Under the pieces are notes generated by a model. That model saw nothing but the letters and a program-made list of their open reading frames with translations, ran no database searches and was not told where the DNA came from. The position numbers were made by a program, and so were the translations under genes. DNA of 64,000 nt, taken from positions 1,116,001-1,180,000 of the forward strand of contig NZ_JACIDR010000001.1 of NCBI RefSeq assembly GCF_014196425.1. Reading direction: 5' to 3'. This stretch comes from Hansschlegelia beijingensis. Lineage in GTDB: Bacteria; Pseudomonadota; Alphaproteobacteria; Rhizobiales; Methylopilaceae. This document shows, piece after piece, positions 1 to 64,000 of this stretch; the stretch's first letter is position 1; every line of letters starts with the position of its first letter.

Positions 1-932
1 GCGGCGGCGATGCCGGCGACGACGTCGCGACCGGCGCCACGTTCCTCCGCCAGCCGCGCGAGCGCGGCGAGGTCCACCTGGCTCCGTCCGGAGTGCAGAT
101 CGAGCGCCCCTGCGGCGAGCTTGGACATCTTTGCGAACCCGCCCGCGATGGTGAGCTTCGGCACCGGATGGCTGCGGAGGTATTTGAGAAGCCCTCCGGC
201 GAAGTCGCCCATGTCGATGATGGCGGTGTCCGGCAGGCCGTAAAGCCGCTTCAAGGCCGTCTCGGAGGTCGCCCCGACGCTCGCGCCGATATGCGGGTAG
301 CCCGCCGCCCGCGCCACGTCGACGCCGCGATGGATCGAATGAATCCAGGCGGAGCAGGAGTAAGGCACCACGACACCCGTGGTGCCGAGCACCGAAAGCC
401 CGCCCACGATGCCGAGCCGCGGGTTCCAGGTCTTGAGCGCCAGAGCCGCGCCGTCGCGGATCGAGATCTCGACCTCCGCGTCCCCTGTGGCCCCCTCGGC
501 GGCCGCCACTTCAGCGATGGCCGCGCGCATCATCTCACGCGGCATGGGATTGATCGCCGGCTCGCCGGGCGGCAGGGGCAGTCCGGGCAGGGTCACTGTC
601 CCGACCCCCTCGCCCGCGCGGAACACCACGCCGGTTCCCGGCGGAAGCAGGCGCACCCGCGACATGACCAGCGCGCCATGCGTCACGTCCGGATCGTCGC
701 CGGCGTCCTTGATGACGCCCGCTCGCGCGTAATCGACGCCCTGCTCTTCCATGGCGAGGGCGAAGGCCGGCTGCTCGCCGCGTGGAAGCGTGATCTGCAC
801 GGGGTCCGGGAAAGATCCCGTCAGCAGAGCCGTGTAGGCGGCCTTGGTCGCCGCGGTGGCGCAGGCGCCGGTCGTCCAGCCGCGGCGGAGCGGTCGGCCG
901 TCGTCCTGCGGAGCGTCGAGCGGGTCTTCCAT
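1..932 (-). CDS. cbiD: Cobalt-precorrin-5B C1-methyltransferase CbiD (3' end cut by window edge)
   Basis: CbiD transfers a methyl group from S-adenosylmethionine to C1 of the corrin ring in the anaerobic-type cobalamin pathway. Translating the minus strand from the ATG at 932 gives an open frame to the window edge (about 310 residues). Its N-terminus carries the family hallmark RRGWTTGACATAAT (residues 16-29), and GGLSVLGTTG and MGDFAGGLLKYLR follow downstream. The start lies 9 nt after the stop of the CbiG-CobJ gene, so it is the last visible gene of the cob operon. The long plus-strand open frame over the same bases is a GC-driven shadow. CbiD here implies that C1 methylation is not done by the aerobic enzyme CobF, although cobF could lie outside the window. 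Confidence 0.9.
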   Translation of the reverse strand, partial: MEDPLDAPQDDGRPLRRGWTTGACATAATKAAYTALLTGSFPDPVQITLPRGEQPAFALAMEEQGVDYARAGVIKDAGDDPDVTHGALVMSRVRLLPPGTGVVFRAGEGVGTVTLPGLPLPPGEPAINPMPREMMRAAIAEVAAAEGATGDAEVEISIRDGAALALKTWNPRLGIVGGLSVLGTTGVVVPYSCSAWIHSIHRGVDVARAAGYPHIGASVGATSETALKRLYGLPDTAIIDMGDFAGGLLKYLRSHPVPKLTIAGGFAKMSKLAAGALDLHSGRSQVDLAALARLAEERGAGRDVVAGIAA

Positions 933-941
933 CCCGGCACC

Positions 942-2624
942 CTACAGCGCCAGTGGCTCCTGCGTCTCTGACGCTGGCGCGGCCTCGTAGACGCGGGGCG
1001 TGAACATCCAGGGCCGTCCGTCGGCGCGCGCGAACACGCGGCTGCGCGACGATCCGACAAGCACGAGGGTGCGCATGTCCACGTCGTTCGGGTCGAGCGC
1101 GCCGAGCGTGATGATCGTCAGGCTCTCGCCCTCCCGCCCGACGTTGCGGGCGAGCGCCACGACGGTCTCGGGCGCGCGATGCCGCCTGAGCACGTCGAGC
1201 GCGGCCTCGAACTGCGGCTGGCGGCTGCGTGAGGTCGGATTGTAGAGGGCGAGGACGAAATCCGCGCGCGCTGCGGCTTCGAGCCTCTTCGCGATGATTT
1301 CCCAGGGCTTGAGAAGGTTCGACAACGAGATCACTGCGAAATCGTGGCCGAGCGGCGCGCCGAGCCGGGCCGCGGCGGCCTGCATGGCCGACACGCCGGG
1401 CGCCACCTCGACGGTGACGTTCGGCCAGCGCGCGGGCTCTGCGGCGAGCGCCTCCATGACGGCCGCCGCCATGCCGAAGATGCCGGCGTCGCCGGAGGAG
1501 ACGACCGCCACCTCCCGGCCCTGTCCGGCGAGCACCAGCGCGGCCCGGGCCCGCTCGATCTCCACCCGATTGTCGGAGCCATGCCGGCGCTGGCCGGGCC
1601 TCTCCGGGACCATGGCGAGATAGACCTCGTAACCGACGAGATCGCTGGCGCGGTCGAGCGCGGCCGAAGCTTCCGGCGTCAGCCAGTCGCGCTCGCCCGG
1701 CCCCAATCCGACCACCGTCACGCGGCCCAGCGCGCGCCCGAAGGCGTCCGGCGAAACCGGCTCCGCGAACCGATGAATCCGCAGCCCCGGCTCACCGTGG
1801 AGAAGTTCGCCCTGCTCGATCCGCGACGCGACGACGCGGAGCGGGATGCCCCGCTCCGCAAGCCGCTCCACGAACCTGTGGTGGATCGGAGCGCCTTCCG
1901 GGGCCGTGGCGAGCGCCAGCGCCTCCGGCGCGATCTCAAGCCTCGCAAGCGCTTCGTCGAGACGCACAAGCGTGGCTTCGTCGGGCCTGTTGAATTCGGC
2001 CAGAACGACCTTCGGCCGGTAGAGCAGTCCCTCAGCCGGCGCAGCCGTTGCGGATGCGTCGACGCGCAACAGCACCCTTCCCTCGGCGTCGAGGGGCAGG
2101 TCCGAGTCGCGAATCCAGGGGGCGCCGCCCTCCAGCCGCGCCCGCTCTCCTGCAAGGAGCCGCGCGGTCACGGACTTCGCGTCGTCGGGATTGGCGAGGA
2201 CATAGCCTTCAGGAGGCGCCTCCAGAATGACGCCGAAGCGCCGGGCGCCCGCGCCCGTGATCGCCGCCGTTCCGCCCAGCGCATTCGCGAGCGACCGGGC
2301 GAGCGCGTCTCCGCCGACGAGGCCGCCCAGCAACGGCACGACCAGTGCGCCGTCGTCGCTGACCGCCAGCACCGGCGGCTCCGCGCGCTTGTCCTGCAGC
2401 AGCGGCGCGACCAGGCGCACCAGGATGCCGGCGGCGCAGACGCCCACGATCGGGCGGCCGGCCCGGAAGAGCTCCGCGACGAGCGCGCTCGAATCCTCGA
2501 ATGTGCGGTCAACCTGGTCGACGCGGCCGGCGAGTCCGAACGTCTCGCCCGAAACAGCGTCCGCCGCGCGCCGCGCCGTCGCGACCCCGGACACATTGAA
2601 GACGATGATCGCGGGACGGCTCAC
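942..2624 (-). CDS. cobJ: CbiG-CobJ fusion: cobalt-precorrin-5A hydrolase / precorrin-3B C17-methyltransferase
   Basis: This 560-residue two-domain protein belongs to corrin-ring synthesis. Residues 1 to about 300 resemble CbiG, which opens the delta-lactone and releases acetaldehyde; the segment GVCAAGILVRLVAPLL (61-76) is typical. Residues 301-560 are a CobJ/CbiH SAM methyltransferase (ring contraction and C17 methylation), with VVGLGPG (304-310), SSGDAGIFGM and LYNPTSRSR. The start is a GTG at 2624 that overlaps the cobI stop by four bases (GTGA). An in-frame ATG further upstream would overlap cobI much more and adds non-homologous residues. The C-terminal part of the CbiG half is diverged, so that activity is less certain than CobJ. 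Confidence 0.88.
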   Translation of the reverse strand: MSRPAIIVFNVSGVATARRAADAVSGETFGLAGRVDQVDRTFEDSSALVAELFRAGRPIVGVCAAGILVRLVAPLLQDKRAEPPVLAVSDDGALVVPLLGGLVGGDALARSLANALGGTAAITGAGARRFGVILEAPPEGYVLANPDDAKSVTARLLAGERARLEGGAPWIRDSDLPLDAEGRVLLRVDASATAAPAEGLLYRPKVVLAEFNRPDEATLVRLDEALARLEIAPEALALATAPEGAPIHHRFVERLAERGIPLRVVASRIEQGELLHGEPGLRIHRFAEPVSPDAFGRALGRVTVVGLGPGERDWLTPEASAALDRASDLVGYEVYLAMVPERPGQRRHGSDNRVEIERARAALVLAGQGREVAVVSSGDAGIFGMAAAVMEALAAEPARWPNVTVEVAPGVSAMQAAAARLGAPLGHDFAVISLSNLLKPWEIIAKRLEAAARADFVLALYNPTSRSRQPQFEAALDVLRRHRAPETVVALARNVGREGESLTIITLGALDPNDVDMRTLVLVGSSRSRVFARADGRPWMFTPRVYEAAPASETQEPLAL

Positions 2625-3346
2625 GGCGTTTCGCGGCTCGGCACGACGACGATGGAGAAGTATGGCACGGAGGCCGGATCGACTTCCGCGGCCCGCATCG
2701 TGCGCTCCCCTGCTTGGCTGGCGCGCTCGACATAGAAGGCGCGATCGAGCGCCCCGGCCGCCTCGAGCGCCGCACGGACCTTTCCGAAGGTCCGCCCGAG
2801 CTTCATCACGACGGCCGCGTCGGCCGCGGCGAGCCGCCGGGTGAGCTCTTCGGGTGGCAGGGTCCCGGGAATGACCGTGACGGTGTCCTTCCGCAGGCAC
2901 AGGGGCCGTCCGAGCGCGACCGGCCCCGCCATCACCGAGGACACGCCGGGCGTGACGGTCGTCTCGTAACGGTCGTTCAGCCGCGCATGCCAGTAGATGA
3001 AGGAGCCATAGAAGAACGGGTCGCCCTCACAGAGCACGCAGACGTTGCGGCCGGCGTCGAGCAGCGAGGCGATCTCATCCGCGCTGCGGTCATAGAACGC
3101 GCGCATGACCTCAGGATACGAGGGCAGGTCCGCCTCGGGGCTCGCCGTTATCGGATAGACGAGAGGCAGGAGCTGCTGATCCGGCCGCAGATGCGGCCGC
3201 GCCGCCGACAGAGCGACGCCGTCACCGCGCTTCGCCACCGGATAGGCGATGACGTCCGCTTCCTGGATCAGCCGAAGCGCCTTGAGGGTCAGGAGTTCCG
3301 GATCGCCCGGGCCGACGCCGACGCCGGAAAGCCTGCCGGGCGTCAT
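2621..3346 (-). CDS. cobI: Precorrin-2 C20-methyltransferase
   Basis: CobI methylates C20 of precorrin-2 using S-adenosylmethionine and so commits the tetrapyrrole to corrin rather than siroheme. The 241-residue product has the methyltransferase loop GVGPGDPELLTLKA near the N-terminus, CEGDPFFYGSF around residues 108-118, and TPGVSSVMAGP. This is the usual length for the family. The ATG overlaps the cobH stop in an ATGA junction and the stop overlaps the next GTG start, so the three genes are translationally coupled. Confidence 0.95.
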   Translation of the reverse strand: MTPGRLSGVGVGPGDPELLTLKALRLIQEADVIAYPVAKRGDGVALSAARPHLRPDQQLLPLVYPITASPEADLPSYPEVMRAFYDRSADEIASLLDAGRNVCVLCEGDPFFYGSFIYWHARLNDRYETTVTPGVSSVMAGPVALGRPLCLRKDTVTVIPGTLPPEELTRRLAAADAAVVMKLGRTFGKVRAALEAAGALDRAFYVERASQAGERTMRAAEVDPASVPYFSIVVVPSRETP

Positions 3347-3966
3347 TCGCGGGGATCCGCCAGCGCGTTGAGGGCTGCGACGGTCATCGCGCTGCCGCCG
3401 CGCCGGCCGAGCAGCGTGATGAACGGCGCGCCGCGCGGGTTCCGCGCCAACTCGTCCTTCGACTCCGCCGCCCCGATGAAGCCGACCGGAAGGCCGACGA
3501 TCGCCGCGGGCTTTGGCCAGCCCTCGTCCAGTCGGCCGAGCAGGTGGAACAGCGTCGTGGGAGCGTTGCCGACGGCGACGACCGCGCCCTCGATCCGGTC
3601 GCGCCAGAGTTCGACCGCCGCGGCGGACCGTGTCGTGCCGAGCTCCGTGGCAAGGCGCGGAGTGGCGGGATCGTCGAGGAGACAGATGACCTGATTGTCC
3701 GCCGGAAGCCGCGACCGGGTGACGCCGGACGCCACCATCTTGGCGTCGCAGAGGATCGGCGCGCCGCGTTGAAGAGCCCCGCGCGCAGCGTCCACGACCG
3801 TCGCGTCGAAGCGGATGTCGGCGGGCAGGTCCGTCATGCCGCAGGCATGAATCATGCGGACCACGACGCCTGCGACGTCCTCCGGGAGGCCGGAGAGGTC
3901 GCTCTCCGCCCGGATCGTCGCGAAAGAGCGGCGATAGATTTCGGCCCCGTCCCTGATGTAGTCCAT
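3343..3966 (-). CDS. cobH: Precorrin-8X methylmutase
   Basis: CobH moves the methyl group from C11 to C12 of precorrin-8X to form hydrogenobyrinate. From the ATG at 3966 the product is 207 residues starting MDYIRDGAEIYRRSF, the normal family N-terminus. The frame is open 20 codons further upstream but that part has no family character. The conserved histidine that protonates the ring is seen in MIHACGM (His40), followed by CDAKMVASGV and GNAPTTLFHL. The gene lies 75 nt after cobG and overlaps cobI by four bases. Confidence 0.95.
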   Translation of the reverse strand: MDYIRDGAEIYRRSFATIRAESDLSGLPEDVAGVVVRMIHACGMTDLPADIRFDATVVDAARGALQRGAPILCDAKMVASGVTRSRLPADNQVICLLDDPATPRLATELGTTRSAAAVELWRDRIEGAVVAVGNAPTTLFHLLGRLDEGWPKPAAIVGLPVGFIGAAESKDELARNPRGAPFITLLGRRGGSAMTVAALNALADPRE

Positions 3967-4041
3967 CGCGCCCGCTTCAATTTCGCGACAGCCTTGTGAC
4001 GGGACCCCCGCCGCATGGCAAGGCATTCCTTGGCGAACCGC

Positions 4042-5295
4042 CTAGCGGCCTCTGTGCGCGAGAAGCTCGAAAACGTCTCGCGCACTGACTGCGCCGCGGC
4101 GGTCGACGGGTTCCCCCGGCGCGCGGGGAGACGCGGCTCGATGCGCGCTCCAGCCCGGAGACTCTTCGGCGCCCAGCAGGAGCAGATCGGCCGTCGCGGC
4201 GCCTGCGCAGCCCCTTGGGCAACCGGAAAGATGCACCCGGACGGCAGCCGGCGGCAGCCGCCACGGCTCCGCCGCCGCCAACTCCAGGACCTCGCGGCCG
4301 AGTTCCTTGGCCGGCTCGCGCGCCCGGCTGCAACCGCCCGAGCCGGCGCAGGCGACGACCGTCAGACGTTCGGCGACGCCGAGCGGCGTGAAGCCGCGGC
4401 CGACGGATTGAGCGAGCCTCGCCTCGGCCACGGCATGGGACATGCCGAAGATGACGACAGCGGACCACGGCGCCAGCGCCAGCCAGCCCTCCCCGTCCAG
4501 CGCCGTCACGTCGGCGAGCCATTCGAGCATGGCTACGTCGAGCCTGCCGACCGGGACCGGGAGGCTGAGCGCGACCCGTTCCGAGCCGCGCTGGGGGACC
4601 AGACCAAGCCGCGGCGTGAGCTCCCGCGTGGCCAACGGCTCCGGCGCCTGCCGAACGCCGGGGACGGCCTGCAACGCGGACGTCAAAATCCTCGGATCGA
4701 GGTCGTGCGTCCGGGTTTGCGGCCCGGCAGCGGCGGCGGTCTGCGCGATTGCGAGCAGCGCGGCCACGCAAGACTGATCGTCCGCCGCTTCGACGAGCAC
4801 GTCCCCCGCGGCGATGATCATCGTCCCCTGAGCCGCGGCCCGGCAGGACACGTCTGACGAGATCGCCGCGACGGCTGACCGGCCGCCCCCGTCGAGAACG
4901 AAGGAGAACTTGGGCGAGAGCGCGCCGATCCAGGACGCGGATCTGAGCCCTTCGTCGAGCGACGCCGTGATCGGTCGCATGTCGCGAACCTCCTCGGGAT
5001 CAAGGCCCGAGAAGGGATCGAGGAGGATGTTGCGCCGCCGATCGGCAGGCCCCTCCACGAACAGATCTGCGGCGGAGAGCCTGGCGGCGAGAGCCGGGCC
5101 GGCTCCTTCGGGCATCCCGCGAATCTGGAGATTGGCGCGGCTGGTGAGATCAATGACCCCGGAGCCGAGCGTCGCCGCGGCTCCCGCCGTCGCGCGCGCC
5201 TGGGCCGCGCTGAGCCGCCCGCCGGGCGCCCGAATCCGTGCGAGCGCGCCGTCGGCCATCGCTGCGAGGTGAAGCACGCCCGGACAATCGGCCAT
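4042..5295 (-). CDS. cobG: Precorrin-3B synthase CobG (oxygen-dependent)
   Basis: CobG is the monooxygenase that converts precorrin-3A to precorrin-3B with molecular oxygen. It is related to sulfite/nitrite reductases. The 417-residue product has the nitrite-reductase-like half motif DLTSRANLQIRGM and the iron-sulfur ligand pattern C316-x5-C322 (CAGSGGC) and C359-x3-C363 (CPRGC). The ATG at 5295 (MADCPGVLHL) fits the family N-terminus; the much longer open frame upstream is ignored. It is the first gene of the minus-strand cob operon. I looked for a B12 riboswitch in the roughly 150 nt upstream and saw none. Confidence 0.88.
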   Translation of the reverse strand: MADCPGVLHLAAMADGALARIRAPGGRLSAAQARATAGAAATLGSGVIDLTSRANLQIRGMPEGAGPALAARLSAADLFVEGPADRRRNILLDPFSGLDPEEVRDMRPITASLDEGLRSASWIGALSPKFSFVLDGGGRSAVAAISSDVSCRAAAQGTMIIAAGDVLVEAADDQSCVAALLAIAQTAAAAGPQTRTHDLDPRILTSALQAVPGVRQAPEPLATRELTPRLGLVPQRGSERVALSLPVPVGRLDVAMLEWLADVTALDGEGWLALAPWSAVVIFGMSHAVAEARLAQSVGRGFTPLGVAERLTVVACAGSGGCSRAREPAKELGREVLELAAAEPWRLPPAAVRVHLSGCPRGCAGAATADLLLLGAEESPGWSAHRAASPRAPGEPVDRRGAVSARDVFELLAHRGR

Positions 5296-5448
5296 GGTCC
5301 TTCCTCGCGGCTTCCACCCGCCGAAGCAAGCGCCGGCTTGATCCTTCGTGAGCGGCGGAATGTGCCGCGCTGCGGAACCCCCTCTTGGCGGGCACGTTGT
5401 ACAAGCGATCGGCGGGTTTTCCGCCACGAACCTTTGCGAGGATCGATC

Positions 5449-5838
5449 ATGGTGGACAGGAAGATGAGCCCGAGCGCGATGAGCCACGACGCCAGCTCTC
5501 AGCTGTCCGAGCTCAGAGCGACCGTTTCTGATCTTGCCGAGCGGGTGGGCGAGCTCAGCGCCGAGCGCGCCAGGGCGGCCCGGAACCGGGCCCGCTCGAT
5601 GGCCCGCTCGGTCAGCGACTCCGCCAGCACCGTCTATGACGAGGGCGTGGACGCCCTCCACGCCGCGGGCGACAGCGCGCTGTACTATGGGCGGCGCGCC
5701 GGAACGGCGGTCCGAAACAATCCGGGCTTGTCCCTGCTTGGTCTTGCGGTCGGCGTCGGGGTCATCGCGGCGATCTGCTACGCGATGCAGGAGGACGACC
5801 GGCGCTGGTACGAGCGTCGACGCGGCGGCTGGTTCTGA
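5449..5838 (+). CDS. DUF883/ElaB-YqjD-like small membrane protein
   Basis: The 129-residue protein has an alpha-helical, charged N-terminal two thirds (heptad-like SELRATVSDLAERVGEL) followed by RNNPGLSLLGLAVGVGVIAA, a single membrane segment near the C-terminus, and an Arg/Trp-rich tail. This is the layout of DUF883 proteins, whose enterobacterial members are inner-membrane, ribosome-associated, stationary-phase proteins; that function is only a family analogy here. The ATG at 5449 has GAGG seven bases upstream. It is divergent from cobG and ends at a strong bidirectional terminator. Confidence 0.75.
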   Translation: MVDRKMSPSAMSHDASSQLSELRATVSDLAERVGELSAERARAARNRARSMARSVSDSASTVYDEGVDALHAAGDSALYYGRRAGTAVRNNPGLSLLGLAVGVGVIAAICYAMQEDDRRWYERRRGGWF

Positions 5839-5863
5839 GTCGTCCGCTCCCACGAGTTCTGAA

Positions 5864-5893
5864 AAAGGGCGGCGCCGCATGGCGCCGCCCTTT
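5864..5893. terminator. Bidirectional intrinsic terminator
   Basis: A perfect 13-base inverted repeat (5864-5876 and 5881-5893) with a GCAT loop has a GC-rich core flanked by A on the left and T on the right, so it can work for both strands. It sits between the convergent DUF883-like gene and the Bug receptor gene. Confidence 0.85.
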
Positions 5894-5898
5894 CTGCG

Positions 5899-6879
5899 TC
5901 AGTCGATCTGCGCGCCGGACTCCTTCACGATCGGCGCCCATTTCGCGAGTTCCTTCTGGACGTGCTCGCCCAGCGCCTCGGGGGTGGAGCCGACCACGGT
6001 CGCGCTGAAGTCGGCGAGCTTCGCCTTCACGGTCGGGTCGGCGACCGCCTGATTGGCGGCTGCGTTGAGGGCGTCGATGACCTCCTTCGGCGTGCCGGCC
6101 GGCGCGAACAGAGCGTTCCACGTGTAGGTGTCGTAGCCCGCGAGGCCACCCTCGGCGATCGTCGGCACGTCTGGGAACGACGGGGCGCGGGTGGCGGTGG
6201 TCACGCCGAGCGCGCGCAGCCGGCCGGACTTGATGTGCTCCGTCGAGGACGGAAGGTTGTCGAACATGATCGGCACCTGGCCGGCGATCACGTCGACCAG
6301 CGCCGGACCTGCGCCCTTGTAGGGAATGTGGATCATGTCCACCTCGCCGATCTTCTTGAACAGTTCGCCCGAGAGATGCAGCGGAGTCCCGTTGCCGGAG
6401 GACGCGTAAGCGTACTTGCCGGGCTCCTTCTTGAGCATCTCGACCAGCTCGGGGACCGACTTCGCCGGGAAGTTCGGATTGACGACCAGAACGTTCGGCA
6501 CGATGGCGAGCAGCGAGATCGGCGCGAAATCTTTCGCGGCGTCATAGGGCATGCGCTTGTAGAGCGCGGGATTGAGCGCGTGGGTCGCGACGGTCCCCAT
6601 CAGGATCGTGTAGCCGTCCGGATCCGCCTTCGCGACGGCCGCCGCGCCCAGATTGCCGCCTGCGCCCCCGCGGTTCTCGACCAGGACCTGTTGCTTCAGC
6701 GTCTCGCCCATCTTGGCGGCGACGAGGCGCGCCACGAGGTCCGTCGAGCCGCCCGGGGCGAAGGGCACGATCATCGTGATCGGCCGCGTCGGGAAGTCGG
6801 CGGCGGAGGCTTGGGACGCGCCCGCAAGCAGCGCAGCGGCCCCAAGCGCGCGCAACGCGCGCGTCATAACTCTCATCAT
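5899..6879 (-). CDS. Bug/TctC-family tripartite tricarboxylate transporter substrate-binding protein
   Basis: This 326-residue periplasmic solute receptor has a signal peptide (RALGAAALLAGASQASA, cleavage before ADFPTRPI). The Bug-fold markers follow: ITMIVPFAPGGSTDLVAR, ENRGGAGGNLGA and HIPYKGAGPALVDVIAGQ. Such proteins bind carboxylates and small organic acids and usually feed TctAB membrane subunits. No tctA or tctB lies beside it, so it is an orphan receptor in this window and its ligand cannot be read from sequence. A strong ribosome site (AAGGAGG) lies 9 bases before the first ATG. Confidence 0.92.
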   Translation of the reverse strand: MMRVMTRALRALGAAALLAGASQASAADFPTRPITMIVPFAPGGSTDLVARLVAAKMGETLKQQVLVENRGGAGGNLGAAAVAKADPDGYTILMGTVATHALNPALYKRMPYDAAKDFAPISLLAIVPNVLVVNPNFPAKSVPELVEMLKKEPGKYAYASSGNGTPLHLSGELFKKIGEVDMIHIPYKGAGPALVDVIAGQVPIMFDNLPSSTEHIKSGRLRALGVTTATRAPSFPDVPTIAEGGLAGYDTYTWNALFAPAGTPKEVIDALNAAANQAVADPTVKAKLADFSATVVGSTPEALGEHVQKELAKWAPIVKESGAQID

Positions 6880-6962
6880 CGGAACATTCCTCCTTCACGC
6901 GCCGCCCTTTGCGGGCGGTCTCCGGCTTCCGGCGGCGGGCGCCGGCGTAAAATCTGGCATGC

Positions 6963-6992
6963 CGCGCGCCGCCGGTCGACGGGCGGCGCGCG
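6963..6992 (-). terminator. GC-rich hairpin after the lytic transglycosylase gene
   Basis: An 11-bp perfect stem (6963-6973 with 6982-6992) with an 8-nt loop lies just downstream of the transglycosylase stop on the minus strand. There is no clear U-tract immediately after it, so it could be a weak terminator or an RNA-stabilising hairpin. Confidence 0.4.
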
Positions 6993-7001
6993 AAGAAGAG
7001 G

Positions 7002-8240
7002 CTAACGGCCGATCGCCCTGACGTCGCCGGCGTCGGGGAAACAGGTCGGCGCCCTGCCCTGGCCCGCCTGCCAGCGGCCGACGGCCACGCGGGTCCTGAA
7101 GCCGATGAGTCCGTCGGCGGTCCCGACGTCATGCCCTCGCGCCTCCAGCCGCCGCTGCATCGCGGCTATTTCGGCACGTCCCACTCCCTTGGGCGTGGTC
7201 CACTTGCCCTGGATCGGGGCTCCGCCCTTCAGCCGATCCGCCAGATGGCCGACGAACAGCGCGTAGAGGTCGGACTCGTTGTATTCCTTGAGGACATAGA
7301 AGTTCTTCGAGACGAGGAAGGCCGGGCCCGTGCGGCCCGCCGGCGTCATCAGGTGCAGCGTCGCATCCGGGGCTCCCGGGAGCGCGCCGTCCTTCGCCCG
7401 CGCCCCCAGCTTCGTCCATTCCGCTACGGTCTTGCCCTGGTCCGGTCCCTCGAGGGTGCAGGGAACGGACTCCGGCAGGTCGACCTCCGCCCCCCAGCGC
7501 CGACCCGGCGCCCAGCCGTGGCGCCGGAGATAATTCGCGATCGAGCCAAGGCTGTCCGGAACCGACTTCCAGATGTCCCTTGCCCCGTCGCCATCCATGT
7601 CGACGGCGTTGTCCAGGTATTTCGACGGCAGAAACTGAGGCTGGCCCATCGCGCCAGCCCAGGAGCTCTTCATCTCCTCGAGCGGGATGTGATCGCCCTC
7701 CAGGATCTTCAGCGCGGCGATCAGCTCGGGAAAGAACTGTTCCTTGCGAGCGCCCATGAAGGCCTCGGTCGCGAGCGCGCGGATCGCGACGTTCGGGATC
7801 TTGGCGCGTCCGAAGCGCGATTCCCGCGCCCATATCGCCACGACGATCTCGCGGGGCACGCCAAAGCGGCGCTCCACGGCGTCCAGCGTCTTGCTCCATC
7901 GCTTGAGCTCGACGCGCCCTTCGGCCGAAAGCGCCGCGAAGTTCGGCTCGGCCACGTACCGACCAGGATCGGCGAATTCAGGCTGGCGCTGAGGAGCGCT
8001 GTGCGGGGGCGCGCCGGGGGGCGCCAAATCGGGCAGACTCCAATCCAGCGTGAGGCCTCTTATCGCCCGATCGAACGTGTTCGCTGACACGCCGACCTTC
8101 AGCGCGGCGGGTCTCACCGTCGCACCGAGCCAGGACTGAAACTCAGCCTCCACCTGCGCGCGACCCGGGGGCGCTGCGTGGGCATATGCAGACGCAAGGC
8201 CCGCACAGGCGAGCGCAAGCCAGAACCACCTCCACAGCAT
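7002..8240 (-). CDS. MltB-type lytic murein transglycosylase with C-terminal peptidoglycan-binding domain
   Basis: The enzyme cleaves the MurNAc-GlcNAc bond of peptidoglycan with formation of 1,6-anhydro-MurNAc. It has a signal peptide ending AYAHA (residues 1-22) and no convincing lipobox, so it is probably periplasmic and soluble. The SLT-2 catalytic domain has the catalytic Glu140 in IWARESRFG and then AGAMGQPQFLPSKYL. The tail (AEIAAMQRRLEARGHDVG...DGLIGFRTRVAVGRWQ) is a PG-binding-1 domain. I use the ATG at 8240; two codons upstream is a TTG with no better ribosome site. Length (412 aa) is normal. Confidence 0.92.
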   Translation of the reverse strand: MLWRWFWLALACAGLASAYAHAAPPGRAQVEAEFQSWLGATVRPAALKVGVSANTFDRAIRGLTLDWSLPDLAPPGAPPHSAPQRQPEFADPGRYVAEPNFAALSAEGRVELKRWSKTLDAVERRFGVPREIVVAIWARESRFGRAKIPNVAIRALATEAFMGARKEQFFPELIAALKILEGDHIPLEEMKSSWAGAMGQPQFLPSKYLDNAVDMDGDGARDIWKSVPDSLGSIANYLRRHGWAPGRRWGAEVDLPESVPCTLEGPDQGKTVAEWTKLGARAKDGALPGAPDATLHLMTPAGRTGPAFLVSKNFYVLKEYNESDLYALFVGHLADRLKGGAPIQGKWTTPKGVGRAEIAAMQRRLEARGHDVGTADGLIGFRTRVAVGRWQAGQGRAPTCFPDAGDVRAIGR

Positions 8241-8424
8241 CGTCAAAGCGAACTGCCAATTTCGGGGGCGCCGGGGGAGCGGATTTGCATGATCATTCCT
8301 CGATGACGAGAGGAACAGTTCCGATGACGGCTGCGTTCTGACAGCGCGTCTTCGGGGTGTCCGGAGAAGCGTCGGTCTTCGTCATCCTGCTCTTCTGAGT
8401 AGCTGCCGAATCGCCGAGCTGGCC

Positions 8425-8440
8425 TTAAGCTCTCATTAAC
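8425..8440 (+). promoter_or_regulatory. Perfect CtrA box (TTAA-N7-TTAAC)
   Basis: TTAA at 8425-8428 and TTAAC at 8436-8440 are separated by exactly 7 bases, the consensus full site for the alphaproteobacterial cell-cycle regulator CtrA. A GANTC site (GAATC, 8408-8412) lies 12 bases upstream. The box is about 50 nt before the small ORF at 8489 and 185 nt before the divergent lytic transglycosylase gene. Confidence 0.65.
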
Positions 8441-8488
8441 CACGACAGCCTAGCGTCTTCTTCACGCAAAGCTGCAAGGACTCTGCCG

Positions 8489-8698
8489 ATGCCGTCCGCT
8501 GCCGCCGCGTTCCGCGAGACTTCGAACAAGCTGCCCCACGGCTTGCCGGAGCCGAATGACTCCGTCGCCGAGATGCGCGCCTTTCTCGCCCGCACCCGAC
8601 CGCAGTCGCCGTCCGAGGCGCTGCGGCTCCTGCGCAGCGCCTATCCGGATGCGCCGCTCGGCGCGCGGGTCGCAGCCTGCGGGCTCGCCCGGGACTGA
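8489..8698 (+). CDS. Small hypothetical protein (69 aa)
   Basis: The predicted protein has no membrane segment or signal peptide. Its middle (SVAEMRAFLARTRPQSPSEALRLLRSAYPDAPL) is predicted helical and looks like real protein rather than a frame shadow. The ATG has a good ribosome site (AAGGA, 8 bases upstream), and no ORF on the other strand competes well with it. It lies between the transglycosylase and pssA and is preceded by a CtrA box. I do not recognise a family; it resembles short proteins of unknown function that I associate with Hyphomicrobiales. Confidence 0.6.
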   Translation: MPSAAAAFRETSNKLPHGLPEPNDSVAEMRAFLARTRPQSPSEALRLLRSAYPDAPLGARVAACGLARD

Positions 8699-8705
8699 CC
8701 GCCTG

Positions 8706-9530
8706 TCAGCCCGCGGCCTTGGCGGCGGCCGCCTTGTCCTGCGCGACAAGCCGCCGGTGATGCATGAATGCGAAAGGCAGCGTGCCGAGGTAACCCAGCG
8801 TCAGGGCGGTGAGCACCAGCCACGGATATCCGATCAGGAGGGTCACGAACAACGCGCCGGCGATCAGCGCCGGGGCGACGTAGGCCCTGTTGATCCGAGA
8901 GCCGAGCTGTTTGCCCGACCATGTGGGGAACGGGCTCACCATCAGCAGGGCGATGCCGATGACGTAAGCGAGCACCACCGGCTCGCCGAGCGGCGTCCGC
9001 GGGAAGCCGAGAAAGCCGAGATAGATCGGCAGCAGGGACGAGATCGCGCCGGCCGGCGCCGGAACGCCTGTGAAGAAGGCCCCCGCCCATGACGGCTTCA
9101 TCGGATCGTCGAGCGCGACATTGAAACGAGCCAGCCGCAGCGCGCCGGCGATCGCGAACACGAGCGAGCCGATCCACCCGATGTTCCCGAGGCCGTTCAG
9201 GCCCCAGAAGTAGAGGATCAGCGCCGGCGCGACGCCGAAGTTCACGAAGTCGGTGAGGCTGTCGAGCTCGGCGCCGAAGCGCGATGTGCCCTTCAGGAGG
9301 CGGGCCAGCCGGCCATCCACCCCATCGAGAGCGGCCGCGAGCACCACGAGGTAGACCGCGAGCTCGAGCCGGCCCTCAAGCGCCATGCGGATTCCGGTGA
9401 GCCCGGCGCACAGCGCCAGCAGGGTCACGAAGTTGGGGATCAGCAGCCTCAGCGGGACGCTGCGCAGACCGCGCCGCTTCTGGATCGGAGCCGCGGGAGA
9501 GTGGGCGTCCTGGCCGGGTGACAGGTCCAT
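8706..9530 (-). CDS. pssA: CDP-diacylglycerol--serine O-phosphatidyltransferase
   Basis: This membrane enzyme makes phosphatidylserine from CDP-diacylglycerol and serine. The CDP-alcohol phosphotransferase motif D-G-x2-A-R-x8-G-x3-D-x3-D is intact (Asp72, Gly73, Ala76, Arg77, Gly86, Asp90, Asp94), followed by several hydrophobic helices, e.g. PVVLAYVIGIALLMV. The start lies two bases after the psd stop, so the two steps of phosphatidylethanolamine synthesis are co-transcribed and probably translationally coupled. Confidence 0.96.
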   Translation of the reverse strand: MDLSPGQDAHSPAAPIQKRRGLRSVPLRLLIPNFVTLLALCAGLTGIRMALEGRLELAVYLVVLAAALDGVDGRLARLLKGTSRFGAELDSLTDFVNFGVAPALILYFWGLNGLGNIGWIGSLVFAIAGALRLARFNVALDDPMKPSWAGAFFTGVPAPAGAISSLLPIYLGFLGFPRTPLGEPVVLAYVIGIALLMVSPFPTWSGKQLGSRINRAYVAPALIAGALFVTLLIGYPWLVLTALTLGYLGTLPFAFMHHRRLVAQDKAAAAKAAG

Positions 9531-9532
9531 TC

Positions 9533-10240
9533 TCAGCCCTTCGCGAAGGCCCGGGTCTCGGGCGCAGCGGCGAGATCTGCGATGATCGTCTCGCCGGCGA
9601 TCGTCTTCTGGCCAACCCCGACCAGCGGCGTCGCGCCGGCCGGCAGGTAGTGGTCGACCCGGCTGCCGAAGCGGATCAGGCCGAAGCGTTCGCCGGCCGC
9701 GAGCGAGTCCTCCTCCCGTACGAAGCAGACGATCCGGCGGGCGACCAGCCCGGCGATCTGCACCACGCCGATGCGACCCCGCAGGGATTCGATCACGAGG
9801 CCGTTGCGTTCATTGTCCTCGCTCGCCTTGTCGAGGTCGGCGTTGAGGAATTTGCCCGGCGTGTAGGCCACGCGCGTGACGCGCCCGGCGATTGGCGCGC
9901 GGTTCACGTGCACGTCGAACACGTTCATGAACACCGCGACGCGCGGCAGCGGCTCGGCGCCCAGCCCGAGCTCGGCAGGCGGGACGGCGGGGTTCACGTC
10001 GCAGACCGTGCCGTCCGCTCCGCTGACCACCAGCCCGTCGCGGATCGGCGTCACCCGGTTCGGATCGCGGAAGAACAGGGCGCACCAGATCGTCGCGCCC
10101 ACGCCGATCCAGCCGAGCGGCTGCCAGATCAGGAACAGGATGAAAGCGACGATCGCGAAGATCGCGATGAACGGGCGTCCCTCGCGATGGATAGGAACCA
10201 TCGCGCTGCGGATCGATTTGGTGACATCATCAAGGGCCAT
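9533..10240 (-). CDS. psd: Phosphatidylserine decarboxylase proenzyme (short, PSD-A type)
   Basis: Psd decarboxylates phosphatidylserine to phosphatidylethanolamine. The 235-residue proenzyme is the short type found in alphaproteobacteria. The self-cleavage site that yields the pyruvoyl cofactor is visible as RFGSRVD (Gly192/Ser193). An N-terminal membrane segment ([19 protein letters not shown], about 24-42) precedes [13 protein letters not shown], which is typical of the family. It is the gene before pssA, with the ABC exporter upstream. Confidence 0.96.
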
Positions 10241-10294
10241 GGCGGCAGGTCTTACGCGATCGCTGCGCGGGAACCAAGCCAGCCAGTCGGCGTC

Positions 10295-12271
10295 CTATTC
10301 GGCCGCGTCACGCGGCTCGTCTTCGTCGCCGGGCGGCTCCGGATCGTCGTCGTCGCGGCCGTCGCCTTCCGGATGCGCGGTAGCGATCGCGGCTGCTTCC
10401 CCCACGCGCGCCAGCGTCTCCCGCGCCTGATCCGCCTCGCGCTGACGGTTCCAGAGGCTGGCATAGAGACCGCCCTTCGCCATCAGATCCGAATGCGACC
10501 CGCGCTCGACGATCTCGCCGGCCTCGAGCACAAGAATCTCGTCGGCGGCGACGATCGTGGACAGCCGATGCGCGATCACGATTGTGGTGCGGCCTCGGGA
10601 TACCGTCTCGAGGGCGTCCTGGATGTCCTTTTCGGTCGCGCTGTCGAGCGCGGAGGTCGCCTCGTCGAGAATCAGCAGGGGCGGCCCCTTGAGGATGGTC
10701 CGCGCGATCGCGACGCGCTGCTTCTCGCCTCCGGAAAGCTTCAGTCCCCGCTCGCCGACCTCCGTTTCGTAGCCCTTCGGGAGCAGGCGGATGAAGCCGT
10801 CGATCTGCGCGAGCTCGGCGGCGCGCTCGACCTCTTCGTCCGTGGCGTCCCAGCGGCCGTAGCGGATGTTGTAGCGGACGGTGTCGTTGAACAGCACGGT
10901 GTCCTGCGGCACCATGCCGATGGCGTCGCGCAAGGACGTCTGCGTCACGGCGCGGATGTCCTGGCCATCGATCGTGATGCGGCCGGACTGGACGTCGTAG
11001 AACCGGAACAGCAACCGGGAGATCGTCGACTTCCCGGCGCCCGAAGGCCCCACGATCGCGACCGTCTTGCCGGCTGGCGCCTCGAAGCTGACGTCCTTCA
11101 GGATCTGGCGTTCCGGATCGTAGGCGAAGCGCACGTTCTCGAAGCGGATCGTGCCGCCCGTCACCACCAGCGGCCTTGCGTCGGGACGATCCTGGATCTC
11201 GGGCGACTGCTCCAGCAGCCGGAACATCGCCTCGAGATCCGCGACGGCGAGTTTGATCTCGCGATAGACGAACCCCATGAAGTTCAGCGGAACATAGAGC
11301 TGGATCATCATGGCGTTGATCAGCACGAAATCGCCGATCGTGTTCCGGCCGGCCTGGATGTCGGCGACCGCCATGATCATGCAGATGGTCAACCCGACCG
11401 AGAAGATCAGCGCCTGCCCGGCGTTCAGCCAGGCGAGAGAGGTGTAGGTGCGGATCGCCGCCTTCTCGTACCCGGCCATCGACCGGTCGTAGCGATCCGC
11501 TTCGCGAGCCTCATTGCCGAAATACTTGACGGTCTCGTAGTTGAGCAGGCTGTCGATGGCCTTCGAGCTGGCGTCCGTGTCGTTCTCGTTGAGGACCCGG
11601 CGGAACCCGATGCGCCGCTCCGTCGCGAAGTAGGTGAAGACCAGGTAGAGCGCGACCATCGCCGCCACGACGCCCGAATAGGCGGCGCGGAACTGCCAGG
11701 CGAGCACGCCCAGCACCAGCGCGAACTCCAGGATCGTGGGGACCACGGTGAGCAGCGCGGTGCGGGTCAGGGTCTCGATCGCGAGCCGGCCGCGGTCGAC
11801 CACGCGGCTGACCGCGCCGGTGCGCCGCGCCAGATGGAACCGCAGGCTCAGCCGGTGCATGTGGCGGAACACCAGCAGCGACAGCCGGCGGACGGCGTGC
11901 ATCACGACAGGCGCCGTGATGCCGTCGCGTGCCTGCGCCAGCGCCACCATCAGAATGCGGCCAAGGCCGTAGGCGAGGACCATCGCGATCGGCGCCGCGA
12001 GCACGTAGCTCCGCCAGCCGTCATCGGTCGCGGGGACGCCGCCCGTCGCGGACAGCGTGAGCGCGTCGGTCGCGAACTTGAAGCCGTAGGGAACGAGGAC
12101 CGTGATGACCTTGGTCAGAACCAGCAGCACGATCGCGATCGCGATGCGCCGCTTCAGGTCCGGCCTGTCGCTCGGCCAGATGAACGCCTGGAGCCGCCGG
12201 ATCGTCTGAAAGAAAGCGAACCCGCCGGCGGTCATCTCCGCCGGACCGCCGTCGCGCCGTCGCCTCACCAT
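10295..12271 (-). CDS. Atm1-type ABC transporter (fused permease and ATPase)
   Basis: This half-transporter (about 658 aa) has an N-terminal six-helix exporter domain, beginning around RRIAIAIVLLVLTKVITVL, and a C-terminal ATPase with Walker A GPSGAGKST, signature LSGGEKQRVAIA, Walker B LLILDEATSALD and H-loop IAHRLST. The sequence type is that of Atm1/HMT1 exporters, which move glutathione-linked sulfur or metal species in mitochondria and proteobacteria; the substrate here is inferred. The start is uncertain: the frame is open to a GTG at 12340, and ATGs at 12271 and 12235 are both possible. An acidic, Asp-rich tail ends the protein. It lies between the LysM gene and psd on the same strand. 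Confidence 0.88.
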   Translation of the reverse strand: MVRRRRDGGPAEMTAGGFAFFQTIRRLQAFIWPSDRPDLKRRIAIAIVLLVLTKVITVLVPYGFKFATDALTLSATGGVPATDDGWRSYVLAAPIAMVLAYGLGRILMVALAQARDGITAPVVMHAVRRLSLLVFRHMHRLSLRFHLARRTGAVSRVVDRGRLAIETLTRTALLTVVPTILEFALVLGVLAWQFRAAYSGVVAAMVALYLVFTYFATERRIGFRRVLNENDTDASSKAIDSLLNYETVKYFGNEAREADRYDRSMAGYEKAAIRTYTSLAWLNAGQALIFSVGLTICMIMAVADIQAGRNTIGDFVLINAMMIQLYVPLNFMGFVYREIKLAVADLEAMFRLLEQSPEIQDRPDARPLVVTGGTIRFENVRFAYDPERQILKDVSFEAPAGKTVAIVGPSGAGKSTISRLLFRFYDVQSGRITIDGQDIRAVTQTSLRDAIGMVPQDTVLFNDTVRYNIRYGRWDATDEEVERAAELAQIDGFIRLLPKGYETEVGERGLKLSGGEKQRVAIARTILKGPPLLILDEATSALDSATEKDIQDALETVSRGRTTIVIAHRLSTIVAADEILVLEAGEIVERGSHSDLMAKGGLYASLWNRQREADQARETLARVGEAAAIATAHPEGDGRDDDDPEPPGDEDEPRDAAE

Positions 12272-12377
12272 GGCGACGATCCGCGACGGGCGCCGCCATG
12301 CCGGAACTGCTTGGAAACTGTTGTCATGAGCGCCCCGCACGTAAGTCGCATCGACGGTCGCGGCAAGGTCGCGGCCG

Positions 12378-13787
12378 TCAGCGGGCGGCGGATGGGCTGA
12401 GCGGTTCGGAGGGAAGGACGAAGACCTGGTCGGGGTAGATCAGGTTGGGATTGCGGATCTGGCCGTCGTTCGCCTCGAAGATCACCGTGTAGCGGCGGCC
12501 GTGCCCATAGGCGGTGCGCGAGATGCGCCAGAGGCTGTCGCCGCGGCGCACCTTGACCGTTTCGAGCGAGGCTATCACCGGGTTGGCGGCGTCCGCCGCT
12601 GCCGCCTCGCCTCTCGTCGCAGGGCTGGACCCGGACGCACGCGTTGCGGGATTCGGCTCCGAGGCCCCCTCCCCGGAGGCCGACGGCGTAGCCACAGCGC
12701 GCTGCGGAGTCGCGCTCGCGCTCGTGCGGTCAGGTTGCGGGTTCTCCTCAGCGGCCGCCGACGGGGCTTCATAGGTGAAGCGCGCCTCTGCGCGCTCCGC
12801 CACCTTGCCGGCCGCGTTCTCGACCCGGTCCACCCGGACCGTGTAATCGCCCGGGCTCAGGCCGCGCTCGACCCGGAGCGACCAACGGCTGTCTTCACCC
12901 GCGACCGCCTGCGCCACCAGGGCGCCGTTGAGGTAGATGCGCAGGCTCGCGCCCTGAGGCGCGGCCCCCTGCACGAAAAACCGGCCGCTTTCCGCGTCCA
13001 CCGCGCCGATCGAAAGCCGTGAAGGCGCCGCGGCGGGCGAGGACTGCGGGCCTGCCGTCGCGGGTTCCGCGCTGGCGGCGACAGTCGGGCCAGGCTTCTG
13101 CAGGATCCGGGATGGCGCATTCGGATCGTTCAGGACGACGACCACATCCCGCGAAGGACGCCGTGGCACCGAGACGGTGACGGTCTGCTCGGAAACCTGC
13201 TCGCTCCCATCCGCTCCGCGGGTTCGCAACGCCAGGTGATAGTCTCCCGGCGCAAGCGTCGGCGGCGTCATGGCCCACCGGCCTTGGGCGTCCGCCTTTG
13301 CGCCGCCGTGCGGCCGCCCATTCGCGAGAAGCTCGACGTCGCAGGGTCCGGAGCACCGGCCGGCGACCACGAGATCGCCCGAAGGCTCGACCCGCACGAC
13401 ATCGAACGTCCCGGACGTCGCCGGCCCGCGATCAGCCGCGCGCAGGGCCGGGGCCGCAGGAGCTGGCGCGCTTGCCGGGGCGCCGGCGGATGATTGATCC
13501 GGAGCCGGCGCCGAAGGCGCCCTCTGTGCTGCGGGTCGTTCCGGGGGCGTCGCTTCAGCCGGAGCGTCTTGCCGAGCAGCCGGCGGCTCTGACCGGGCCT
13601 CAGGCCTCGCCTCTGCTTTCGGGGCGGGATCGCGGGACGCCTGCGGCGCGCTCAGTTCGCCCGGCCCTTCGGGCCCGGCGCCCAGGCGGCTCAGTCCGCC
13701 TTCCCGCCACGCATAGAGGGCGACGAGCCCGGCCACGACCGCGAAACCGATCGCGAAGCCGTTCCTGACCGCAGGGTCCATCGCCAT
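12378..13787 (-). CDS. LysM-domain envelope protein with N-terminal membrane anchor
   Basis: The 469-residue protein has an N-terminal membrane segment (GFAIGFAVVAGLVALYAW), a long Pro/Ala-rich low-complexity stretch, and two stretches that look like Ig-type beta domains (each with a GDLVVAGR- or GASLRIYLNG-like strand and a W-x-M/L core). It ends with a LysM peptidoglycan-binding domain (VKVRRGDSLWRISRTAYG ... IYPDQVFVLP). It is probably an anchored periplasmic protein that touches the cell wall; no catalytic domain is visible. It is the first gene of a minus-strand run with the ABC exporter, psd and pssA (37 nt gap to the longest exporter frame). Confidence 0.82.
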   Translation of the reverse strand: MAMDPAVRNGFAIGFAVVAGLVALYAWREGGLSRLGAGPEGPGELSAPQASRDPAPKAEARPEARSEPPAARQDAPAEATPPERPAAQRAPSAPAPDQSSAGAPASAPAPAAPALRAADRGPATSGTFDVVRVEPSGDLVVAGRCSGPCDVELLANGRPHGGAKADAQGRWAMTPPTLAPGDYHLALRTRGADGSEQVSEQTVTVSVPRRPSRDVVVVLNDPNAPSRILQKPGPTVAASAEPATAGPQSSPAAAPSRLSIGAVDAESGRFFVQGAAPQGASLRIYLNGALVAQAVAGEDSRWSLRVERGLSPGDYTVRVDRVENAAGKVAERAEARFTYEAPSAAAEENPQPDRTSASATPQRAVATPSASGEGASEPNPATRASGSSPATRGEAAAADAANPVIASLETVKVRRGDSLWRISRTAYGHGRRYTVIFEANDGQIRNPNLIYPDQVFVLPSEPLSPSAAR

Positions 13788-13924
13788 GGCAGAAGCACAC
13801 CGTCACAGAGGGTTCAATTCGACTCTCCTACAAGGGAACCGGGCTCGATGCACACTATCTGTATGGCAAACGCTGAAAGGATCGCGCCTTGGCCGCAAGC
13901 AAGCCGGCCGGGCCAGCTCGACAA

Positions 13925-14530
13925 ATGAATCAGATCAGAAATGTCTGCGTCTATTGCGGCTCCAGCCCCGGCGGGCGCCGCGACTACATGGCTGCGGCCG
14001 AGGATCTTGGCAGGACGCTTGCGGAGGCGGGCGTGGGGCTCGTCTATGGCGGCGGAAACATCGGCCTCATGGGGGCCGTGGCACGGGCCGCGCTCGACGC
14101 CGGCGGGCGGGTCACCGGGATCATCCCGCAGTTCCTCGTCGAGCGCGAGGTCATGCTCGGCGACGTGCAGGAGTTGCTTGTCACCGCCGACATGCACGAG
14201 CGCAAAAGGCTGATGTTCGAACGGTCCGACGCGTTCGTCGCCTTGCCGGGCGGGATTGGAACGCTGGAGGAGCTTGTCGAGCAGCTGACCTGGGCGCAGC
14301 TCGGCCGACACGACAAGCCGATCCTGATCGCCGACCTGTTCGGCTTCTGGTCACCGCTGCTCACGTTGCTCGATCACATGACCGAGCACGGCTTCCTGAG
14401 GCAGGGGCTCGCCCTGCCCTACCTCGTCGTGAAGCGCGTGGAGGACATCCTGCCGGCGCTCGAGGGGGCCGCGCCGTTGCTCGCCGCGCTGGACGACGAG
14501 GCCTCGACCGCCACCCTCGAACAGCTCTGA
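13925..14530 (+). CDS. LOG-family protein (cytokinin riboside 5'-monophosphate phosphoribohydrolase-like)
   Basis: LOG proteins hydrolyse nucleoside 5'-monophosphates to base and ribose 5-phosphate. The Rossmann-fold product shows VCVYCGSSPGG at the start, YGGGNIGLMGAVA, and the signature PGGIGTLEELVEQLTW. Older annotation calls these lysine decarboxylases, which this motif set does not support. The ATG at 13925 gives 201 residues and the usual family N-terminus. A TTG at 13889 with AAAGGA ahead of it is an alternative start adding 12 residues. The gene is convergent with the phytoene-synthase-like gene. Confidence 0.88.
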   Translation: MNQIRNVCVYCGSSPGGRRDYMAAAEDLGRTLAEAGVGLVYGGGNIGLMGAVARAALDAGGRVTGIIPQFLVEREVMLGDVQELLVTADMHERKRLMFERSDAFVALPGGIGTLEELVEQLTWAQLGRHDKPILIADLFGFWSPLLTLLDHMTEHGFLRQGLALPYLVVKRVEDILPALEGAAPLLAALDDEASTATLEQL

Positions 14531-14536
14531 GGGCGC

Positions 14537-15391
14537 TCAGAAGGACGGCGTTCGACGGCTCGCGCGCCAGAGCCGCAGCAGGCGTCGCCAGCGGGCGCGT
14601 TCCGGCGGCGGAGCGAGCGGTGAATCAGCGTGGTCGAGCCGGTCGAGGTCGCCAGCGACGAGCGCGACCGGCAGGAAAGCTGGCGCGGCGACGGGATCCA
14701 CGGCCGCAGCCGCGCTTCGCGCCTCGGCCAGCCGGCGCCGCGCCAGATCGCGCAGCTCGGCGGCGAGGCGAGAAAGCTCGGGGCTCGCTCTGCTCTCAGA
14801 AAGGTCCTCGCGGGTGACGCCGTGGGCGGCCATGCGGTCGATCGGCAACAGCATCTGGCTGCGCGGCAGCCGGCGGAGGAGCCTGGCGAGGCCCTGCGCG
14901 ACGCCGGCGAACCCGGCCGCTTCGGCGCCGCCCGGGTCTGCGCCTTCCGCGCAGATCAGCGAAGCGAGCCTCAGCACGACTGACGACGTCGCACCGATGC
15001 GCCCCTCTAAGTCGGCCAGCGTGGCGATCGGGTCGTCGTACAGATCGTCCGCGCGGGCGTCGATGAGGTCGAGCAGCGCCTGTCGCGGCAGCCGGCCATG
15101 CCGGATCGCGCCTTCGAGCGCCCGCGCGACGGGATGCGCGACGGCGTCGGCGCGCTCCGGGTCGTTCAGCGCGTCACGCCACCACTGCAGGCGGAGTTCG
15201 CCGACCATCGGATCGCTGACCAGCCCACGCACCCGCGCGACTTCGGCGTCGAAGGCGTAGAGCGCCAGAAGATGCGCGCGCGCCTCTGCGGGCGTGAACA
15301 GCGCTGAGGCGTAACGGTCGAAGTCCGCCTCGCGGACCAGCGAGGCGATCGGGTCGCCGGCGATCGCGGGCGGCACGCCGGTCTCGCTCAT
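14537..15391 (-). CDS. Squalene/phytoene synthase-fold protein, NDUFAF6-like
   Basis: This 284-residue trans-prenyltransferase-fold protein has the first Asp-rich motif region (DARADDLYDD) and the conserved LALYAFDAEVARVRGLVSDP and RLQWWRDAL. The second metal-binding motif of true phytoene/squalene synthases (RDxxxD) is replaced by LLRRLPRS, so prenyl-transfer activity is doubtful. Mitochondrial homologues of this type (NDUFAF6) are complex I assembly factors. The start overlaps the stop of the Mth938-like gene (an NDUFAF3 homologue) in an ATGA junction, which supports a joint role in assembling respiratory complex I. That role is inferred. Confidence 0.82.
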   Translation of the reverse strand: MSETGVPPAIAGDPIASLVREADFDRYASALFTPAEARAHLLALYAFDAEVARVRGLVSDPMVGELRLQWWRDALNDPERADAVAHPVARALEGAIRHGRLPRQALLDLIDARADDLYDDPIATLADLEGRIGATSSVVLRLASLICAEGADPGGAEAAGFAGVAQGLARLLRRLPRSQMLLPIDRMAAHGVTREDLSESRASPELSRLAAELRDLARRRLAEARSAAAAVDPVAAPAFLPVALVAGDLDRLDHADSPLAPPPERARWRRLLRLWRASRRTPSF

Positions 15392-15771
15392 GCGACCGCG
15401 AGCAGCGCCGCAGCCACCCGCCTCTCTTCGGCGATCAGCACGTTCCAGGTGCGCGCGGCGGCACCGGTCGCCATCACCTCGACCACCATTCCCGCCTCAC
15501 GGAGCGCCTGCCGCAGGTCGCGCTTGAGCGGCGCGAGATCGGCGCCCGTGCCGATCAGAAGCGTGTCGATCGCCTCGGCTTCCTGAAGCACACGTTCGAA
15601 CGCGGCAGCGTCGAGATCGGTCGGGGAGCCGCAGCGCCACGCCCACATGCCGGACGGCAGCGCCAGCAATGATCCACGGTGAGAGAGATCGCCGAAGCGG
15701 AAGCCGCCGTCGCCATAAGCGTCGATCGCGAAGCGGCCGGGGAGGTGGCGTTCGTCCTCGGAGAAAGACAT
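15388..15771 (-). CDS. Mth938-like (NDUFAF3/DUF498) protein
   Basis: The small single-domain protein belongs to the Mth938/DUF498 fold, whose mitochondrial member NDUFAF3 is needed for complex I assembly. Segments visible are FRFGDLSHRGSLLALPSGMW, DTLLIGTGADLAPL and GMVVEVMATGAAARTWNVL, the last being the most conserved part of the family. I choose the ATG at 15771 (127 aa). The ATG at 15804 (138 aa) lies directly behind a hairpin and leaves no room for a ribosome site. The gene follows secF and overlaps the NDUFAF6-like gene by four bases. Confidence 0.82.
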   Translation of the reverse strand: MSFSEDERHLPGRFAIDAYGDGGFRFGDLSHRGSLLALPSGMWAWRCGSPTDLDAAAFERVLQEAEAIDTLLIGTGADLAPLKRDLRQALREAGMVVEVMATGAAARTWNVLIAEERRVAAALLAVA

Positions 15772-15807
15772 GAGGCGACTGGCTCCACCGATGTGACTGG
15801 ACATAAA

Positions 15808-15834
15808 GGCGCCGCCGCGATTGCGGCAGGCGCC
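15808..15834 (-). terminator. Hairpin between secF and the Mth938-like gene
   Basis: An 11-bp stem (15808-15818 with 15823-15834, one bulged A) and a GATT loop is followed by TTT on the minus strand. It could terminate or attenuate transcription leaving secF, reducing expression of the two assembly-factor genes behind it. Confidence 0.5.
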
Positions 15835-15853
15835 TTCCCCGGTCGACGTCGCC

Positions 15854-16819
15854 TCAGGCCGGCCGGCGCGAGATGGCGGCCGCCTTCGCGGCGGCCTCCG
15901 CCTTGTCGTCGGCGGCGGCGCGCGCTGAGGTTTTCACGCCGAGGTAGATCAGCATCGGACTCGACACGAAGATCGCCGAGTAGGTGCAGATGACGACGCC
16001 GAAGAGCATCACGTTGGCGAAGCCCTGGATCGCCTGGCCGCCGAACAGGACGAGCGCGAGCAGAGACAGCGCCGTGGTCGTGGCCGTCATCACGGTGCGC
16101 GACATGGTCGAGTTGATCGACAGGTCCAGCAGCTCTGGGGTCGGAAGGTTCTTGTACTTGCGCAGGAGTTCGCGCGTGCGGTCGAACACGACCACGGTCT
16201 CGTTCAGCGAGTAGCCGACGATCGTCAGGATCGCGGCGATCGAGGTCATGTTGAACTCTTCGCGCGTGATCACGAAGAAGCCGAGGGTGAGGACGATGTC
16301 GTGCATCGTGCCGATGATCGCCCCGATCGCGAACTGCAGCTCGAAGCGGAACCAGAGGTAGGCCATGACCGCGAAGATCGCGAGGACCACGCCCAGCGTG
16401 CCGGACTGAACCAGTTCGCCTGAGACACGTGGCCCGACGGTCTCGACCCGCCGGATATTGTAGTCCTTCTCGAAGGCTGCGCGGGCTCGTTGCACGAGCG
16501 CGCTCTGCGCCGCCTCGCCGCCGGGCTGGGTGCGGAAACGGACGGAGATATCGCCCGCCGACCCGATTTCCTGGACCTCGACGTCTCCGACTTCGAAGCT
16601 CTGCGCGAGAGCCCGGACGACGCCGGGGTCAGCCTTGCCGGTTTTGGCCTGGATCTCGATCAGGGTGCCGCCGGTGAAGTCGATGCCGAAGTTCAGCCCC
16701 ATCGTGACGAACAGCACGATGGTCATGACGGAGATCGCGGCCGAGAACGGGTAGCTCAGCACGCGCCAACGCACGAAGCGGAACTTGCTGTCGTCGGGGA
16801 AGAGACGAATGAGGCGCAT
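15854..16819 (-). CDS. secF: Protein translocase subunit SecF
   Basis: SecF, with SecD, uses the proton gradient to pull exported proteins through SecYEG. The 321-residue product has a first membrane helix, the periplasmic start GIDFTGGTLIEI, and a five-helix C-terminal block with SLNETVVVFDRTRE and SINSTMSRTVMTA, both signature SecF segments. The gene starts 18 nt after secD, in the standard order yajC-secD-secF. Confidence 0.97.
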   Translation of the reverse strand: MRLIRLFPDDSKFRFVRWRVLSYPFSAAISVMTIVLFVTMGLNFGIDFTGGTLIEIQAKTGKADPGVVRALAQSFEVGDVEVQEIGSAGDISVRFRTQPGGEAAQSALVQRARAAFEKDYNIRRVETVGPRVSGELVQSGTLGVVLAIFAVMAYLWFRFELQFAIGAIIGTMHDIVLTLGFFVITREEFNMTSIAAILTIVGYSLNETVVVFDRTRELLRKYKNLPTPELLDLSINSTMSRTVMTATTTALSLLALVLFGGQAIQGFANVMLFGVVICTYSAIFVSSPMLIYLGVKTSARAAADDKAEAAAKAAAISRRPA

Positions 16820-16837
16820 GGATCTCGCTTGGCTCCG

Positions 16838-18451
16838 TCAGAACGGCATGGTCTGCGGCCGCGTGCGGCGGTACCAGACGGCGATCATCATGCGCGTCAT
16901 CGTCACGGCGGTGATGACCGTCGTCAGGATGCCGAGCAGGAAGACGACGGCGAAGCCGCGCACCGGCCCGGAGCCGAGCATGAACAGAATGATCGCGGCG
17001 ATCGCCATGGTCGAGTTCGAGTCGAAGATGACAGCGAACGCGTGACGGAAGCCAGCGTCGATCGCAGACACCATGTTGCGGCCGGCGCGGTACTCCTCAC
17101 GGATGCGCTCATAGATCAGCACGTTGGAATCGACCGCCGTCCCGATCGTCAGCACGATGCCGGCGATGCCGGGCAGCGTCAGCGTCGCGCCAAGCAGCGA
17201 CATCAGCGCGAAGATGAAGATGACGTGGATCGCCAGCGCGATGTTCGCGAAGAAGCCGAACACGCCGTAGGTCGCGAACATGAAGACCACGACGAAGAGC
17301 GCCGCGTACCAGGTCGCCCGCGTGCCGGCGTCGATCGAGTCCTGGCCGAGGCCGGGGCCGACGGTCCGCTCTTCGATCACGGTGAGCGGGGCGGGCAGCG
17401 CGCCGGCGCGCAGCAGCACGGCGAGATCGTTGGCGCTCTGGACCGTGAAATTGCCGGAAATCTGACCTTGGCCGCCGGTGATCGGCTCGTTGATACGCGG
17501 CGCGGAGATCACCTTGTTGTCGAGCACGATGGCGAAGGGCTTGCCGACATTCGCCTGCGTCACCTCGCCGAAGGCGCGAGCGCCCTTGGTGTTGAACTTG
17601 AAATTGACGATGGGCTCGTTGGTCTGGGAGCTGAAGCCCGCCTGCGCATCGGTGAGGTCTTCGCCGGACACCAGCACGCGCCTCTCGACGAGGATCGGCG
17701 TGGTCTGTCCGCCGCCGCGATCTTCCTGCAGCACCTCCGTGCCCTCCGGAGGCCGTCCGGCGGCGGCCTGCTCGGCCGGCATCGACAGGTCGACGAGGCG
17801 GAACTCGAGCTTTGCGGTCTGGCCGAGAAGGTCCTTGAGCCGTTGCGGATCCTGAAGACCCGGCACCTGAAGCAGGATGCGGTCCGCGCCTTCGCGCTGG
17901 ATCGAGGGCTCGACCGTTCCGAGCTCGTTCACGCGCCGGTCCACGATCTGCAAGGACTGGTCGACCGCCGCACGAATGCGCGCCTGAAGGGCGGCCTCGG
18001 TGAGGGTCGCGGCCACGACGCGGTCGCTCGGCGAAGAAATGTCGACTTCCACCGGCCCGGACCCGCCGAACAGCGTCGTGCCGACCGGGGTCGCGAGCGT
18101 GCGGAGCTTCTCGAGCGCGAGAACCTTCTGGGCGGGATCGCGAAGGGTCGCCGAGACGGTGTTCCCGTTCAGCTGGATCGAAGTGGTTCCGATTCGGGCC
18201 TCGCGGAGGACGCGGCGCACGTCCTCCTGAAGGGCGATCTGGCGCGACCTGCGCAGCGCCTCGCCGTCGACCTCGAGAAGGAGCTGCGAGCCCCCCTGCA
18301 GATCGAGGCCGAGCACGACCGTCCTCGCCGGGAACCAGCTGGGGTACTTGTCGCGCACCGACTGCGGCAGGACGTTAGGCAGCGCGAACAGAATTCCGAG
18401 GGCGCACAGCGCGAGGACTGCGACCGTCTTCCAGGTTGAAAAGTAGAGCAT
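16838..18451 (-). CDS. secD: Protein translocase subunit SecD
   Basis: The 537-residue inner-membrane subunit has an N-terminal helix, the large periplasmic domains beginning at LGLDLQGGSQLLLEVD, the P1-head region with DRRVNELG and DRILLQVPGLQDP, and the C-terminal transmembrane block with GTAVDSNVLIYERIREE, which holds the conserved proton-pathway Asp. It is a separate protein from SecF, as in most alphaproteobacteria, and lies 42 nt after yajC. Confidence 0.97.
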   Translation of the reverse strand: MLYFSTWKTVAVLALCALGILFALPNVLPQSVRDKYPSWFPARTVVLGLDLQGGSQLLLEVDGEALRRSRQIALQEDVRRVLREARIGTTSIQLNGNTVSATLRDPAQKVLALEKLRTLATPVGTTLFGGSGPVEVDISSPSDRVVAATLTEAALQARIRAAVDQSLQIVDRRVNELGTVEPSIQREGADRILLQVPGLQDPQRLKDLLGQTAKLEFRLVDLSMPAEQAAAGRPPEGTEVLQEDRGGGQTTPILVERRVLVSGEDLTDAQAGFSSQTNEPIVNFKFNTKGARAFGEVTQANVGKPFAIVLDNKVISAPRINEPITGGQGQISGNFTVQSANDLAVLLRAGALPAPLTVIEERTVGPGLGQDSIDAGTRATWYAALFVVVFMFATYGVFGFFANIALAIHVIFIFALMSLLGATLTLPGIAGIVLTIGTAVDSNVLIYERIREEYRAGRNMVSAIDAGFRHAFAVIFDSNSTMAIAAIILFMLGSGPVRGFAVVFLLGILTTVITAVTMTRMMIAVWYRRTRPQTMPF

Positions 18452-18493
18452 GGAGCGCCGAAAGCCCTTCTGCCGGCAGACTGACGTCGAGCG

Positions 18494-18838
18494 TCAGGGG
18501 GCCTCGGTCTTGACGGGCTCGCCCTTGGTGCGAACCTCGGCGATCATGCCGCGCGCCAGGCGGACCCGCACGTTGTCTGCGATCTCGACCTGCACCTCAG
18601 CGTCGTCGGTGACCTTGCTCACCTTGCCGATCAGGCCGCCTGACGTGACGATCGTGTCGCCCCGGCGCACATTCTTGATCATCTCCCGATGCTCTTTCGC
18701 CCGCTTCTGCTGCGGACGCAGGATCAGGAACCACATGATCACGAAGATCAGGACGAACGGCAGGAGCTGGATAAGGAACTCCGATCCGCCGGGAGCGGAT
18801 CCCGTGGCCGTCTGGGCGAAGGCGGGGGTGATGAACAT
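18494..18838 (-). CDS. yajC: Preprotein translocase subunit YajC
   Basis: YajC is a small inner-membrane protein associated with SecDF. The protein starts MFITPAFAQTA and has one membrane segment (FLIQLLPFVLIFVIMWFLIL), then RPQQKRAKEHREMIKNVRRGD and the conserved VTSGGLIGKV. The ATG at 18838 has GGAG five bases upstream, and the family N-terminus fits. The frame runs 17 codons further upstream to another ATG without support. Confidence 0.95.
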   Translation of the reverse strand: MFITPAFAQTATGSAPGGSEFLIQLLPFVLIFVIMWFLILRPQQKRAKEHREMIKNVRRGDTIVTSGGLIGKVSKVTDDAEVQVEIADNVRVRLARGMIAEVRTKGEPVKTEAP

Positions 18839-19144
18839 GAGAGCTCCGATGGCGGGGTCTTCCGCCTCGCTCTGAAGAGCCGGCTTCAACCTTGGGGAAC
18901 GCCGCCGAAGCAGGGCCCCGGCGAAAGCGCGCGGACTATAGCCACGGTCCCGGTGAAATCAAATCACGCGTCGGCGCGGCATGCCGACTGCGTCTTTGGT
19001 CGGACATGACGTCGACGCAGGCCCTCTCCGACGCCGGCGCCGGTGGACGCCGAAGAGCCGCCCCTTTACCACCGCACCGGCAGCGCTGGTGCCGAGCGCT
19101 GCGATCGCAGAGAGACCAGCGCCTTGTCCGATCCGTTCTATTCG
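18839..19144. other. Intergenic region between yajC and the DUF815 gene
   Basis: About 306 bases between two divergent genes. It contains the likely yajC-secDF promoter (given separately) and an in-frame extension of the DUF815 ORF (from 19043) that I regard as non-coding. I see no RNA gene or repeat in it. Confidence 0.6.
18935..18962 (-). promoter_or_regulatory. Putative sigma-70-type promoter of yajC-secD-secF
   Basis: On the minus strand TTGATT (18962-18957) is followed after 16 bases by TATAGT (18940-18935), a good housekeeping -35/-10 pair in an otherwise GC-rich stretch, about 97 nt before the yajC start. Confidence 0.5.
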
Positions 19145-20008
19145 ATGCCGGCGACCGACACGCGCGACGCGCTGCTGGCGCGGATCGCCGTCGCGCTGGA
19201 GCGCATTGCGCCCGCGCGCGCCGAAGCGCCTGACTTCACGGTCGCCGACGCCTTCGTGTGGCAGGCGCCCGAGCGCAGGCTTTCGCCCGTCGCCAAGGTT
19301 TCCCGAGTGGACATGGTGCTGCTGAAGGGGATTGATCGCGTCCGCGACCAGCTGCTCGACAACACCTTCCGCTTCGCTCGCGGCAAGCCTGCGAACAACG
19401 CGCTGCTGTGGGGCGCGCGGGGCATGGGCAAAAGCTCTCTCGTCAAGGCGACCCATGCGACCGTCGCCACGGCGCTCGAGGCCGAGGGCCAGCCGAAGCT
19501 CAAGCTCATCGAGATCCACCGCGAGGATATCGAGACGCTGCCGATCCTCATGGGGCTGCTCAGGCCCGCGCCCTTCCCGTTCCTGCTGTTTTGCGACGAC
19601 CTCTCCTTCGACCTGGAGGACACTTCCTACAAGTCTCTCAAAGCGGTGCTCGACGGCGGAATCGAGGGGCGGCCCGACAACGTGCTGTTCTACGCGACCT
19701 CGAACCGCCGCCATCTGCTCGCGCGCGAGATGATCGAGAACGAACGCTCGACGGCCATCAATCCCGGCGAGGCTGTGGAGGAGAAGGTCTCCCTGTCGGA
19801 TCGCTTCGGCCTCTGGCTCGGCTTCCATCGCTGCAGCCAGGACGAGTACCTGGCGATGGTGAACGGCTACGCCGAGCATTTCGGGCTGAAGGCGGCGCCC
19901 GAGGAGTTGCGCCGCGAGGCCCTGGAATGGGCGACCACCCGGGGCTCGCGGTCGGGCCGCGTCGCCTGGCAGTTCATCCAGGACTTCGCCGGCCGCGTCG
20001 GAGCCTGA
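19145..20008 (+). CDS. DUF815 family P-loop ATPase
   Basis: The 287-residue AAA-type ATPase of unknown role has the N-terminal LARIAVALERIAP typical of DUF815, Walker A in WGARGMGKSSLVKA, Walker B in LLFCDDLSFD, a sensor-like YATSNRRHLLAREM, and a C-terminal helical lid (SGRVAWQFIQDFAG). DUF815 proteins are widespread in alphaproteobacteria and have no settled function that I know of. The ATG at 19145 (MPATDTRD) is preferred; a TTG at 19124 or the open frame to 19043 are alternatives. The stop lies 3 nt from the convergent recO stop. Confidence 0.85.
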   Translation: MPATDTRDALLARIAVALERIAPARAEAPDFTVADAFVWQAPERRLSPVAKVSRVDMVLLKGIDRVRDQLLDNTFRFARGKPANNALLWGARGMGKSSLVKATHATVATALEAEGQPKLKLIEIHREDIETLPILMGLLRPAPFPFLLFCDDLSFDLEDTSYKSLKAVLDGGIEGRPDNVLFYATSNRRHLLAREMIENERSTAINPGEAVEEKVSLSDRFGLWLGFHRCSQDEYLAMVNGYAEHFGLKAAPEELRREALEWATTRGSRSGRVAWQFIQDFAGRVGA

Positions 20009-20011
20009 CCC

Positions 20012-20740
20012 TCACGCCGCGCGCTGCAGCAGGGCCAGATAGGCGGCCCGCGAATCGGGCGGTCTCATCCCTCTGGGCCCCCAGACGCGCGTGTCGAGAA
20101 AGTAGCCGGTAAGCGCGAAGCCCGCCGCCACGTCGGCCGCGGTGGGCGAGGCGTTCGCGCCGCCCGCCACCAGGAAGGGCGGCAGCGCGAACAGCTTCTC
20201 CGCATAGGGCGCGCCCGCCTCGCGGCCGACGGCGCGGCCGGACTTTGGCGAGACATAGATCAGGTCCTCGACGCCGCCGGTCGCGGCGCAACTGGAAAGA
20301 TCGAGGCCGAAGCCGAGTTCGCTGAGCACCGCGAGCTCCAGGCGGACCAGAAGGGCCGGCGCGCTGGTCGGATCGTCTAGATGATCGGCCACGACCTCCG
20401 CCGCTTCGTAGAGCGCCTCGTGCGGGTCGCGCTCGGGAATGAGGCGCAGGAGCCCGCCGAGGTGCCCGACGCCGTGCAGGGCGTCCGCCCGCTCCATCAG
20501 CCGCCCCGCTCGCGCAGACAGCGGCTCGACCGCGAGCGCCCCGAGATGGTCCTCAAGGCGCGCCCGCCACGTCGCCCGCACGGTGTTTCCGGGTTGGAGG
20601 GCGGGTTGGAGTTTGCGCGAGCGCCCTCCTCTCACCAGCCCCAGATGCCGACCGTGCGCGCGCGTGAAGAGCTCCAGCACCACGGAGGTCTCGCCGTGCC
20701 GCCGCACGCCGAGGATCAGGCCGTCGTCGGTCCACTGCAT
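20012..20740 (-). CDS. recO: DNA repair protein RecO
   Basis: RecO works with RecR and RecF to load RecA on gapped DNA. The 242-residue product starts MQWTDDGLILGVRRHGETSVVLE, the usual RecO N-terminus with its OB fold, followed by VRGGRSRK and a helical C-terminal half with LVRLELAVLSELGFGLDL. Only one Cys (in SSCAATG) of the usual zinc site is obvious, so zinc binding may be lost, as in some proteobacterial RecO proteins. The gene is 61 nt downstream of eno on the same strand. Confidence 0.93.
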   Translation of the reverse strand: MQWTDDGLILGVRRHGETSVVLELFTRAHGRHLGLVRGGRSRKLQPALQPGNTVRATWRARLEDHLGALAVEPLSARAGRLMERADALHGVGHLGGLLRLIPERDPHEALYEAAEVVADHLDDPTSAPALLVRLELAVLSELGFGLDLSSCAATGGVEDLIYVSPKSGRAVGREAGAPYAEKLFALPPFLVAGGANASPTAADVAAGFALTGYFLDTRVWGPRGMRPPDSRAAYLALLQRAA

Positions 20741-20801
20741 GCAGCCAAGATGGCGCCGGCGCCCGGCGGCGTCTATGTCGCGGAGAAGGCCGGGCGGCGC
20801 C

Positions 20802-22124
<1,323 letters not shown>

Positions 22125-22249
22125 CTAAAGGAACCGTGCGACACGTGAAAGTCGCGGAACGCCGTCTGCGACGCTACATCCGTCGTAGACGCGCCCTTCT
22201 CCGGAAGCCGGAGAGGCGGCTTGAGCCGAATGACACTCCGGGAACACAG

Positions 22250-22696
22250 ATGACCGATCTCCAGCTCGGCAAGCAGACGCCGCTGCCGACATCGCCCGAC
22301 GAAGCCCAGCTCGACCGGGTGCCCAACCCGCACGCCGACACGGACTACGTCACCCGCTTCGTCGCGCCGGAGTTCACCTCGCTCTGCCCGGTGACGGGCC
22401 AGCCCGACTTCGCGCATCTGGTGATCGACTATGTGCCGGGCGACTGGCTCGTCGAATCGAAGGCGTTGAAGCTGTTCCTTGGCGCGTTCCGGAACCACGG
22501 GGCCTTCCATGAGGACTGCACGGTGGCGATCGGGAAGCGGCTCGTCGCCGCGATCGCGCCGCGCTGGCTGCGGATCGGCGGGTACTGGTATCCGCGCGGC
22601 GGCATTCCGATCGACGTGTTCTGGCAGACGGGTCCTGCCCCGGCCGGCCTCTGGATTCCCGACCAGGGCGTCCCGCCATACCGAGGGCGCGGGTGA
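22250..22696 (+). CDS. queF: NADPH-dependent 7-cyano-7-deazaguanine reductase QueF (short type)
   Basis: QueF reduces preQ0 nitrile to preQ1 amine in queuosine synthesis. This is the short, unimodular tunnel-fold type (148 aa). The catalytic Cys is in [35 protein letters not shown] carries the substrate-binding residues, and [18 protein letters not shown] ends the domain. The ATG at 22250 (GGGA six bases before it) matches the family start; the frame is open to 22136 but that part is Arg-rich and unsupported. Confidence 0.95.
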
Positions 22697-22722
22697 GCTT
22701 TCCGGAAGCGGCGCAAATGCGG

Positions 22723-22762
22723 CTTTCGGGGGCGCGAAACCGGCGAGGCGCCGCCCCGAAAG
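22723..22762 (+). terminator. Imperfect hairpin downstream of queF
   Basis: Arms 22723-22734 and 22752-22762 pair over 11 bases with one bulged G. The arms are CTTTCGGGG-like and there is no T-tract. It is a possible terminator of queF in the 190-nt gap before the DUF1835 gene. Confidence 0.35.
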
Positions 22763-22886
22763 AGGCCTCGCGCCGAGAAGCGCTTGAGCCCCCGGGTTCC
22801 TGAGCGCGCCGCCCCGGAAACGCCCCACGAAGCAGAAAGATTCGCGGCCGCCGGACACACTAGATCCGTCGCCGGGAGACTGCCCC

Positions 22887-23915
22887 ATGAAGGCCCAGAA
22901 GACTGACGGCGCCAGCCGGACCGACACGCTCGTCATCACCAATGGCGACAGCGCGGCCGTGCGCCTCGAGGAGGCCGGGGTCGCCCGCTCGATTCTGCCA
23001 TGGCGGGACGTTCTGCATGACGGGCCGGTGCCGGCGATCAGCGGCCTGGAGCGGCTGTCGGCGATCCGCGCCGCCTTCATCGCGGCCGATCTCGGACTCT
23101 CGGCGGACGAGGTGGGCGCGGAGTTCCGTGAACGCGACGCGACCGTCCGCCGTCACGCCTGCTTCCCGCGGATCGAGATCTGGCTGGAGCACGACCTCTA
23201 CGACCAGCTGCAGCTCCTGCAGATCCTCGATTTCTTCCGCTCCGAGCGGCGGCTCGAGGGGCTCTATCTCGTGCAGGCGGACGACTATCTCGGCCGGCAG
23301 CCCGCCGACGCCATGCGCCGCCTCGCGGGCTCCGCCCAGCCGGTGACGGAAGAGCAGCTCGCGCTCGCCGGCGAGGCGTGGAGCGCATTCACCTCGCCGA
23401 CCCCGCATGCGCTCGCGGGGCTCGCCGAGCGCGACGTCGAAGCGCTGCCGCATCTTGGGCCGGCGCTGAGGCGGCTGCTCGCCGAGCTGCCCGACCCCGT
23501 GCGGGGTCTGACGCTCACGGAGGAGCGCACGCTCGATCGTCTCGCCGAGGGAGAGGCCACGAGCGGAGAGCTGTTCCGTGACGTGACCCGGCAGGAAGAC
23601 GCCCAGTTCCTCGGGGACGCCAGCTTCTTCCGGCGGCTCGACGGGCTCGCCTTTGCGGATCGTCCGCTGATCGAGGGGCTGCCCGGCCCGTCACAGGCCT
23701 ATCTGGGGCTCGACCGGCGATCCGTCGGCGAGCACTACGCGGAGTTCGCGCGCGCGCCGCTTCGGCTGACCAAGGCGGGCCGCGCGGTGCTGGCGGGCCG
23801 CGCCGACCACCGCGTCCTGAACCGCGTCGACCATTGGGTCGGGGGCGTGCACGTCTCGCCGGCCGCGCTCATCCGCTACGACCGCGCGGGCGGTCACCTG
23901 GTCGCGCAGGCCTGA
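22887..23915 (+). CDS. DUF1835 domain-containing protein
   Basis: The 342-residue soluble protein has a DUF1835 N-terminal domain (LVITNGDSAAVRLEEAG...ILPWRDVLHDGPVPA, residues 14-52) and the linked region with EIWLEHDLYDQLQLLQIL. The C-terminal half is helical and resembles the DUF3658 partner region in layout only. The molecular function is unknown. The ATG has GGGAG eight bases upstream. The gene stands alone and meets pyrG tail to tail at a terminator. Confidence 0.78.
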   Translation: MKAQKTDGASRTDTLVITNGDSAAVRLEEAGVARSILPWRDVLHDGPVPAISGLERLSAIRAAFIAADLGLSADEVGAEFRERDATVRRHACFPRIEIWLEHDLYDQLQLLQILDFFRSERRLEGLYLVQADDYLGRQPADAMRRLAGSAQPVTEEQLALAGEAWSAFTSPTPHALAGLAERDVEALPHLGPALRRLLAELPDPVRGLTLTEERTLDRLAEGEATSGELFRDVTRQEDAQFLGDASFFRRLDGLAFADRPLIEGLPGPSQAYLGLDRRSVGEHYAEFARAPLRLTKAGRAVLAGRADHRVLNRVDHWVGGVHVSPAALIRYDRAGGHLVAQA

Positions 23916-23928
23916 GAACAGCGAGCGC

Positions 23929-25909
<1,981 letters not shown>

Positions 25910-27310
25910 ATGACCTCCCGACGCGCCGACCGCCGCACCCCGCTCGCCCGTGTCCGCGGGGCCATCGCGGCGCTCGTCGCCTGCGGCGTCTTCGCCGCAG
26001 GACTTCCCGCGCCCGCCGCGGCGCAGAGCGGCAGAGGCCTGCCGGTCATCCGCGACGCCGAGATCGAGGACCTGCTGCGCGACTACATGCGGCCGATCTT
26101 CCGCGCCGCGGGCGTCGGCGAGGGCGTCGTCGAGATCACCATCGTGAACTCCCGCGAGTTCAACGCCTTCGTGGCGGACGGCAGGCGCATCTTCGTCAAC
26201 GCCGGCGCCCTGATGGACGCCAAGACGCCGAACGAGGTGATCGGCGTGCTGGCGCACGAGACCGGCCACATCGCGGGCGGACACCTCGCCCGCATGCGGC
26301 AGCAGATCGACAACATGCAGACCATGGCGATCGCGGCCATGCTGCTCGGCGCGGGCGCCGTGGGCGCGGCGATGGTCGGCGGCTCGCGCAGCGCGGGCGA
26401 CGCAGCGCTCGGCGCGGTGATGGGACCGCAGGAGATCATCCGCCGCAGCCTGCTCAGCTATCAGCGCACGCAGGAGGAGGCCGCCGACCGCGCGGCCGTC
26501 AGCTACCTCACCAAGACCAAGCAGTCCGCCAAGGGCATGCTCGTCACCTTCAAGCGCTTCGCCGATCAGGTCGCGTTCTCGCGGCGGTTCATCGACCCGT
26601 ACGCGCAGAGCCACCCGATGCCGCAGGACCGCATCCAGAACCTCGAGGCGCTTGCGCAGAAGAGTCCCTATTACGACACCGCCGATTCGCCCGTCCTCCA
26701 GGCGCGCCACGATCTGATGCGGGCCAAGCTGTTCGGTTTCATGGACACGCCGGACGGCGTGGGCAGGCGTTACCCGCCGAGCGACCAGAGCCTGCCGGCG
26801 CGCTACGCCCGCGCGATCGCGACCTATCGCTCCGCGCCGCTCCAGGGCGCGGTGGCGCAGATCGACGGCCTCATCTCCGCGCAGCCGCAGAACCCGTATT
26901 TCCATGAGCTGAAGGGGCAGGCCTATCTGGAGAACGGCCGGCCGAAGCAGGCGATTCCCGCCCTGCGCCGGGCCGTCGCGCTCGCGCCGGGCGCGCCCTT
27001 GATCCGGACCATGCTCGGCCAGGCGCTGATCGCCGACGGCCAGATCGACGCGGCGATCCCGGAGCTCACCAAGGCGGTCGCGCGGGACGACAAGAACGCC
27101 GAGGGCTACCGCCAGCTGGCGCTCGCCTATGCGCGCAAGAACCGGCTCCCGGAGGCCGATCTCGCCACCGCGCAGGCCGCCTTCGTCTCGGGAGATTACG
27201 GCACCGCGCGCCAGATCGCGGCGCGGGCCAAGGTCGGGCTGAAGCCGAACACGCCGGGCTGGCTGAAGGCCGACGACATCGCGAGCTACCGGCCGCCCGC
27301 GGCGAATTGA
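25910..27310 (+). CDS. M48-family periplasmic metalloprotease with TPR tail (BepA-like)
   Basis: BepA-type proteases sit in the periplasm and check outer-membrane protein assembly. After a signal peptide (IAALVACGVFAAGLPAPAAAQ) the zinc motif HETGH is at residues 116-120, with the third ligand region in RTQEEAADRAAVSYL. The C-terminal third has TPR repeats (NPYFHELKGQAYLENG, GAPLIRTMLGQALIADG, NAEGYRQLALAYARKN). I use the ATG at 25910, which has GAGGA five bases upstream; an ATG four codons earlier has no ribosome site. It heads a plus-strand run with the DsbA-like gene, as in other Rhizobiales. Confidence 0.92.
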   Translation: MTSRRADRRTPLARVRGAIAALVACGVFAAGLPAPAAAQSGRGLPVIRDAEIEDLLRDYMRPIFRAAGVGEGVVEITIVNSREFNAFVADGRRIFVNAGALMDAKTPNEVIGVLAHETGHIAGGHLARMRQQIDNMQTMAIAAMLLGAGAVGAAMVGGSRSAGDAALGAVMGPQEIIRRSLLSYQRTQEEAADRAAVSYLTKTKQSAKGMLVTFKRFADQVAFSRRFIDPYAQSHPMPQDRIQNLEALAQKSPYYDTADSPVLQARHDLMRAKLFGFMDTPDGVGRRYPPSDQSLPARYARAIATYRSAPLQGAVAQIDGLISAQPQNPYFHELKGQAYLENGRPKQAIPALRRAVALAPGAPLIRTMLGQALIADGQIDAAIPELTKAVARDDKNAEGYRQLALAYARKNRLPEADLATAQAAFVSGDYGTARQIAARAKVGLKPNTPGWLKADDIASYRPPAAN

Positions 27311-27423
27311 AGTCGCGCGGCGGCGTTCCGCCGGCCCGCCCCATTTCCAACGCGCCGCTTTTGGATGATATGGCGCACCCGGCTCCCCGGCCGTCGAAAC
27401 CCTCCTCCCCCCAGGAGCCCTTG

Positions 27424-28179
27424 ATGCGTCTCTTCCTCCGTCTCGCCCTCGCCGGCGCGCTCGCCCTGTCGGCGGCGTGGCCGGCCGTCGCCTTCGACGC
27501 CAAGGAGAAGGAGGAGATCGGCGCGGTCGTCCGCGAGTACCTCCTGCAGCATCCGGAGGTGCTGCTCGACGCCCAGCGCGAACTCCAGCGCCGCCAGGAG
27601 GCGAGGCTCGACGAGCAGCGCAAGGGCGCGCTCAAGAACTATGTCGCGAAGATTGACGCCTCCAAGCTCCACGCCGTGATGGGCGACCCCAAGGGGGACG
27701 TCACGCTGGTGGAGTTCTTCGACTACAATTGCGGCTACTGCCGCCGCGCGCTGCGCGACCTCGACGCCCTGATCGCCGCCGACCCCAAGCTGCGCATCGT
27801 GCTGATGGAGCTGCCGGTGATCCGGCAGGAATCGCTCGGCGCCGCGCAGGTCTCGCTCGCCGTCAGCCACGCCGCTCCGGACAAGTTCAGGGCGTTCCAC
27901 GAAAAGCTGCTCGGCGGCCAGTCGCTCGCCACCAAGTCCCGGGCTCTCGCGGTCGCGAAGGAGGTCGGGCTCGATCCGGCCAAGATCGAGGCGGCGATGA
28001 ACGGCCCGGAGGTGCGGAAGGCGCTTCTGGAGTCCAAGGAGCTCGCGGACGAGCTCGGCGTCGAGGCGACCCCGACCTTCGTGATCGGCGACGCCGTCGT
28101 GCCCAACACCAGCAGCGTCGTCGACGACCTGCAGGGCAGGATCGCGGCGCTCAGGACGTGCGGCAAGTCCGTGTGCTGA
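27424..28179 (+). CDS. DsbA-family thioredoxin-fold protein
   Basis: This periplasmic thiol oxidoreductase of 251 aa has a signal peptide (LRLALAGALALSAAWPAVA), a helical N-terminal extension (EYLLQHPEVLLDAQRELQRRQ) and the thioredoxin fold starting VTLVEFFDYNCGYC. The active site C103-G-Y-C106 is of the BdbD/ScsC-like type, and the cis-Pro loop is in VEATPTFVIGD. It may introduce or shuffle disulfides. The ATG at 27424 has AGGAG seven bases upstream; the open frame extends 39 codons further upstream without coding character. Confidence 0.92.
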   Translation: MRLFLRLALAGALALSAAWPAVAFDAKEKEEIGAVVREYLLQHPEVLLDAQRELQRRQEARLDEQRKGALKNYVAKIDASKLHAVMGDPKGDVTLVEFFDYNCGYCRRALRDLDALIAADPKLRIVLMELPVIRQESLGAAQVSLAVSHAAPDKFRAFHEKLLGGQSLATKSRALAVAKEVGLDPAKIEAAMNGPEVRKALLESKELADELGVEATPTFVIGDAVVPNTSSVVDDLQGRIAALRTCGKSVC

Positions 28180-28231
28180 GGCGCGCTTGCGCCCGTCCTG
28201 CGCGAGCCCGCGGAAGGATGCGCGGAATCGC

Positions 28232-28260
28232 TTGGGTTCACGCGCGGTCTTCCCTATAAC
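28232..28260 (+). promoter_or_regulatory. Putative promoter of aroQ-accB-accC
   Basis: TTGGGT (28232-28237) and TATAAC (28255-28260) are spaced 17 bases apart in the gap between the DsbA-like gene and aroQ, about 58 nt before the aroQ start. The -10 stands out against the GC-rich surroundings. Confidence 0.45.
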
Positions 28261-28317
28261 CCCGGACGCTCGCCGCCGACCGGTCCGCATCTCGCGGCCA
28301 AGGATCCGCCTGCTCCC

Positions 28318-28785
28318 GTGACCCCGATCGTCCTCGTCCTCAACGGTCCGAACCTGAACCTGCTCGGCTCGCGCGAGCCGCAGGTCTACGGATCGTCGAC
28401 GCTGGCCGACATCGAGGCGCGCGCGCGGGAGGTCGGCGAGAAGCTCGGCCTTCATGTCGACTGCCGTCAGTCGAACCATGAGGGCGTGCTGGTGGACTGG
28501 ATCCAGGAGGCCCGCTCCGGCGTCTCCGGAATCGTCCTCAACGCCGGCGCCTACACCCACACTTCGGTGGCCATCCACGACGCGCTCCGCGCCGTCGGAG
28601 TGCCCACCGTCGAGGTCCATCTCTCGAACATCCACGCGCGCGAAGCATTTCGCCACACGTCTTTCGTCTCGCCGATCGCGATCGGCGTCATCGCAGGACT
28701 TGGGGTCGACGGCTATGAGTTCGCCCTCCAGGCGCTTGCGCGCCGGATCGAGCACGGCCGGCGCCCAGAGACCCTGACGGCGTGA
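28318..28785 (+). CDS. aroQ: Type II 3-dehydroquinate dehydratase
   Basis: AroQ dehydrates 3-dehydroquinate to 3-dehydroshikimate in aromatic amino acid synthesis. The 155-residue product is the small type II enzyme: [18 protein letters not shown] (with the catalytic Tyr), [17 protein letters not shown], and [17 protein letters not shown] with the catalytic His region. The start is GTG at 28318. It precedes accB by 26 nt, the conserved alphaproteobacterial order. Confidence 0.96.
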
Positions 28786-28811
28786 GCGGCGCGCCCTAAA
28801 CCTGGGACACC

Positions 28812-29261
28812 ATGACCAACGCAACCGGCAACATCAGCGATCAGGAGCTTGTCCGCGAGCTGGCGGAACTGATGATCGAGAAGGGCCTTAGCGAGGTCGA
28901 GATCGAGCGCGACGATTTCCGCGTCCGGGTCGCGCGCCAGACGCTCGCGACCGTCGCCGCCGCCGCCCCGGCGCCTGCCGTTCCGGCCGCCACGGCCGCA
29001 GCCGCGCCCGCGGATCCGGCGAAGGCGCAGGGCGCCGTGCTCTCCCCGATGGTCGGCACCGCCTATCTGGCGCCTGAGCCCGGCGCCCGTCCGTTCGTGG
29101 AGGTCGGCGCGACCGTCCGGCAGGGACAGACCTTGATGATCGTCGAGGCGATGAAGACCATGAACGCGATACCGGCGCCGAAAGCCGGCGTGGTGCGGGA
29201 GGTTCTTGTGACGGACGGGCAGCCGGTCGAGTTCGGTGAGCCTCTCCTGATCGTCGACTGA
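28812..29261 (+). CDS. accB: Biotin carboxyl carrier protein of acetyl-CoA carboxylase
   Basis: AccB carries the biotin that shuttles carboxyl groups between AccC and AccAD for malonyl-CoA synthesis. The N-terminal helical part ([20 protein letters not shown]) is followed by an Ala/Pro-rich linker (about 48-70) and a biotinyl domain with the acceptor Lys115 in EAMKTMN. The accC start follows after 4 nt. Confidence 0.97.
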
Positions 29262-29265
29262 GCCG

Positions 29266-30624
29266 ATGCCCAGCTTCGACAAGGTTCTGATCGCCAACCG
29301 CGGCGAGATCGCGCTTCGCATCCTGCGGGCCTGCAAGGAGCTCGGGATCGCGACCGTTGCGGTGCATTCGACCGCCGACGCCGACGCCATGCATGTCCGC
29401 CTCGCGGACGAAAGCGTGTGCATCGGCCCGCCCTCCGCGCGCGAGAGCTACCTCAACATCCCCGCCCTGCTCGCGGCCTGCGAGATCACGGGCGCGGACG
29501 CGGTTCATCCCGGCTACGGCTTTCTCTCGGAGAACGCGCGGTTCGCGGAGATCCTCGAGGAGCACAACCTCGTCTTCATCGGGCCGAAGCCCGAGCACAT
29601 CCGCATCATGGGCGACAAGATCGCCGCCAAGCAGACGGTGAAGCGGCTCGGCATTCCGGTCGTGCCGGGCTCCGACGGCGGGATCACGGACGACGTCGAG
29701 GCGCGGCGCGTCGCGCGCGAAATCGGCTACCCCGTGCTGGTCAAGGCCGCGGCCGGCGGCGGCGGGCGCGGCATGAAGGTCGCGATGACCGAAGAGGACC
29801 TCGTGGAGGCGCTGCAGACGGCGCGCACCGAGGCGAAGGCCGCGTTCGGCGACGACGCGGTGTACCTCGAGAAGTACCTGGTCCACCCGCGTCACATCGA
29901 GGTGCAGGTGCTGGGCGACGGCGAAGGCGCGGCGATCCATCTGGGCGAACGCGACTGCTCGCTGCAGCGCCGCCATCAGAAGGTCTGGGAGGAGGCGCCC
30001 TCCCCGGCGCTCAACGCAGCCGACCGCGCCTCGATCGGCGAGACGGTCGCCGCCGCCATGCGCGAGCTCCGCTACCGCGGGGTCGGCACGGTCGAGTTCC
30101 TGTACGAGAACGGACGCTTCTACTTCATCGAGATGAACACCCGGATCCAGGTCGAGCACCCGGTGACGGAGATGATCACCGGCATCGACCTGGTCAACGA
30201 GCAGATCAGGATCGCGAGCGGCGCCCGGCTGGCGATCGCCCAGGAGGACGTGATCTTCCGCGGTCACGCCATCGAGTGCCGGGTCAACGCCGAGCACCCC
30301 GAGACCTTCCGGCCCTCGCCCGGCCGCGTGGCCTACTATCACGTGCCCGGCGGCCTCGGCGTCCGCGTCGATTCCGCGGCCTATCAGGGCTATTCGATCC
30401 CGCCGCACTACGACAGCCTGATCGGGAAGCTGATCGTTCACGGGCGCAACCGCACGGAATGCCTGATGCGGCTCCGCCGGACGCTCGACGAATTCGTGGT
30501 CGACGGCGTCGAGACGACCCTGCCGTTGTTCCGGCGGCTGGTGCGCAACCAGGCGATCCAGGACGGGGATTACGACATCCACTGGCTCGAGACCTGGCTG
30601 GCCGAAATGGCTCCCGACGCTTGA
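29266..30624 (+). CDS. accC: Biotin carboxylase subunit of acetyl-CoA carboxylase
   Basis: AccC carboxylates the biotin on AccB using bicarbonate and ATP. The 452-residue protein starts [20 protein letters not shown] and has [16 protein letters not shown], the glycine-rich ATP-grasp loop [34 protein letters not shown] and [17 protein letters not shown]. All are canonical. It forms an operon with accB. Confidence 0.98.
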
Positions 30625-30685
30625 GCGGGACGCGCGCGCACGCGCCCTTCCCCTCTCGCGGCGGCGGTCCTACCTTGACCGGGCG

Positions 30686-31354
30686 ATGACCCGCATCAAC
30701 GACGTTCTCGTGGAGATCACGCCAGAGGTCCTGCTGAAGGCGTACGCCTGCGGGATCTTCCCGATGGCCGAGAGCGCGGACGATCCAGGTCTCTACTGGA
30801 TCGAGCCGGAGCTCCGCGGCGTGCTGCCGCTCGATGGCTTCCACGTCTCTTCGCGGCTGGAGCGCACGGTGCGCTCCGACGCCTTCGAAATCCGTGTCGA
30901 CACCGCCTTCGAGGCGGTGCTGGACGGCTGCGCCGCGCCCGGGGCCGGTCGCGACAAGACATGGATCAACGGCCGCATCCGGCGGCTCTATGGCGATCTC
31001 TACGAGATCGGGCATTGCCACAGCGTCGAGGCCTGGCGCGATGACCGTCTCGTGGGCGGTCTCTATGGCGTCGAGCTCGGGGGCGCGTTCTTCGGCGAGA
31101 GCATGTTCCACACTGAGCGGGACGCCTCGAAGGTCGCGCTCGTTCACCTCGTCGCCCGCCTTCGGCGCGGCGGCTTCCGTCTGCTCGACACCCAGTTCGT
31201 CACCGAGCATCTGAGACGCTTCGGGGCCGTGGAGACGCCGCGGCGCGAATATCACCGATTGCTCGAGCACGCGCTTCGCGTGGAGGCGGACTTCTTCGCC
31301 TGGGAGAAGGGCCGGCGGATCGCCGGCGCCGAGGCGCTGGAGGCGCTGAAGTAA
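30686..31354 (+). CDS. aat: Leucyl/phenylalanyl-tRNA--protein transferase
   Basis: Aat adds Leu or Phe to N-terminal Lys/Arg of proteins and marks them for ClpS/ClpAP degradation (N-degron pathway). The 222-residue protein has [25 protein letters not shown], the conserved [18 protein letters not shown], and [18 protein letters not shown]. It closes the run from the M48 protease gene; the next gene is 60 nt downstream. Confidence 0.96.
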
Positions 31355-31414
31355 CGCTTCGGTAAGCAAGAAGAGGGTTACTGAAAGGTAGCATCCCTGC
31401 CACGGGTCTACCGC

Positions 31415-32296
31415 ATGAACCCCGAGTCCAGCCGCGATCTCCCGCCATCCGCGTTCGAACCGGCGAAGCCGGAAAGCCGCGACGTCACGATCTGGGCCGC
31501 TGAGACGGCGTCCGGACCCGCGCCGCTCTCGGCGCGCGCGAGCCGCTACCTTCCTTATGGGCTGGTCGGGGCCGGACTCCTGGTCTGTGGAATGGCCTTC
31601 GCGAATTTCGCCACCGCGCCCTCGCTGACTGACGGGGTGGACGAGATCTCCGCGATCGACGCGCGCCAGATGGGCCTTGCGCTCAATCTCGATCCCACCG
31701 GTTCGCGTGCCCGCGACGCGGCGATCAGCAAGGACGTCGGAGCCTTGAAGGCGGAGATCACGCGGCTGCGCCGGGCGCTCGACCAGTCGAAGAACAACCA
31801 GGCCTCGCTGTCCAAGGCGGCGGCCGGCCAGGCGGCCGCGAGCCTCGATGAGGTCCGCGCCCTCAAGGCGGAGATCGCCTCCCTCACCAAGACGCTCGAG
31901 GAGACGCGCGCCGCCGCCGCGTCCAAGATCGACGCCCTCGCCTCCAAGGTCGATCAGTCGAAGGACGACCAGGCCCGGCTCGCGGAGCTGCGTGACCGGC
32001 TGGACAAGATGGAGAAGGCCTCCGCGGAGAAGACCGCGTCCGCCGAGAAGGTCGCGAAGGCCGATCCGGAGACCACCGGCAGCATCTCCAGGCCGGCCGC
32101 CTCCGAACGGGTCGTGCGGAACTGGGTCGTGCGCGACGTCTATGACGGTGTCGCTCTGCTGGAGGGCCGCGGGGGCGACCAGATCGAGGTCGAGCGCGGC
32201 GCGCGAGCGCCCGGGGCGGGCCGGGTCCGTTCCATCCAGCGCCGAAACGGCGAGTGGGTCGTGGTGACCGACAGCGGCGTGATCCTGCCGCGCTGA
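31415..32296 (+). CDS. Hypothetical membrane-anchored coiled-coil protein
   Basis: This 293-residue protein is of unknown function. A short cytoplasmic N-terminus is followed by one membrane helix (YLPYGLVGAGLLVCGMAFANF, about 45-65) and a long Ala/Lys/Glu-rich coiled coil (about 105-215). The compact C-terminal domain (RNWVVRDVYDGVALLEGRGG ... RRNGEWVVVTDSGVI) looks like a small beta-rich periplasmic domain. I associate this layout with uncharacterised Rhizobiales proteins. Upstream, overlapping the aat stop, is GTAA-N7-GTAA (31351-31365), a degenerate CtrA-like element. Confidence 0.72.
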   Translation: MNPESSRDLPPSAFEPAKPESRDVTIWAAETASGPAPLSARASRYLPYGLVGAGLLVCGMAFANFATAPSLTDGVDEISAIDARQMGLALNLDPTGSRARDAAISKDVGALKAEITRLRRALDQSKNNQASLSKAAAGQAAASLDEVRALKAEIASLTKTLEETRAAAASKIDALASKVDQSKDDQARLAELRDRLDKMEKASAEKTASAEKVAKADPETTGSISRPAASERVVRNWVVRDVYDGVALLEGRGGDQIEVERGARAPGAGRVRSIQRRNGEWVVVTDSGVILPR

Positions 32297-32301
32297 GGGC
32301 C

Positions 32302-32316
32302 TTAATCCGGATTTAA
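32302..32316 (+). promoter_or_regulatory. Perfect CtrA box (TTAA-N7-TTAA)
   Basis: TTAA at 32302-32305 and 32313-32316 are separated by exactly 7 bases, in the short gap after the coiled-coil gene. It lies 43 nt before the preferred start of the glycosyltransferase gene, a workable position for a CtrA-controlled promoter. Confidence 0.6.
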
Positions 32317-32359
32317 AGCGGCGAAGCGCAGGATGGCCGGGACCAACGAGGCTCGACCG

Positions 32360-33328
32360 ATGTCGCCTGCCGTCGAGATGCTGCGCGAGGACCGCCCGGC
32401 CCGCCGCGAAGCCGCGCCGCCGAAGATTGCGGTGCTGCTGCCCTGCTACAACGAGGAGGCGGCGGTCGCCGAGGTGGTGCGCGGCTTCAGGGCGGCGCTG
32501 CCCACCGCGGAGATCTACGTCTACGACAACAACTCGGCGGATCGCACCATAGAGCGGGCGCTCGAGGCCGGCGCGATCGTCCGGCGGGAGCGCAGGCAGG
32601 GCAAAGGCAATGTTGTCCGCCGCATGCTCGCGGACATCGAAGCCGACGTCTACCTGATGGCCGACGGCGACCTCACCTACGATCCCCTGGCTGCGCCCCT
32701 GCTGATCGAACGGCTGCTGTCGCACCAGCTCGACATGGTGGTGGCCACCCGCGAGGGCGAAGGCATGCTGGCCCGCAAGGGCCACGCGGCCGGCAACCGC
32801 ATGTTCAACGGGGTGATCAAGCGGCTGTTCGGCGCCGGGTTCACGGACATCCTGTCAGGGTACCGGGTGGTCTCGCGCCGCTTCGCCAAGTCCTTCCCGA
32901 CGGCTTCCCACGGCTTCGAGATCGAGACCGAGCTTGCGGTGCATGCGCTCGACCTCCGCCTGGCCGTCGATGAGATCCCGGTGCGCTACGGCAAGCGGCC
33001 CGAGAATTCGACGAGCAAGCTCTCGACCTGGCGCGACGGCCTCCGCATCCTCTGGACCATCGCGATGATGTATCGCGCGCTGAAGCCGTTCAAATTCTTC
33101 GGCGTCATCGGCGCGGCGCTTGCTCTCATCAGCGTCCTGCTCGCGGCGCCGGTGGTCGAGACATTCCTGGAGACCGGGCTCGTGCCGCGCTTCCCGACCG
33201 CGATCCTCGCGGCCAGCGTGATGCAACTCGCCGTCCTGAGCCTGGTCTGCGGCGTGATCGTCGAGGCGATCGCGGAGGGCCGCCGCGAGGCGAAGCGGCT
33301 TCGTTACCTGGAGCTGAAGAGAGCCTGA
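32360..33328 (+). CDS. Family 2 glycosyltransferase with C-terminal membrane helices
   Basis: The protein has a GT-A nucleotide-sugar transferase domain: IAVLLPCYNEEAAVAEVV, YVYDNNSADRTIE, YLMADGDLTYDP (DxD-like metal site) and DILSGYRVVSRRFAKSFP. Two C-terminal hydrophobic segments (FKFFGVIGAALALISVLLAA and TAILAASVMQLAVLSLVCGVI) resemble DPM1/GtrB-type enzymes that glycosylate polyprenyl phosphate. The sugar and acceptor are unknown. I choose the ATG at 32360, which has GAGG eight bases upstream, over the ATG at 32333. It is preceded by a CtrA box. Confidence 0.88.
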   Translation: MSPAVEMLREDRPARREAAPPKIAVLLPCYNEEAAVAEVVRGFRAALPTAEIYVYDNNSADRTIERALEAGAIVRRERRQGKGNVVRRMLADIEADVYLMADGDLTYDPLAAPLLIERLLSHQLDMVVATREGEGMLARKGHAAGNRMFNGVIKRLFGAGFTDILSGYRVVSRRFAKSFPTASHGFEIETELAVHALDLRLAVDEIPVRYGKRPENSTSKLSTWRDGLRILWTIAMMYRALKPFKFFGVIGAALALISVLLAAPVVETFLETGLVPRFPTAILAASVMQLAVLSLVCGVIVEAIAEGRREAKRLRYLELKRA

Positions 33329-33429
33329 CCGCTCCCTCGCCAGCGGGATCAGGCATGCGCTTGGCGCGGCGGCCCGCCGCGCCTATGTTGGGAGCGCTTC
33401 CCGACGCCGCGCACGAGCCCCTTTTCCAG

Positions 33430-34257
33430 ATGACCTTTGTCGACGCCCAGACTGCGCCGCTTCGCAAGAACGGCGCGATCAAGATTCACACCGCCGAGGC
33501 TTTTGAAGGCATGCGGCGCGCCGGCCGGCTCGTGGCGGAAGCGCTCGACATGCTGCACGACCATGTGAAGCCTGGCGTCACGACGGACGCGCTGGACAAG
33601 CTCGCGCTCGAGTTCGGCATGGACCACGGCGCGCTGCCCGCCTGCCTCAACTATCGCGGCTACTCCAAGACGATCTGCACGTCGATCAACCACGTCGTGT
33701 GCCACGGCATCCCGAACGACAAGCCGCTGCGCGAAGGCGACATCGTCAATGTCGACGTCACCTACGTCCTCGACGGCTGGCATGGCGACTCGAGCCGGAT
33801 GTTCGCGATCGGCGCGATCCCGCGCCGCGCCGAGCGGCTGATCGAGATCACCTACGAGTCGCTGATGCGCGGGCTTGCGGTCATTCGTCCCGGCGCGACG
33901 ACCGGAGACATCGGCGCCGCGATCCAGGAATACGCCGAGGGCGAACGCGCCTCCGTGGTGCGCGACTTCTGCGGCCACGGCATCGGCCGGCTGTTCCATG
34001 ACGAGCCGAACATCCTGCATTACGGCCGCCGCGGCGAGGGCGCCGAGCTCAAGACCGGGATGTTCTTCACCGTCGAGCCGATGATCAATCTCGGCCGCCC
34101 GCATGTGAAGGTGTTGGCGGACGGCTGGACCGCCGTGACGCGCGATCGCTCGCTCTCCGCGCAGTACGAGCACATGGTCGGGGTGACCGAGGACGGCTGC
34201 GAGATCTTCACCGAATCCCCGCGCGGCCTCATGGCCCCGAAGTTCGCGACGGTCTGA
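33430..34257 (+). CDS. map: Methionine aminopeptidase type I
   Basis: Map removes the initiator Met from nascent proteins. The 275-residue protein has the metal-binding set in [20 protein letters not shown] (two Asp), [14 protein letters not shown] (His) and TVEPMINLG (Glu), with a final Glu in [11 protein letters not shown]. The ATG at 33430 gives the usual N-terminus ([18 protein letters not shown]); the open frame from 33355 adds unsupported residues. Confidence 0.96.
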
Positions 34258-34342
34258 GCCAGACTCCCGTTCAGCGCCGTCTTGCCGGAGTCGCCGGAGC
34301 GCGCCACGATGGCGCTCCCGAACGTCCGGAGCAGCGGCGGAC

Positions 34343-35083
34343 ATGCCGTCGGCGAAGCCCGCCTCTCAAGACGCCCCCCTGCCCGGCCTCGACGAGGCGT
34401 CCCCGAAGGACGCCCCGCATTATCTCGGCCACCGCGAACGTTTGCGGACGCGGTTCCTCGATGGCGAGGCTGACGCCCTTCCGGATTACGAGCTGCTCGA
34501 GCTCATCCTGTTCCGGACGCTGCCGCGCGGCGACGTCAAGCCGCTGGCCAAGGCGCTGCTCGCGACCTTCGGCTCCTTCGCCGACGTTCTGGCCGCGCCG
34601 ATCGAGCGGCTGGTGGCGATCAAGGGGGTGAAGGAGGCCACCGCGACCGACTTCAAGGTGGTCGAGGCGGCCGCGCGGCGGTTCGCCAAGGGCGCGATCA
34701 CGAAGCGGCCGGTCCTGGCCTCGTGGTCGGCGGTGCTCGACTATTGCCGCACCGCGATGGCGTTCGACGACCGCGAGCGCTTCCGCATCCTGTTTCTCGA
34801 CAAGAAGAACGGGCTGATCGCCGACGAGGTGCAGCAGACCGGCACGGTCGACCACACGCCGGTCTATCCGCGCGAGGTCGTGCGGCGGGCGCTGGAGCTG
34901 CGCGCGACCGCGCTCATCCTGGTGCACAACCACCCTTCGGGCGACCCGACGCCGAGCCGGGCCGACATTGAGATGACGCGGACGCTGATCGACGTCTCGC
35001 GGCCGCTCGGCATCGAGATCCACGACCACGTGATCGTGGGACGGGAGGGTCACGCCAGCTTCAGGGGCCTGAAGCTGATCTGA
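34343..35083 (+). CDS. radC: RadC/JAB-domain protein
   Basis: The 246-residue protein has an N-terminal helix-hairpin-helix region ([32 protein letters not shown]) and a C-terminal JAMM metalloprotease-like domain with [14 protein letters not shown]. Both His, the Ser and the Asp of the metal/active site are present. The name DNA repair protein is historical; the actual role of RadC is not established. A decayed copy of its 3' end lies about 90 nt downstream. Confidence 0.93.
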
Positions 35084-35170
35084 GCGCCGGCAGCCGCTGA
35101 GAACCGGCCGCAACGCAGGCGTGGGGGGCTGAAGCCTCGACGGCGCCAGGGCTTATCAAGGTTGTGGCCA

Positions 35171-35280
35171 TGGTGCACAACCACCCTCCGGGGCCCCGAG
35201 GCGCGAGTCGGGCGGACATCGAGATGACGCGAAGCGTGACGGGACGGTCACGCCGGCTCCAGGAGGCCGATCTGAGCAGA
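35171..35280 (+). pseudogene. Decayed partial copy of the radC 3' end
   Basis: Bases 35171-35231 match radC 34919-34979 over 61 positions without gaps; I count about 48 identities. They cover the JAMM segment, reading [20 protein letters not shown] instead of [20 protein letters not shown]. About 50 bases are then missing, and 35235-35276 again resembles the last bases of radC including its stop region. An ATG at 35164 opens a 60-residue frame through it to 35346, but the rest has no radC character. It is best read as a relic of a partial tandem duplication. The surrounding 35084-35381 holds no other gene. Confidence 0.65.
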
Positions 35281-35381
35281 TCGTGGGCAGCCCTCTGCGA
35301 TAAAAATCAGCCTTCGGGCTCTTTCCCCGCGCGGCGCCCGTATTAGCATCAGGCTGAAGCGTCAGAAGGAGTCCCGCCCGC

Positions 35382-36803
35382 TTGCCCTCCCCCGCCTTCG
35401 ACGAGATGACGCTTTCGGACGGCAGCGTTCGCCCCGCGTACAGGAAACTCGCCGAGTGGCTCGCCGCCGCTCCGCCCGATCTACTCCAGTACCGCGTCAA
35501 GGAAGCCGAGCTGCTGTTCCGGCGCATCGGCATCACCTTCGCGGTCTATGGGGACCAGCAGGCGCAGGAGCGCCTGATCCCCTTCGACATCATTCCCCGC
35601 ATCATCACCGCCGACGAATGGGCGACGCTCACCAAGGGCCTCGTGCAGCGCGTCGAGGCGCTGAACCGGTACATCTCCGACGTCTACGGCAAGCGCGAGA
35701 TCCTCAAGGCGGGGATCGTGCCCGAAGACCTGGTGTTCCGGAACGAGGCGTTCCGGCCCGAGATGGCCGGAAAGACGCCCCCGCATGACCTGTGGGTGCA
35801 CATCGCCGGCATCGACGTGGTGCGCGTGGACGCCGACACGTTCTACGTGCTGGAAGACAACGCCCGCACGCCCTCCGGCGTCTCCTACATGCTGGAGAAC
35901 CGCGAGGTGATGATCCGGCTGTTCCCGGAGCTGTTCTCGCAGCACCGCGTGGCGCCGGTCGAACGCTACGCGGACGAGCTTCTGGCCACGCTGCGCTCGC
36001 TTGCGCCGCGGACCAGCTCGGCGGAGCCGGTCGTCGTGCTGCTCACCCCGGGCGTCTACAACTCGGCCTATTACGAGCACTCCTTCCTGGCCGACAAGCT
36101 GGGCATCGAGCTGGTCGAGGGCCGGGATCTCTTCGTGCGTGACGAGGTCGTCTACATGCGCACGACGGAGGGGCCGCAGCGCGTCGACGTGATCTATCGG
36201 CGGATAGACGACGAGTTCCTCGACCCGCTGGTGTTCCGTCCGGACAGCGCGCTGGGCGTGCCCGGCCTGATGAGCGCCTATCACGCCGGCAACGTCACGC
36301 TCACCAACGCGATCGGCACGGGCGTCGCCGACGACAAGGCGATCTACAGCTACATGCCGGAGATCATCCGGTTCTATCTCGGCTCCGAGCCGATCCTGAA
36401 GAACGTGCCGACCTATCGCTGCCGCGAGCCGGAGGCGCTGTCCTACGTGCTCGATCATCTCGACGAGCTGGTCGTCAAGGAGGTCCACGGCTCGGGCGGC
36501 TACGGCATGCTGGTCGGGCCGCACGCCTCGAAGGAGCAGATCGAGCTGTTTCGCGCGAAGCTCAAGGCGTCGCCCGCCGGCTTCATCGCCCAGCCCACTC
36601 TCGCGCTCTCGACCTGCCCCACCTACGTCGCGTCGGGCGTCTCGCCGCGGCATGTGGACCTGCGGCCGTTCGTTCTCACCGGATCGAACGGCGTGCGGAT
36701 CGTGCCCGGGGGGCTGACCCGCGTGGCGATGCGCGAAGGTTCGCTGGTCGTGAATTCGAGCCAGGGCGGCGGCACCAAGGACACCTGGGTGCTGGACGAA
36801 TGA
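35382..36803 (+). CDS. Circularly permuted ATP-grasp protein (Anbu cluster)
   Basis: This circularly permuted ATP-grasp (CP_ATPgrasp, old DUF404/DUF407) protein of 473 aa is predicted to be a carboxylate-amine ligase of unknown substrate. Typical segments are LLFRRIGITFAVYGD, IPFDIIPRIITADEW, YVLEDNARTPSGVSYMLENR, TPGVYNSAYYEHSFLA, VDVIYRRIDDEFLDPL, VVKEVHGSGGYGMLVGP and the end NSSQGGGTKDTWVL. The frame starts at a TTG (35382) with AAGGAG about ten bases upstream; the next ATG is 8 codons in. It is the first of four co-directional genes that recur together with Anbu in other genomes. Confidence 0.9.
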   Translation: MPSPAFDEMTLSDGSVRPAYRKLAEWLAAAPPDLLQYRVKEAELLFRRIGITFAVYGDQQAQERLIPFDIIPRIITADEWATLTKGLVQRVEALNRYISDVYGKREILKAGIVPEDLVFRNEAFRPEMAGKTPPHDLWVHIAGIDVVRVDADTFYVLEDNARTPSGVSYMLENREVMIRLFPELFSQHRVAPVERYADELLATLRSLAPRTSSAEPVVVLLTPGVYNSAYYEHSFLADKLGIELVEGRDLFVRDEVVYMRTTEGPQRVDVIYRRIDDEFLDPLVFRPDSALGVPGLMSAYHAGNVTLTNAIGTGVADDKAIYSYMPEIIRFYLGSEPILKNVPTYRCREPEALSYVLDHLDELVVKEVHGSGGYGMLVGPHASKEQIELFRAKLKASPAGFIAQPTLALSTCPTYVASGVSPRHVDLRPFVLTGSNGVRIVPGGLTRVAMREGSLVVNSSQGGGTKDTWVLDE

Positions 36804-36846
36804 CCATCCCGCTCCGCTCTCCACAGCACCGCTTGCGCGTGATCTC

Positions 36847-37788
36847 ATGCTGAGCCGCACCGCCGACAATCTGTTCTGGCTGTCGCGCTATATCGAGCGC
36901 GCGGAAGCGCTCGCGCGGATCCTGGAGGCCACCCAGCGGCTCGCCTCGTTGCCGGCCGCCTATGGCGGCAAGACCAATGAATGGGAGAGCGCCGTCGCGA
37001 CCGCCGGCTGCGCCGAGGGCTTTTACGCCAAGCATGGAGAGGCAGATCACGACTCGGTCGTGGCCTATCTCGCCTTCGACCGCGACAACCCTTCCTCCAT
37101 CCTGAACTGTTTCGAGACGGCGCGGCACAACGCCCGCTCGGTCCGCACCGCGCTCACGATAGAGATGTGGGAGACGATCAACGGCGCCTGGATCGAGCTG
37201 CGCCGGCTGGCCGATCGCAGGCTCGCGGGCGAGGAGCTCACCCGCTTCCTGGGCTGGGTGAAGGAGATCGGGCTGCGCTTCGACGGCTCCGCCACCCGGA
37301 CCATGCTGCGCAACGACATCTACGATTTCTCGCGCATCGGCATGCTGCTCGAGCGCGCCGACAACACCGCCCGCATTCTCGACGTCAAATATCATCTGCT
37401 TCTGCCGGAGCAGGGCGAGGTCGGCGGCGGCCTCGACTACTACCAGTGGCAGGCGATCCTGCGCGCGGTCTCCGCGGTGACGAGCTATCACTGGGTCTAC
37501 CGCGAGAGCGTGAAGCCCTGGCTGATCGCCGACCTGCTGATCCTGAACGACCAGATGCCGCGCTCCTTCGCCGCCTGCTATGGCGAGCTCGTCCGCCACC
37601 TCGACCAGCTGGCGCGCGCCTATGGCAGGCAGGGGCCGGCGCAGCGGCTCGCGCGAAGCTGTCGCGCCCGGCTCGAGAACGCCGACATCCGCGACGTCTT
37701 CCAGAGGGGACTGCACGAGTTCATCACCGACTTCATCGCCGACAACAATCGACTGGGCGCCGCGGTCCACGAGCAGTATCTCGCGTAA
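36847..37788 (+). CDS. Alpha-E domain protein (Anbu cluster)
   Basis: This 313-residue, almost fully alpha-helical protein of the alpha-E/DUF403 family starts MLSRTADNLFWLSRYIERAEALARILE, the family hallmark. FDRDNPSSILNCFETARHNARSVR and DNTARILDVKYHLL follow. No catalytic motif is known; the family occurs almost always beside circularly permuted ATP-grasp and transglutaminase-like proteins and has been proposed to act with them in peptide bond formation or transfer. It lies 43 nt after the ATP-grasp gene and 3 nt before the transglutaminase gene. Confidence 0.92.
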   Translation: MLSRTADNLFWLSRYIERAEALARILEATQRLASLPAAYGGKTNEWESAVATAGCAEGFYAKHGEADHDSVVAYLAFDRDNPSSILNCFETARHNARSVRTALTIEMWETINGAWIELRRLADRRLAGEELTRFLGWVKEIGLRFDGSATRTMLRNDIYDFSRIGMLLERADNTARILDVKYHLLLPEQGEVGGGLDYYQWQAILRAVSAVTSYHWVYRESVKPWLIADLLILNDQMPRSFAACYGELVRHLDQLARAYGRQGPAQRLARSCRARLENADIRDVFQRGLHEFITDFIADNNRLGAAVHEQYLA

Positions 37789-37791
37789 CCC

Positions 37792-38625
37792 ATGCGCCTG
37801 ACCATCCGCCACGAGACGACCTATCGCTTCGAGACGCCAGCCGCGTCCGTCATCCAGACGTTGCGGCTGTGGCCCCGCGGCCATGACGGCCAGCACGTCG
37901 TGCGCTGGCGCCTCGACGTCGACCGCAACTGCCGCCTGCGGGCCGCGGAGGACGCGTTCGGCAACCAGGCCCACGTTTTCGCGGCCGACGGCCCGCTGGA
38001 CGAGATCACGGTCCTGGTCGAGGGCGAAGTCGACACGCAGGACGCCGCGGGCGTCGTCAATCGCGCCGCCGAGCGCTTCCCCCCCGCGCTCTATCTGCGC
38101 GAGACGCCGCTCACCGCCCATGATCACGAGATTTCAGCCTTCGCCGAGGAGGTCGGCTCCAGCGCCGGCGGCGGCGAGCTCGCCGCGCTGCACGGGCTGC
38201 TCGATCGCCTGCATTCCGAGATGGAGTTCGCGCCGGGCCAGCCGGACGGGGCGACCACGGCCGCCGAGGCTTTCCGCGTGAAGCGCGGCACGGCGCAGGA
38301 CCTCACCCATGTCTTCCTCACCGCCGCGCGCGGTCTGCAGATCCCTGCCCGCTGCGTCAGCGGCTACGTCCGTCGCGAGGGGGGCGAACCGCAGGATTCG
38401 CCGCACGCCTGGGCCGAGGCCTATGTGCCCGACCTGGGCTGGGTCGGCTTCGATCCGACAGAAGGCGTCTGTCCGACCGAATCGCATGTCAGGGTCGCGA
38501 TCGGGCTCGATTGCCTCGGCGCCGCGCCGGTGCGCGGCTCCCGCTACGGCGGATCGGGAGAGACGATGACGATGAGCGTTCTGGTTCAGGACGCACGAGC
38601 CTCTCGCAGTTATCGCCGTTCGTGA
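37792..38625 (+). CDS. Transglutaminase-like protein lacking the catalytic Cys (Anbu cluster)
   Basis: The 277-residue protein has an N-terminal beta domain (MRLTIRHETTYRF) and a transglutaminase-like core. The usual G-x-C-x-D-x-x-H nucleophile motif reads RGTAQDLTH here, so the Cys position is Ala168. The partner His205 (SPHAWAEAY) and Asp221 (WVGFDPTEG) are present. A Cys at 188 (PARCVSGY) is one strand away and could not simply substitute. The fold may therefore act as a binding module or use another chemistry. It is translated directly after the alpha-E gene. Confidence 0.9.
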   Translation: MRLTIRHETTYRFETPAASVIQTLRLWPRGHDGQHVVRWRLDVDRNCRLRAAEDAFGNQAHVFAADGPLDEITVLVEGEVDTQDAAGVVNRAAERFPPALYLRETPLTAHDHEISAFAEEVGSSAGGGELAALHGLLDRLHSEMEFAPGQPDGATTAAEAFRVKRGTAQDLTHVFLTAARGLQIPARCVSGYVRREGGEPQDSPHAWAEAYVPDLGWVGFDPTEGVCPTESHVRVAIGLDCLGAAPVRGSRYGGSGETMTMSVLVQDARASRSYRRS

Positions 38626-38727
38626 GCGTCCAACTGGCGCCCCAATTCGATGCAGCGCGGCATCGCGCGTTGGCGCGTCGGCGTGAGTCTTGATAGCGTC
38701 GGCGGCTTCTGTGGGCGGGACGCGTAA

Positions 38728-39492
38728 ATGACCTATTGCGTTGGTATTCTGGTCCGAGATGGACTGGTCATGATCGCCGATACCCGCACCAATGCGGGGA
38801 TCGACAACATCGCCGTTTTCCGCAAGCTCAAGATCGTCTCGGAGCCCGGGCGGCGCACGCTCGCCATCGCCACGTCCGGCAATCTCTCTGTCAGCCAGTC
38901 GGTGATTTCGCTGCTCGCCGAGGGCGTGGAGAACCCGGAGACGGGCGAGCTTGAAACGCTCGAAAGCCAGCCGACCATGTTCAAGGCCGCGCAGCTCGTC
39001 GGGCGAGCCGTGCGCGAGGTCTGGCGGGTCGACGGCGCGAGCCTCGAGCAGATGACGGCGCGGTTCGACGTGCAGTTGCTGTTCGGCGGCCAGGTCGCGG
39101 GCGGCCGCGTCCGGCTCTTCATGATCTATGCGGCGGGCAACTTCATCGAGGTGACCCCCGACACGCCCTACTTCCAGATCGGCGAGCACAAATATGGCAA
39201 GCCGATCCTCGACCGCGCGGTCACCTACGAGACCGACCTCTACGACGCCCTGAAGATCGGCTTGATCTCGATGGACTCCACGATGCGGTCGAATCTCGGG
39301 GTCGGGCCGCCGATCGACGTTCTGGTGCTCAGGAAGGACGCGCTGGTCCCGGAGCTCGACTTCAGGATCGAGCCCAACGACCGCTATTTCGTCGACCTGC
39401 GCGAGCGCTGGTCGCGCGCGTTGCGCACCGCGCATATGGAGATTCCGCGGCCGCCCTATGGGGCGAACGTGCCGGGAGACGTGGAAGGCTGA
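38728..39492 (+). CDS. Anbu proteasome-like N-terminal-nucleophile hydrolase
   Basis: This Ntn-hydrolase of the proteasome beta/HslV superfamily, Anbu type, is 254 aa. The start MTYCVGILVRDGLVMIADTRT puts Thr at position 2, which becomes the catalytic Thr1 after Met removal; Asp and Lys of the site fall in ADTRTN and RKLKIV. IATSGNLSVSQSV and GLISMDSTMRSNLGVGPP are Anbu hallmarks. Anbu forms open, helical or ring-like assemblies in solved structures, and its substrate is unknown. It is the last gene of the cluster, about 100 nt after the transglutaminase-like gene. Confidence 0.92.
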   Translation: MTYCVGILVRDGLVMIADTRTNAGIDNIAVFRKLKIVSEPGRRTLAIATSGNLSVSQSVISLLAEGVENPETGELETLESQPTMFKAAQLVGRAVREVWRVDGASLEQMTARFDVQLLFGGQVAGGRVRLFMIYAAGNFIEVTPDTPYFQIGEHKYGKPILDRAVTYETDLYDALKIGLISMDSTMRSNLGVGPPIDVLVLRKDALVPELDFRIEPNDRYFVDLRERWSRALRTAHMEIPRPPYGANVPGDVEG

Positions 39493-39513
39493 GCGGATCC
39501 AGGCGATCCGCGC

Positions 39514-39993
39514 CTACTCGCCGAGCGTGGGCCCCTGCGGCGCCTCCGGCCGGGCGCCGCCTTTGCAGTCGACCAGCCACACGTCGTAGATCGGATGCTC
39601 GACGCCGGACAGCCCCGGGCTCGAGGCGAACATCCAGCCCGAGAAGATCTTCCGCCGCTCATTGCTCAGCGTGATTTCTTCGACATCGACATAGGATGTC
39701 GTGTTCGGCGCCTCGGTCGGCGGCCGGGTGTAGCAGACATGCGGCGTGACCTTCAGCGCGCCGAAGGTCGCCGTCCTGTCGATCGGCGCGTCGAACTCGG
39801 TGATGCGGCCGGTGATCTTGTCCAGCCCGTTGAACACCGCGACCGGGTTCGAGTTGCGTGGCGTGGGCGCGACGATCTCGGGACGCGCGGCCTTCGGCGG
39901 GGTGTCCAGCGTCGACGCGCCCGGATTCTGGGCGAGCGCCGGGCCCCACAGAAGAATGAGCGGCAGTGCGATCGTAACGCGACGTGCGGGCAC
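39514..39993 (-). CDS. DUF2155 domain-containing secreted protein
   Basis: The product of about 159 aa has a signal peptide (ARRVTIALPLILLWGPALAQ) and the DUF2155 domain: AVFNGLDKITGRITEFDAPI, FGALKVTPHVCYTRPPTE, and SGWMFASSPGLSGVEHPIYDVWLVDC. The domain has the VFxGLDKxTGR pattern seen in Rhizobiales envelope proteins of unknown function. I choose the GTG at 39993, which places the signal peptide first; the long upstream frame is not supported. It is convergent with the Anbu gene (21 nt) and downstream of the NDUFA12-like gene. Confidence 0.87.
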   Translation of the reverse strand: MPARRVTIALPLILLWGPALAQNPGASTLDTPPKAARPEIVAPTPRNSNPVAVFNGLDKITGRITEFDAPIDRTATFGALKVTPHVCYTRPPTEAPNTTSYVDVEEITLSNERRKIFSGWMFASSPGLSGVEHPIYDVWLVDCKGGARPEAPQGPTLGE

Positions 39994-40073
39994 GGGACAG
40001 GAACTCTCGCGGCGATCGGGGGCAGCGGGGGTCGACGCCGGAAGATACGTCGAATGAAGCGCTAAGGCGGGCG

Positions 40074-40493
40074 TCAGTCCTCGGGCGACCAGGCCTTGTA
40101 GTCGCCGGTCGCGGCGGGACGCTTGCGGGTCGAGAACGCGGAACCCTGCGGACGATAGGCCTCGACGGTGCCGGTCTTGTTGTCGCGGTGACGCTTCTCC
40201 CACTCGCGCGGGACGTAGTTCTCATTCGCGGGCGGCGCGCTCACCGTGTGATGGATCCAGCCGTGCCAGCCGGGCGGGATCGCGGAGGCCTCCGCATAGC
40301 CCGAATAGACCACCCAGCGGCGCTCGCTGCCGAAGGCCGCGTTCTTCTTGGGGTCGTTCGGCAGGCGGTAATAGCGGTTGCCGAATTCATCCTCGCCGAC
40401 GAACTCGCCGCCCCGGGACAACGCGAAGCGCGTGCCCATGGTGGCCTTGTTCCACCAGGTGAAGATGTCGGTCAGGACGCTCATCAGCGACAT
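40074..40493 (-). CDS. NDUFA12-family NADH:ubiquinone oxidoreductase accessory subunit
   Basis: This homologue of the mitochondrial complex I accessory subunit NDUFA12 (B17.2) is 139 aa. Conserved segments are FVGEDEFGNRYYR, ERRWVVYSGYAEASAIPPGWHGWIHHT and ENYVPREWEKRHRDNKTGT. Alphaproteobacterial complex I carries this supernumerary subunit. The ATG at 40493 (MSLMSVLTDIFTWWNKATMG) fits the family; an internal ATG at 40484 is possible. It is followed by DUF2155, a pairing common in Rhizobiales. Confidence 0.94.
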   Translation of the reverse strand: MSLMSVLTDIFTWWNKATMGTRFALSRGGEFVGEDEFGNRYYRLPNDPKKNAAFGSERRWVVYSGYAEASAIPPGWHGWIHHTVSAPPANENYVPREWEKRHRDNKTGTVEAYRPQGSAFSTRKRPAATGDYKAWSPED

Positions 40494-40656
40494 GGGTCGA
40501 CTGGCCTCGATGGTTCCGCGCCAACGGTATGGTCCGCGCGGGTCGCCTTGTCCAGAACGGCCGCCTCGGGCATCAGCTTTTGTTCGGCGGATCCGGTTCC
40601 TCCCGAAGGCGCCGGTCAGGATTCGGTAACCTCGTCCGGGCGACTCTCCGCCCGCG

Positions 40657-41418
40657 ATGAGCGGGGGCGTGATGAGACTCGAGGAACGCCGGGCGGCGTG
40701 GAACGAACGCGCCGTGGCGGCGCTGCACGCGCCGCGCGCTGCGCTCCCGAACGCCGTGCTCGCCCAGGCGCTGGCGGCGCGCTGGACGCCGAGAACGCCC
40801 CGCGCGGCGGTCGACGGGTTCTGGCGCGCGCATCCCTTGCGCGCCGATCGCCTGGCGCGCGCCCTGGCGCAGCGGAGCGGCGCGCCGGACGGCTGGCGCT
40901 GGACGTTCGCGGGCGAGGATCCCCGGCGGCTGCGCGTCCCGCCCCTCCCCCACCGGCTCGTCAAGGCCGAGGCCCGGCCGGGCCGCTGCGTCGTCTGCGG
41001 ACAGGCGGTTTTTCGCCTCGGCTGGCATCGCGATCTGTGGGGCGCCGGCGCCACCAACCAGCGGGCGGCCTGGCACGCCTGCTGCGTCGTCGCGTGGAAG
41101 CTCTGGAACGCGCCGAGCGACCACCGCCGCCTGCTGGCGAGGGTTCAGGGCCACCGCTGCGCGATCACCCAGAAGCGACTTCTCAGGACCGCGGAGGTCG
41201 ATCACCGTGTGCCGTTGTTCGAGGTCTGGCGCGACCGGCGCGATCTGCCCTGGCCCGAGCTGCTCGCCTTCTGGGGCGCGCCCAATCTTCAGGTCGTGAA
41301 CCGCTCCGCCCACACGGGTAAATCGATCGCGGAGACGCAGGACCGCGCGCTTCGCCGCCGCAGCGCGCTGGCGCCGGAGCCGCTTCAGAGCGACCCCAAG
41401 GAGCCCTTCCTCAGCTGA
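40657..41418 (+). CDS. Putative zinc-binding HNH nuclease-like protein
   Basis: This 253-residue basic protein (many Arg, Trp) has no family I can name. Residues 111-143 hold a zinc-knuckle-like set (C111-V-V-C114 and WHACC with Cys142/143). Residues 181-222 match the HNH pattern: VDHRVPLFEV (Asp182, His183), NLQVVNRSAHTGKS (Asn210, His219). The ATG is at 40657, with another at 40672. Its last 34 bases overlap the 3' end of the convergent flavoprotein gene. The fold suggests a DNA or RNA nuclease, but this is inference. Confidence 0.75.
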   Translation: MSGGVMRLEERRAAWNERAVAALHAPRAALPNAVLAQALAARWTPRTPRAAVDGFWRAHPLRADRLARALAQRSGAPDGWRWTFAGEDPRRLRVPPLPHRLVKAEARPGRCVVCGQAVFRLGWHRDLWGAGATNQRAAWHACCVVAWKLWNAPSDHRRLLARVQGHRCAITQKRLLRTAEVDHRVPLFEVWRDRRDLPWPELLAFWGAPNLQVVNRSAHTGKSIAETQDRALRRRSALAPEPLQSDPKEPFLS

Positions 41419-42284
41419 TTGTGGATGTCGGTCGCGGCCAGAGCCGCATGGCCCGCCGCCACCGAAATCTGGTTGAGCTCGTCGACCACGTCCCCGACGG
41501 CGTAAAGCCCCGGCGTGGTGGTTTGCTGATGGGCGTCGGTCTCGATGCAGCCGACGTCGGTGCAGGCCGCTCCGAGGGCTGCCGCGAGCTTCGACTGGGG
41601 CTCGTTGCCCATCGCGAAATAGAGCATCTCGAACGTCAGCCGCGCGCCGTCCGCGAGCGCGGCGACGCAGCCAGCGCCAAGCTCGAGATCCCGCAGCGGC
41701 GCGCTCGCCACTGCAATCCCGGCGGACGGCGTGATCCCGGCCGGCGCCGCCCGATCCGGGATGACCGTGACCCGGTCCGTGAAGGTGGTGAGGAAATCGG
41801 CTTCGGCGAGGGCGCGGTCGAGCGGCCCGAACACGCCGACGTTCCGGTCGGTCGCCTCGAAGCCGTCGCACACCGGGCAAAGCCTGATCACGCCGTCCTC
41901 GATGGCCTGCTCGACGCCGGGACGATCGAGCACGTGGTCCTTCACGCCGGCGGCGAGAATGACGGCGGGCGCCGTCAATTCGAACCCTTCGCCGACCGCG
42001 CGAAAGCCGCCGCCGTCCGCGCGGCTGAGCTGATCGACGCGCCCCTGGCGCAGCACGGCGCCGTAGCGTTCGGCCTGCTCGCGCAGCCGTTTCAGCAGGT
42101 CGCGCCCGGACACGCCCTGCGGGAAAGCCGGCATGTTGTGACTGACCGGGATCCAGCGGGCCCGGCTCCGGCCGTCATCGATCACGACCGCGCGCCGGCG
42201 GAACCGCGCCAGATAGGTCGCGGCGATCAGCCCGGCGGGCCCGCCGCCGACGATGATGCAGTCCGGACCGGGCGTCTGCTCCAC
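41385..42284 (-). CDS. Thioredoxin-reductase-like NAD(P)/FAD-dependent oxidoreductase
   Basis: The flavoprotein of about 299 aa has an FAD-binding start CIIVGGGPAGLIAATYLARF, a redox-active C136-P-V-C139 motif (LCPVCDGFE) in the position of thioredoxin reductases, and an FAD C-terminal motif TTPGLYAVGDVVDELNQISVAAGHAA. The middle NAD(P) domain lacks a clean GxGxxG/A (GVFGPLDRALAEAD), so the electron donor is uncertain. I use the GTG at 42284, just after the DUF2188 stop; the frame is open to an ATG at 42356 inside DUF2188. It is related to trxB but is not the canonical enzyme. Confidence 0.85.
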   Translation of the reverse strand: MEQTPGPDCIIVGGGPAGLIAATYLARFRRRAVVIDDGRSRARWIPVSHNMPAFPQGVSGRDLLKRLREQAERYGAVLRQGRVDQLSRADGGGFRAVGEGFELTAPAVILAAGVKDHVLDRPGVEQAIEDGVIRLCPVCDGFEATDRNVGVFGPLDRALAEADFLTTFTDRVTVIPDRAAPAGITPSAGIAVASAPLRDLELGAGCVAALADGARLTFEMLYFAMGNEPQSKLAAALGAACTDVGCIETDAHQQTTTPGLYAVGDVVDELNQISVAAGHAALAATDIHNQLRKGSLGSL

Positions 42285-42298
42285 GGGCTTGCGGTCCG

Positions 42299-42538
42299 TC
42301 AGTCCTTGACGGTCGTGCTCGGGCGATCGTCGGCCGAGGCGTGCTCGACCCGCCACCGCCCGTTCTCGTCCTCATACTCGATGTCGGTGGCGTCGCCGGG
42401 GACGCGTTGCTCGCCCGCCGCCCGCTCGGCGGCGGCGTGGGCCGCCTCGCGGCTCGGGAACGTCTCCGAGAACACGTCGCCGAGCTTGTAGGCCCAGCCG
42501 TCATTATGTTCGACGATCTCGTACTGAACGTTGGCCAT
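42299..42538 (-). CDS. DUF2188 domain-containing small protein
   Basis: This 79-residue soluble protein matches the short DUF2188 pattern: a first strand (VQYEIVEHNDGWAYKLGDV), then a helix rich in Ala (SREAAHAAAERAAGEQ) and a last strand (DIEYEDENGRWRVEH). The function is unknown; such proteins often occur in stress-related settings. It lies 14 nt upstream of the flavoprotein gene on the same strand and divergent from htpG. Confidence 0.82.
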   Translation of the reverse strand: MANVQYEIVEHNDGWAYKLGDVFSETFPSREAAHAAAERAAGEQRVPGDATDIEYEDENGRWRVEHASADDRPSTTVKD

Positions 42539-42663
42539 CCACCCCTCCTGCTTCAGCAGAGCAACGAGATCGACGGCTGCTTGTTCCGCAGTGACGGAAT
42601 ACCATCACATCGAGAGGCCGCGGCCCGCGCAATGCGCCGCCTCCTGTCGCGAGGGCCAAGGCT

Positions 42664-42692
42664 CTTGAACTCCGAAACCGCGCCGGCCATTT
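42664..42692 (+). promoter_or_regulatory. Putative heat-shock (RpoH) promoter of htpG
   Basis: CTTGAA (42664-42669) and CCATTT (42687-42692) are spaced 17 bases, about 35 nt before the htpG start. This resembles the CTTGAA ... CCNAT-type promoters read by sigma-32 in proteobacteria, which fits a heat-shock chaperone. Confidence 0.4.
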
Positions 42693-42726
42693 CGACGCCG
42701 AAAATTCCGCCAGGGGAGCATACGCC

Positions 42727-44619
42727 GTGACCGTCGACGCCGAGACGCAACCGATTCAGCCGGAAAGCCGGGCTTTCGAGGCCGACGTCGCCAAGCTGCT
42801 GCACCTGATGGTGCACTCCGTCTATTCGGACAAGGACGTCTTCCTCCGCGAGCTGATCTCCAACGCCGCCGACGCCTGCGAGAAGCTGCGCTTCGAGGCG
42901 ATCGAGACGCCCTCGCTGCTGGGCGACGACCCGCAGCCTCGCATAACGGTGCTGGCCGACCCGGAAGCGCGCCGCCTCGTCGTGGAGGACAACGGCGTGG
43001 GCATGAGTCGCGACGAGATGGTCGAGGCGCTCGGCACCATCGCCCGCTCCGGCACGAAGGCCTTCGTGGAGCGCATCGAGGCCGCGCAGCAGAAGGAAGG
43101 CGCCCAGCTGATCGGCCAGTTCGGCGTCGGCTTCTACTCCGCCTTCATGGTCGCGGACCGCGTCGAGGTGGTCTCCCGCCGCGCGGGGGCCGACGAGGCC
43201 GCGAGCTGGGTTTCCGACGGCAAGGGGACGTTCTCCGTGGCGCCCGCGAGCCTGGAGGAGGCCCCCGCGCGCGGGACGCGCGTCATCCTGCATCTGCTCG
43301 AGGACGCGGCCCAGTACGCGGAGCGCTGGACGCTCGAAAGCACCATCAAGGCTCAATCCGGCCATGTGCCGGTGCCGATCTGGCTGGTCGAGAAACCGGG
43401 CGCCGAGGCGGTCGAGCTTACCGACGGCGCGGCGCTCTGGACCCGGCCCAAGTCGGAGCTCACGAAGGAGGACTACGCCGAGTTCTACCGCGGCCTCGGC
43501 GGGGCTTTCGACGAGCCGGCGATGACGGTGCACTACCGCGCCGAGGGCCGGCACGAATACACCGCGCTCGCCTTCGTGCCGTCGAGCCAGCCCTTCGACC
43601 TGTTCGATCCGGACCGCAAGGGCCGCATGAAGCTCTATGTCCGCCGGGTCTTCATCACCGACGACGCCGAGCTTCTGCCGCGCTACCTGCGCTTCGTGCG
43701 CGGCCTGGTCGACAGCGCCGACCTGCCGCTCAACGTCTCTCGCGAGATGATCCAGGAGAGCCCGATCCTCGGCGCCATCCGCAAGGGCCTGACGAACCGC
43801 GTGCTGGGCGACATCGAGAAGCTGGCCGAGACCGACGCCGCCACCTTCGAGACGATCTGGTCGGCGTTCGGGCCCGTGATCAAGGAAGGCCTCTACGAGG
43901 ACTATGAGCGCCGGGCGCAGCTGCTGGCGCTGTCGCGCTTCCGCACCACGGCCTCGGGCGAGGGCTGGCGCTCGCTCAAGGAGTACGTCGCCGACCTCAA
44001 GGAGAACCAGACCGCGATCTACTATCTCGCCGGCGGGGAGCGGGAGCGGCTGCGGGCGTCGCCCCACCTCGAGGGCTTCCGCGCGCGCGGCGTCGAGGTG
44101 CTGCTGCTTTCCGACCCCGTCGACAGCTTCTGGGTCACCACGCTGGACGGCTTCGAGGGCAAGCCCTTCAAGTCCGTCACGCAGGGGAACGCCGACCTCG
44201 CGCTGATCAGCAAGCTCGACGCCGCCGAGGAGGCGGCGCCCGAGACGCCGCCCTCGGTGGCGGAATTCATCGCCTTCGCCAAGACGGCGCTCGGCGATCA
44301 GGTCGCCGACGTGCGCGCGTCCGACCGTCTGACCGAGAGCCCGGTCTGTCTGGTGGCGCCGGACCACGGGCCGGACAGGCAGCTCGAGAAGATCCTCGCG
44401 AGCGCAGGCCGCGCGGGCGCGGCCGCCAAGCCGATCCTGGAGATCAACCCGGCCCACGGGCTGATCAAGGCGCTGGCGGCGAAGGACGACGAGGCGCTGC
44501 GCGGCGACGCGGTCGCGCTGCTGCTCGACGAAGCCCGGATCCTCGACGGGGAGCGGCCGGCGGACCCGCAGGACTTCTCCGCCAGGCTCGCGCGGGTCCT
44601 CGAGCGCGCTCTGGGCTGA
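42727..44619 (+). CDS. htpG: Molecular chaperone HtpG (bacterial Hsp90)
   Basis: HtpG is an ATP-dependent dimeric chaperone. The 630-residue protein has the GHKL ATPase N-terminal domain (LRELISNAADACEKLRFE, VEDNGVGMSRDEM, IGQFGVGFYSAFMVAD), the middle domain with LYVRRVFITDDAELLPRYLRF and LPLNVSREMIQESP, and a C-terminal dimer domain with ILEINPAHGLIKAL. The start is a GTG at 42727 behind AGGGGAG. Confidence 0.97.
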   Translation: MTVDAETQPIQPESRAFEADVAKLLHLMVHSVYSDKDVFLRELISNAADACEKLRFEAIETPSLLGDDPQPRITVLADPEARRLVVEDNGVGMSRDEMVEALGTIARSGTKAFVERIEAAQQKEGAQLIGQFGVGFYSAFMVADRVEVVSRRAGADEAASWVSDGKGTFSVAPASLEEAPARGTRVILHLLEDAAQYAERWTLESTIKAQSGHVPVPIWLVEKPGAEAVELTDGAALWTRPKSELTKEDYAEFYRGLGGAFDEPAMTVHYRAEGRHEYTALAFVPSSQPFDLFDPDRKGRMKLYVRRVFITDDAELLPRYLRFVRGLVDSADLPLNVSREMIQESPILGAIRKGLTNRVLGDIEKLAETDAATFETIWSAFGPVIKEGLYEDYERRAQLLALSRFRTTASGEGWRSLKEYVADLKENQTAIYYLAGGERERLRASPHLEGFRARGVEVLLLSDPVDSFWVTTLDGFEGKPFKSVTQGNADLALISKLDAAEEAAPETPPSVAEFIAFAKTALGDQVADVRASDRLTESPVCLVAPDHGPDRQLEKILASAGRAGAAAKPILEINPAHGLIKALAAKDDEALRGDAVALLLDEARILDGERPADPQDFSARLARVLERALG

Positions 44620-44630
44620 GGCGCAAATAG

Positions 44631-44654
44631 CCGGCGGCGGCGCATCGCCGCCGG
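44631..44654 (+). terminator. Hairpin downstream of htpG
   Basis: A perfect 9-bp inverted repeat (44631-44639 and 44646-44654) with a 6-nt loop lies 11 nt after the htpG stop. There is no T-tract, so termination strength is uncertain. Confidence 0.4.
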
Positions 44655-44750
44655 CCCGGGCGGCGCTATCTGGCGGCGGATGAAGCGCCCCCGCCTGCTA
44701 CCGCCCACCGCCGCCGCCGCGTGTCCCTCGGGGAGGCGTCGCGGGCGCCC

Positions 44751-46517
44751 ATGACGCTTCCTCAGGGTCTGTCCTTCGCCATCATCGGGCTGATGATGGC
44801 CGCCTTCGTGTGGGGCCGCTTCCGCTATGACGTGGTGGCGGTCGGGGCGCTTCTTGCCGCCCTCCTGGCCGGCGTGGTGAAGCCCGCCGACGCGTTCTCG
44901 GGCTTCTCGGACGACATCGTCATCATCGTCGGCAGCGCGCTCGTGGTGAGCGCCGCGATATCCCGGTCCGGCCTGATGGCGGCCGCGGTGCAGCGCTTCG
45001 CGCCCAACATCAGCTCGACGCGGGCGCAGCTTCTTCTGCTCGTCGGCGTGGTCACCGTTCTTTCCGCCTTCGTGAAGAATGTGGGCGCGCTCGCGATCAT
45101 GATGCCGATCGCGATCCAGATGGCGCGGCGCTCCGGCGTGTCGGCGTCGCTCTTTCTGATGCCTATGGCGTTCGGCTCGCTGCTCGGCGGGCTGATGACC
45201 CAGATCGGCACCTCGCCGAACGTCATCGTCTCCCGCGTTCGCGGCGAGATGACCGGGACGCCCTTCACCATGTTCGACTTCACGCCGGTCGGGCTCACGC
45301 TCGCGGTCGTAGGCGTGTGTTTCCTCGCATTCGCGTACCGGCTGCTGCCGAACCGCGACCGCGCGGGGGCGGACGTCGAAGAGGCGATCGAGATCAAGAA
45401 CTACGTCACCGAAGCCAGGGTCACCGAAGAGACCACCGCGGTCGCCAAGACCGTCCGCGACCTCGCCGCTCTGGCGTCCGGGGACGCCATGGTCACCTCG
45501 ATCGTCGACGCGCGCGGGCGCCGCCGGACGCCGATGCCGGACGCGAAGCTGCTCGAGGGCGACGCGCTTCTGATCGAGGGCGACCCGGCGGCGCTCGATC
45601 GGATCGTGGCGCGCGGCAAGCTGAAGCTCGCGAGCGCGCGCGCCGGAGAGCCGGAGACCGACATCGGATCTGTCGAAGCCATCATCGGGCCCCGCTCCTC
45701 CTTCGTCGGCGCGTCGGCCGAGCGCCTCTCGCTGTTCCACCGGACAGGGGTCGATCTGCTCGCGGTGAGCCGGCGCGACAAGCGCTTCACCGAGCGGCTG
45801 CACGAGATCACGCTGGCGGCCGGCGACGTGATCCTGCTGCGGGGCGACCGGACCAGGCTGGCGGAGTTGCTGCGCGAGTGGGATTGCCTGCCTCTGGCGG
45901 AGCGCGAGCTGCATCTCGGCATATCGAGGCGGGGCCTGCTTCCGGTCCTGATCCTCGCCGGCGCGATGCTGGCCACCACCCTCAGCCTGACCACCGTGCC
46001 TGTGGCCTTCTTCACCGCGGCCGCGCTGATGGTGGCGACGGGCTCATTGCCGGCGCGCGACGCCTATCGGAGCCTCGACGCCCCGATCCTCGTGATGCTG
46101 GCGGCGCTCATCCCGGTGAGCGACTCCGTACGAACGACCGGCGCGGCGGACCTCGTGGCGGGCTGGCTTTCGCATGCCGCCGCGGCGCTGCCGCCCTACG
46201 GCGCTCTCGCGCTGATCCTCGTCGCGGCCATGGCGGTCACGCCGTTCCTCAACAACGCAGCGACCGTTCTCGTGATGGCGCCGATCGCGGCGCAGTTCGC
46301 CACCCAGCTCGGCTTCAGGCCGGACGCCTTCCTGATGGCCGTCGCGATCGGCGCGGGCTGCGATTTCCTCACCCCGATCGGCCATCAGTGCAACACGCTG
46401 GTGATGGGCCCCGGCGGCTACCGCTACGGGGACTACGCGCGGCTCGGAGCGCCGCTGTCGCTGCTCGTCGTGCTGGTGGCGGTTCCCATGCTCATGCTCG
46501 TCTGGCCGTTGAGGTGA
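44751..46517 (+). CDS. SLC13-type permease with central TrkA-C (RCK_C) domains
   Basis: The membrane protein of about 588 aa has several N-terminal helices (FAIIGLMMAAFVWGRF ...), a soluble central part (about 200-375) with two TrkA-C-like domains (MVTSIVDARGRRRTPMPDAKLLEGDALLIEG; RRDKRFTERLHEITLAAGDVILLRG), and a second membrane half with LNNAATVLVMAPIAAQFA and TPIGHQCNTLVMGPGGY, the SLC13/DASS transport signature. It probably takes up dicarboxylate, sulfate or a similar anion with Na+ or H+; the substrate is not readable. The ATG at 44751 is preferred over a GTG at 44721. Confidence 0.9.
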   Translation: MTLPQGLSFAIIGLMMAAFVWGRFRYDVVAVGALLAALLAGVVKPADAFSGFSDDIVIIVGSALVVSAAISRSGLMAAAVQRFAPNISSTRAQLLLLVGVVTVLSAFVKNVGALAIMMPIAIQMARRSGVSASLFLMPMAFGSLLGGLMTQIGTSPNVIVSRVRGEMTGTPFTMFDFTPVGLTLAVVGVCFLAFAYRLLPNRDRAGADVEEAIEIKNYVTEARVTEETTAVAKTVRDLAALASGDAMVTSIVDARGRRRTPMPDAKLLEGDALLIEGDPAALDRIVARGKLKLASARAGEPETDIGSVEAIIGPRSSFVGASAERLSLFHRTGVDLLAVSRRDKRFTERLHEITLAAGDVILLRGDRTRLAELLREWDCLPLAERELHLGISRRGLLPVLILAGAMLATTLSLTTVPVAFFTAAALMVATGSLPARDAYRSLDAPILVMLAALIPVSDSVRTTGAADLVAGWLSHAAAALPPYGALALILVAAMAVTPFLNNAATVLVMAPIAAQFATQLGFRPDAFLMAVAIGAGCDFLTPIGHQCNTLVMGPGGYRYGDYARLGAPLSLLVVLVAVPMLMLVWPLR

Positions 46518-46605
46518 GAGGCGCGCCATCGGCGCGTCCGCCTTGCGCCACGGCGCGACGGGAGCCTAAACCGGGCCAACGCTGATGCCCCACCGGAGCA
46601 AGCCG

Positions 46606-49245
46606 ATGCGCGCCGAGGATCCCCGCCCCGTCCGACTCGCCGAATACCGGCCTTCGGACTTCCTGATCGACGCCGTGCATCTCGACGTGAGTCTCGACCC
46701 GGAAGCGACCCGCGTGACCGCGCGGCTCGCGATCCGCCCGAACCCGCTCGGTCCCGAGAACGCCGCGCTCAAGCTCGACGGCGAAGACCTCAATCTGGTC
46801 TCCGCCGAGATCGACGGCGCTCCGCTCAGGGTCGACGACCTCGACGTGACGCCCTCCTCGCTGACGCTGCCGAATCCGCCCCGCGGGCCGTTCGAGCTGA
46901 CGCTCACGACGCTCGTCGACCCGTCGGCGAACACCCGCCTGATGGGCCTCTACCGTTCGAACGGCGCCTACTGCACGCAATGCGAGGCCGAGGGCTTCCG
47001 TCGCATCACCTACTTCCTCGACCGGCCGGACGTTCTCGCCGTCTATACGACGCGCATCGAGGGACCGGAGGCCGAGACCCCGATCCTGCTCTCCAACGGC
47101 AATCTGGTGGAGACGGGCCCGGCTGGCGACGGCCGGCACTTCGCGGTGTGGCACGACCCGCACCCGAAGCCCTCCTACCTGTTCGCGCTCGTGGCCGGCG
47201 ACCTCGGCGTCGTCGAGGACGCGTTCGTCACGATGAGCGGGCGGCGGGTGGCGCTCAAGGTGTTCGTCGAACACGGCAAGGAAGACCGCGCCCATCACGC
47301 CATGGAGTCGATCAAGGCCTCCATGCGCTGGGACGAGGAGACTTTCGGCCGCGAGTACGACCTCGACGTCTTCATGGTCGTGGCGGTGTCCTACTTCAAC
47401 ATGGGCGCCATGGAGAACAAGGGACTGAACGTCTTCAACGACAAGTACGTCCTGGCCAGCCCGGAGACCGCGACGGACGGCGACTACGCCAACATCGAGG
47501 CGATCATCGCCCACGAATACTTCCACAACTGGACGGGCAACCGCATCACCTGCCGCGACTGGTTCCAGCTCTGCCTGAAGGAAGGGCTGACGGTGTTCCG
47601 CGACCAGGAGTTCACCTCCGACATGCGGTCCCGGCCCGTGAAGCGCATCTCGGACGTGCGCGGTCTGCGCTCCGTCCAGTTCGCCGAGGATGCGGGTCCC
47701 CTCGCCCACCCCGTGCGGCCGCAAATCTACCACGAGATCAACAACTTCTACACGCCGACGGTCTACGAGAAGGGCGCGGAGGTGATCCGCATGCTCAAGA
47801 CCCTGATCGGTCCCGAGGCGTTCCGGGCGGGCATGGACCTCTACTTCGACCGTCACGACGGTCAGGCCTGCACGATCGAGCAGTTCATCGCCTGCTTCGC
47901 CGAGGTCTCCGGCCACGACATGAGCCAGTTCCTGCGCTGGTACGATCAGGCGGGGACGCCGGAGGTGGACATCCGCACCGCCTACGATCCGGATCGCAAG
48001 ACCTTCACGATCGACGCCACGCAGAAGACGCCGCCCACCCCGGGGCAGCAGTTCAAGCAGGCCATGGTGATCCCGCTGGCGCTGGGGCTGGTGGACGAGG
48101 ACGGCTCGGACATCCCGCTCGTGGTGGGGGGCGCGCACGCCGGGCCGGTGATCGCGCTGACCGCGGAGAACACGCGCATCGTGTTCGAGAACGTCGAGCG
48201 CCGGCCTGTCCCGTCGCTGTTCCGCAATTTCTCGGCGCCCGTGAAGCTCCGCTCCGACCAGACCGTCGAGGATCTCCTGTTCCTGGCGCGGAAGGACAGC
48301 GACCCCTTCAATCGCTGGCAGGCTGTTCAGACGGTCGCGCTCCGCGGGCTGGTCGCGGGCGTCGCCGCGCTTCGGGAAGGCCGTGAGCCCACGGAGGAGC
48401 CGCGCCTGGCCGAGGCCATCGGCCGGGCGTTCGACCCCGCCGAGACGGACTGCGCCTATGCCGCCCAGATCGCCGCGCTGCCGAGCGAAGGCGACGTCGC
48501 GCGCGAGATCGGCGAGGACGTCGATCCCGACGCGATCCACTCGGCGCGCTCCTATCTCAAGGCGAGCCTCCGGCAGCGCCTCGCCGAGCCCCTCGCCGCG
48601 GCGTTCGACCGACTGGCCGAGCGGGGGCCATACTCGCCCGACGCGGCCGCCGCGGGCCGTCGCGCGCTCAAGATCGCCGCGCTCGATCTGCTCGCCGCGG
48701 GCGGCGAGCGAAGCGGCGTCGAGCGCGCCTTCGACCTCTACAAGACCGCCTCCAACATGACGGACCGCGTCATGGCCCTCCAGGTCCTGTCGCTCCACGC
48801 GACGGCCGAACGCGAGGAAGCGCTCGAGGACTTCGCGCAGCGCTACGGGACGGACCCGCTGCTGATCGACAAATGGTTCCTGATCCAGGCGTCGGCGCCG
48901 CTGCCGGACACGCTCGACCGCGTCCAGTCGCTGATGGCCTCCCCGCTCTTCGACATGAAGAACCCGAACCGGGTGCGCTCGCTGATCGGGGCGTTCGCCT
49001 CCGGCAACCCGACCCAGTTCAACAAGGCGGACGGCCGGGGCTACGGCTTCCTCGCCGATGTGGTGACCGAGCTCGACGCCACGAACCCGCAGGTCGCGGC
49101 GCGCCTGCTCGGCGCCTTCCGCACCTGGCGGTCGCTCGAACCGCAGCGCCGCCGGCTCGCGGAATCGGCGCTTCAGCGGCTCGCCGCCCTGCCCAGGCTG
49201 TCGGCGGACGTGGGCGACATCGTCCGGCGCGCGCTCGCGGCCTGA
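46606..49245 (+). CDS. pepN: Aminopeptidase N (M1 family)
   Basis: This zinc aminopeptidase removes N-terminal residues from peptides in the cytoplasm. The 879-residue protein shows the substrate-binding GAMENKGLNVFND, the zinc motif HEYFHNWTGNR with the downstream Glu in LKEGLTVFRDQEF, and the C-terminal helical domain of E. coli-type PepN (PNRVRSLIGAFASGNPTQFN). The ATG at 46606 has GGAG seven bases upstream and is preferred; the ATG at 46585 lacks one. Confidence 0.97.
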   Translation: MRAEDPRPVRLAEYRPSDFLIDAVHLDVSLDPEATRVTARLAIRPNPLGPENAALKLDGEDLNLVSAEIDGAPLRVDDLDVTPSSLTLPNPPRGPFELTLTTLVDPSANTRLMGLYRSNGAYCTQCEAEGFRRITYFLDRPDVLAVYTTRIEGPEAETPILLSNGNLVETGPAGDGRHFAVWHDPHPKPSYLFALVAGDLGVVEDAFVTMSGRRVALKVFVEHGKEDRAHHAMESIKASMRWDEETFGREYDLDVFMVVAVSYFNMGAMENKGLNVFNDKYVLASPETATDGDYANIEAIIAHEYFHNWTGNRITCRDWFQLCLKEGLTVFRDQEFTSDMRSRPVKRISDVRGLRSVQFAEDAGPLAHPVRPQIYHEINNFYTPTVYEKGAEVIRMLKTLIGPEAFRAGMDLYFDRHDGQACTIEQFIACFAEVSGHDMSQFLRWYDQAGTPEVDIRTAYDPDRKTFTIDATQKTPPTPGQQFKQAMVIPLALGLVDEDGSDIPLVVGGAHAGPVIALTAENTRIVFENVERRPVPSLFRNFSAPVKLRSDQTVEDLLFLARKDSDPFNRWQAVQTVALRGLVAGVAALREGREPTEEPRLAEAIGRAFDPAETDCAYAAQIAALPSEGDVAREIGEDVDPDAIHSARSYLKASLRQRLAEPLAAAFDRLAERGPYSPDAAAAGRRALKIAALDLLAAGGERSGVERAFDLYKTASNMTDRVMALQVLSLHATAEREEALEDFAQRYGTDPLLIDKWFLIQASAPLPDTLDRVQSLMASPLFDMKNPNRVRSLIGAFASGNPTQFNKADGRGYGFLADVVTELDATNPQVAARLLGAFRTWRSLEPQRRRLAESALQRLAALPRLSADVGDIVRRALAA

Positions 49246-49299
49246 TCACGCGGCAACCGATTCTTTTGACTCAGCTTTTCGCCACGCGGCGAGAAGTAT

Positions 49300-49314
49300 T
49301 TAACAAGGGATTAA
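49300..49314 (+). promoter_or_regulatory. Perfect CtrA box in a GANTC-rich promoter
   Basis: TTAA at 49300-49303 and TTAA at 49311-49314 have exactly 7 bases between them, 109 nt before the sensor kinase start. The unusually AT-rich 177-nt gap (49246-49422) also holds five GANTC sites (49259, 49268, 49343, 49361, 49383), the target of the cell-cycle methyltransferase CcrM. Confidence 0.7.
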
Positions 49315-49355
49315 TTCGCACTGGACAGCACGCTACCGAATTGATTCTAATAGCT

Positions 49356-49392
49356 AAGTCGATTCGACGCGTGGGGGTTCCCGAATCGACTT
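49356..49392. repeat. 10-bp perfect inverted repeat before the PleC-like kinase gene
   Basis: AAGTCGATTC (49356-49365) and GAATCGACTT (49383-49392) are perfect inverted copies with a 17-base spacer. Each arm contains one GANTC site. The repeat ends 30 nt before the start codon, so it could be an operator or a leader hairpin. Confidence 0.55.
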
Positions 49393-49422
49393 TCATTAGT
49401 ATTGTTCGGGAAGGACACTGCG

Positions 49423-51729
49423 ATGGCGCGCGCCACCGTAGCGGGAATGCCATTGCGCCGCGGCGCACGGCAGATCGCAAAAGGATGGCTTAAGCTGCCG
49501 CGGCTCGATCTCGCGCCGCTCGAGCCCGTCCTGCGACGCAGCGTCCCGATCCTGATCGTCGTGTTCCTGCTGGTCTTCGGAGGCGGCGCGGTCCTCCAGG
49601 CGCTCGACGCGCGGCGGCTCGCGCTCCGTACGGCCTCCGATGACATGTCCGCCCTGGCCGCGATGGCCGCGCTGCAGATGCCGAAGCTCGACGCCTTGAG
49701 CGACGCGGCGCTCCGGGACGCCTTCGTCGCCAGCCTGCCGGGCAACGCGCTCGACCACGGCCGGCGGCTCTACGTCGCCGACGACACCGGCAGGATCGTC
49801 GCGTCGGTCGGCGCGCCCGAAGGACAGCCGCCCGCCGATCTCGTGACGCTGCTCGGCGCGGCGCAGCCGCTGACCACCTTCGGCGAGCGCGCCGGCGTCA
49901 TGATCCTGACGCTGCCCGACGGCGCGGCGGCCCTCGCCACGGTGCGCAACATTCCCTCCGGCCGCCCCGGCCAGATCGCCCTTGTGCAGAACGTCGACGA
50001 CGCGCTCGCGCCGTGGCGGGCGAGCGCGCGCTCGTCCGTCACGCTCTATGCGTCGACGGGTTTCGTGCTGGCGCTGCTCGGGCTCGCCTTCCAGTGGCAG
50101 GCCGCGCGCGCCCGCCGCACCGACGATGTGTACGACCGGGTCCAGCACCGCATCGAAACCGCCCTGTCGCGCGGCCATTGCGGGCTGTTCGACTGGGACA
50201 TCGCGCGCGGCCGCATCTTCTGGTCACGCTCGCTGTTCGAGCTTCTCGGCCATCCGCCGCGCGAGCAGCTGGTGTCGTTCGGCGAGTTCAACTCGCTGGT
50301 GCACGCGGACGACATCGACCTCTACGCGCTCGCGGACGAGGTGGCCTCGGGCCGCACCTCCACCATCGACCGCGTCTTCCGGGTGCGGGACGCGCGCGAC
50401 CAGTGGAAATGGCTGCGCGCGCGCGCCGAGGTGGTGCAGGGCAAGGCGGAGGACGGCGTCCGGCTGATCGGCATCTGCGTCGACGTCACCGAGCACCGCA
50501 CCCTGGCGGAACGAACCGCCACCGCGGACATGAGGCTGCGCGACGCGATCGAGACGATCTCGGAAGCCTTCGTGCTGTGGGACGCCTCCAACCGGCTCGT
50601 CACCTGCAACTCGAAGTTCCAGCAGCTCTACGAGCTCAAGGACGAGGCGGTGCGGCCGGGAACCCTGAGGGACGAGATCATCGCCGCGGGACGGCAGCCG
50701 GTGATCGTCAATTCGGTCAGGCCCGACGGTCGGGTGGAGGACGGCGCGCGGTCCTACGAGGCCCAGATCGAGGACGGCCGCTGGCTGCGCATCAACGAGC
50801 GCCGCACCAAGGATGGCGGCTTCGTCTCGGTCGGCACCGACATCACCTCGCTGAAGCGTCAGGAAGAGCGCCTGATGGACAGCGAGAAGGCCCTGATGGC
50901 GAATGTCGCGGATCTTCGGAAGTCCCGACAGACGCTCGAGATCCAGGCCCAGCAGCTCGCCGACCTCGCCGAGAAATACGCGGAGCAGAAGAGCCAGGCG
51001 GAGTTCGCCAGCCAGGCGAAGTCCGAATTCCTCGCGAACATCAGCCACGAGCTCCGCACGCCGCTCAACGCGATCCTCGGCTTCTCCGAAATCATGGAGT
51101 CTGGCCTGTTCGGGCCCCTCGGCTCCGAGAAATATTACGAGTATCTGCGCGACATCCGGGAGAGCGGCGTCTACCTGCTCGACGTCATCAACGACGTGCT
51201 CGACATGGCGAAGATCGAGGCCGGCCGGTTCCGGCTCGCCCGCGAGACGCTCGACATCGACAAGGTGGTGCTCGACGCGATGCGCGTGATCAGCCCGCGC
51301 GCGGAGGAGAAGTCGATCGCGGTGCGGGCCGAGGCCGCCTGCGGCGCCACCGTCGAGGTCGACCGCCGGGCGCTCAAGCAGATCCTCCTGAACCTGCTCT
51401 CGAACGCCGTGAAGTTCACGCCGGCGGGCGGCCGCGTCACCATCCGCACCCGGGCCGTGGGCGGGGCCATGAACCTCTATATCGAGGACACCGGCATCGG
51501 CATCCCGAAGGACGCGATCGACAAGCTCGGCCGCCCGTTCGAGCAGGTCGAGAACCAGTTCTCGAAGAGCCACAAGGGCTCCGGCCTCGGGCTCGCGATC
51601 GCGAAGTCGCTGACCGAGCTGCATGGCGGCTCGATGCGCATCCGCTCCACGGTGGGCGTCGGCACGGTCGTTCTGGTGCGCCTGCCGCTGCGCGCGGACG
51701 AGGAGATCCGCGAGGAGCGGATCGCCTGA
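49423..51729 (+). CDS. PleC/PdhS-type hybrid-free sensor histidine kinase with two PAS domains
   Basis: The 768-residue membrane kinase has two membrane segments (VPILIVVFLLVFGGGAVL near 40-57 and LYASTGFVLALLGLAFQW near 208-225) around a periplasmic sensor region. Two PAS domains follow (about 245-360; 370-480, RDAIETISEAFVLWD), then HisKA with phospho-acceptor His542 in ISHELRTPLNAILGFSEIM, and the ATPase domain (LLNLLSNAVKFTPAGG, EDTGIGIP, GSGLGLAIAKSL). The H-box wording is that of the PleC/DivJ/PdhS family, which sets DivK/PleD phosphorylation and cell polarity. The ATG at 49423 has AAGGA seven bases upstream; a TTG at 49402 is not preferred. It is convergent with glnE. Confidence 0.9.
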   Translation: MARATVAGMPLRRGARQIAKGWLKLPRLDLAPLEPVLRRSVPILIVVFLLVFGGGAVLQALDARRLALRTASDDMSALAAMAALQMPKLDALSDAALRDAFVASLPGNALDHGRRLYVADDTGRIVASVGAPEGQPPADLVTLLGAAQPLTTFGERAGVMILTLPDGAAALATVRNIPSGRPGQIALVQNVDDALAPWRASARSSVTLYASTGFVLALLGLAFQWQAARARRTDDVYDRVQHRIETALSRGHCGLFDWDIARGRIFWSRSLFELLGHPPREQLVSFGEFNSLVHADDIDLYALADEVASGRTSTIDRVFRVRDARDQWKWLRARAEVVQGKAEDGVRLIGICVDVTEHRTLAERTATADMRLRDAIETISEAFVLWDASNRLVTCNSKFQQLYELKDEAVRPGTLRDEIIAAGRQPVIVNSVRPDGRVEDGARSYEAQIEDGRWLRINERRTKDGGFVSVGTDITSLKRQEERLMDSEKALMANVADLRKSRQTLEIQAQQLADLAEKYAEQKSQAEFASQAKSEFLANISHELRTPLNAILGFSEIMESGLFGPLGSEKYYEYLRDIRESGVYLLDVINDVLDMAKIEAGRFRLARETLDIDKVVLDAMRVISPRAEEKSIAVRAEAACGATVEVDRRALKQILLNLLSNAVKFTPAGGRVTIRTRAVGGAMNLYIEDTGIGIPKDAIDKLGRPFEQVENQFSKSHKGSGLGLAIAKSLTELHGGSMRIRSTVGVGTVVLVRLPLRADEEIREERIA

Positions 51730-51738
51730 GGCCGGCCG

Positions 51739-54699
51739 CTAGCGAAGCCCCGCCAGCACCCGTTCGAACGCCGCCCGGACCTCCTTCTGAAGTCCCTCCA
51801 GCGTCGCGGTCAGAACCGCGAAATCCGGCGTCTCCGCGGTGCGCGCGAGAAGCCGTTTCAGGCCCTCCCCCGCCTCGTCCGGATCGAACGGCTTTTCGGT
51901 CGCCAGCCTCAGCGCCTGCGTGAGGTCCTGCTGGAGGCGCGCGCCCGCCCGGAACGTCCGCCACGTCTCGTCGTCGAGCAGCCCGGCCTCTCTCGCATGG
52001 TCCAGCGCCGGCACGGTCGCGGTCGAGAGGATTTGCGGATGCGTCGCCGCGTGGACGAGCTGCAGCGCCTGCGCCGCGAACTCGATGTCGACGAGGCCGC
52101 CCGGCGCATGCTTCAGGTTCCAGGGGCCGCCGTCGCCTTTCTCGCGATCGAGCAGCGCCCTCATCTCGGCGACGTCGCTCGCGATCCTGGCGGCGTCCCT
52201 CGGCGTGTGGAGCACCTGGCCGATCGCTCGGCCGACCTGCCTCCGGAACGGCTTGGGGCCGGCCACCACGCGGGCGCGCGACAGCGCCATGTGTTCCCAG
52301 GTCTCGGCCTCGTCGGCCTGATACATTCTGAACGCCTTGAGGCGTGTCGCGAGCGGGCCTGAGCGGCCGGAAGGCCGCAGCCGGAAGTCGACCTCATAGA
52401 GCACGCCCTCCGCGGTCGGCGCGGAGAGCGCCGCGACCAGCCGCTGCGTCAGCCGCGCATAATACTGGCTTGGGGCGAGCGGCCGCGGCCCGTCGCTATC
52501 TCCGGCGTCGTCGGGGTGCTCGTAGAGCAGGATGAGGTCGAGGTCGGAGGCCGCCGTCATCTCCTGCCCGCCAAGCTTGCCAAGCGCGACGACGGCCGCC
52601 GCCCCGCCCTCGATGCGTCCGTGAGCCGCCGCCAGCTCCTCCTCCACGAGCCGGAACACGGCCTCCACGAGTCCGTCGGCGATCAGCGCGAAGGCGGGCC
52701 CCGCCTGTTCGGCCGTCGCCGCGCCCGCCGCCACCCGCAGCGCGACCAGCGTCTTGAGCTCCTGTCCGACGATGCGCGCGCGATCGAGCGCGTCCTCGTA
52801 GGACCGCGCCTCCGAAAGCGCCTGCTGGATCCGCCCATCGAGTTCGTCCCGCGTGGGCAGGTGCCCGAAGAAGGCCGGGTCGAGCAAAGCGTCGAGAACC
52901 CGCGGACGACGCGCCAGGATCTCCGCCAGCCGCGGCGCGGCGCCCAGCACCCCGCAGAGCAGTTCCAGAACCTCCGGATTGGCGCGGATCAATGAGAGGA
53001 GCCCGACCCCGGAGGAGGTCTGCTCCAGCATCCGGTCGAAGCCGTTGACCACGGCGTCGGGCCGGTCGGACTTCGCGAAGGCGTCGAGCAGCAGGGGAAC
53101 GAGCTCCGTCAGGAGTTCGCGCGCCTTCGCGGTCCGCATGGAGGCGTAGCGGCCGCGATGCCATCCGCGGATCGTGCGCGACAGCGAGCTCGGCTCCGCG
53201 TAGCCGAGCGACGAAAGCGTCGCCAGCGTGTCGGGGTCGTCGTCCTCGCCGGTGAACACCAGGCTGCCGATGTTGGCGGACAGCGTGGGCGCATCCTCGA
53301 ACAGGCGCGCGTAGTGCCGCTGCACGAGCTTCAGCCGGGCCGTCAGCGCCTTCGCGAAGGGCTCGCGGCCGTCGTAGCCGGCGAAGCGCGCGAAGCGATC
53401 GAGCGCTTCCGGTTCCTCGGGCAGCGAATGGGTCTGTTCGTCGGCCACCATCTGGATGCGGTGCTCGAGGCCGCGCAGGAACCCATAGGCCTCGGCGAGT
53501 TCGTCGCGCGCCTGGGCGTCGATCCATCCGGCCTCGACCAGGCCGCCCAGCGTCTCGACCGTTCCGCGCGTGCGAAGCGAGGGGTCGCGGCCGCCGGCAA
53601 CGAGCTGCTGGGTCTGGACGAAGAACTCGATCTCCCGGATGCCGCCGCGCCCGAGCTTGAGGTTGTGCCCTTCGACCGCGATCTCGCCATGCCCCTTGTG
53701 GGCGTGGATCTGGCGCTTCATCGCGTGGATGTCCGAGATCGCCGCATGGTCGAGCGAGCGACGCCAGATGAAGGGCGCGAGTTCGCTCAGAAAGGCGTCC
53801 CCGGCCGCGCTGTCGCCGGCCACGACGCGCGCCTTGATCATCGCGGCGCGCTCCCAGTTCTGGCCGACGCTTTCGTAATAGGAGAGCGCGGCGTCGCGGG
53901 AGATGGCCACCGGCGTCGAGGACGGATCCGGACGCAGCCGGAGATCCACGCGCGCCACATAGCCGTCGGCGGTGCGCTCCTGCAGAAGCTTGGCGATCGC
54001 CTGCGTGACCCGGACGAACAGGGGCGTCCGCTCCTCGCCTTCGGCGACGGGCGCGATCTCGGAATCGAAGAACGCGATGAGATCGACGTCTGAGGAGTAG
54101 TTGAGCTCGGAGGCGCCGAGCTTGCCCATGCCGAGCACGAAGAAGCCGGAGCCGACTTCCGGGTCGGCCGGGTTCGGCAGCGCGAGCTTGCCGGCGTCGT
54201 GCGCGTCCCGCAGGGCGGCGCGCGTCGCGGCCCGGATGGCGGCGTCTGCGAACGACGACAGCGCTCCGGTGACGCGCGCGGCGTCCCATGCTCCCCCGAG
54301 GTCCGCGAACCCCACGAGCAGCGCCGCTTCCGCGCGCCCCCTGCGCAGGGCGCCGGCGAGCGGGCGGCGGTCTTCGGCCCGGGAGAGTTCGTCCAGCTCC
54401 GCCAGCAGCTCGGCCAGCCGCTCGTCGGGGTCGCAGCGGAGCAGGCGCGCCGCGCGCTCGGGATCACGGGCGATCAGCCCCCAGAGGAACGACGAGCCGT
54501 CTGCGATCCCCTCGAGCATCGCGCGCGCCGGGGCCGCGCGGGCGATCTCGGCGAGCGCGGCGGCGTTGGGCTCCTGAAGAAGTTCGCTGACCCGCTCGTG
54601 CGCGGCCTCCCGGTCCGCCGCCTGCGGCGCCGCGGTCAGGCGTTCCGCAAGCGTCGCCTGCTGCGACGCCGCGCGTTTGCGTGAGGTCTGTTCCGCCAT
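51739..54699 (-). CDS. glnE: Bifunctional glutamine synthetase adenylyltransferase/deadenylase
   Basis: GlnE adds and removes AMP on glutamine synthetase under PII control. The 986-residue protein has two nucleotidyltransferase domains: the deadenylylating N-terminal one (GMGKLGASELNYSSDVDLIAFFD) and the adenylylating C-terminal one (ALGKLGGQEMTAASDLDLILLYE). Each is followed by its helical GlnD/PII-uridylyltransferase-type domain, including KHAPGGLVDIEFAAQ. Length is normal. It follows cysE by 81 nt on the same strand. Confidence 0.97.
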   Translation of the reverse strand: MAEQTSRKRAASQQATLAERLTAAPQAADREAAHERVSELLQEPNAAALAEIARAAPARAMLEGIADGSSFLWGLIARDPERAARLLRCDPDERLAELLAELDELSRAEDRRPLAGALRRGRAEAALLVGFADLGGAWDAARVTGALSSFADAAIRAATRAALRDAHDAGKLALPNPADPEVGSGFFVLGMGKLGASELNYSSDVDLIAFFDSEIAPVAEGEERTPLFVRVTQAIAKLLQERTADGYVARVDLRLRPDPSSTPVAISRDAALSYYESVGQNWERAAMIKARVVAGDSAAGDAFLSELAPFIWRRSLDHAAISDIHAMKRQIHAHKGHGEIAVEGHNLKLGRGGIREIEFFVQTQQLVAGGRDPSLRTRGTVETLGGLVEAGWIDAQARDELAEAYGFLRGLEHRIQMVADEQTHSLPEEPEALDRFARFAGYDGREPFAKALTARLKLVQRHYARLFEDAPTLSANIGSLVFTGEDDDPDTLATLSSLGYAEPSSLSRTIRGWHRGRYASMRTAKARELLTELVPLLLDAFAKSDRPDAVVNGFDRMLEQTSSGVGLLSLIRANPEVLELLCGVLGAAPRLAEILARRPRVLDALLDPAFFGHLPTRDELDGRIQQALSEARSYEDALDRARIVGQELKTLVALRVAAGAATAEQAGPAFALIADGLVEAVFRLVEEELAAAHGRIEGGAAAVVALGKLGGQEMTAASDLDLILLYEHPDDAGDSDGPRPLAPSQYYARLTQRLVAALSAPTAEGVLYEVDFRLRPSGRSGPLATRLKAFRMYQADEAETWEHMALSRARVVAGPKPFRRQVGRAIGQVLHTPRDAARIASDVAEMRALLDREKGDGGPWNLKHAPGGLVDIEFAAQALQLVHAATHPQILSTATVPALDHAREAGLLDDETWRTFRAGARLQQDLTQALRLATEKPFDPDEAGEGLKRLLARTAETPDFAVLTATLEGLQKEVRAAFERVLAGLR

Positions 54700-54780
54700 G
54701 CGCCGTCTCCCTGCCGGTCAGGCTTGGAAGAACGACGCGGCCGCCGCAAGGGGCCGATAGGCCAATTGCCTGAAGGGGCC

Positions 54781-55605
54781 TCAGAGGCCTGCGTCGTAGA
54801 ACACCTGGTCCATCGCGCGCGCGGGCTCGGCGCAGGGCGATGCGCCGACGACCCGCGCCGGGACGCCGGCCACCGTCACGTTCGGCGGAACGTCGCGCAG
54901 CACCACGGAGTTGGCCGCGACGCGCGAGCAGTGGCCGACCTCGATGTTGCCGAGGATGCTGGCGCCCGCGCCGATCAGCACGCCGCGCCGGATCTTGGGG
55001 TGGCGGTCCTGGTCGCTCTTGCCGGTGCCGCCGAGGGTGACGCCATGCAGCAGCGAGACGTTGTCCTCCACCACCGCGGTCTCGCCGATCACCACGCCGG
55101 TGGCGTGATCGATGAACACGCCACGGCCGAAGGGCGCCGCGGGATGCACGTCGACCTGGAAGATGTTCGAGGCCCGGCTCTGGATGTAGAGCGCGAAGTC
55201 GCGCCGCCCCTCGCCCCACAGCCAGTGCGCCAGACGATGCGCCTGGATCGCGTGGAAGCCCTTGAAGTGGAGCAGCGGCTCGATCGCCCGGTGGCACGCC
55301 GGATCACGCTCTATGACGGCGTTGAGGTCCGCGCGGATCGCCTGTCCGATCTCCGGATCGGACTGGGTGGCCTCCTCGAAAGCCTGCCAGATCAGGGAAC
55401 GCGGCACGTCGACATGATCGAGCCTCGCCGCCACCCTGTGGCCGACCGCCTGCTCCAGCCGCTCATGGTTGAGCACGGTGCTCATGATGAAGCCGCCGAG
55501 TTCGGGCTCGCGGCGGATGACGTCCTCCGCCTCGGCGCGGATGCGCGCCCATACCGGATCAAGCGTCATGAGGTTGTGGGACTCGGCCCGGGCCAGTTTG
55601 CTCAT
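54781..55605 (-). CDS. cysE: Serine O-acetyltransferase
   Basis: CysE makes O-acetylserine for cysteine synthesis. The 274-residue protein has the helical N-terminal domain (DPVWARIRAEAEDVIRREPEL), the motif QAHRLAHWLW, and the left-handed beta-helix of hexapeptide acyltransferases with IDHATGVVIGETAVVEDNVS and HGVTLGGTGK (catalytic His and Asp), ending in a short flexible C-terminal tail that is the site of cysteine feedback in the family. A palindrome lies 40 nt upstream. Confidence 0.96.
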   Translation of the reverse strand: MSKLARAESHNLMTLDPVWARIRAEAEDVIRREPELGGFIMSTVLNHERLEQAVGHRVAARLDHVDVPRSLIWQAFEEATQSDPEIGQAIRADLNAVIERDPACHRAIEPLLHFKGFHAIQAHRLAHWLWGEGRRDFALYIQSRASNIFQVDVHPAAPFGRGVFIDHATGVVIGETAVVEDNVSLLHGVTLGGTGKSDQDRHPKIRRGVLIGAGASILGNIEVGHCSRVAANSVVLRDVPPNVTVAGVPARVVGASPCAEPARAMDQVFYDAGL

Positions 55606-55644
55606 GCTGAAGGTCTCCGCCCGCGGCGCCGTCGCCCCACAGGC

Positions 55645-55661
55645 TTACCACATGTGGGTAA
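55645..55661. promoter_or_regulatory. Palindrome upstream of cysE
   Basis: TTACC-ACATGT-GGGTAA is a near-perfect palindrome with a perfect CCACATGTGG core (55648-55657), 40 nt upstream of the cysE ATG. It may be an operator for a dimeric regulator. It also lies downstream of the alpha/beta hydrolase gene on the same strand. Confidence 0.4.
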
Positions 55662-55700
55662 ACGCACAGGCGCCGAAAAGGCGCCGCGCCGCCATGTCGG

Positions 55701-56453
55701 TCAAGGGCGCCTGGCGAGGAAGGCGAGCACGCCCTCCTTGTAGACCTTGTCGCCGACCGCGCGGTTGTGGTCGCGTCGCGGGATCGGCAGCGCCTCCGCG
55801 CCGGGGATCAGCCTGACCAGCGCGTCGAGGTCGCCGGCGACGTCGTCCTCTGTGCCGACCGCGACCAGGACCGGGACCTTGATGGTCCCGAGCATGGCGG
55901 CGTCGACCAGCGAACGCTGCGCCCGCATGCAGGCCGAGAGCGCGCGGCGGTCGGACTTCGTCGCCTCCGCGAAGCGGCGGAACATCTTCGCCATGGGATC
56001 GACGATGTCGTCCTCGGAGTGCGCGACCAGGCCCTCGGCGATCGCGTCGGCGGAGGGAGCGCCGCGCAGGAGCCCCTCGCCCATTCCGCCCAGGATCGCC
56101 GAACGGACGCGCTCAGGATGCTGGATCGCCGTCAGGGCGGTGATGCGGGCGCCCATGGAATAGCCCATCACGTCCGCGCGCTCGATCTTGAGGTGGTCCA
56201 GCAGCGCAAGGGCGTCCTGAGCCATGACGTCCGCGCCGTAGAAGGCCGGGTCGTAGAGCTTCTCGCTCGCGCCGTGGCCGCGATTGTCGATCGCGATCAC
56301 GCGCCGCCGGTCGCGCTTCAGCGTCTCGAACCAGCCCGGGCCCACCCAGTTGACGTCGAGCGACGACGCAAAGCCGTGGATGAGCAGGATCGGGTCGCCC
56401 TCACCCTCGTCCCGGTAGGCGAGTTCGAGTCCGTCGGATTGGAACGTCGGCAT
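55701..56453 (-). CDS. Alpha/beta-fold hydrolase
   Basis: The 250-residue serine hydrolase has the oxyanion region ILLIHGFASSLDVNWVGPGW, the family segment DNRGHGASEK, the nucleophile Ser in MGYSMGARI, an acidic residue in GTEDDVAGD and the catalytic His in RRDHNRAVGDK. It resembles the 3-oxoadipate enol-lactonase/haloalkane-type esterases, but the substrate cannot be told. It is monocistronic as far as can be seen, divergent from the DUF2243 gene. Confidence 0.9.
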   Translation of the reverse strand: MPTFQSDGLELAYRDEGEGDPILLIHGFASSLDVNWVGPGWFETLKRDRRRVIAIDNRGHGASEKLYDPAFYGADVMAQDALALLDHLKIERADVMGYSMGARITALTAIQHPERVRSAILGGMGEGLLRGAPSADAIAEGLVAHSEDDIVDPMAKMFRRFAEATKSDRRALSACMRAQRSLVDAAMLGTIKVPVLVAVGTEDDVAGDLDALVRLIPGAEALPIPRRDHNRAVGDKVYKEGVLAFLARRP

Positions 56454-56575
56454 GAGAACTCCGTCTGGTACGCCAGCGGCGGCACCCTAATCATCCCGGG
56501 TCCTGCGCGGAAGTCGGGTGAGCCTTCACGGAGCGGTCGGTTCCGGGCGCGGGGAACCGGTGGTACGAGGACCAG

Positions 56576-57052
56576 ATGGAAAAGAGATTCCCCGTTGCGG
56601 CCGGCGTGCTGTTCGGCCTCGGTCTCGGCGGCTTCTTCGACGGCATCGTGCTGCATCAGGTGCTGCAATGGCATCACATGCTGAGCAGCTGGTATCCGAT
56701 CCGCGATCTCGAGAGCCTCGAGCTGAACACGCTGTGGGACGGCATCTTCCACAGCGCCACCTATGTGTTCGTGGTGCTCGGCCTGTTCATCCTCTGGCGA
56801 TCGGCGCATCGCCGCCACCTCTACTGGTCCAACCGCTATCTCGTCGCCACGATGCTGATCGGGTTCGGAGCGTTCAACGTGGTCGAGGGTCTGGTCAACC
56901 ATCAGCTGCTTGGCCTGCACCACGTCAACGAACTCGCGCCGCGCGCGCAGTGGATCTTTTGGGACCTGGGCTTCCTGCTGTGGGGAGCCGCGATGCTGGT
57001 CGGCGGCTGGCTGCTCCTGCGGTCCGCCAGAAGAAGGACGCAGTCCGCATGA
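56576..57052 (+). CDS. DUF2243 integral membrane protein
   Basis: The 158-residue protein has four predicted membrane helices, starting with GVLFGLGLGGFFDGIVLHQVLQWHHML, the signature of DUF2243, with several His that could bind metal or heme. Later segments are DGIFHSATYVFVVLGLFILW, MLIGFGAFNVVEGLVNHQLL and IFWDLGFLLWGAAMLVGGWLL. The function is unknown. The ATG at 56576 has GAGG five bases upstream. Its stop overlaps the start of the next small gene (ATGA). Confidence 0.87.
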   Translation: MEKRFPVAAGVLFGLGLGGFFDGIVLHQVLQWHHMLSSWYPIRDLESLELNTLWDGIFHSATYVFVVLGLFILWRSAHRRHLYWSNRYLVATMLIGFGAFNVVEGLVNHQLLGLHHVNELAPRAQWIFWDLGFLLWGAAMLVGGWLLLRSARRRTQSA

Positions 57053-57210
57053 GCGCCGGAGCGGGAGTGTCTCGGCTGCGCGCCGCGCTGCCCTGGGCGG
57101 CGCTCGCCGCGGGGCTCACGGCCGCGACCTACCCGGCCTGGAGCCTGGTCGTGTTCGGCTACAGGCCCACCCTGGACGATCTCCTGACGCTTCGCTGCTT
57201 CGGGTTCTGA
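57049..57210 (+). CDS. Small membrane protein coupled to DUF2243 (53 aa)
   Basis: The 53-residue frame has one hydrophobic helix (LPWAALAAGLTAATYPAWSLVVFGY) and ends with a hydrophilic tail DDLLTLRCFGF. It starts within the DUF2243 stop (ATGA overlap), which is how coupled partners are usually arranged. I do not recognise a family. It could be an accessory subunit of the DUF2243 protein; codon use is like its neighbours, and no other frame competes. Confidence 0.55.
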   Translation: MSAGAGVSRLRAALPWAALAAGLTAATYPAWSLVVFGYRPTLDDLLTLRCFGF

Positions 57211-57285
57211 CAGCGGACGTTCCGCGTCTTGCCGGCGCCCGGCAAAATGCGTAAGGCGACGAACGTCACTTTCGAGGAAGCCGCC

Positions 57286-57534
57286 ATGGCCGAACACGCG
57301 ACGCCGCACTTCGCCAACGACGCAGGCGTCTCCACGATCGCCATCGGCGCGCGCGAGTTCATGTGCATCGGCGCGAAACCGCCGTTCGACCACCCGCATG
57401 TCTTTCTCGACATGGGCTCGGACGACGAGATCATCTGCCCCTATTGCTCGACGCTCTACAGGTTCCGCGCGGACCTGCACGCCGACCAGACCGATCCCGC
57501 CGGCTGTCTCTGGCGCACGCCCACGCCGGCGTGA
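57286..57534 (+). CDS. NDUFS6-like zinc-finger protein (zf-CHCC)
   Basis: The 82-residue protein has the CHCC zinc-finger pattern of the mitochondrial complex I subunit NDUFS6: Cys27 (FMCIGAKPP), His36 (FDHPHVFLDMG), Cys51 and Cys54 (IICPYCSTLYRF). Alphaproteobacterial genomes carry this short homologue. Whether it is part of complex I here is inferred. The ATG at 57286 has GAGGAA about seven bases upstream; the frame is open further upstream to 57229. Its stop overlaps the monooxygenase start (GTGA). Confidence 0.85.
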   Translation: MAEHATPHFANDAGVSTIAIGAREFMCIGAKPPFDHPHVFLDMGSDDEIICPYCSTLYRFRADLHADQTDPAGCLWRTPTPA

Positions 57535-58685
57535 GATCGCTGACGACCGGACCCGCCCTGATCGCGGGAGCCGGCGTCGGCGGGCTCACCCTTGCCCTAT
57601 CTCTCGCCCGCCGCGGCGTCGCCTGCCGCCTGTTCGAACGGGCGCCTGTCCTTGAAGAGACCGGCGCGGGCGTTCAGATTTCTCCCAACGCCGGCCGGGT
57701 TCTGGACGCGCTGGGCCTTGGACCTGCTCTCGACGCTGCCGGAACGCGGCCTCAGGCGGTCGCGATCATGGACGGGCCCGGCGGCCGGCTGCTGAAGGCT
57801 CTCCCGCTCGGCGCGGAGGCCGAACGCCGCTGGGGCGCGCCGTACCGCGTCATCCATCGCGCCGATCTCCAGACGATCCTGCTGCAGGCAGCCCGGGCCG
57901 AGCCCGCGATCGCGCTCATGCTCGGCGCCGAGGTGAAGGAAGCGCGGGAGACCGCCTCGGGCGCCGCGCTCGAACTCGCCACGGCCTCCGGCCCTCAGGC
58001 GGTCGAGGGCGCGTGGGTCGCGGGCGCGGACGGGCTTGGCTCCAGCATCCGGCGCGCCGTGAAACTTCCCCTCGCGGCGCGCGCGACCGGACTGACCGCG
58101 TGGCGCACGGTGCTGCCCGCAGCGGCCGTTCCGGCGGCTTTCGAGCTGTCGAGGGTGACCGTGGCCCTCGGCCCGGGCGCGCACTTCGTGGTCTATCCGG
58201 TGCGCGGGGGGCGCGAGGCGAACCTTGTGTTGATCGGGGATGACCAGACGCCGAGGCCGGAGGAACTGGTGGCGGGCTGGTCCCGGCCGGCCCGGGATCT
58301 GGCCGGCGCGGCCGGGACCTGGACCCGTTGGCCGCTGCGCGACCGCTCCCCCGATCCGCGCATGCATCGCGGCCGGATCGCGCTCCTCGGCGACGCCGCG
58401 CACGCCGCGCTGCCCTCTCTCGCCCAGGGCGCCGCCTTCGCGATCGAGGACGCGGCCGTGCTGGCGAGGCTGGTCGCGCAGGACGGTCCCGATCCGCTCG
58501 CCGCCTATGAAAGAGCGCGGCTGATGCGCGTCGCGCGGCTGCAGATGCGCTCCCGCCGCCAGATCGGGATCGACCACATGTCCGGCCTCGCGGCCCGCGC
58601 GCGCAACCTCGCGTTAGCGGCCGCGCCGGCGAGCGCCCTGCTCGCCGGCCTCGACTGGATCTATGGCTGGCGCGACGACGCCTGA
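57531..58685 (+). CDS. FAD-dependent monooxygenase (aromatic hydroxylase/UbiH-like fold)
   Basis: The flavoprotein of about 384 aa has the Rossmann start ALIAGAGVGGLTLALSLARRG, the DG-type motif in WVAGADGLGSSIRRAV and the FAD motif GDAAHAALPSLAQGAAFAIEDA. It resembles salicylate-hydroxylase-type enzymes (LEETGAGVQISPNAGRVLDALGLG). The substrate is not known. The start is a GTG at 57531 overlapping the zinc-finger stop by four bases, so the two proteins are co-translated. It is convergent with wrbA (2 nt gap). Confidence 0.9.
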   Translation: MRSLTTGPALIAGAGVGGLTLALSLARRGVACRLFERAPVLEETGAGVQISPNAGRVLDALGLGPALDAAGTRPQAVAIMDGPGGRLLKALPLGAEAERRWGAPYRVIHRADLQTILLQAARAEPAIALMLGAEVKEARETASGAALELATASGPQAVEGAWVAGADGLGSSIRRAVKLPLAARATGLTAWRTVLPAAAVPAAFELSRVTVALGPGAHFVVYPVRGGREANLVLIGDDQTPRPEELVAGWSRPARDLAGAAGTWTRWPLRDRSPDPRMHRGRIALLGDAAHAALPSLAQGAAFAIEDAAVLARLVAQDGPDPLAAYERARLMRVARLQMRSRRQIGIDHMSGLAARARNLALAAAPASALLAGLDWIYGWRDDA

Positions 58686-58687
58686 GA

Positions 58688-59287
58688 TCAGCGCGCCAGC
58701 TTGGCCGCGATCTCTGCGACGTGCCGCCCCTGGAAGCGGGCGCCGTCGAGCTCGTTCGCGGACGGCGCGCGCGACCCGTCGCTCTTCGCCAGCGTCGACG
58801 CGCCATAGGGCGATCCGCCGGTGATCTCATCCATGTTCATCTGGCCTGCGAAGGAATAGGGCAGACCGACCACCACCATGCCGTGGTGGAGCAGCGTGGG
58901 GATGAAGCTCAGGATCGTGCTCTCCTGCCCGCCATGCTGCGTGGCCGTGGAGGTGAAGACCGACCCGACCTTGCCCACGAGCTTGCCGGAGAACCACAGG
59001 CCGCCCGTCTGGTCGATGAAGGAGCGCATCTGCGAGGCCACCGTGCCGAAGCGGGTCGGCGCGCCGAAGATGATCGCGTCGTACTCGGGCAGCTCCTCGA
59101 CCGTGGCGATCGGGGCCTTCTGGTCGAGCTTGAAATGGCTCTTCTCGGCGATCTCCTGCGGGACCGTCTCCGGAACGCGCTTGACCGCGACGTCGGCGCC
59201 CGCCTGCCGGGCGCCCTCGGCTACCGCTTCGGCCATCGTCTCCACGTGGCCGTAGGTGGAATAGTAAAGCACGAGGACTTTCGTCAT
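58688..59287 (-). CDS. wrbA: NAD(P)H:quinone oxidoreductase type IV (WrbA)
   Basis: WrbA reduces quinones by two electrons, with FMN, and protects against redox stress. The 199-residue flavodoxin-fold protein has the FMN loop [42 protein letters not shown] in its usual place, and [18 protein letters not shown]. It ends with [20 protein letters not shown]. It is divergent from the crotonase-fold gene, sharing a 157-nt region with an operator-like palindrome. Confidence 0.95.
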
Positions 59288-59381
59288 GACCGGCTCCGTT
59301 CGCTTGTGGGTTTGACGCCCTGCTGACGAAGAAGCTGATCGTTGCGCGCGGCGCTGGCAAGCGGGTTGCCGGCGAAGTGTT

Positions 59382-59399
59382 ATTTGCGTGAAAGCAAAT
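59382..59399. promoter_or_regulatory. Operator-like palindrome between wrbA and the crotonase-fold gene
   Basis: ATTTGC and GCAAAT are perfect inverted half sites with a 6-base spacer. The site is AT-rich against the surrounding GC, 45 nt before the crotonase-fold ATG and 94 nt before wrbA. A dimeric repressor or activator could control both genes. Confidence 0.4.
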
Positions 59400-59444
59400 T
59401 AAGGCGCTCGTCCCTCTGCGTCCGGGGACGGCGCAGGAGGGATC

Positions 59445-60263
59445 ATGAGCGACGAACGGTTTGGTTCTCTGATCCTCAGGCGCGAGGGGGGCCGCGCTTC
59501 GATCGTGATCGACCGCCCCGGCAAGAAGAACGCGATCGACGAGGCTGCCTGGCGCGCGTTCACGGACGTCGCGGCCGCGATCGCCGCGGATCCGGAAGTC
59601 GCGGTGGTGGTCGTGCGCGGCGCAGGCGGCGCGTTCAGCGCCGGCGCCGACATCGGGGAGTTCGTCACCCTCGCCGAAGCCGACGAGGCGCGCCGGGACG
59701 CGTTCGCGGACGCCGTCCGGGACGGCGAGGAGGCGGTGGCCAGCATTCCGCAGCCGACGATCGCGCTGATCGACGGAGCTTGCGTCGGCGGCGGCTGCCA
59801 GATCGCCCTCGCCTGCGACATGCGGATCGCAGGGGCGACCGCGCGCTTCGGCGTCACGCCGGCGAAGCTCGGCATCGTGTACCCTGTCGCCAGCACCCGC
59901 CGGCTGGTCACGGCTGTCGGGCCGTCGGCCGCGAAGGAGCTGCTTTTCACGGGGCGGCTCATCGACGCGGAGACGGCGGCCGCGATCGGCCTCGTGGACC
60001 GCGCCGTCCGGCCCGAACGCCTCGAGGCGGAAGTCGACGAACTGGCCGCGGCGATCGCCGCCAACTCCCGATATTCTCTCGCAGCCGCGAAGCGGACCGT
60101 GGACGCTCTCGGCGACCCGGAGCCTGACCTCGCGGCGCTCGAGGCGCTCTGGCGCGGCGGATTCTCGGGCGAGGACCTTGCCGAAGGCGCGCGCGCCTTC
60201 CTGGACAAGCGGCCGCCGCGCTTCACATGGCGGCGAGCGCGGGGTCCTCAGCCGGCTTCGTGA
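59445..60263 (+). CDS. Crotonase-superfamily protein lacking both hydratase glutamates
   Basis: The 272-residue enoyl-CoA hydratase/isomerase-fold protein has the oxyanion-hole segments AFSAGADIGEF and GACVGGGCQIALACD. The two catalytic Glu of classical enoyl-CoA hydratases (144 and 164 in the rat enzyme) fall at Gln119 (GGGCQIA) and Ala140 (VTPAKLG) here, so simple hydration of enoyl-CoA is unlikely. It may be an isomerase, hydrolase or other crotonase-type enzyme acting on an acyl-CoA. The ATG has GGAGG upstream. Confidence 0.88.
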   Translation: MSDERFGSLILRREGGRASIVIDRPGKKNAIDEAAWRAFTDVAAAIAADPEVAVVVVRGAGGAFSAGADIGEFVTLAEADEARRDAFADAVRDGEEAVASIPQPTIALIDGACVGGGCQIALACDMRIAGATARFGVTPAKLGIVYPVASTRRLVTAVGPSAAKELLFTGRLIDAETAAAIGLVDRAVRPERLEAEVDELAAAIAANSRYSLAAAKRTVDALGDPEPDLAALEALWRGGFSGEDLAEGARAFLDKRPPRFTWRRARGPQPAS

Positions 60264-60278
60264 ACCCGGCGGGCTTGT

Positions 60279-60328
60279 TTGACAGCGCGGACGCAGCGCT
60301 ATCATCTCGCATCCGCAGTAATCATCTC
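60279..60328 (+). promoter_or_regulatory. Putative promoter and direct repeat ahead of zwf
   Basis: TTGACA (60279-60284) and TATCAT (60300-60305) form a promoter-like pair with a short 15-base spacer. ATCATCTC occurs at 60301-60308 and again at 60321-60328, 20 bases apart, about two helical turns, as expected for a regulator binding one face. Both lie within 70 nt of the zwf start. Confidence 0.35.
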
Positions 60329-60345
60329 ATGGGAGCGGACATCAG

Positions 60346-61827
60346 ATGACGAGCCGCATCCTCGCCGTCGATCCTTTCGACCTCGTGGTGTTCGGCGGGA
60401 CGGGCGACCTCGCTTATCGGAAGCTGTTTCCCTCCCTCTATCGCCGGGACCGCGACGGGCAGATCACGGACCCGAGCCGGATCATCGGCGTCTCACGCCG
60501 CCAGCTGAGCCGCGACGAGTTCAGGAAGGAGGTGAGCGAGGCGCTCGAAGCCCATGTCACGGCTGAAGAACGCGAGGGCGACAAGCTTCGGCGATTTCTG
60601 GACCGGCTGGACTATCACGCCGTCGACGCCGACCACGACGAAGGCTGGGAGGAGCTTCGGGCGGCCATCGCGGACGGCTTGGACCGGGTGCGCGCGATCT
60701 ATCTCGCGACCTCGCCGAATCTGTTCGACGCGATCGCCCACGGGCTCGCCAAGTTCGACCTGATCACGCCCAAGACGCGCGTCGTGCTGGAGAAGCCGCT
60801 CGGCCACGACCTCGCTTCAGCGCAGGAGATCAACGACGCCGTCGGCGATGTTCTGCCGGAGAGCCAGATCTACCGGATCGACCATTATCTCGGGAAAGAG
60901 ACGGTTCAGAACCTGATGGCGCTGCGCTTCGCCAACGTGCTGTTCGAACCCGTCTGGAACTCGGCCCATGTCGACCACGTCCAGATCATGGTGGCGGAGA
61001 AGATCGGCGTCGAGGGCCGTGGCGGGTACTACGACACCGCCGGCGCGCTTCGCGACATGATGCAGAACCACATCCTGCAGCTGCTCTGCCTCGTGGCTAT
61101 GGAGCCGCCGTCGGCGATGGAGGCGGACGCGCTGCGGGACGAGAAGCTCAAGGTGCTCAGGGCCCTCAAGCCGATCGACGACAGCAACGTGCGGACCCTG
61201 ACCGTGCGGGGCCAGTACCGCTCGGGCGTGATCGACGGCAAGTCGGTGCCCGGCTATCTGGAAGAACTCGACGGGGTCGATGAAAGCACGACCGAGACCT
61301 ACGTGGCGCTGAAGGCCGAAGTGCAGACCTGGCGCTGGGCCGGCGTGCCGTTCTACCTGCGGAGCGGCAAGCGGTTGCCGACCCAGGTGTCCGAGATCGT
61401 GATCCAGTTCCGGCAGGTCCCGCTGTCGATCTTCGGATCGGCCGGCGGCTTCCTGGCCCAGAACGCTCTGGTCATACGCCTTCAGCCGGACGAAGGCGTG
61501 AAGCTCTATCTGATGATCAAGGATCCCGGCCCGGGCGGAATGCGCTTCCGCGAGGTTCCGCTGAACCTTTCCTTCGCCGAGACCTTCAAGGGCCGGAACC
61601 CGGACGCCTATGAGCGGCTGCTGATGGACGTCATCCGCGGGAACCAGGCGTTGTTCATGCGCCGCGACGAGGTCGAGGCCGCGTGGGTCTGGGCCGATCC
61701 GATTCTGGAGGCGTGGTCACGGCTCGGCCAGCCGCCGGCGCCCTACACCGCCGGCACCTGGGGACCTTCGAGCGCGGTCGCGCTGATCGAGCGTGACGGC
61801 AGAACCTGGCGCGAGGACCCCTCATGA
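60346..61827 (+). CDS. zwf: Glucose-6-phosphate dehydrogenase
   Basis: Zwf oxidises glucose 6-phosphate to 6-phosphogluconolactone with NADP+. The 493-residue protein has the dinucleotide-binding FGGTGDLAYRKLFPSLY, the active-site signature RIDHYLGKETVQNL, and EKPLGHDL. It is the first gene of the Entner-Doudoroff operon; its stop overlaps the pgl start by four bases (ATGA). Confidence 0.97.
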   Translation: MTSRILAVDPFDLVVFGGTGDLAYRKLFPSLYRRDRDGQITDPSRIIGVSRRQLSRDEFRKEVSEALEAHVTAEEREGDKLRRFLDRLDYHAVDADHDEGWEELRAAIADGLDRVRAIYLATSPNLFDAIAHGLAKFDLITPKTRVVLEKPLGHDLASAQEINDAVGDVLPESQIYRIDHYLGKETVQNLMALRFANVLFEPVWNSAHVDHVQIMVAEKIGVEGRGGYYDTAGALRDMMQNHILQLLCLVAMEPPSAMEADALRDEKLKVLRALKPIDDSNVRTLTVRGQYRSGVIDGKSVPGYLEELDGVDESTTETYVALKAEVQTWRWAGVPFYLRSGKRLPTQVSEIVIQFRQVPLSIFGSAGGFLAQNALVIRLQPDEGVKLYLMIKDPGPGGMRFREVPLNLSFAETFKGRNPDAYERLLMDVIRGNQALFMRRDEVEAAWVWADPILEAWSRLGQPPAPYTAGTWGPSSAVALIERDGRTWREDPS

Positions 61828-62534
61828 TCGGCGTCGACAGGATCCATCTCCGGACCTTCCCGGATCGAACCACCCTGGCGCAGACCCTCGCCGCGGAGGT
61901 CGCCGACGCCCTTCGCGCCCAGGTGGCCAAGGGCGACCCGGCTACTCTGGCCGTCTCCGGGGGCGGCACGCCGAAGAAGTTCTTCCGGGAGCTCTCCACG
62001 GCGGAGCTCGACTGGGAGGACGTCACCGTCACGCTCGTCGACGAACGCTGGGTCCCGGAGACGGACGACCGGTCCAACGCTCGTCTCGTGAAGGAGAACC
62101 TGCTTCAGAACGAGGCCGCTGCGGCGACCTTCGTGCCGCTGGTGACGGACGCGGGCTCGCCGGAGGGCGGCCTGCTCGAGGCGCAGGAGCGGATCGCCGA
62201 TCTCTCGGGGCCGCTGACCGCCGCGATCCTCGGCATGGGGAGCGACGGCCACACGGCGTCGTTCTTCCCGAAGGGCGACCGCCTCGAGGACGCGCTCGAC
62301 ATGAGCGGGAAGCTGCTGGTGGTCCCGATGCGCGCGCTCGCCGCGATGGAGCCGCGCATCACCCTCACCTTGCCGATGATCCTGGCCGCGAAGTCGCTGG
62401 TGCTCCACATCGAGGGGGACAGCAAGATGGCGACCCTCGAGAAGGCGCTCGCCGGGGACGATCCGCTCGAGATGCCGATCCGGGCGGTGATCGAACATGC
62501 GCCGCGTCCGCTGGAGGTGGTGTGGGCGCCCTGA
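61824..62534 (+). CDS. pgl: 6-phosphogluconolactonase
   Basis: Pgl hydrolyses 6-phosphogluconolactone to 6-phosphogluconate. The 236-residue protein of the DevB type has AVSGGGTPKKFFRELS, TLVDERWVPETDDRSNARLV and GMGSDGHTASFFPKGD, the characteristic substrate-binding segments. It is coupled to zwf by a four-base overlap and followed by edd after 33 nt. Confidence 0.96.
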   Translation: MIGVDRIHLRTFPDRTTLAQTLAAEVADALRAQVAKGDPATLAVSGGGTPKKFFRELSTAELDWEDVTVTLVDERWVPETDDRSNARLVKENLLQNEAAAATFVPLVTDAGSPEGGLLEAQERIADLSGPLTAAILGMGSDGHTASFFPKGDRLEDALDMSGKLLVVPMRALAAMEPRITLTLPMILAAKSLVLHIEGDSKMATLEKALAGDDPLEMPIRAVIEHAPRPLEVVWAP

Positions 62535-62567
62535 GCGCCCGCCGGAAAGCCTGAAACCGGATTCGCA

Positions 62568-64000
<1,433 letters not shown>

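Follow-up and report, generated by a model that had tools for sequence, protein, structure and literature searches.

Gene content of the Anbu locus

We analyzed a window of 64,000 nt from Hansschlegelia beijingensis, in which four co-directional genes between positions 35382 and 39492 encode a circularly permuted (CP) ATP-grasp protein, an Alpha-E protein, a transglutaminase-like (TG) protein, and Anbu. These identities had been assigned in a sequence-only reading and are confirmed by the open reading frames, by Pfam, and by sequence matches in the PDB.

35382..36803, + strand: CP ATP-grasp protein, 473 aa (PF14403/PF04174); proposed writer, an ATP-dependent ligase
36847..37788, + strand: Alpha-E protein, 313 aa (PF04168); all-helical in the structure model
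37792..38625, + strand: TG-like protein, 277 aa; predicted pseudoenzyme with Ala168 in place of Cys and no Gln tail
38293..38295, + strand: codon GCG, encoding Ala168 where transglutaminases have their nucleophile Cys
38728..39492, + strand: Anbu-1, an Ntn hydrolase, 254 aa, Thr at position 2; proposed eraser

The genes lie on one strand in the Anbu operon order ATP-grasp, Alpha-E, TG, Anbu, with gaps of 43, 3, and 102 nt, and the 3-nt spacing reported earlier for the middle genes is correct. The ATP-grasp gene starts with TTG, and an AAGGAG motif is located 10 nt upstream (judged by eye). Its product is a CP ATP-grasp family member (CP_ATPgrasp_2, 1.5e-169; PDB entry 3n6x, E 2.8e-203), and the C-terminal ATP-grasp motif is conserved in 157 of 159 homologues checked. 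The ATP-grasp protein from Yersinia bercovieri releases Pi from ATP (PMC6376114), an activity that was not stimulated by Anbu, Gln, or Glu in published assays. The Alpha-E protein is assigned by Pfam (1.3e-96); neither its sequence (up to E 1) nor its model fold (E ≤ 0.001; pLDDT 78, pTM 0.49) finds a match in the PDB.

Anbu is debated as a proteasome ancestor. We know of no substrate or hydrolytic activity for it, and the sequence-only reading rightly called the substrate unknown. The window protein is a proteasome-type Ntn family member (Pfam Proteasome, 8.4e-6) and matches five distinct Anbu sequences in the PDB (E 1.2e-76 to 7.8e-65). It starts with Met-Thr, so that loss of the Met would leave Thr at the N terminus, in agreement with the exposed catalytic Thr described before, and contains the Thr1, Asp17, and Lys32 of Anbu-1. 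All five residues that Fuchs et al. (PMC5666114) assign to the S1 pocket are present (T20, F30, T48, L52, and S55, counted on the translation). PaAnbu forms an open-ring dodecamer, the Thr1 of which is bound by epoxomicin/MG132 (PMC5666114), and two studies saw no peptidase activity with the substrates that they used (PMC6376114, PMC5666114). Fuchs et al. favour protein degradation as the role of Anbu.

The four-family cluster type is already in print (PMC5666114, PMC6376114) and, as noted before, recurs in other bacteria. The Anbu-1 operons of Pseudomonas and Y. bercovieri contain the same families in the same order, and their Anbu has Thr1, Asp17, Lys32, and the S1-pocket residues in common with ours. 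The tight gene spacing had been taken to argue for a complex, for which we find no support: a Y. bercovieri co-expression pull-down with Anbu as bait, covering only pairs that include Anbu, yielded no specific partner (PMC6376114), and in two congeners Anbu is located ∼0.2 and 0.6 Mb away from the other three genes.

Loss of the transglutaminase nucleophile

The third gene product has a transglutaminase-like fold, as concluded from its two Pfam domains (Bact_transglu_N, 1.3e-21; Transglut_core, 1.9e-17), a sequence match to 3isr (E 2.5e-9), and the fit of its model to 3isr_A (TM 0.77 over the query). In place of a Cys-His-Asp triad we find Ala168/His205/Asp221, with His and Asp kept, and from these residues the protein is predicted to be a pseudoenzyme. 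A sequencing error at Ala168 is unlikely because two adjacent codons (ACG GCG) depart from the usual V-C and other replacements occur in congeners. The loss narrows what the system can be doing. The TG protein had previously been cast as a catalytic partner, a view that is at odds with the missing nucleophile and with six sampled loci containing ATP-grasp, Alpha-E, and Anbu without TG. G185 seemed to be without TG in a domain search, but one fetched stretch has a TG fragment at its edge, and we do not count this genome among the six.

The Cys is missing in 24 of the 164 distinct TG homologues fetched. This set was reduced from 172 by removing rows with identical last 150 residues (near-identical rows stay), and matches scoring ≤100 and one frame-shifted piece were also dropped before counting. 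Included in the 24 and kept in the tree are G196, with Pro at the Cys position and split reading frames, and L188, L189, and L191, in which the motif is wholly lost and the replacing residue uncertain. On a quickly built tree, the Cys replacements take a minimum of 16 changes, and the tree-based analysis comprises 8 independent pairs with well-supported branches. Cys-to-Ala replacement is not a general trait of Anbu-linked TG proteins, as only 3 of the 28 Anbu-linked cluster-type rows in our class sample, the window counted, are Cys-less.

A glutamine tail in TG homologues

Many TG homologues carry a glutamine tail at the C terminus. Gln is present in the last 3 residues of 127 of 140 Cys-bearing and 14 of 24 Cys-less proteins, and in 7 of 29 paralogues (the small TG of the second-system type described below). 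Outside this set, the TG proteins of 7 of 8 named plasmid records have Gln in the last 3 residues; the Deinococcus deserti protein has only one (ARQE), and that of Paenibacillus cellulosilyticus has none. We rejected a nucleotide artefact, as both CAG (253) and CAA (110) codons and all three stops are in use. The tail is missing in the window TG and in 9 of 12 congeners, so that our protein, unlike most homologues fetched, lacks both the nucleophile and the tail. Cys loss and tail loss are associated by Fisher's test (p 0.00024) but not in a tree-based analysis (median p 0.625), and we do not claim a link. The association is in fact reversed in the genus of the window, where three Ser-type proteins have the tail (QTQSQR, QTQVQR) and eight Cys-bearing ones do not.

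The tail might represent a built-in substrate, written by ATP-grasp and Alpha-E (or by the TG site) and trimmed by Anbu, with tailless or Cys-less lineages using another acceptor; we regard this as unlikely. The narrow, amphiphilic S1 pocket of Anbu could fit glutamine. Where the fetched stretch contains no Anbu, 18 of 25 TG loci keep the tail, versus 123 of 139 where it does, which weakens the idea that it is a substrate of Anbu alone. In one set of published assays the TG C terminus carried a tag, and the P1 residue of the AMC substrates was Tyr, Arg, or Glu, with Gln at P1 in none of the substrates (PMC6376114). This is a possible reason why these assays failed, provided that the Y. bercovieri TG used there has the tail. 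We found no mention of the lost Cys or the tail in the Anbu literature that we searched in full text, a body that excludes most subscription papers; these two features are what is new here, the cluster itself being known.

Conservation of the TG gene

A Ser-type TG clade in the same genus (3 genomes) has dN/dS values of 0.015/0.264, 0.021/0.311, and 0.028/0.429. With dN far below dS, the TG of this clade is under strong purifying selection and is kept without its Cys. Compared with G191, the window TG gives 0.25/0.659; its sequence evolves more quickly than those of the other three cluster members in the same genome pairs, and decay is thus possible. The TG gene here would then be unneeded by the Anbu system, and Cys loss would be a step to the TG-less form. 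Such a process would be consistent with TG having the highest dN among compared genes in all 12 congener pairs (Anbu included in 11), with the motif wholly lost in some relatives, with the six TG-less loci, and with the missing Gln tail in the window and most congeners. However, the reading frame is open, His and Asp are intact, dN remains below dS, and the Ser-type clade is strongly conserved. We consider decay unlikely and prefer a TG fold that presents an acceptor.

A second system in the same genome

On another contig (G000:C2, L088), we found a second system composed of a large TG, an ATP-grasp/Alpha-E fusion, and a small TG. It has the ATP-grasp, Alpha-E, and TG families in common with the Anbu cluster but contains no Anbu, its ATP-grasp and Alpha-E form a single 831-aa open frame, and both of its TG proteins retain C/H/D. 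This system, like the loss of the TG Cys, was missed in the sequence-only reading. A TG step still needed by the Anbu cluster could be provided in trans by these Cys-bearing proteins, as their complete triads would suggest. We judge this quite improbable, since an ATP-grasp/Alpha-E fusion is already part of the second system and the small TG proteins are mostly tailless.

Linkage and regulation of Anbu

In a sample of 190 genomes from the class, with kinship ignored, CP ATP-grasp is present in 54 of 54 Anbu genomes, and Anbu is missing from 17 of 71 ATP-grasp genomes. Partial sets, for which a search had been suggested, include the six TG-less loci and a trio of ATP-grasp, Alpha-E, and TG that persists without Anbu, which indicates that an eraser is not always required. 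Of 80 named loci, 18 have Anbu without an adjoining co-directional trio, although some of these are ended by contig edges; 17 of these 18 genomes still contain CP ATP-grasp, one of the 17 only in the fused type.

The earlier statement that the role is unknown left out published regulation. The Pseudomonas putida operon PP_2685-2688 is induced under nitrogen limitation, likely under NtrC control (PMC7801951, PMC3325844), and nitrogen induction is also in print for a related cluster. We find no sigma-54 promoter match in the gap upstream of our cluster; with ≤2 mismatches, the whole window has 12 matches versus 22.5 expected. Anbu could be a separate nitrogen-starvation protease only loosely tied to the trio. 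Its unlinked position in two congeners and in the trio-less loci would fit this view, as would RNA-seq from three P. putida strains, with changes of 1.12-, 4.81-, and 1.45-fold for Anbu and 11- to 37-fold increases for the other three genes (PMC7801951). In the other P. putida study, however, Anbu rose 11.1-fold (PMC3325844), and CP ATP-grasp accompanies Anbu in all 54 Anbu genomes and in 17 of 18 trio-less ones. A separate protease seems improbable to us.

A possible writer and eraser

We tentatively propose, with a probability of about 0.42, that the Anbu-1 locus encodes a writer driven by ATP and an eraser that acts by hydrolysis, together with a TG fold that here presents an acceptor without own catalysis. 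ATP-grasp and Alpha-E would use ATP to activate a carboxylate and add one or more residues to an acceptor. The TG-fold protein, which in most relatives carries the C-terminal Gln tail, would bind or present this acceptor, in our genome in a purely presenting role, and Anbu would hydrolyze the product. The system may serve nitrogen stress, with the Pseudomonas operon as part of the nitrogen-limitation response. We infer the acceptor, the product, the presenting role of TG, and the substrate of Anbu. The small-peptide biosynthesis and processing pathway of Iyer et al. (2009), as relayed in citing papers, would account for the combination of ATP-grasp, TG fold, and peptidase, but is very improbable, as TG catalysis is optional and Fuchs et al. 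judged it less likely.

The interpretation in the sequence-only reading is partly supported. In our sample, ATP-grasp is the constant partner of Anbu and transglutaminase chemistry is optional, and the conserved Gln C terminus of TG allows for concrete tests.

The putative writer and eraser resemble the Pup system in combining a proteasome relative with a ligase and, if the tail idea is right, a C-terminal Gln handle. In contrast to Pup, the ligase belongs to another superfamily, there is no Pup, and the tail, which is missing in the window, belongs to a TG protein that is itself folded. Anbu has the Ntn-hydrolase fold and the Thr nucleophile in common with HslUV and the 20S proteasome, but its published rings are open, and we detect no AAA+ domain in the six neighboring ORFs scanned by Pfam. 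The rlo operon of P. aeruginosa (PMC12239564) also combines ATP-grasp, an inactive transglutaminase-fold protein, and a protease. It differs in having a retropepsin instead of an Ntn hydrolase and a membrane-bound TG, and the operon as described lacks Alpha-E. The rlo ATP-grasp is likened to RimK, and the protein families differ from those in our window, only the broad folds being common. The genetics of rlo are those of a writer and an eraser, as losing ATP-grasp or TG rescues the loss of the protease.

Anbu Locus and Its Surroundings

The cluster encodes a circularly permuted (CP) ATP-grasp protein, an Alpha-E protein, a transglutaminase-like (TG) protein and the proteasome relative Anbu.

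Features of the locus
33355-34257, map, type I methionine aminopeptidase, upstream of the cluster, ~4.5 kb from Anbu
radC, upstream of the cluster
35382-36803, + strand, CP ATP-grasp protein
36847-37788, + strand, Alpha-E protein
37792-38625, + strand, TG-like protein
38728-39492, + strand, Anbu
downstream of Anbu, - strand, DUF2155 protein and NDUFA12-like protein

A genome search (E <= 0.001) returned one Anbu copy, which retains Thr1, Asp17, Lys32 and all five Anbu-1 S1 residues. The Anbu-1/Anbu-2 distinction is drawn in PMC5666114, where inhibitors bind at Thr1 and, in the excerpts available, a standard substrate set revealed no Anbu activity. Excerpts of PMC6376114 likewise describe LLVY-, VGR- and LLE-AMC as left uncleaved and an Anbu pull-down as giving no partners; there the TG protein was FLAG-tagged at its C-terminus, and the ATP-grasp protein released phosphate and was consistent with a ~14-mer. 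The methionine aminopeptidase is of the kind needed for exposing Thr1 of Anbu, and its position upstream is probably a coincidence. The 3' part of radC is repeated, incompletely and in degenerate form, between radC and the ATP-grasp gene (35171-35268); the repeat aligns over 62 and 31 columns, each at 87% identity, and includes a VHNHP motif.

Anbu Accompanies the ATP-grasp Protein

Anbu occurs in 54 of 190 genomes sampled from the class, Alpha-E in 70, and CP ATP-grasp and Bact_transglu_N in 71 each; two of 14 named control genomes (Caulobacter vibrioides and Synechococcus elongatus) match each of the three families. All 54 Anbu genomes contain the ATP-grasp protein. Alpha-E is present in 53, the exception (G147) having its ATP-grasp gene at a contig edge, and Bact_transglu_N also in 53, the exception (G185) nevertheless containing a TG piece. 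Sorted by position, 58 Anbu places comprise 26 with Alpha-E, TG and Anbu and six with Alpha-E and Anbu but no TG. Five more have a different arrangement in which TG or Alpha-E is close by, and at the remaining 21 both are missing within 8 kb. At the six TG-less loci ATP-grasp precedes Alpha-E, and a TG profile search found no match at E <= 1; one of these genomes (G167) carries TG in a separate Anbu-less cluster. TG and Anbu are ~607 kb and ~212 kb apart in the congeners G192 and G193. Among the best 80 of 594 named Anbu loci, 18 show no co-directional trio of ATP-grasp, Alpha-E and TG genes in the fetched stretch, some being cut by contig ends; CP ATP-grasp is nevertheless encoded in 17 of these 18 genomes, in one of them solely as the fused type, the exception being a metagenome-assembled genome. 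These findings together indicate that Anbu goes with the ATP-grasp protein, that linkage is loose and that TG is optional.

The window genome also contains an Anbu-less second system (~479-487 kb of contig C2; 1741-9728 of the fetched stretch L088), encoding a large TG protein, an ATP-grasp/Alpha-E fusion and a small TG protein that has the Cys. The adjacent divergent ORF (L088 1741-2943, - strand) resembles, by eye, a 'putative zinc-binding metallopeptidase' annotated beside a Hymenobacter cluster. On Deinococcus deserti plasmid 1 (L338 548-5346), an ATP-grasp/Alpha-E/TG cluster without Anbu lies near a LexA-family regulator, a Y-family polymerase and dnaE.

The TG Protein without Its Nucleophile

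The modeled TG fold matches 3isr (TM 0.77). The window protein retains His205 and Asp221 and has lost the nucleophile Cys (GTAQDLTH versus GVCQDFAH and GSCRDSTW in two second-system TG proteins). Across 13 genus genomes searched, the window counted, Cys is kept in eight and absent in five, being replaced by Ala (window), Ser (G195, G198 and G200) or Pro (G196). In G196, a genome 88% complete, both the TG gene and the ATP-grasp gene are broken up into overlapping frames, which may reflect an assembly error.

We collected 164 distinct cluster-type TG sequences (loci L031-L130 and L161-L316), 140 of which have Cys, the others Pro (8), Ala (5), Ser (5), Gly (4), Tyr (1) or Val (1). A quick Alpha-E tree of 160 rows under a simple model implies at least 16 changes of Cys state, with eight independent pairs on well-supported branches. 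TG is the fastest changing gene in 12/12 pairs compared; between the window genome and G191, dN/dS is 0.25/0.659 (TG), 0.053/0.633 (ATP-grasp), 0.088/0.589 (Alpha-E) and 0.037/0.731 (Anbu). Within the Ser-type congeners TG gives low values (0.015/0.264, 0.021/0.311 and 0.028/0.429), and thus a Cys-less TG protein can be kept by selection.

Most TG homologues end in a Gln-rich tail (e.g. QSQSQS, QVQQ). Gln occurs in the last three residues of 127/140 Cys-bearing and 14/24 Cys-less proteins, with 7/29 for second-system small TG, 7/179 for ATP-grasp, 16/178 for Alpha-E and 21/183 for Anbu in the comparison sets. Its frequency in Cys-bearing proteins alternates from the C-terminal end (0.46, 0.70, 0.14, 0.54, 0.14, 0.35, 0.12, 0.43). 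Twenty regions taken from the more similar end of the listed non-class TG places, two close relatives of one omitted, yielded 19 proteins after duplicate removal (Cys in 19/19, Gln end in 17/19). In eight named plasmid records, Gln appears among the three C-terminal residues of all except Paenibacillus cellulosilyticus, which has none; Deinococcus deserti has just one. The window protein ends in YRRS, without the tail, which is likewise absent from the eight Cys-bearing congeners and G196 and present in the three Ser-type ones; the eight Cys-bearing congeners account for 8/13 Cys-bearing tail-less proteins.

Proposed Mechanism

We favor a system acting under nitrogen stress, in which ATP-grasp and Alpha-E would form a writer, the TG fold would be the presenter and Anbu the eraser, acceptor and product being putative; the rlo system (excerpts of PMC12239564) served as a parallel. 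ATP-grasp and Alpha-E as a working pair is supported by their fusion in the second system. A bolder and less likely reading takes the TG Gln tail as the acceptor; it cannot hold unchanged in the window genome, where the tail is absent, and its probability is slightly lowered because tail and Cys are not paired in the genus.

According to excerpts of PMC7801951 and PMC3325844, nitrogen limitation induces Pseudomonas putida PP_2685-2688, NtrC control being likely; PP_2685 is named proteasome-like and PP_2686 transglutaminase-like, and gene order suggests that PP_2687 and PP_2688 are Alpha-E and ATP-grasp. PMC5491218 places a DUF403/404/TG cluster in the Burkholderia cenocepacia NtrC regulon; having a large TG protein and no Anbu named in the excerpts, this cluster is not clearly of the Anbu type. 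In marine metagenomes these domains correlated with urea genes (excerpts of PMC3597751).
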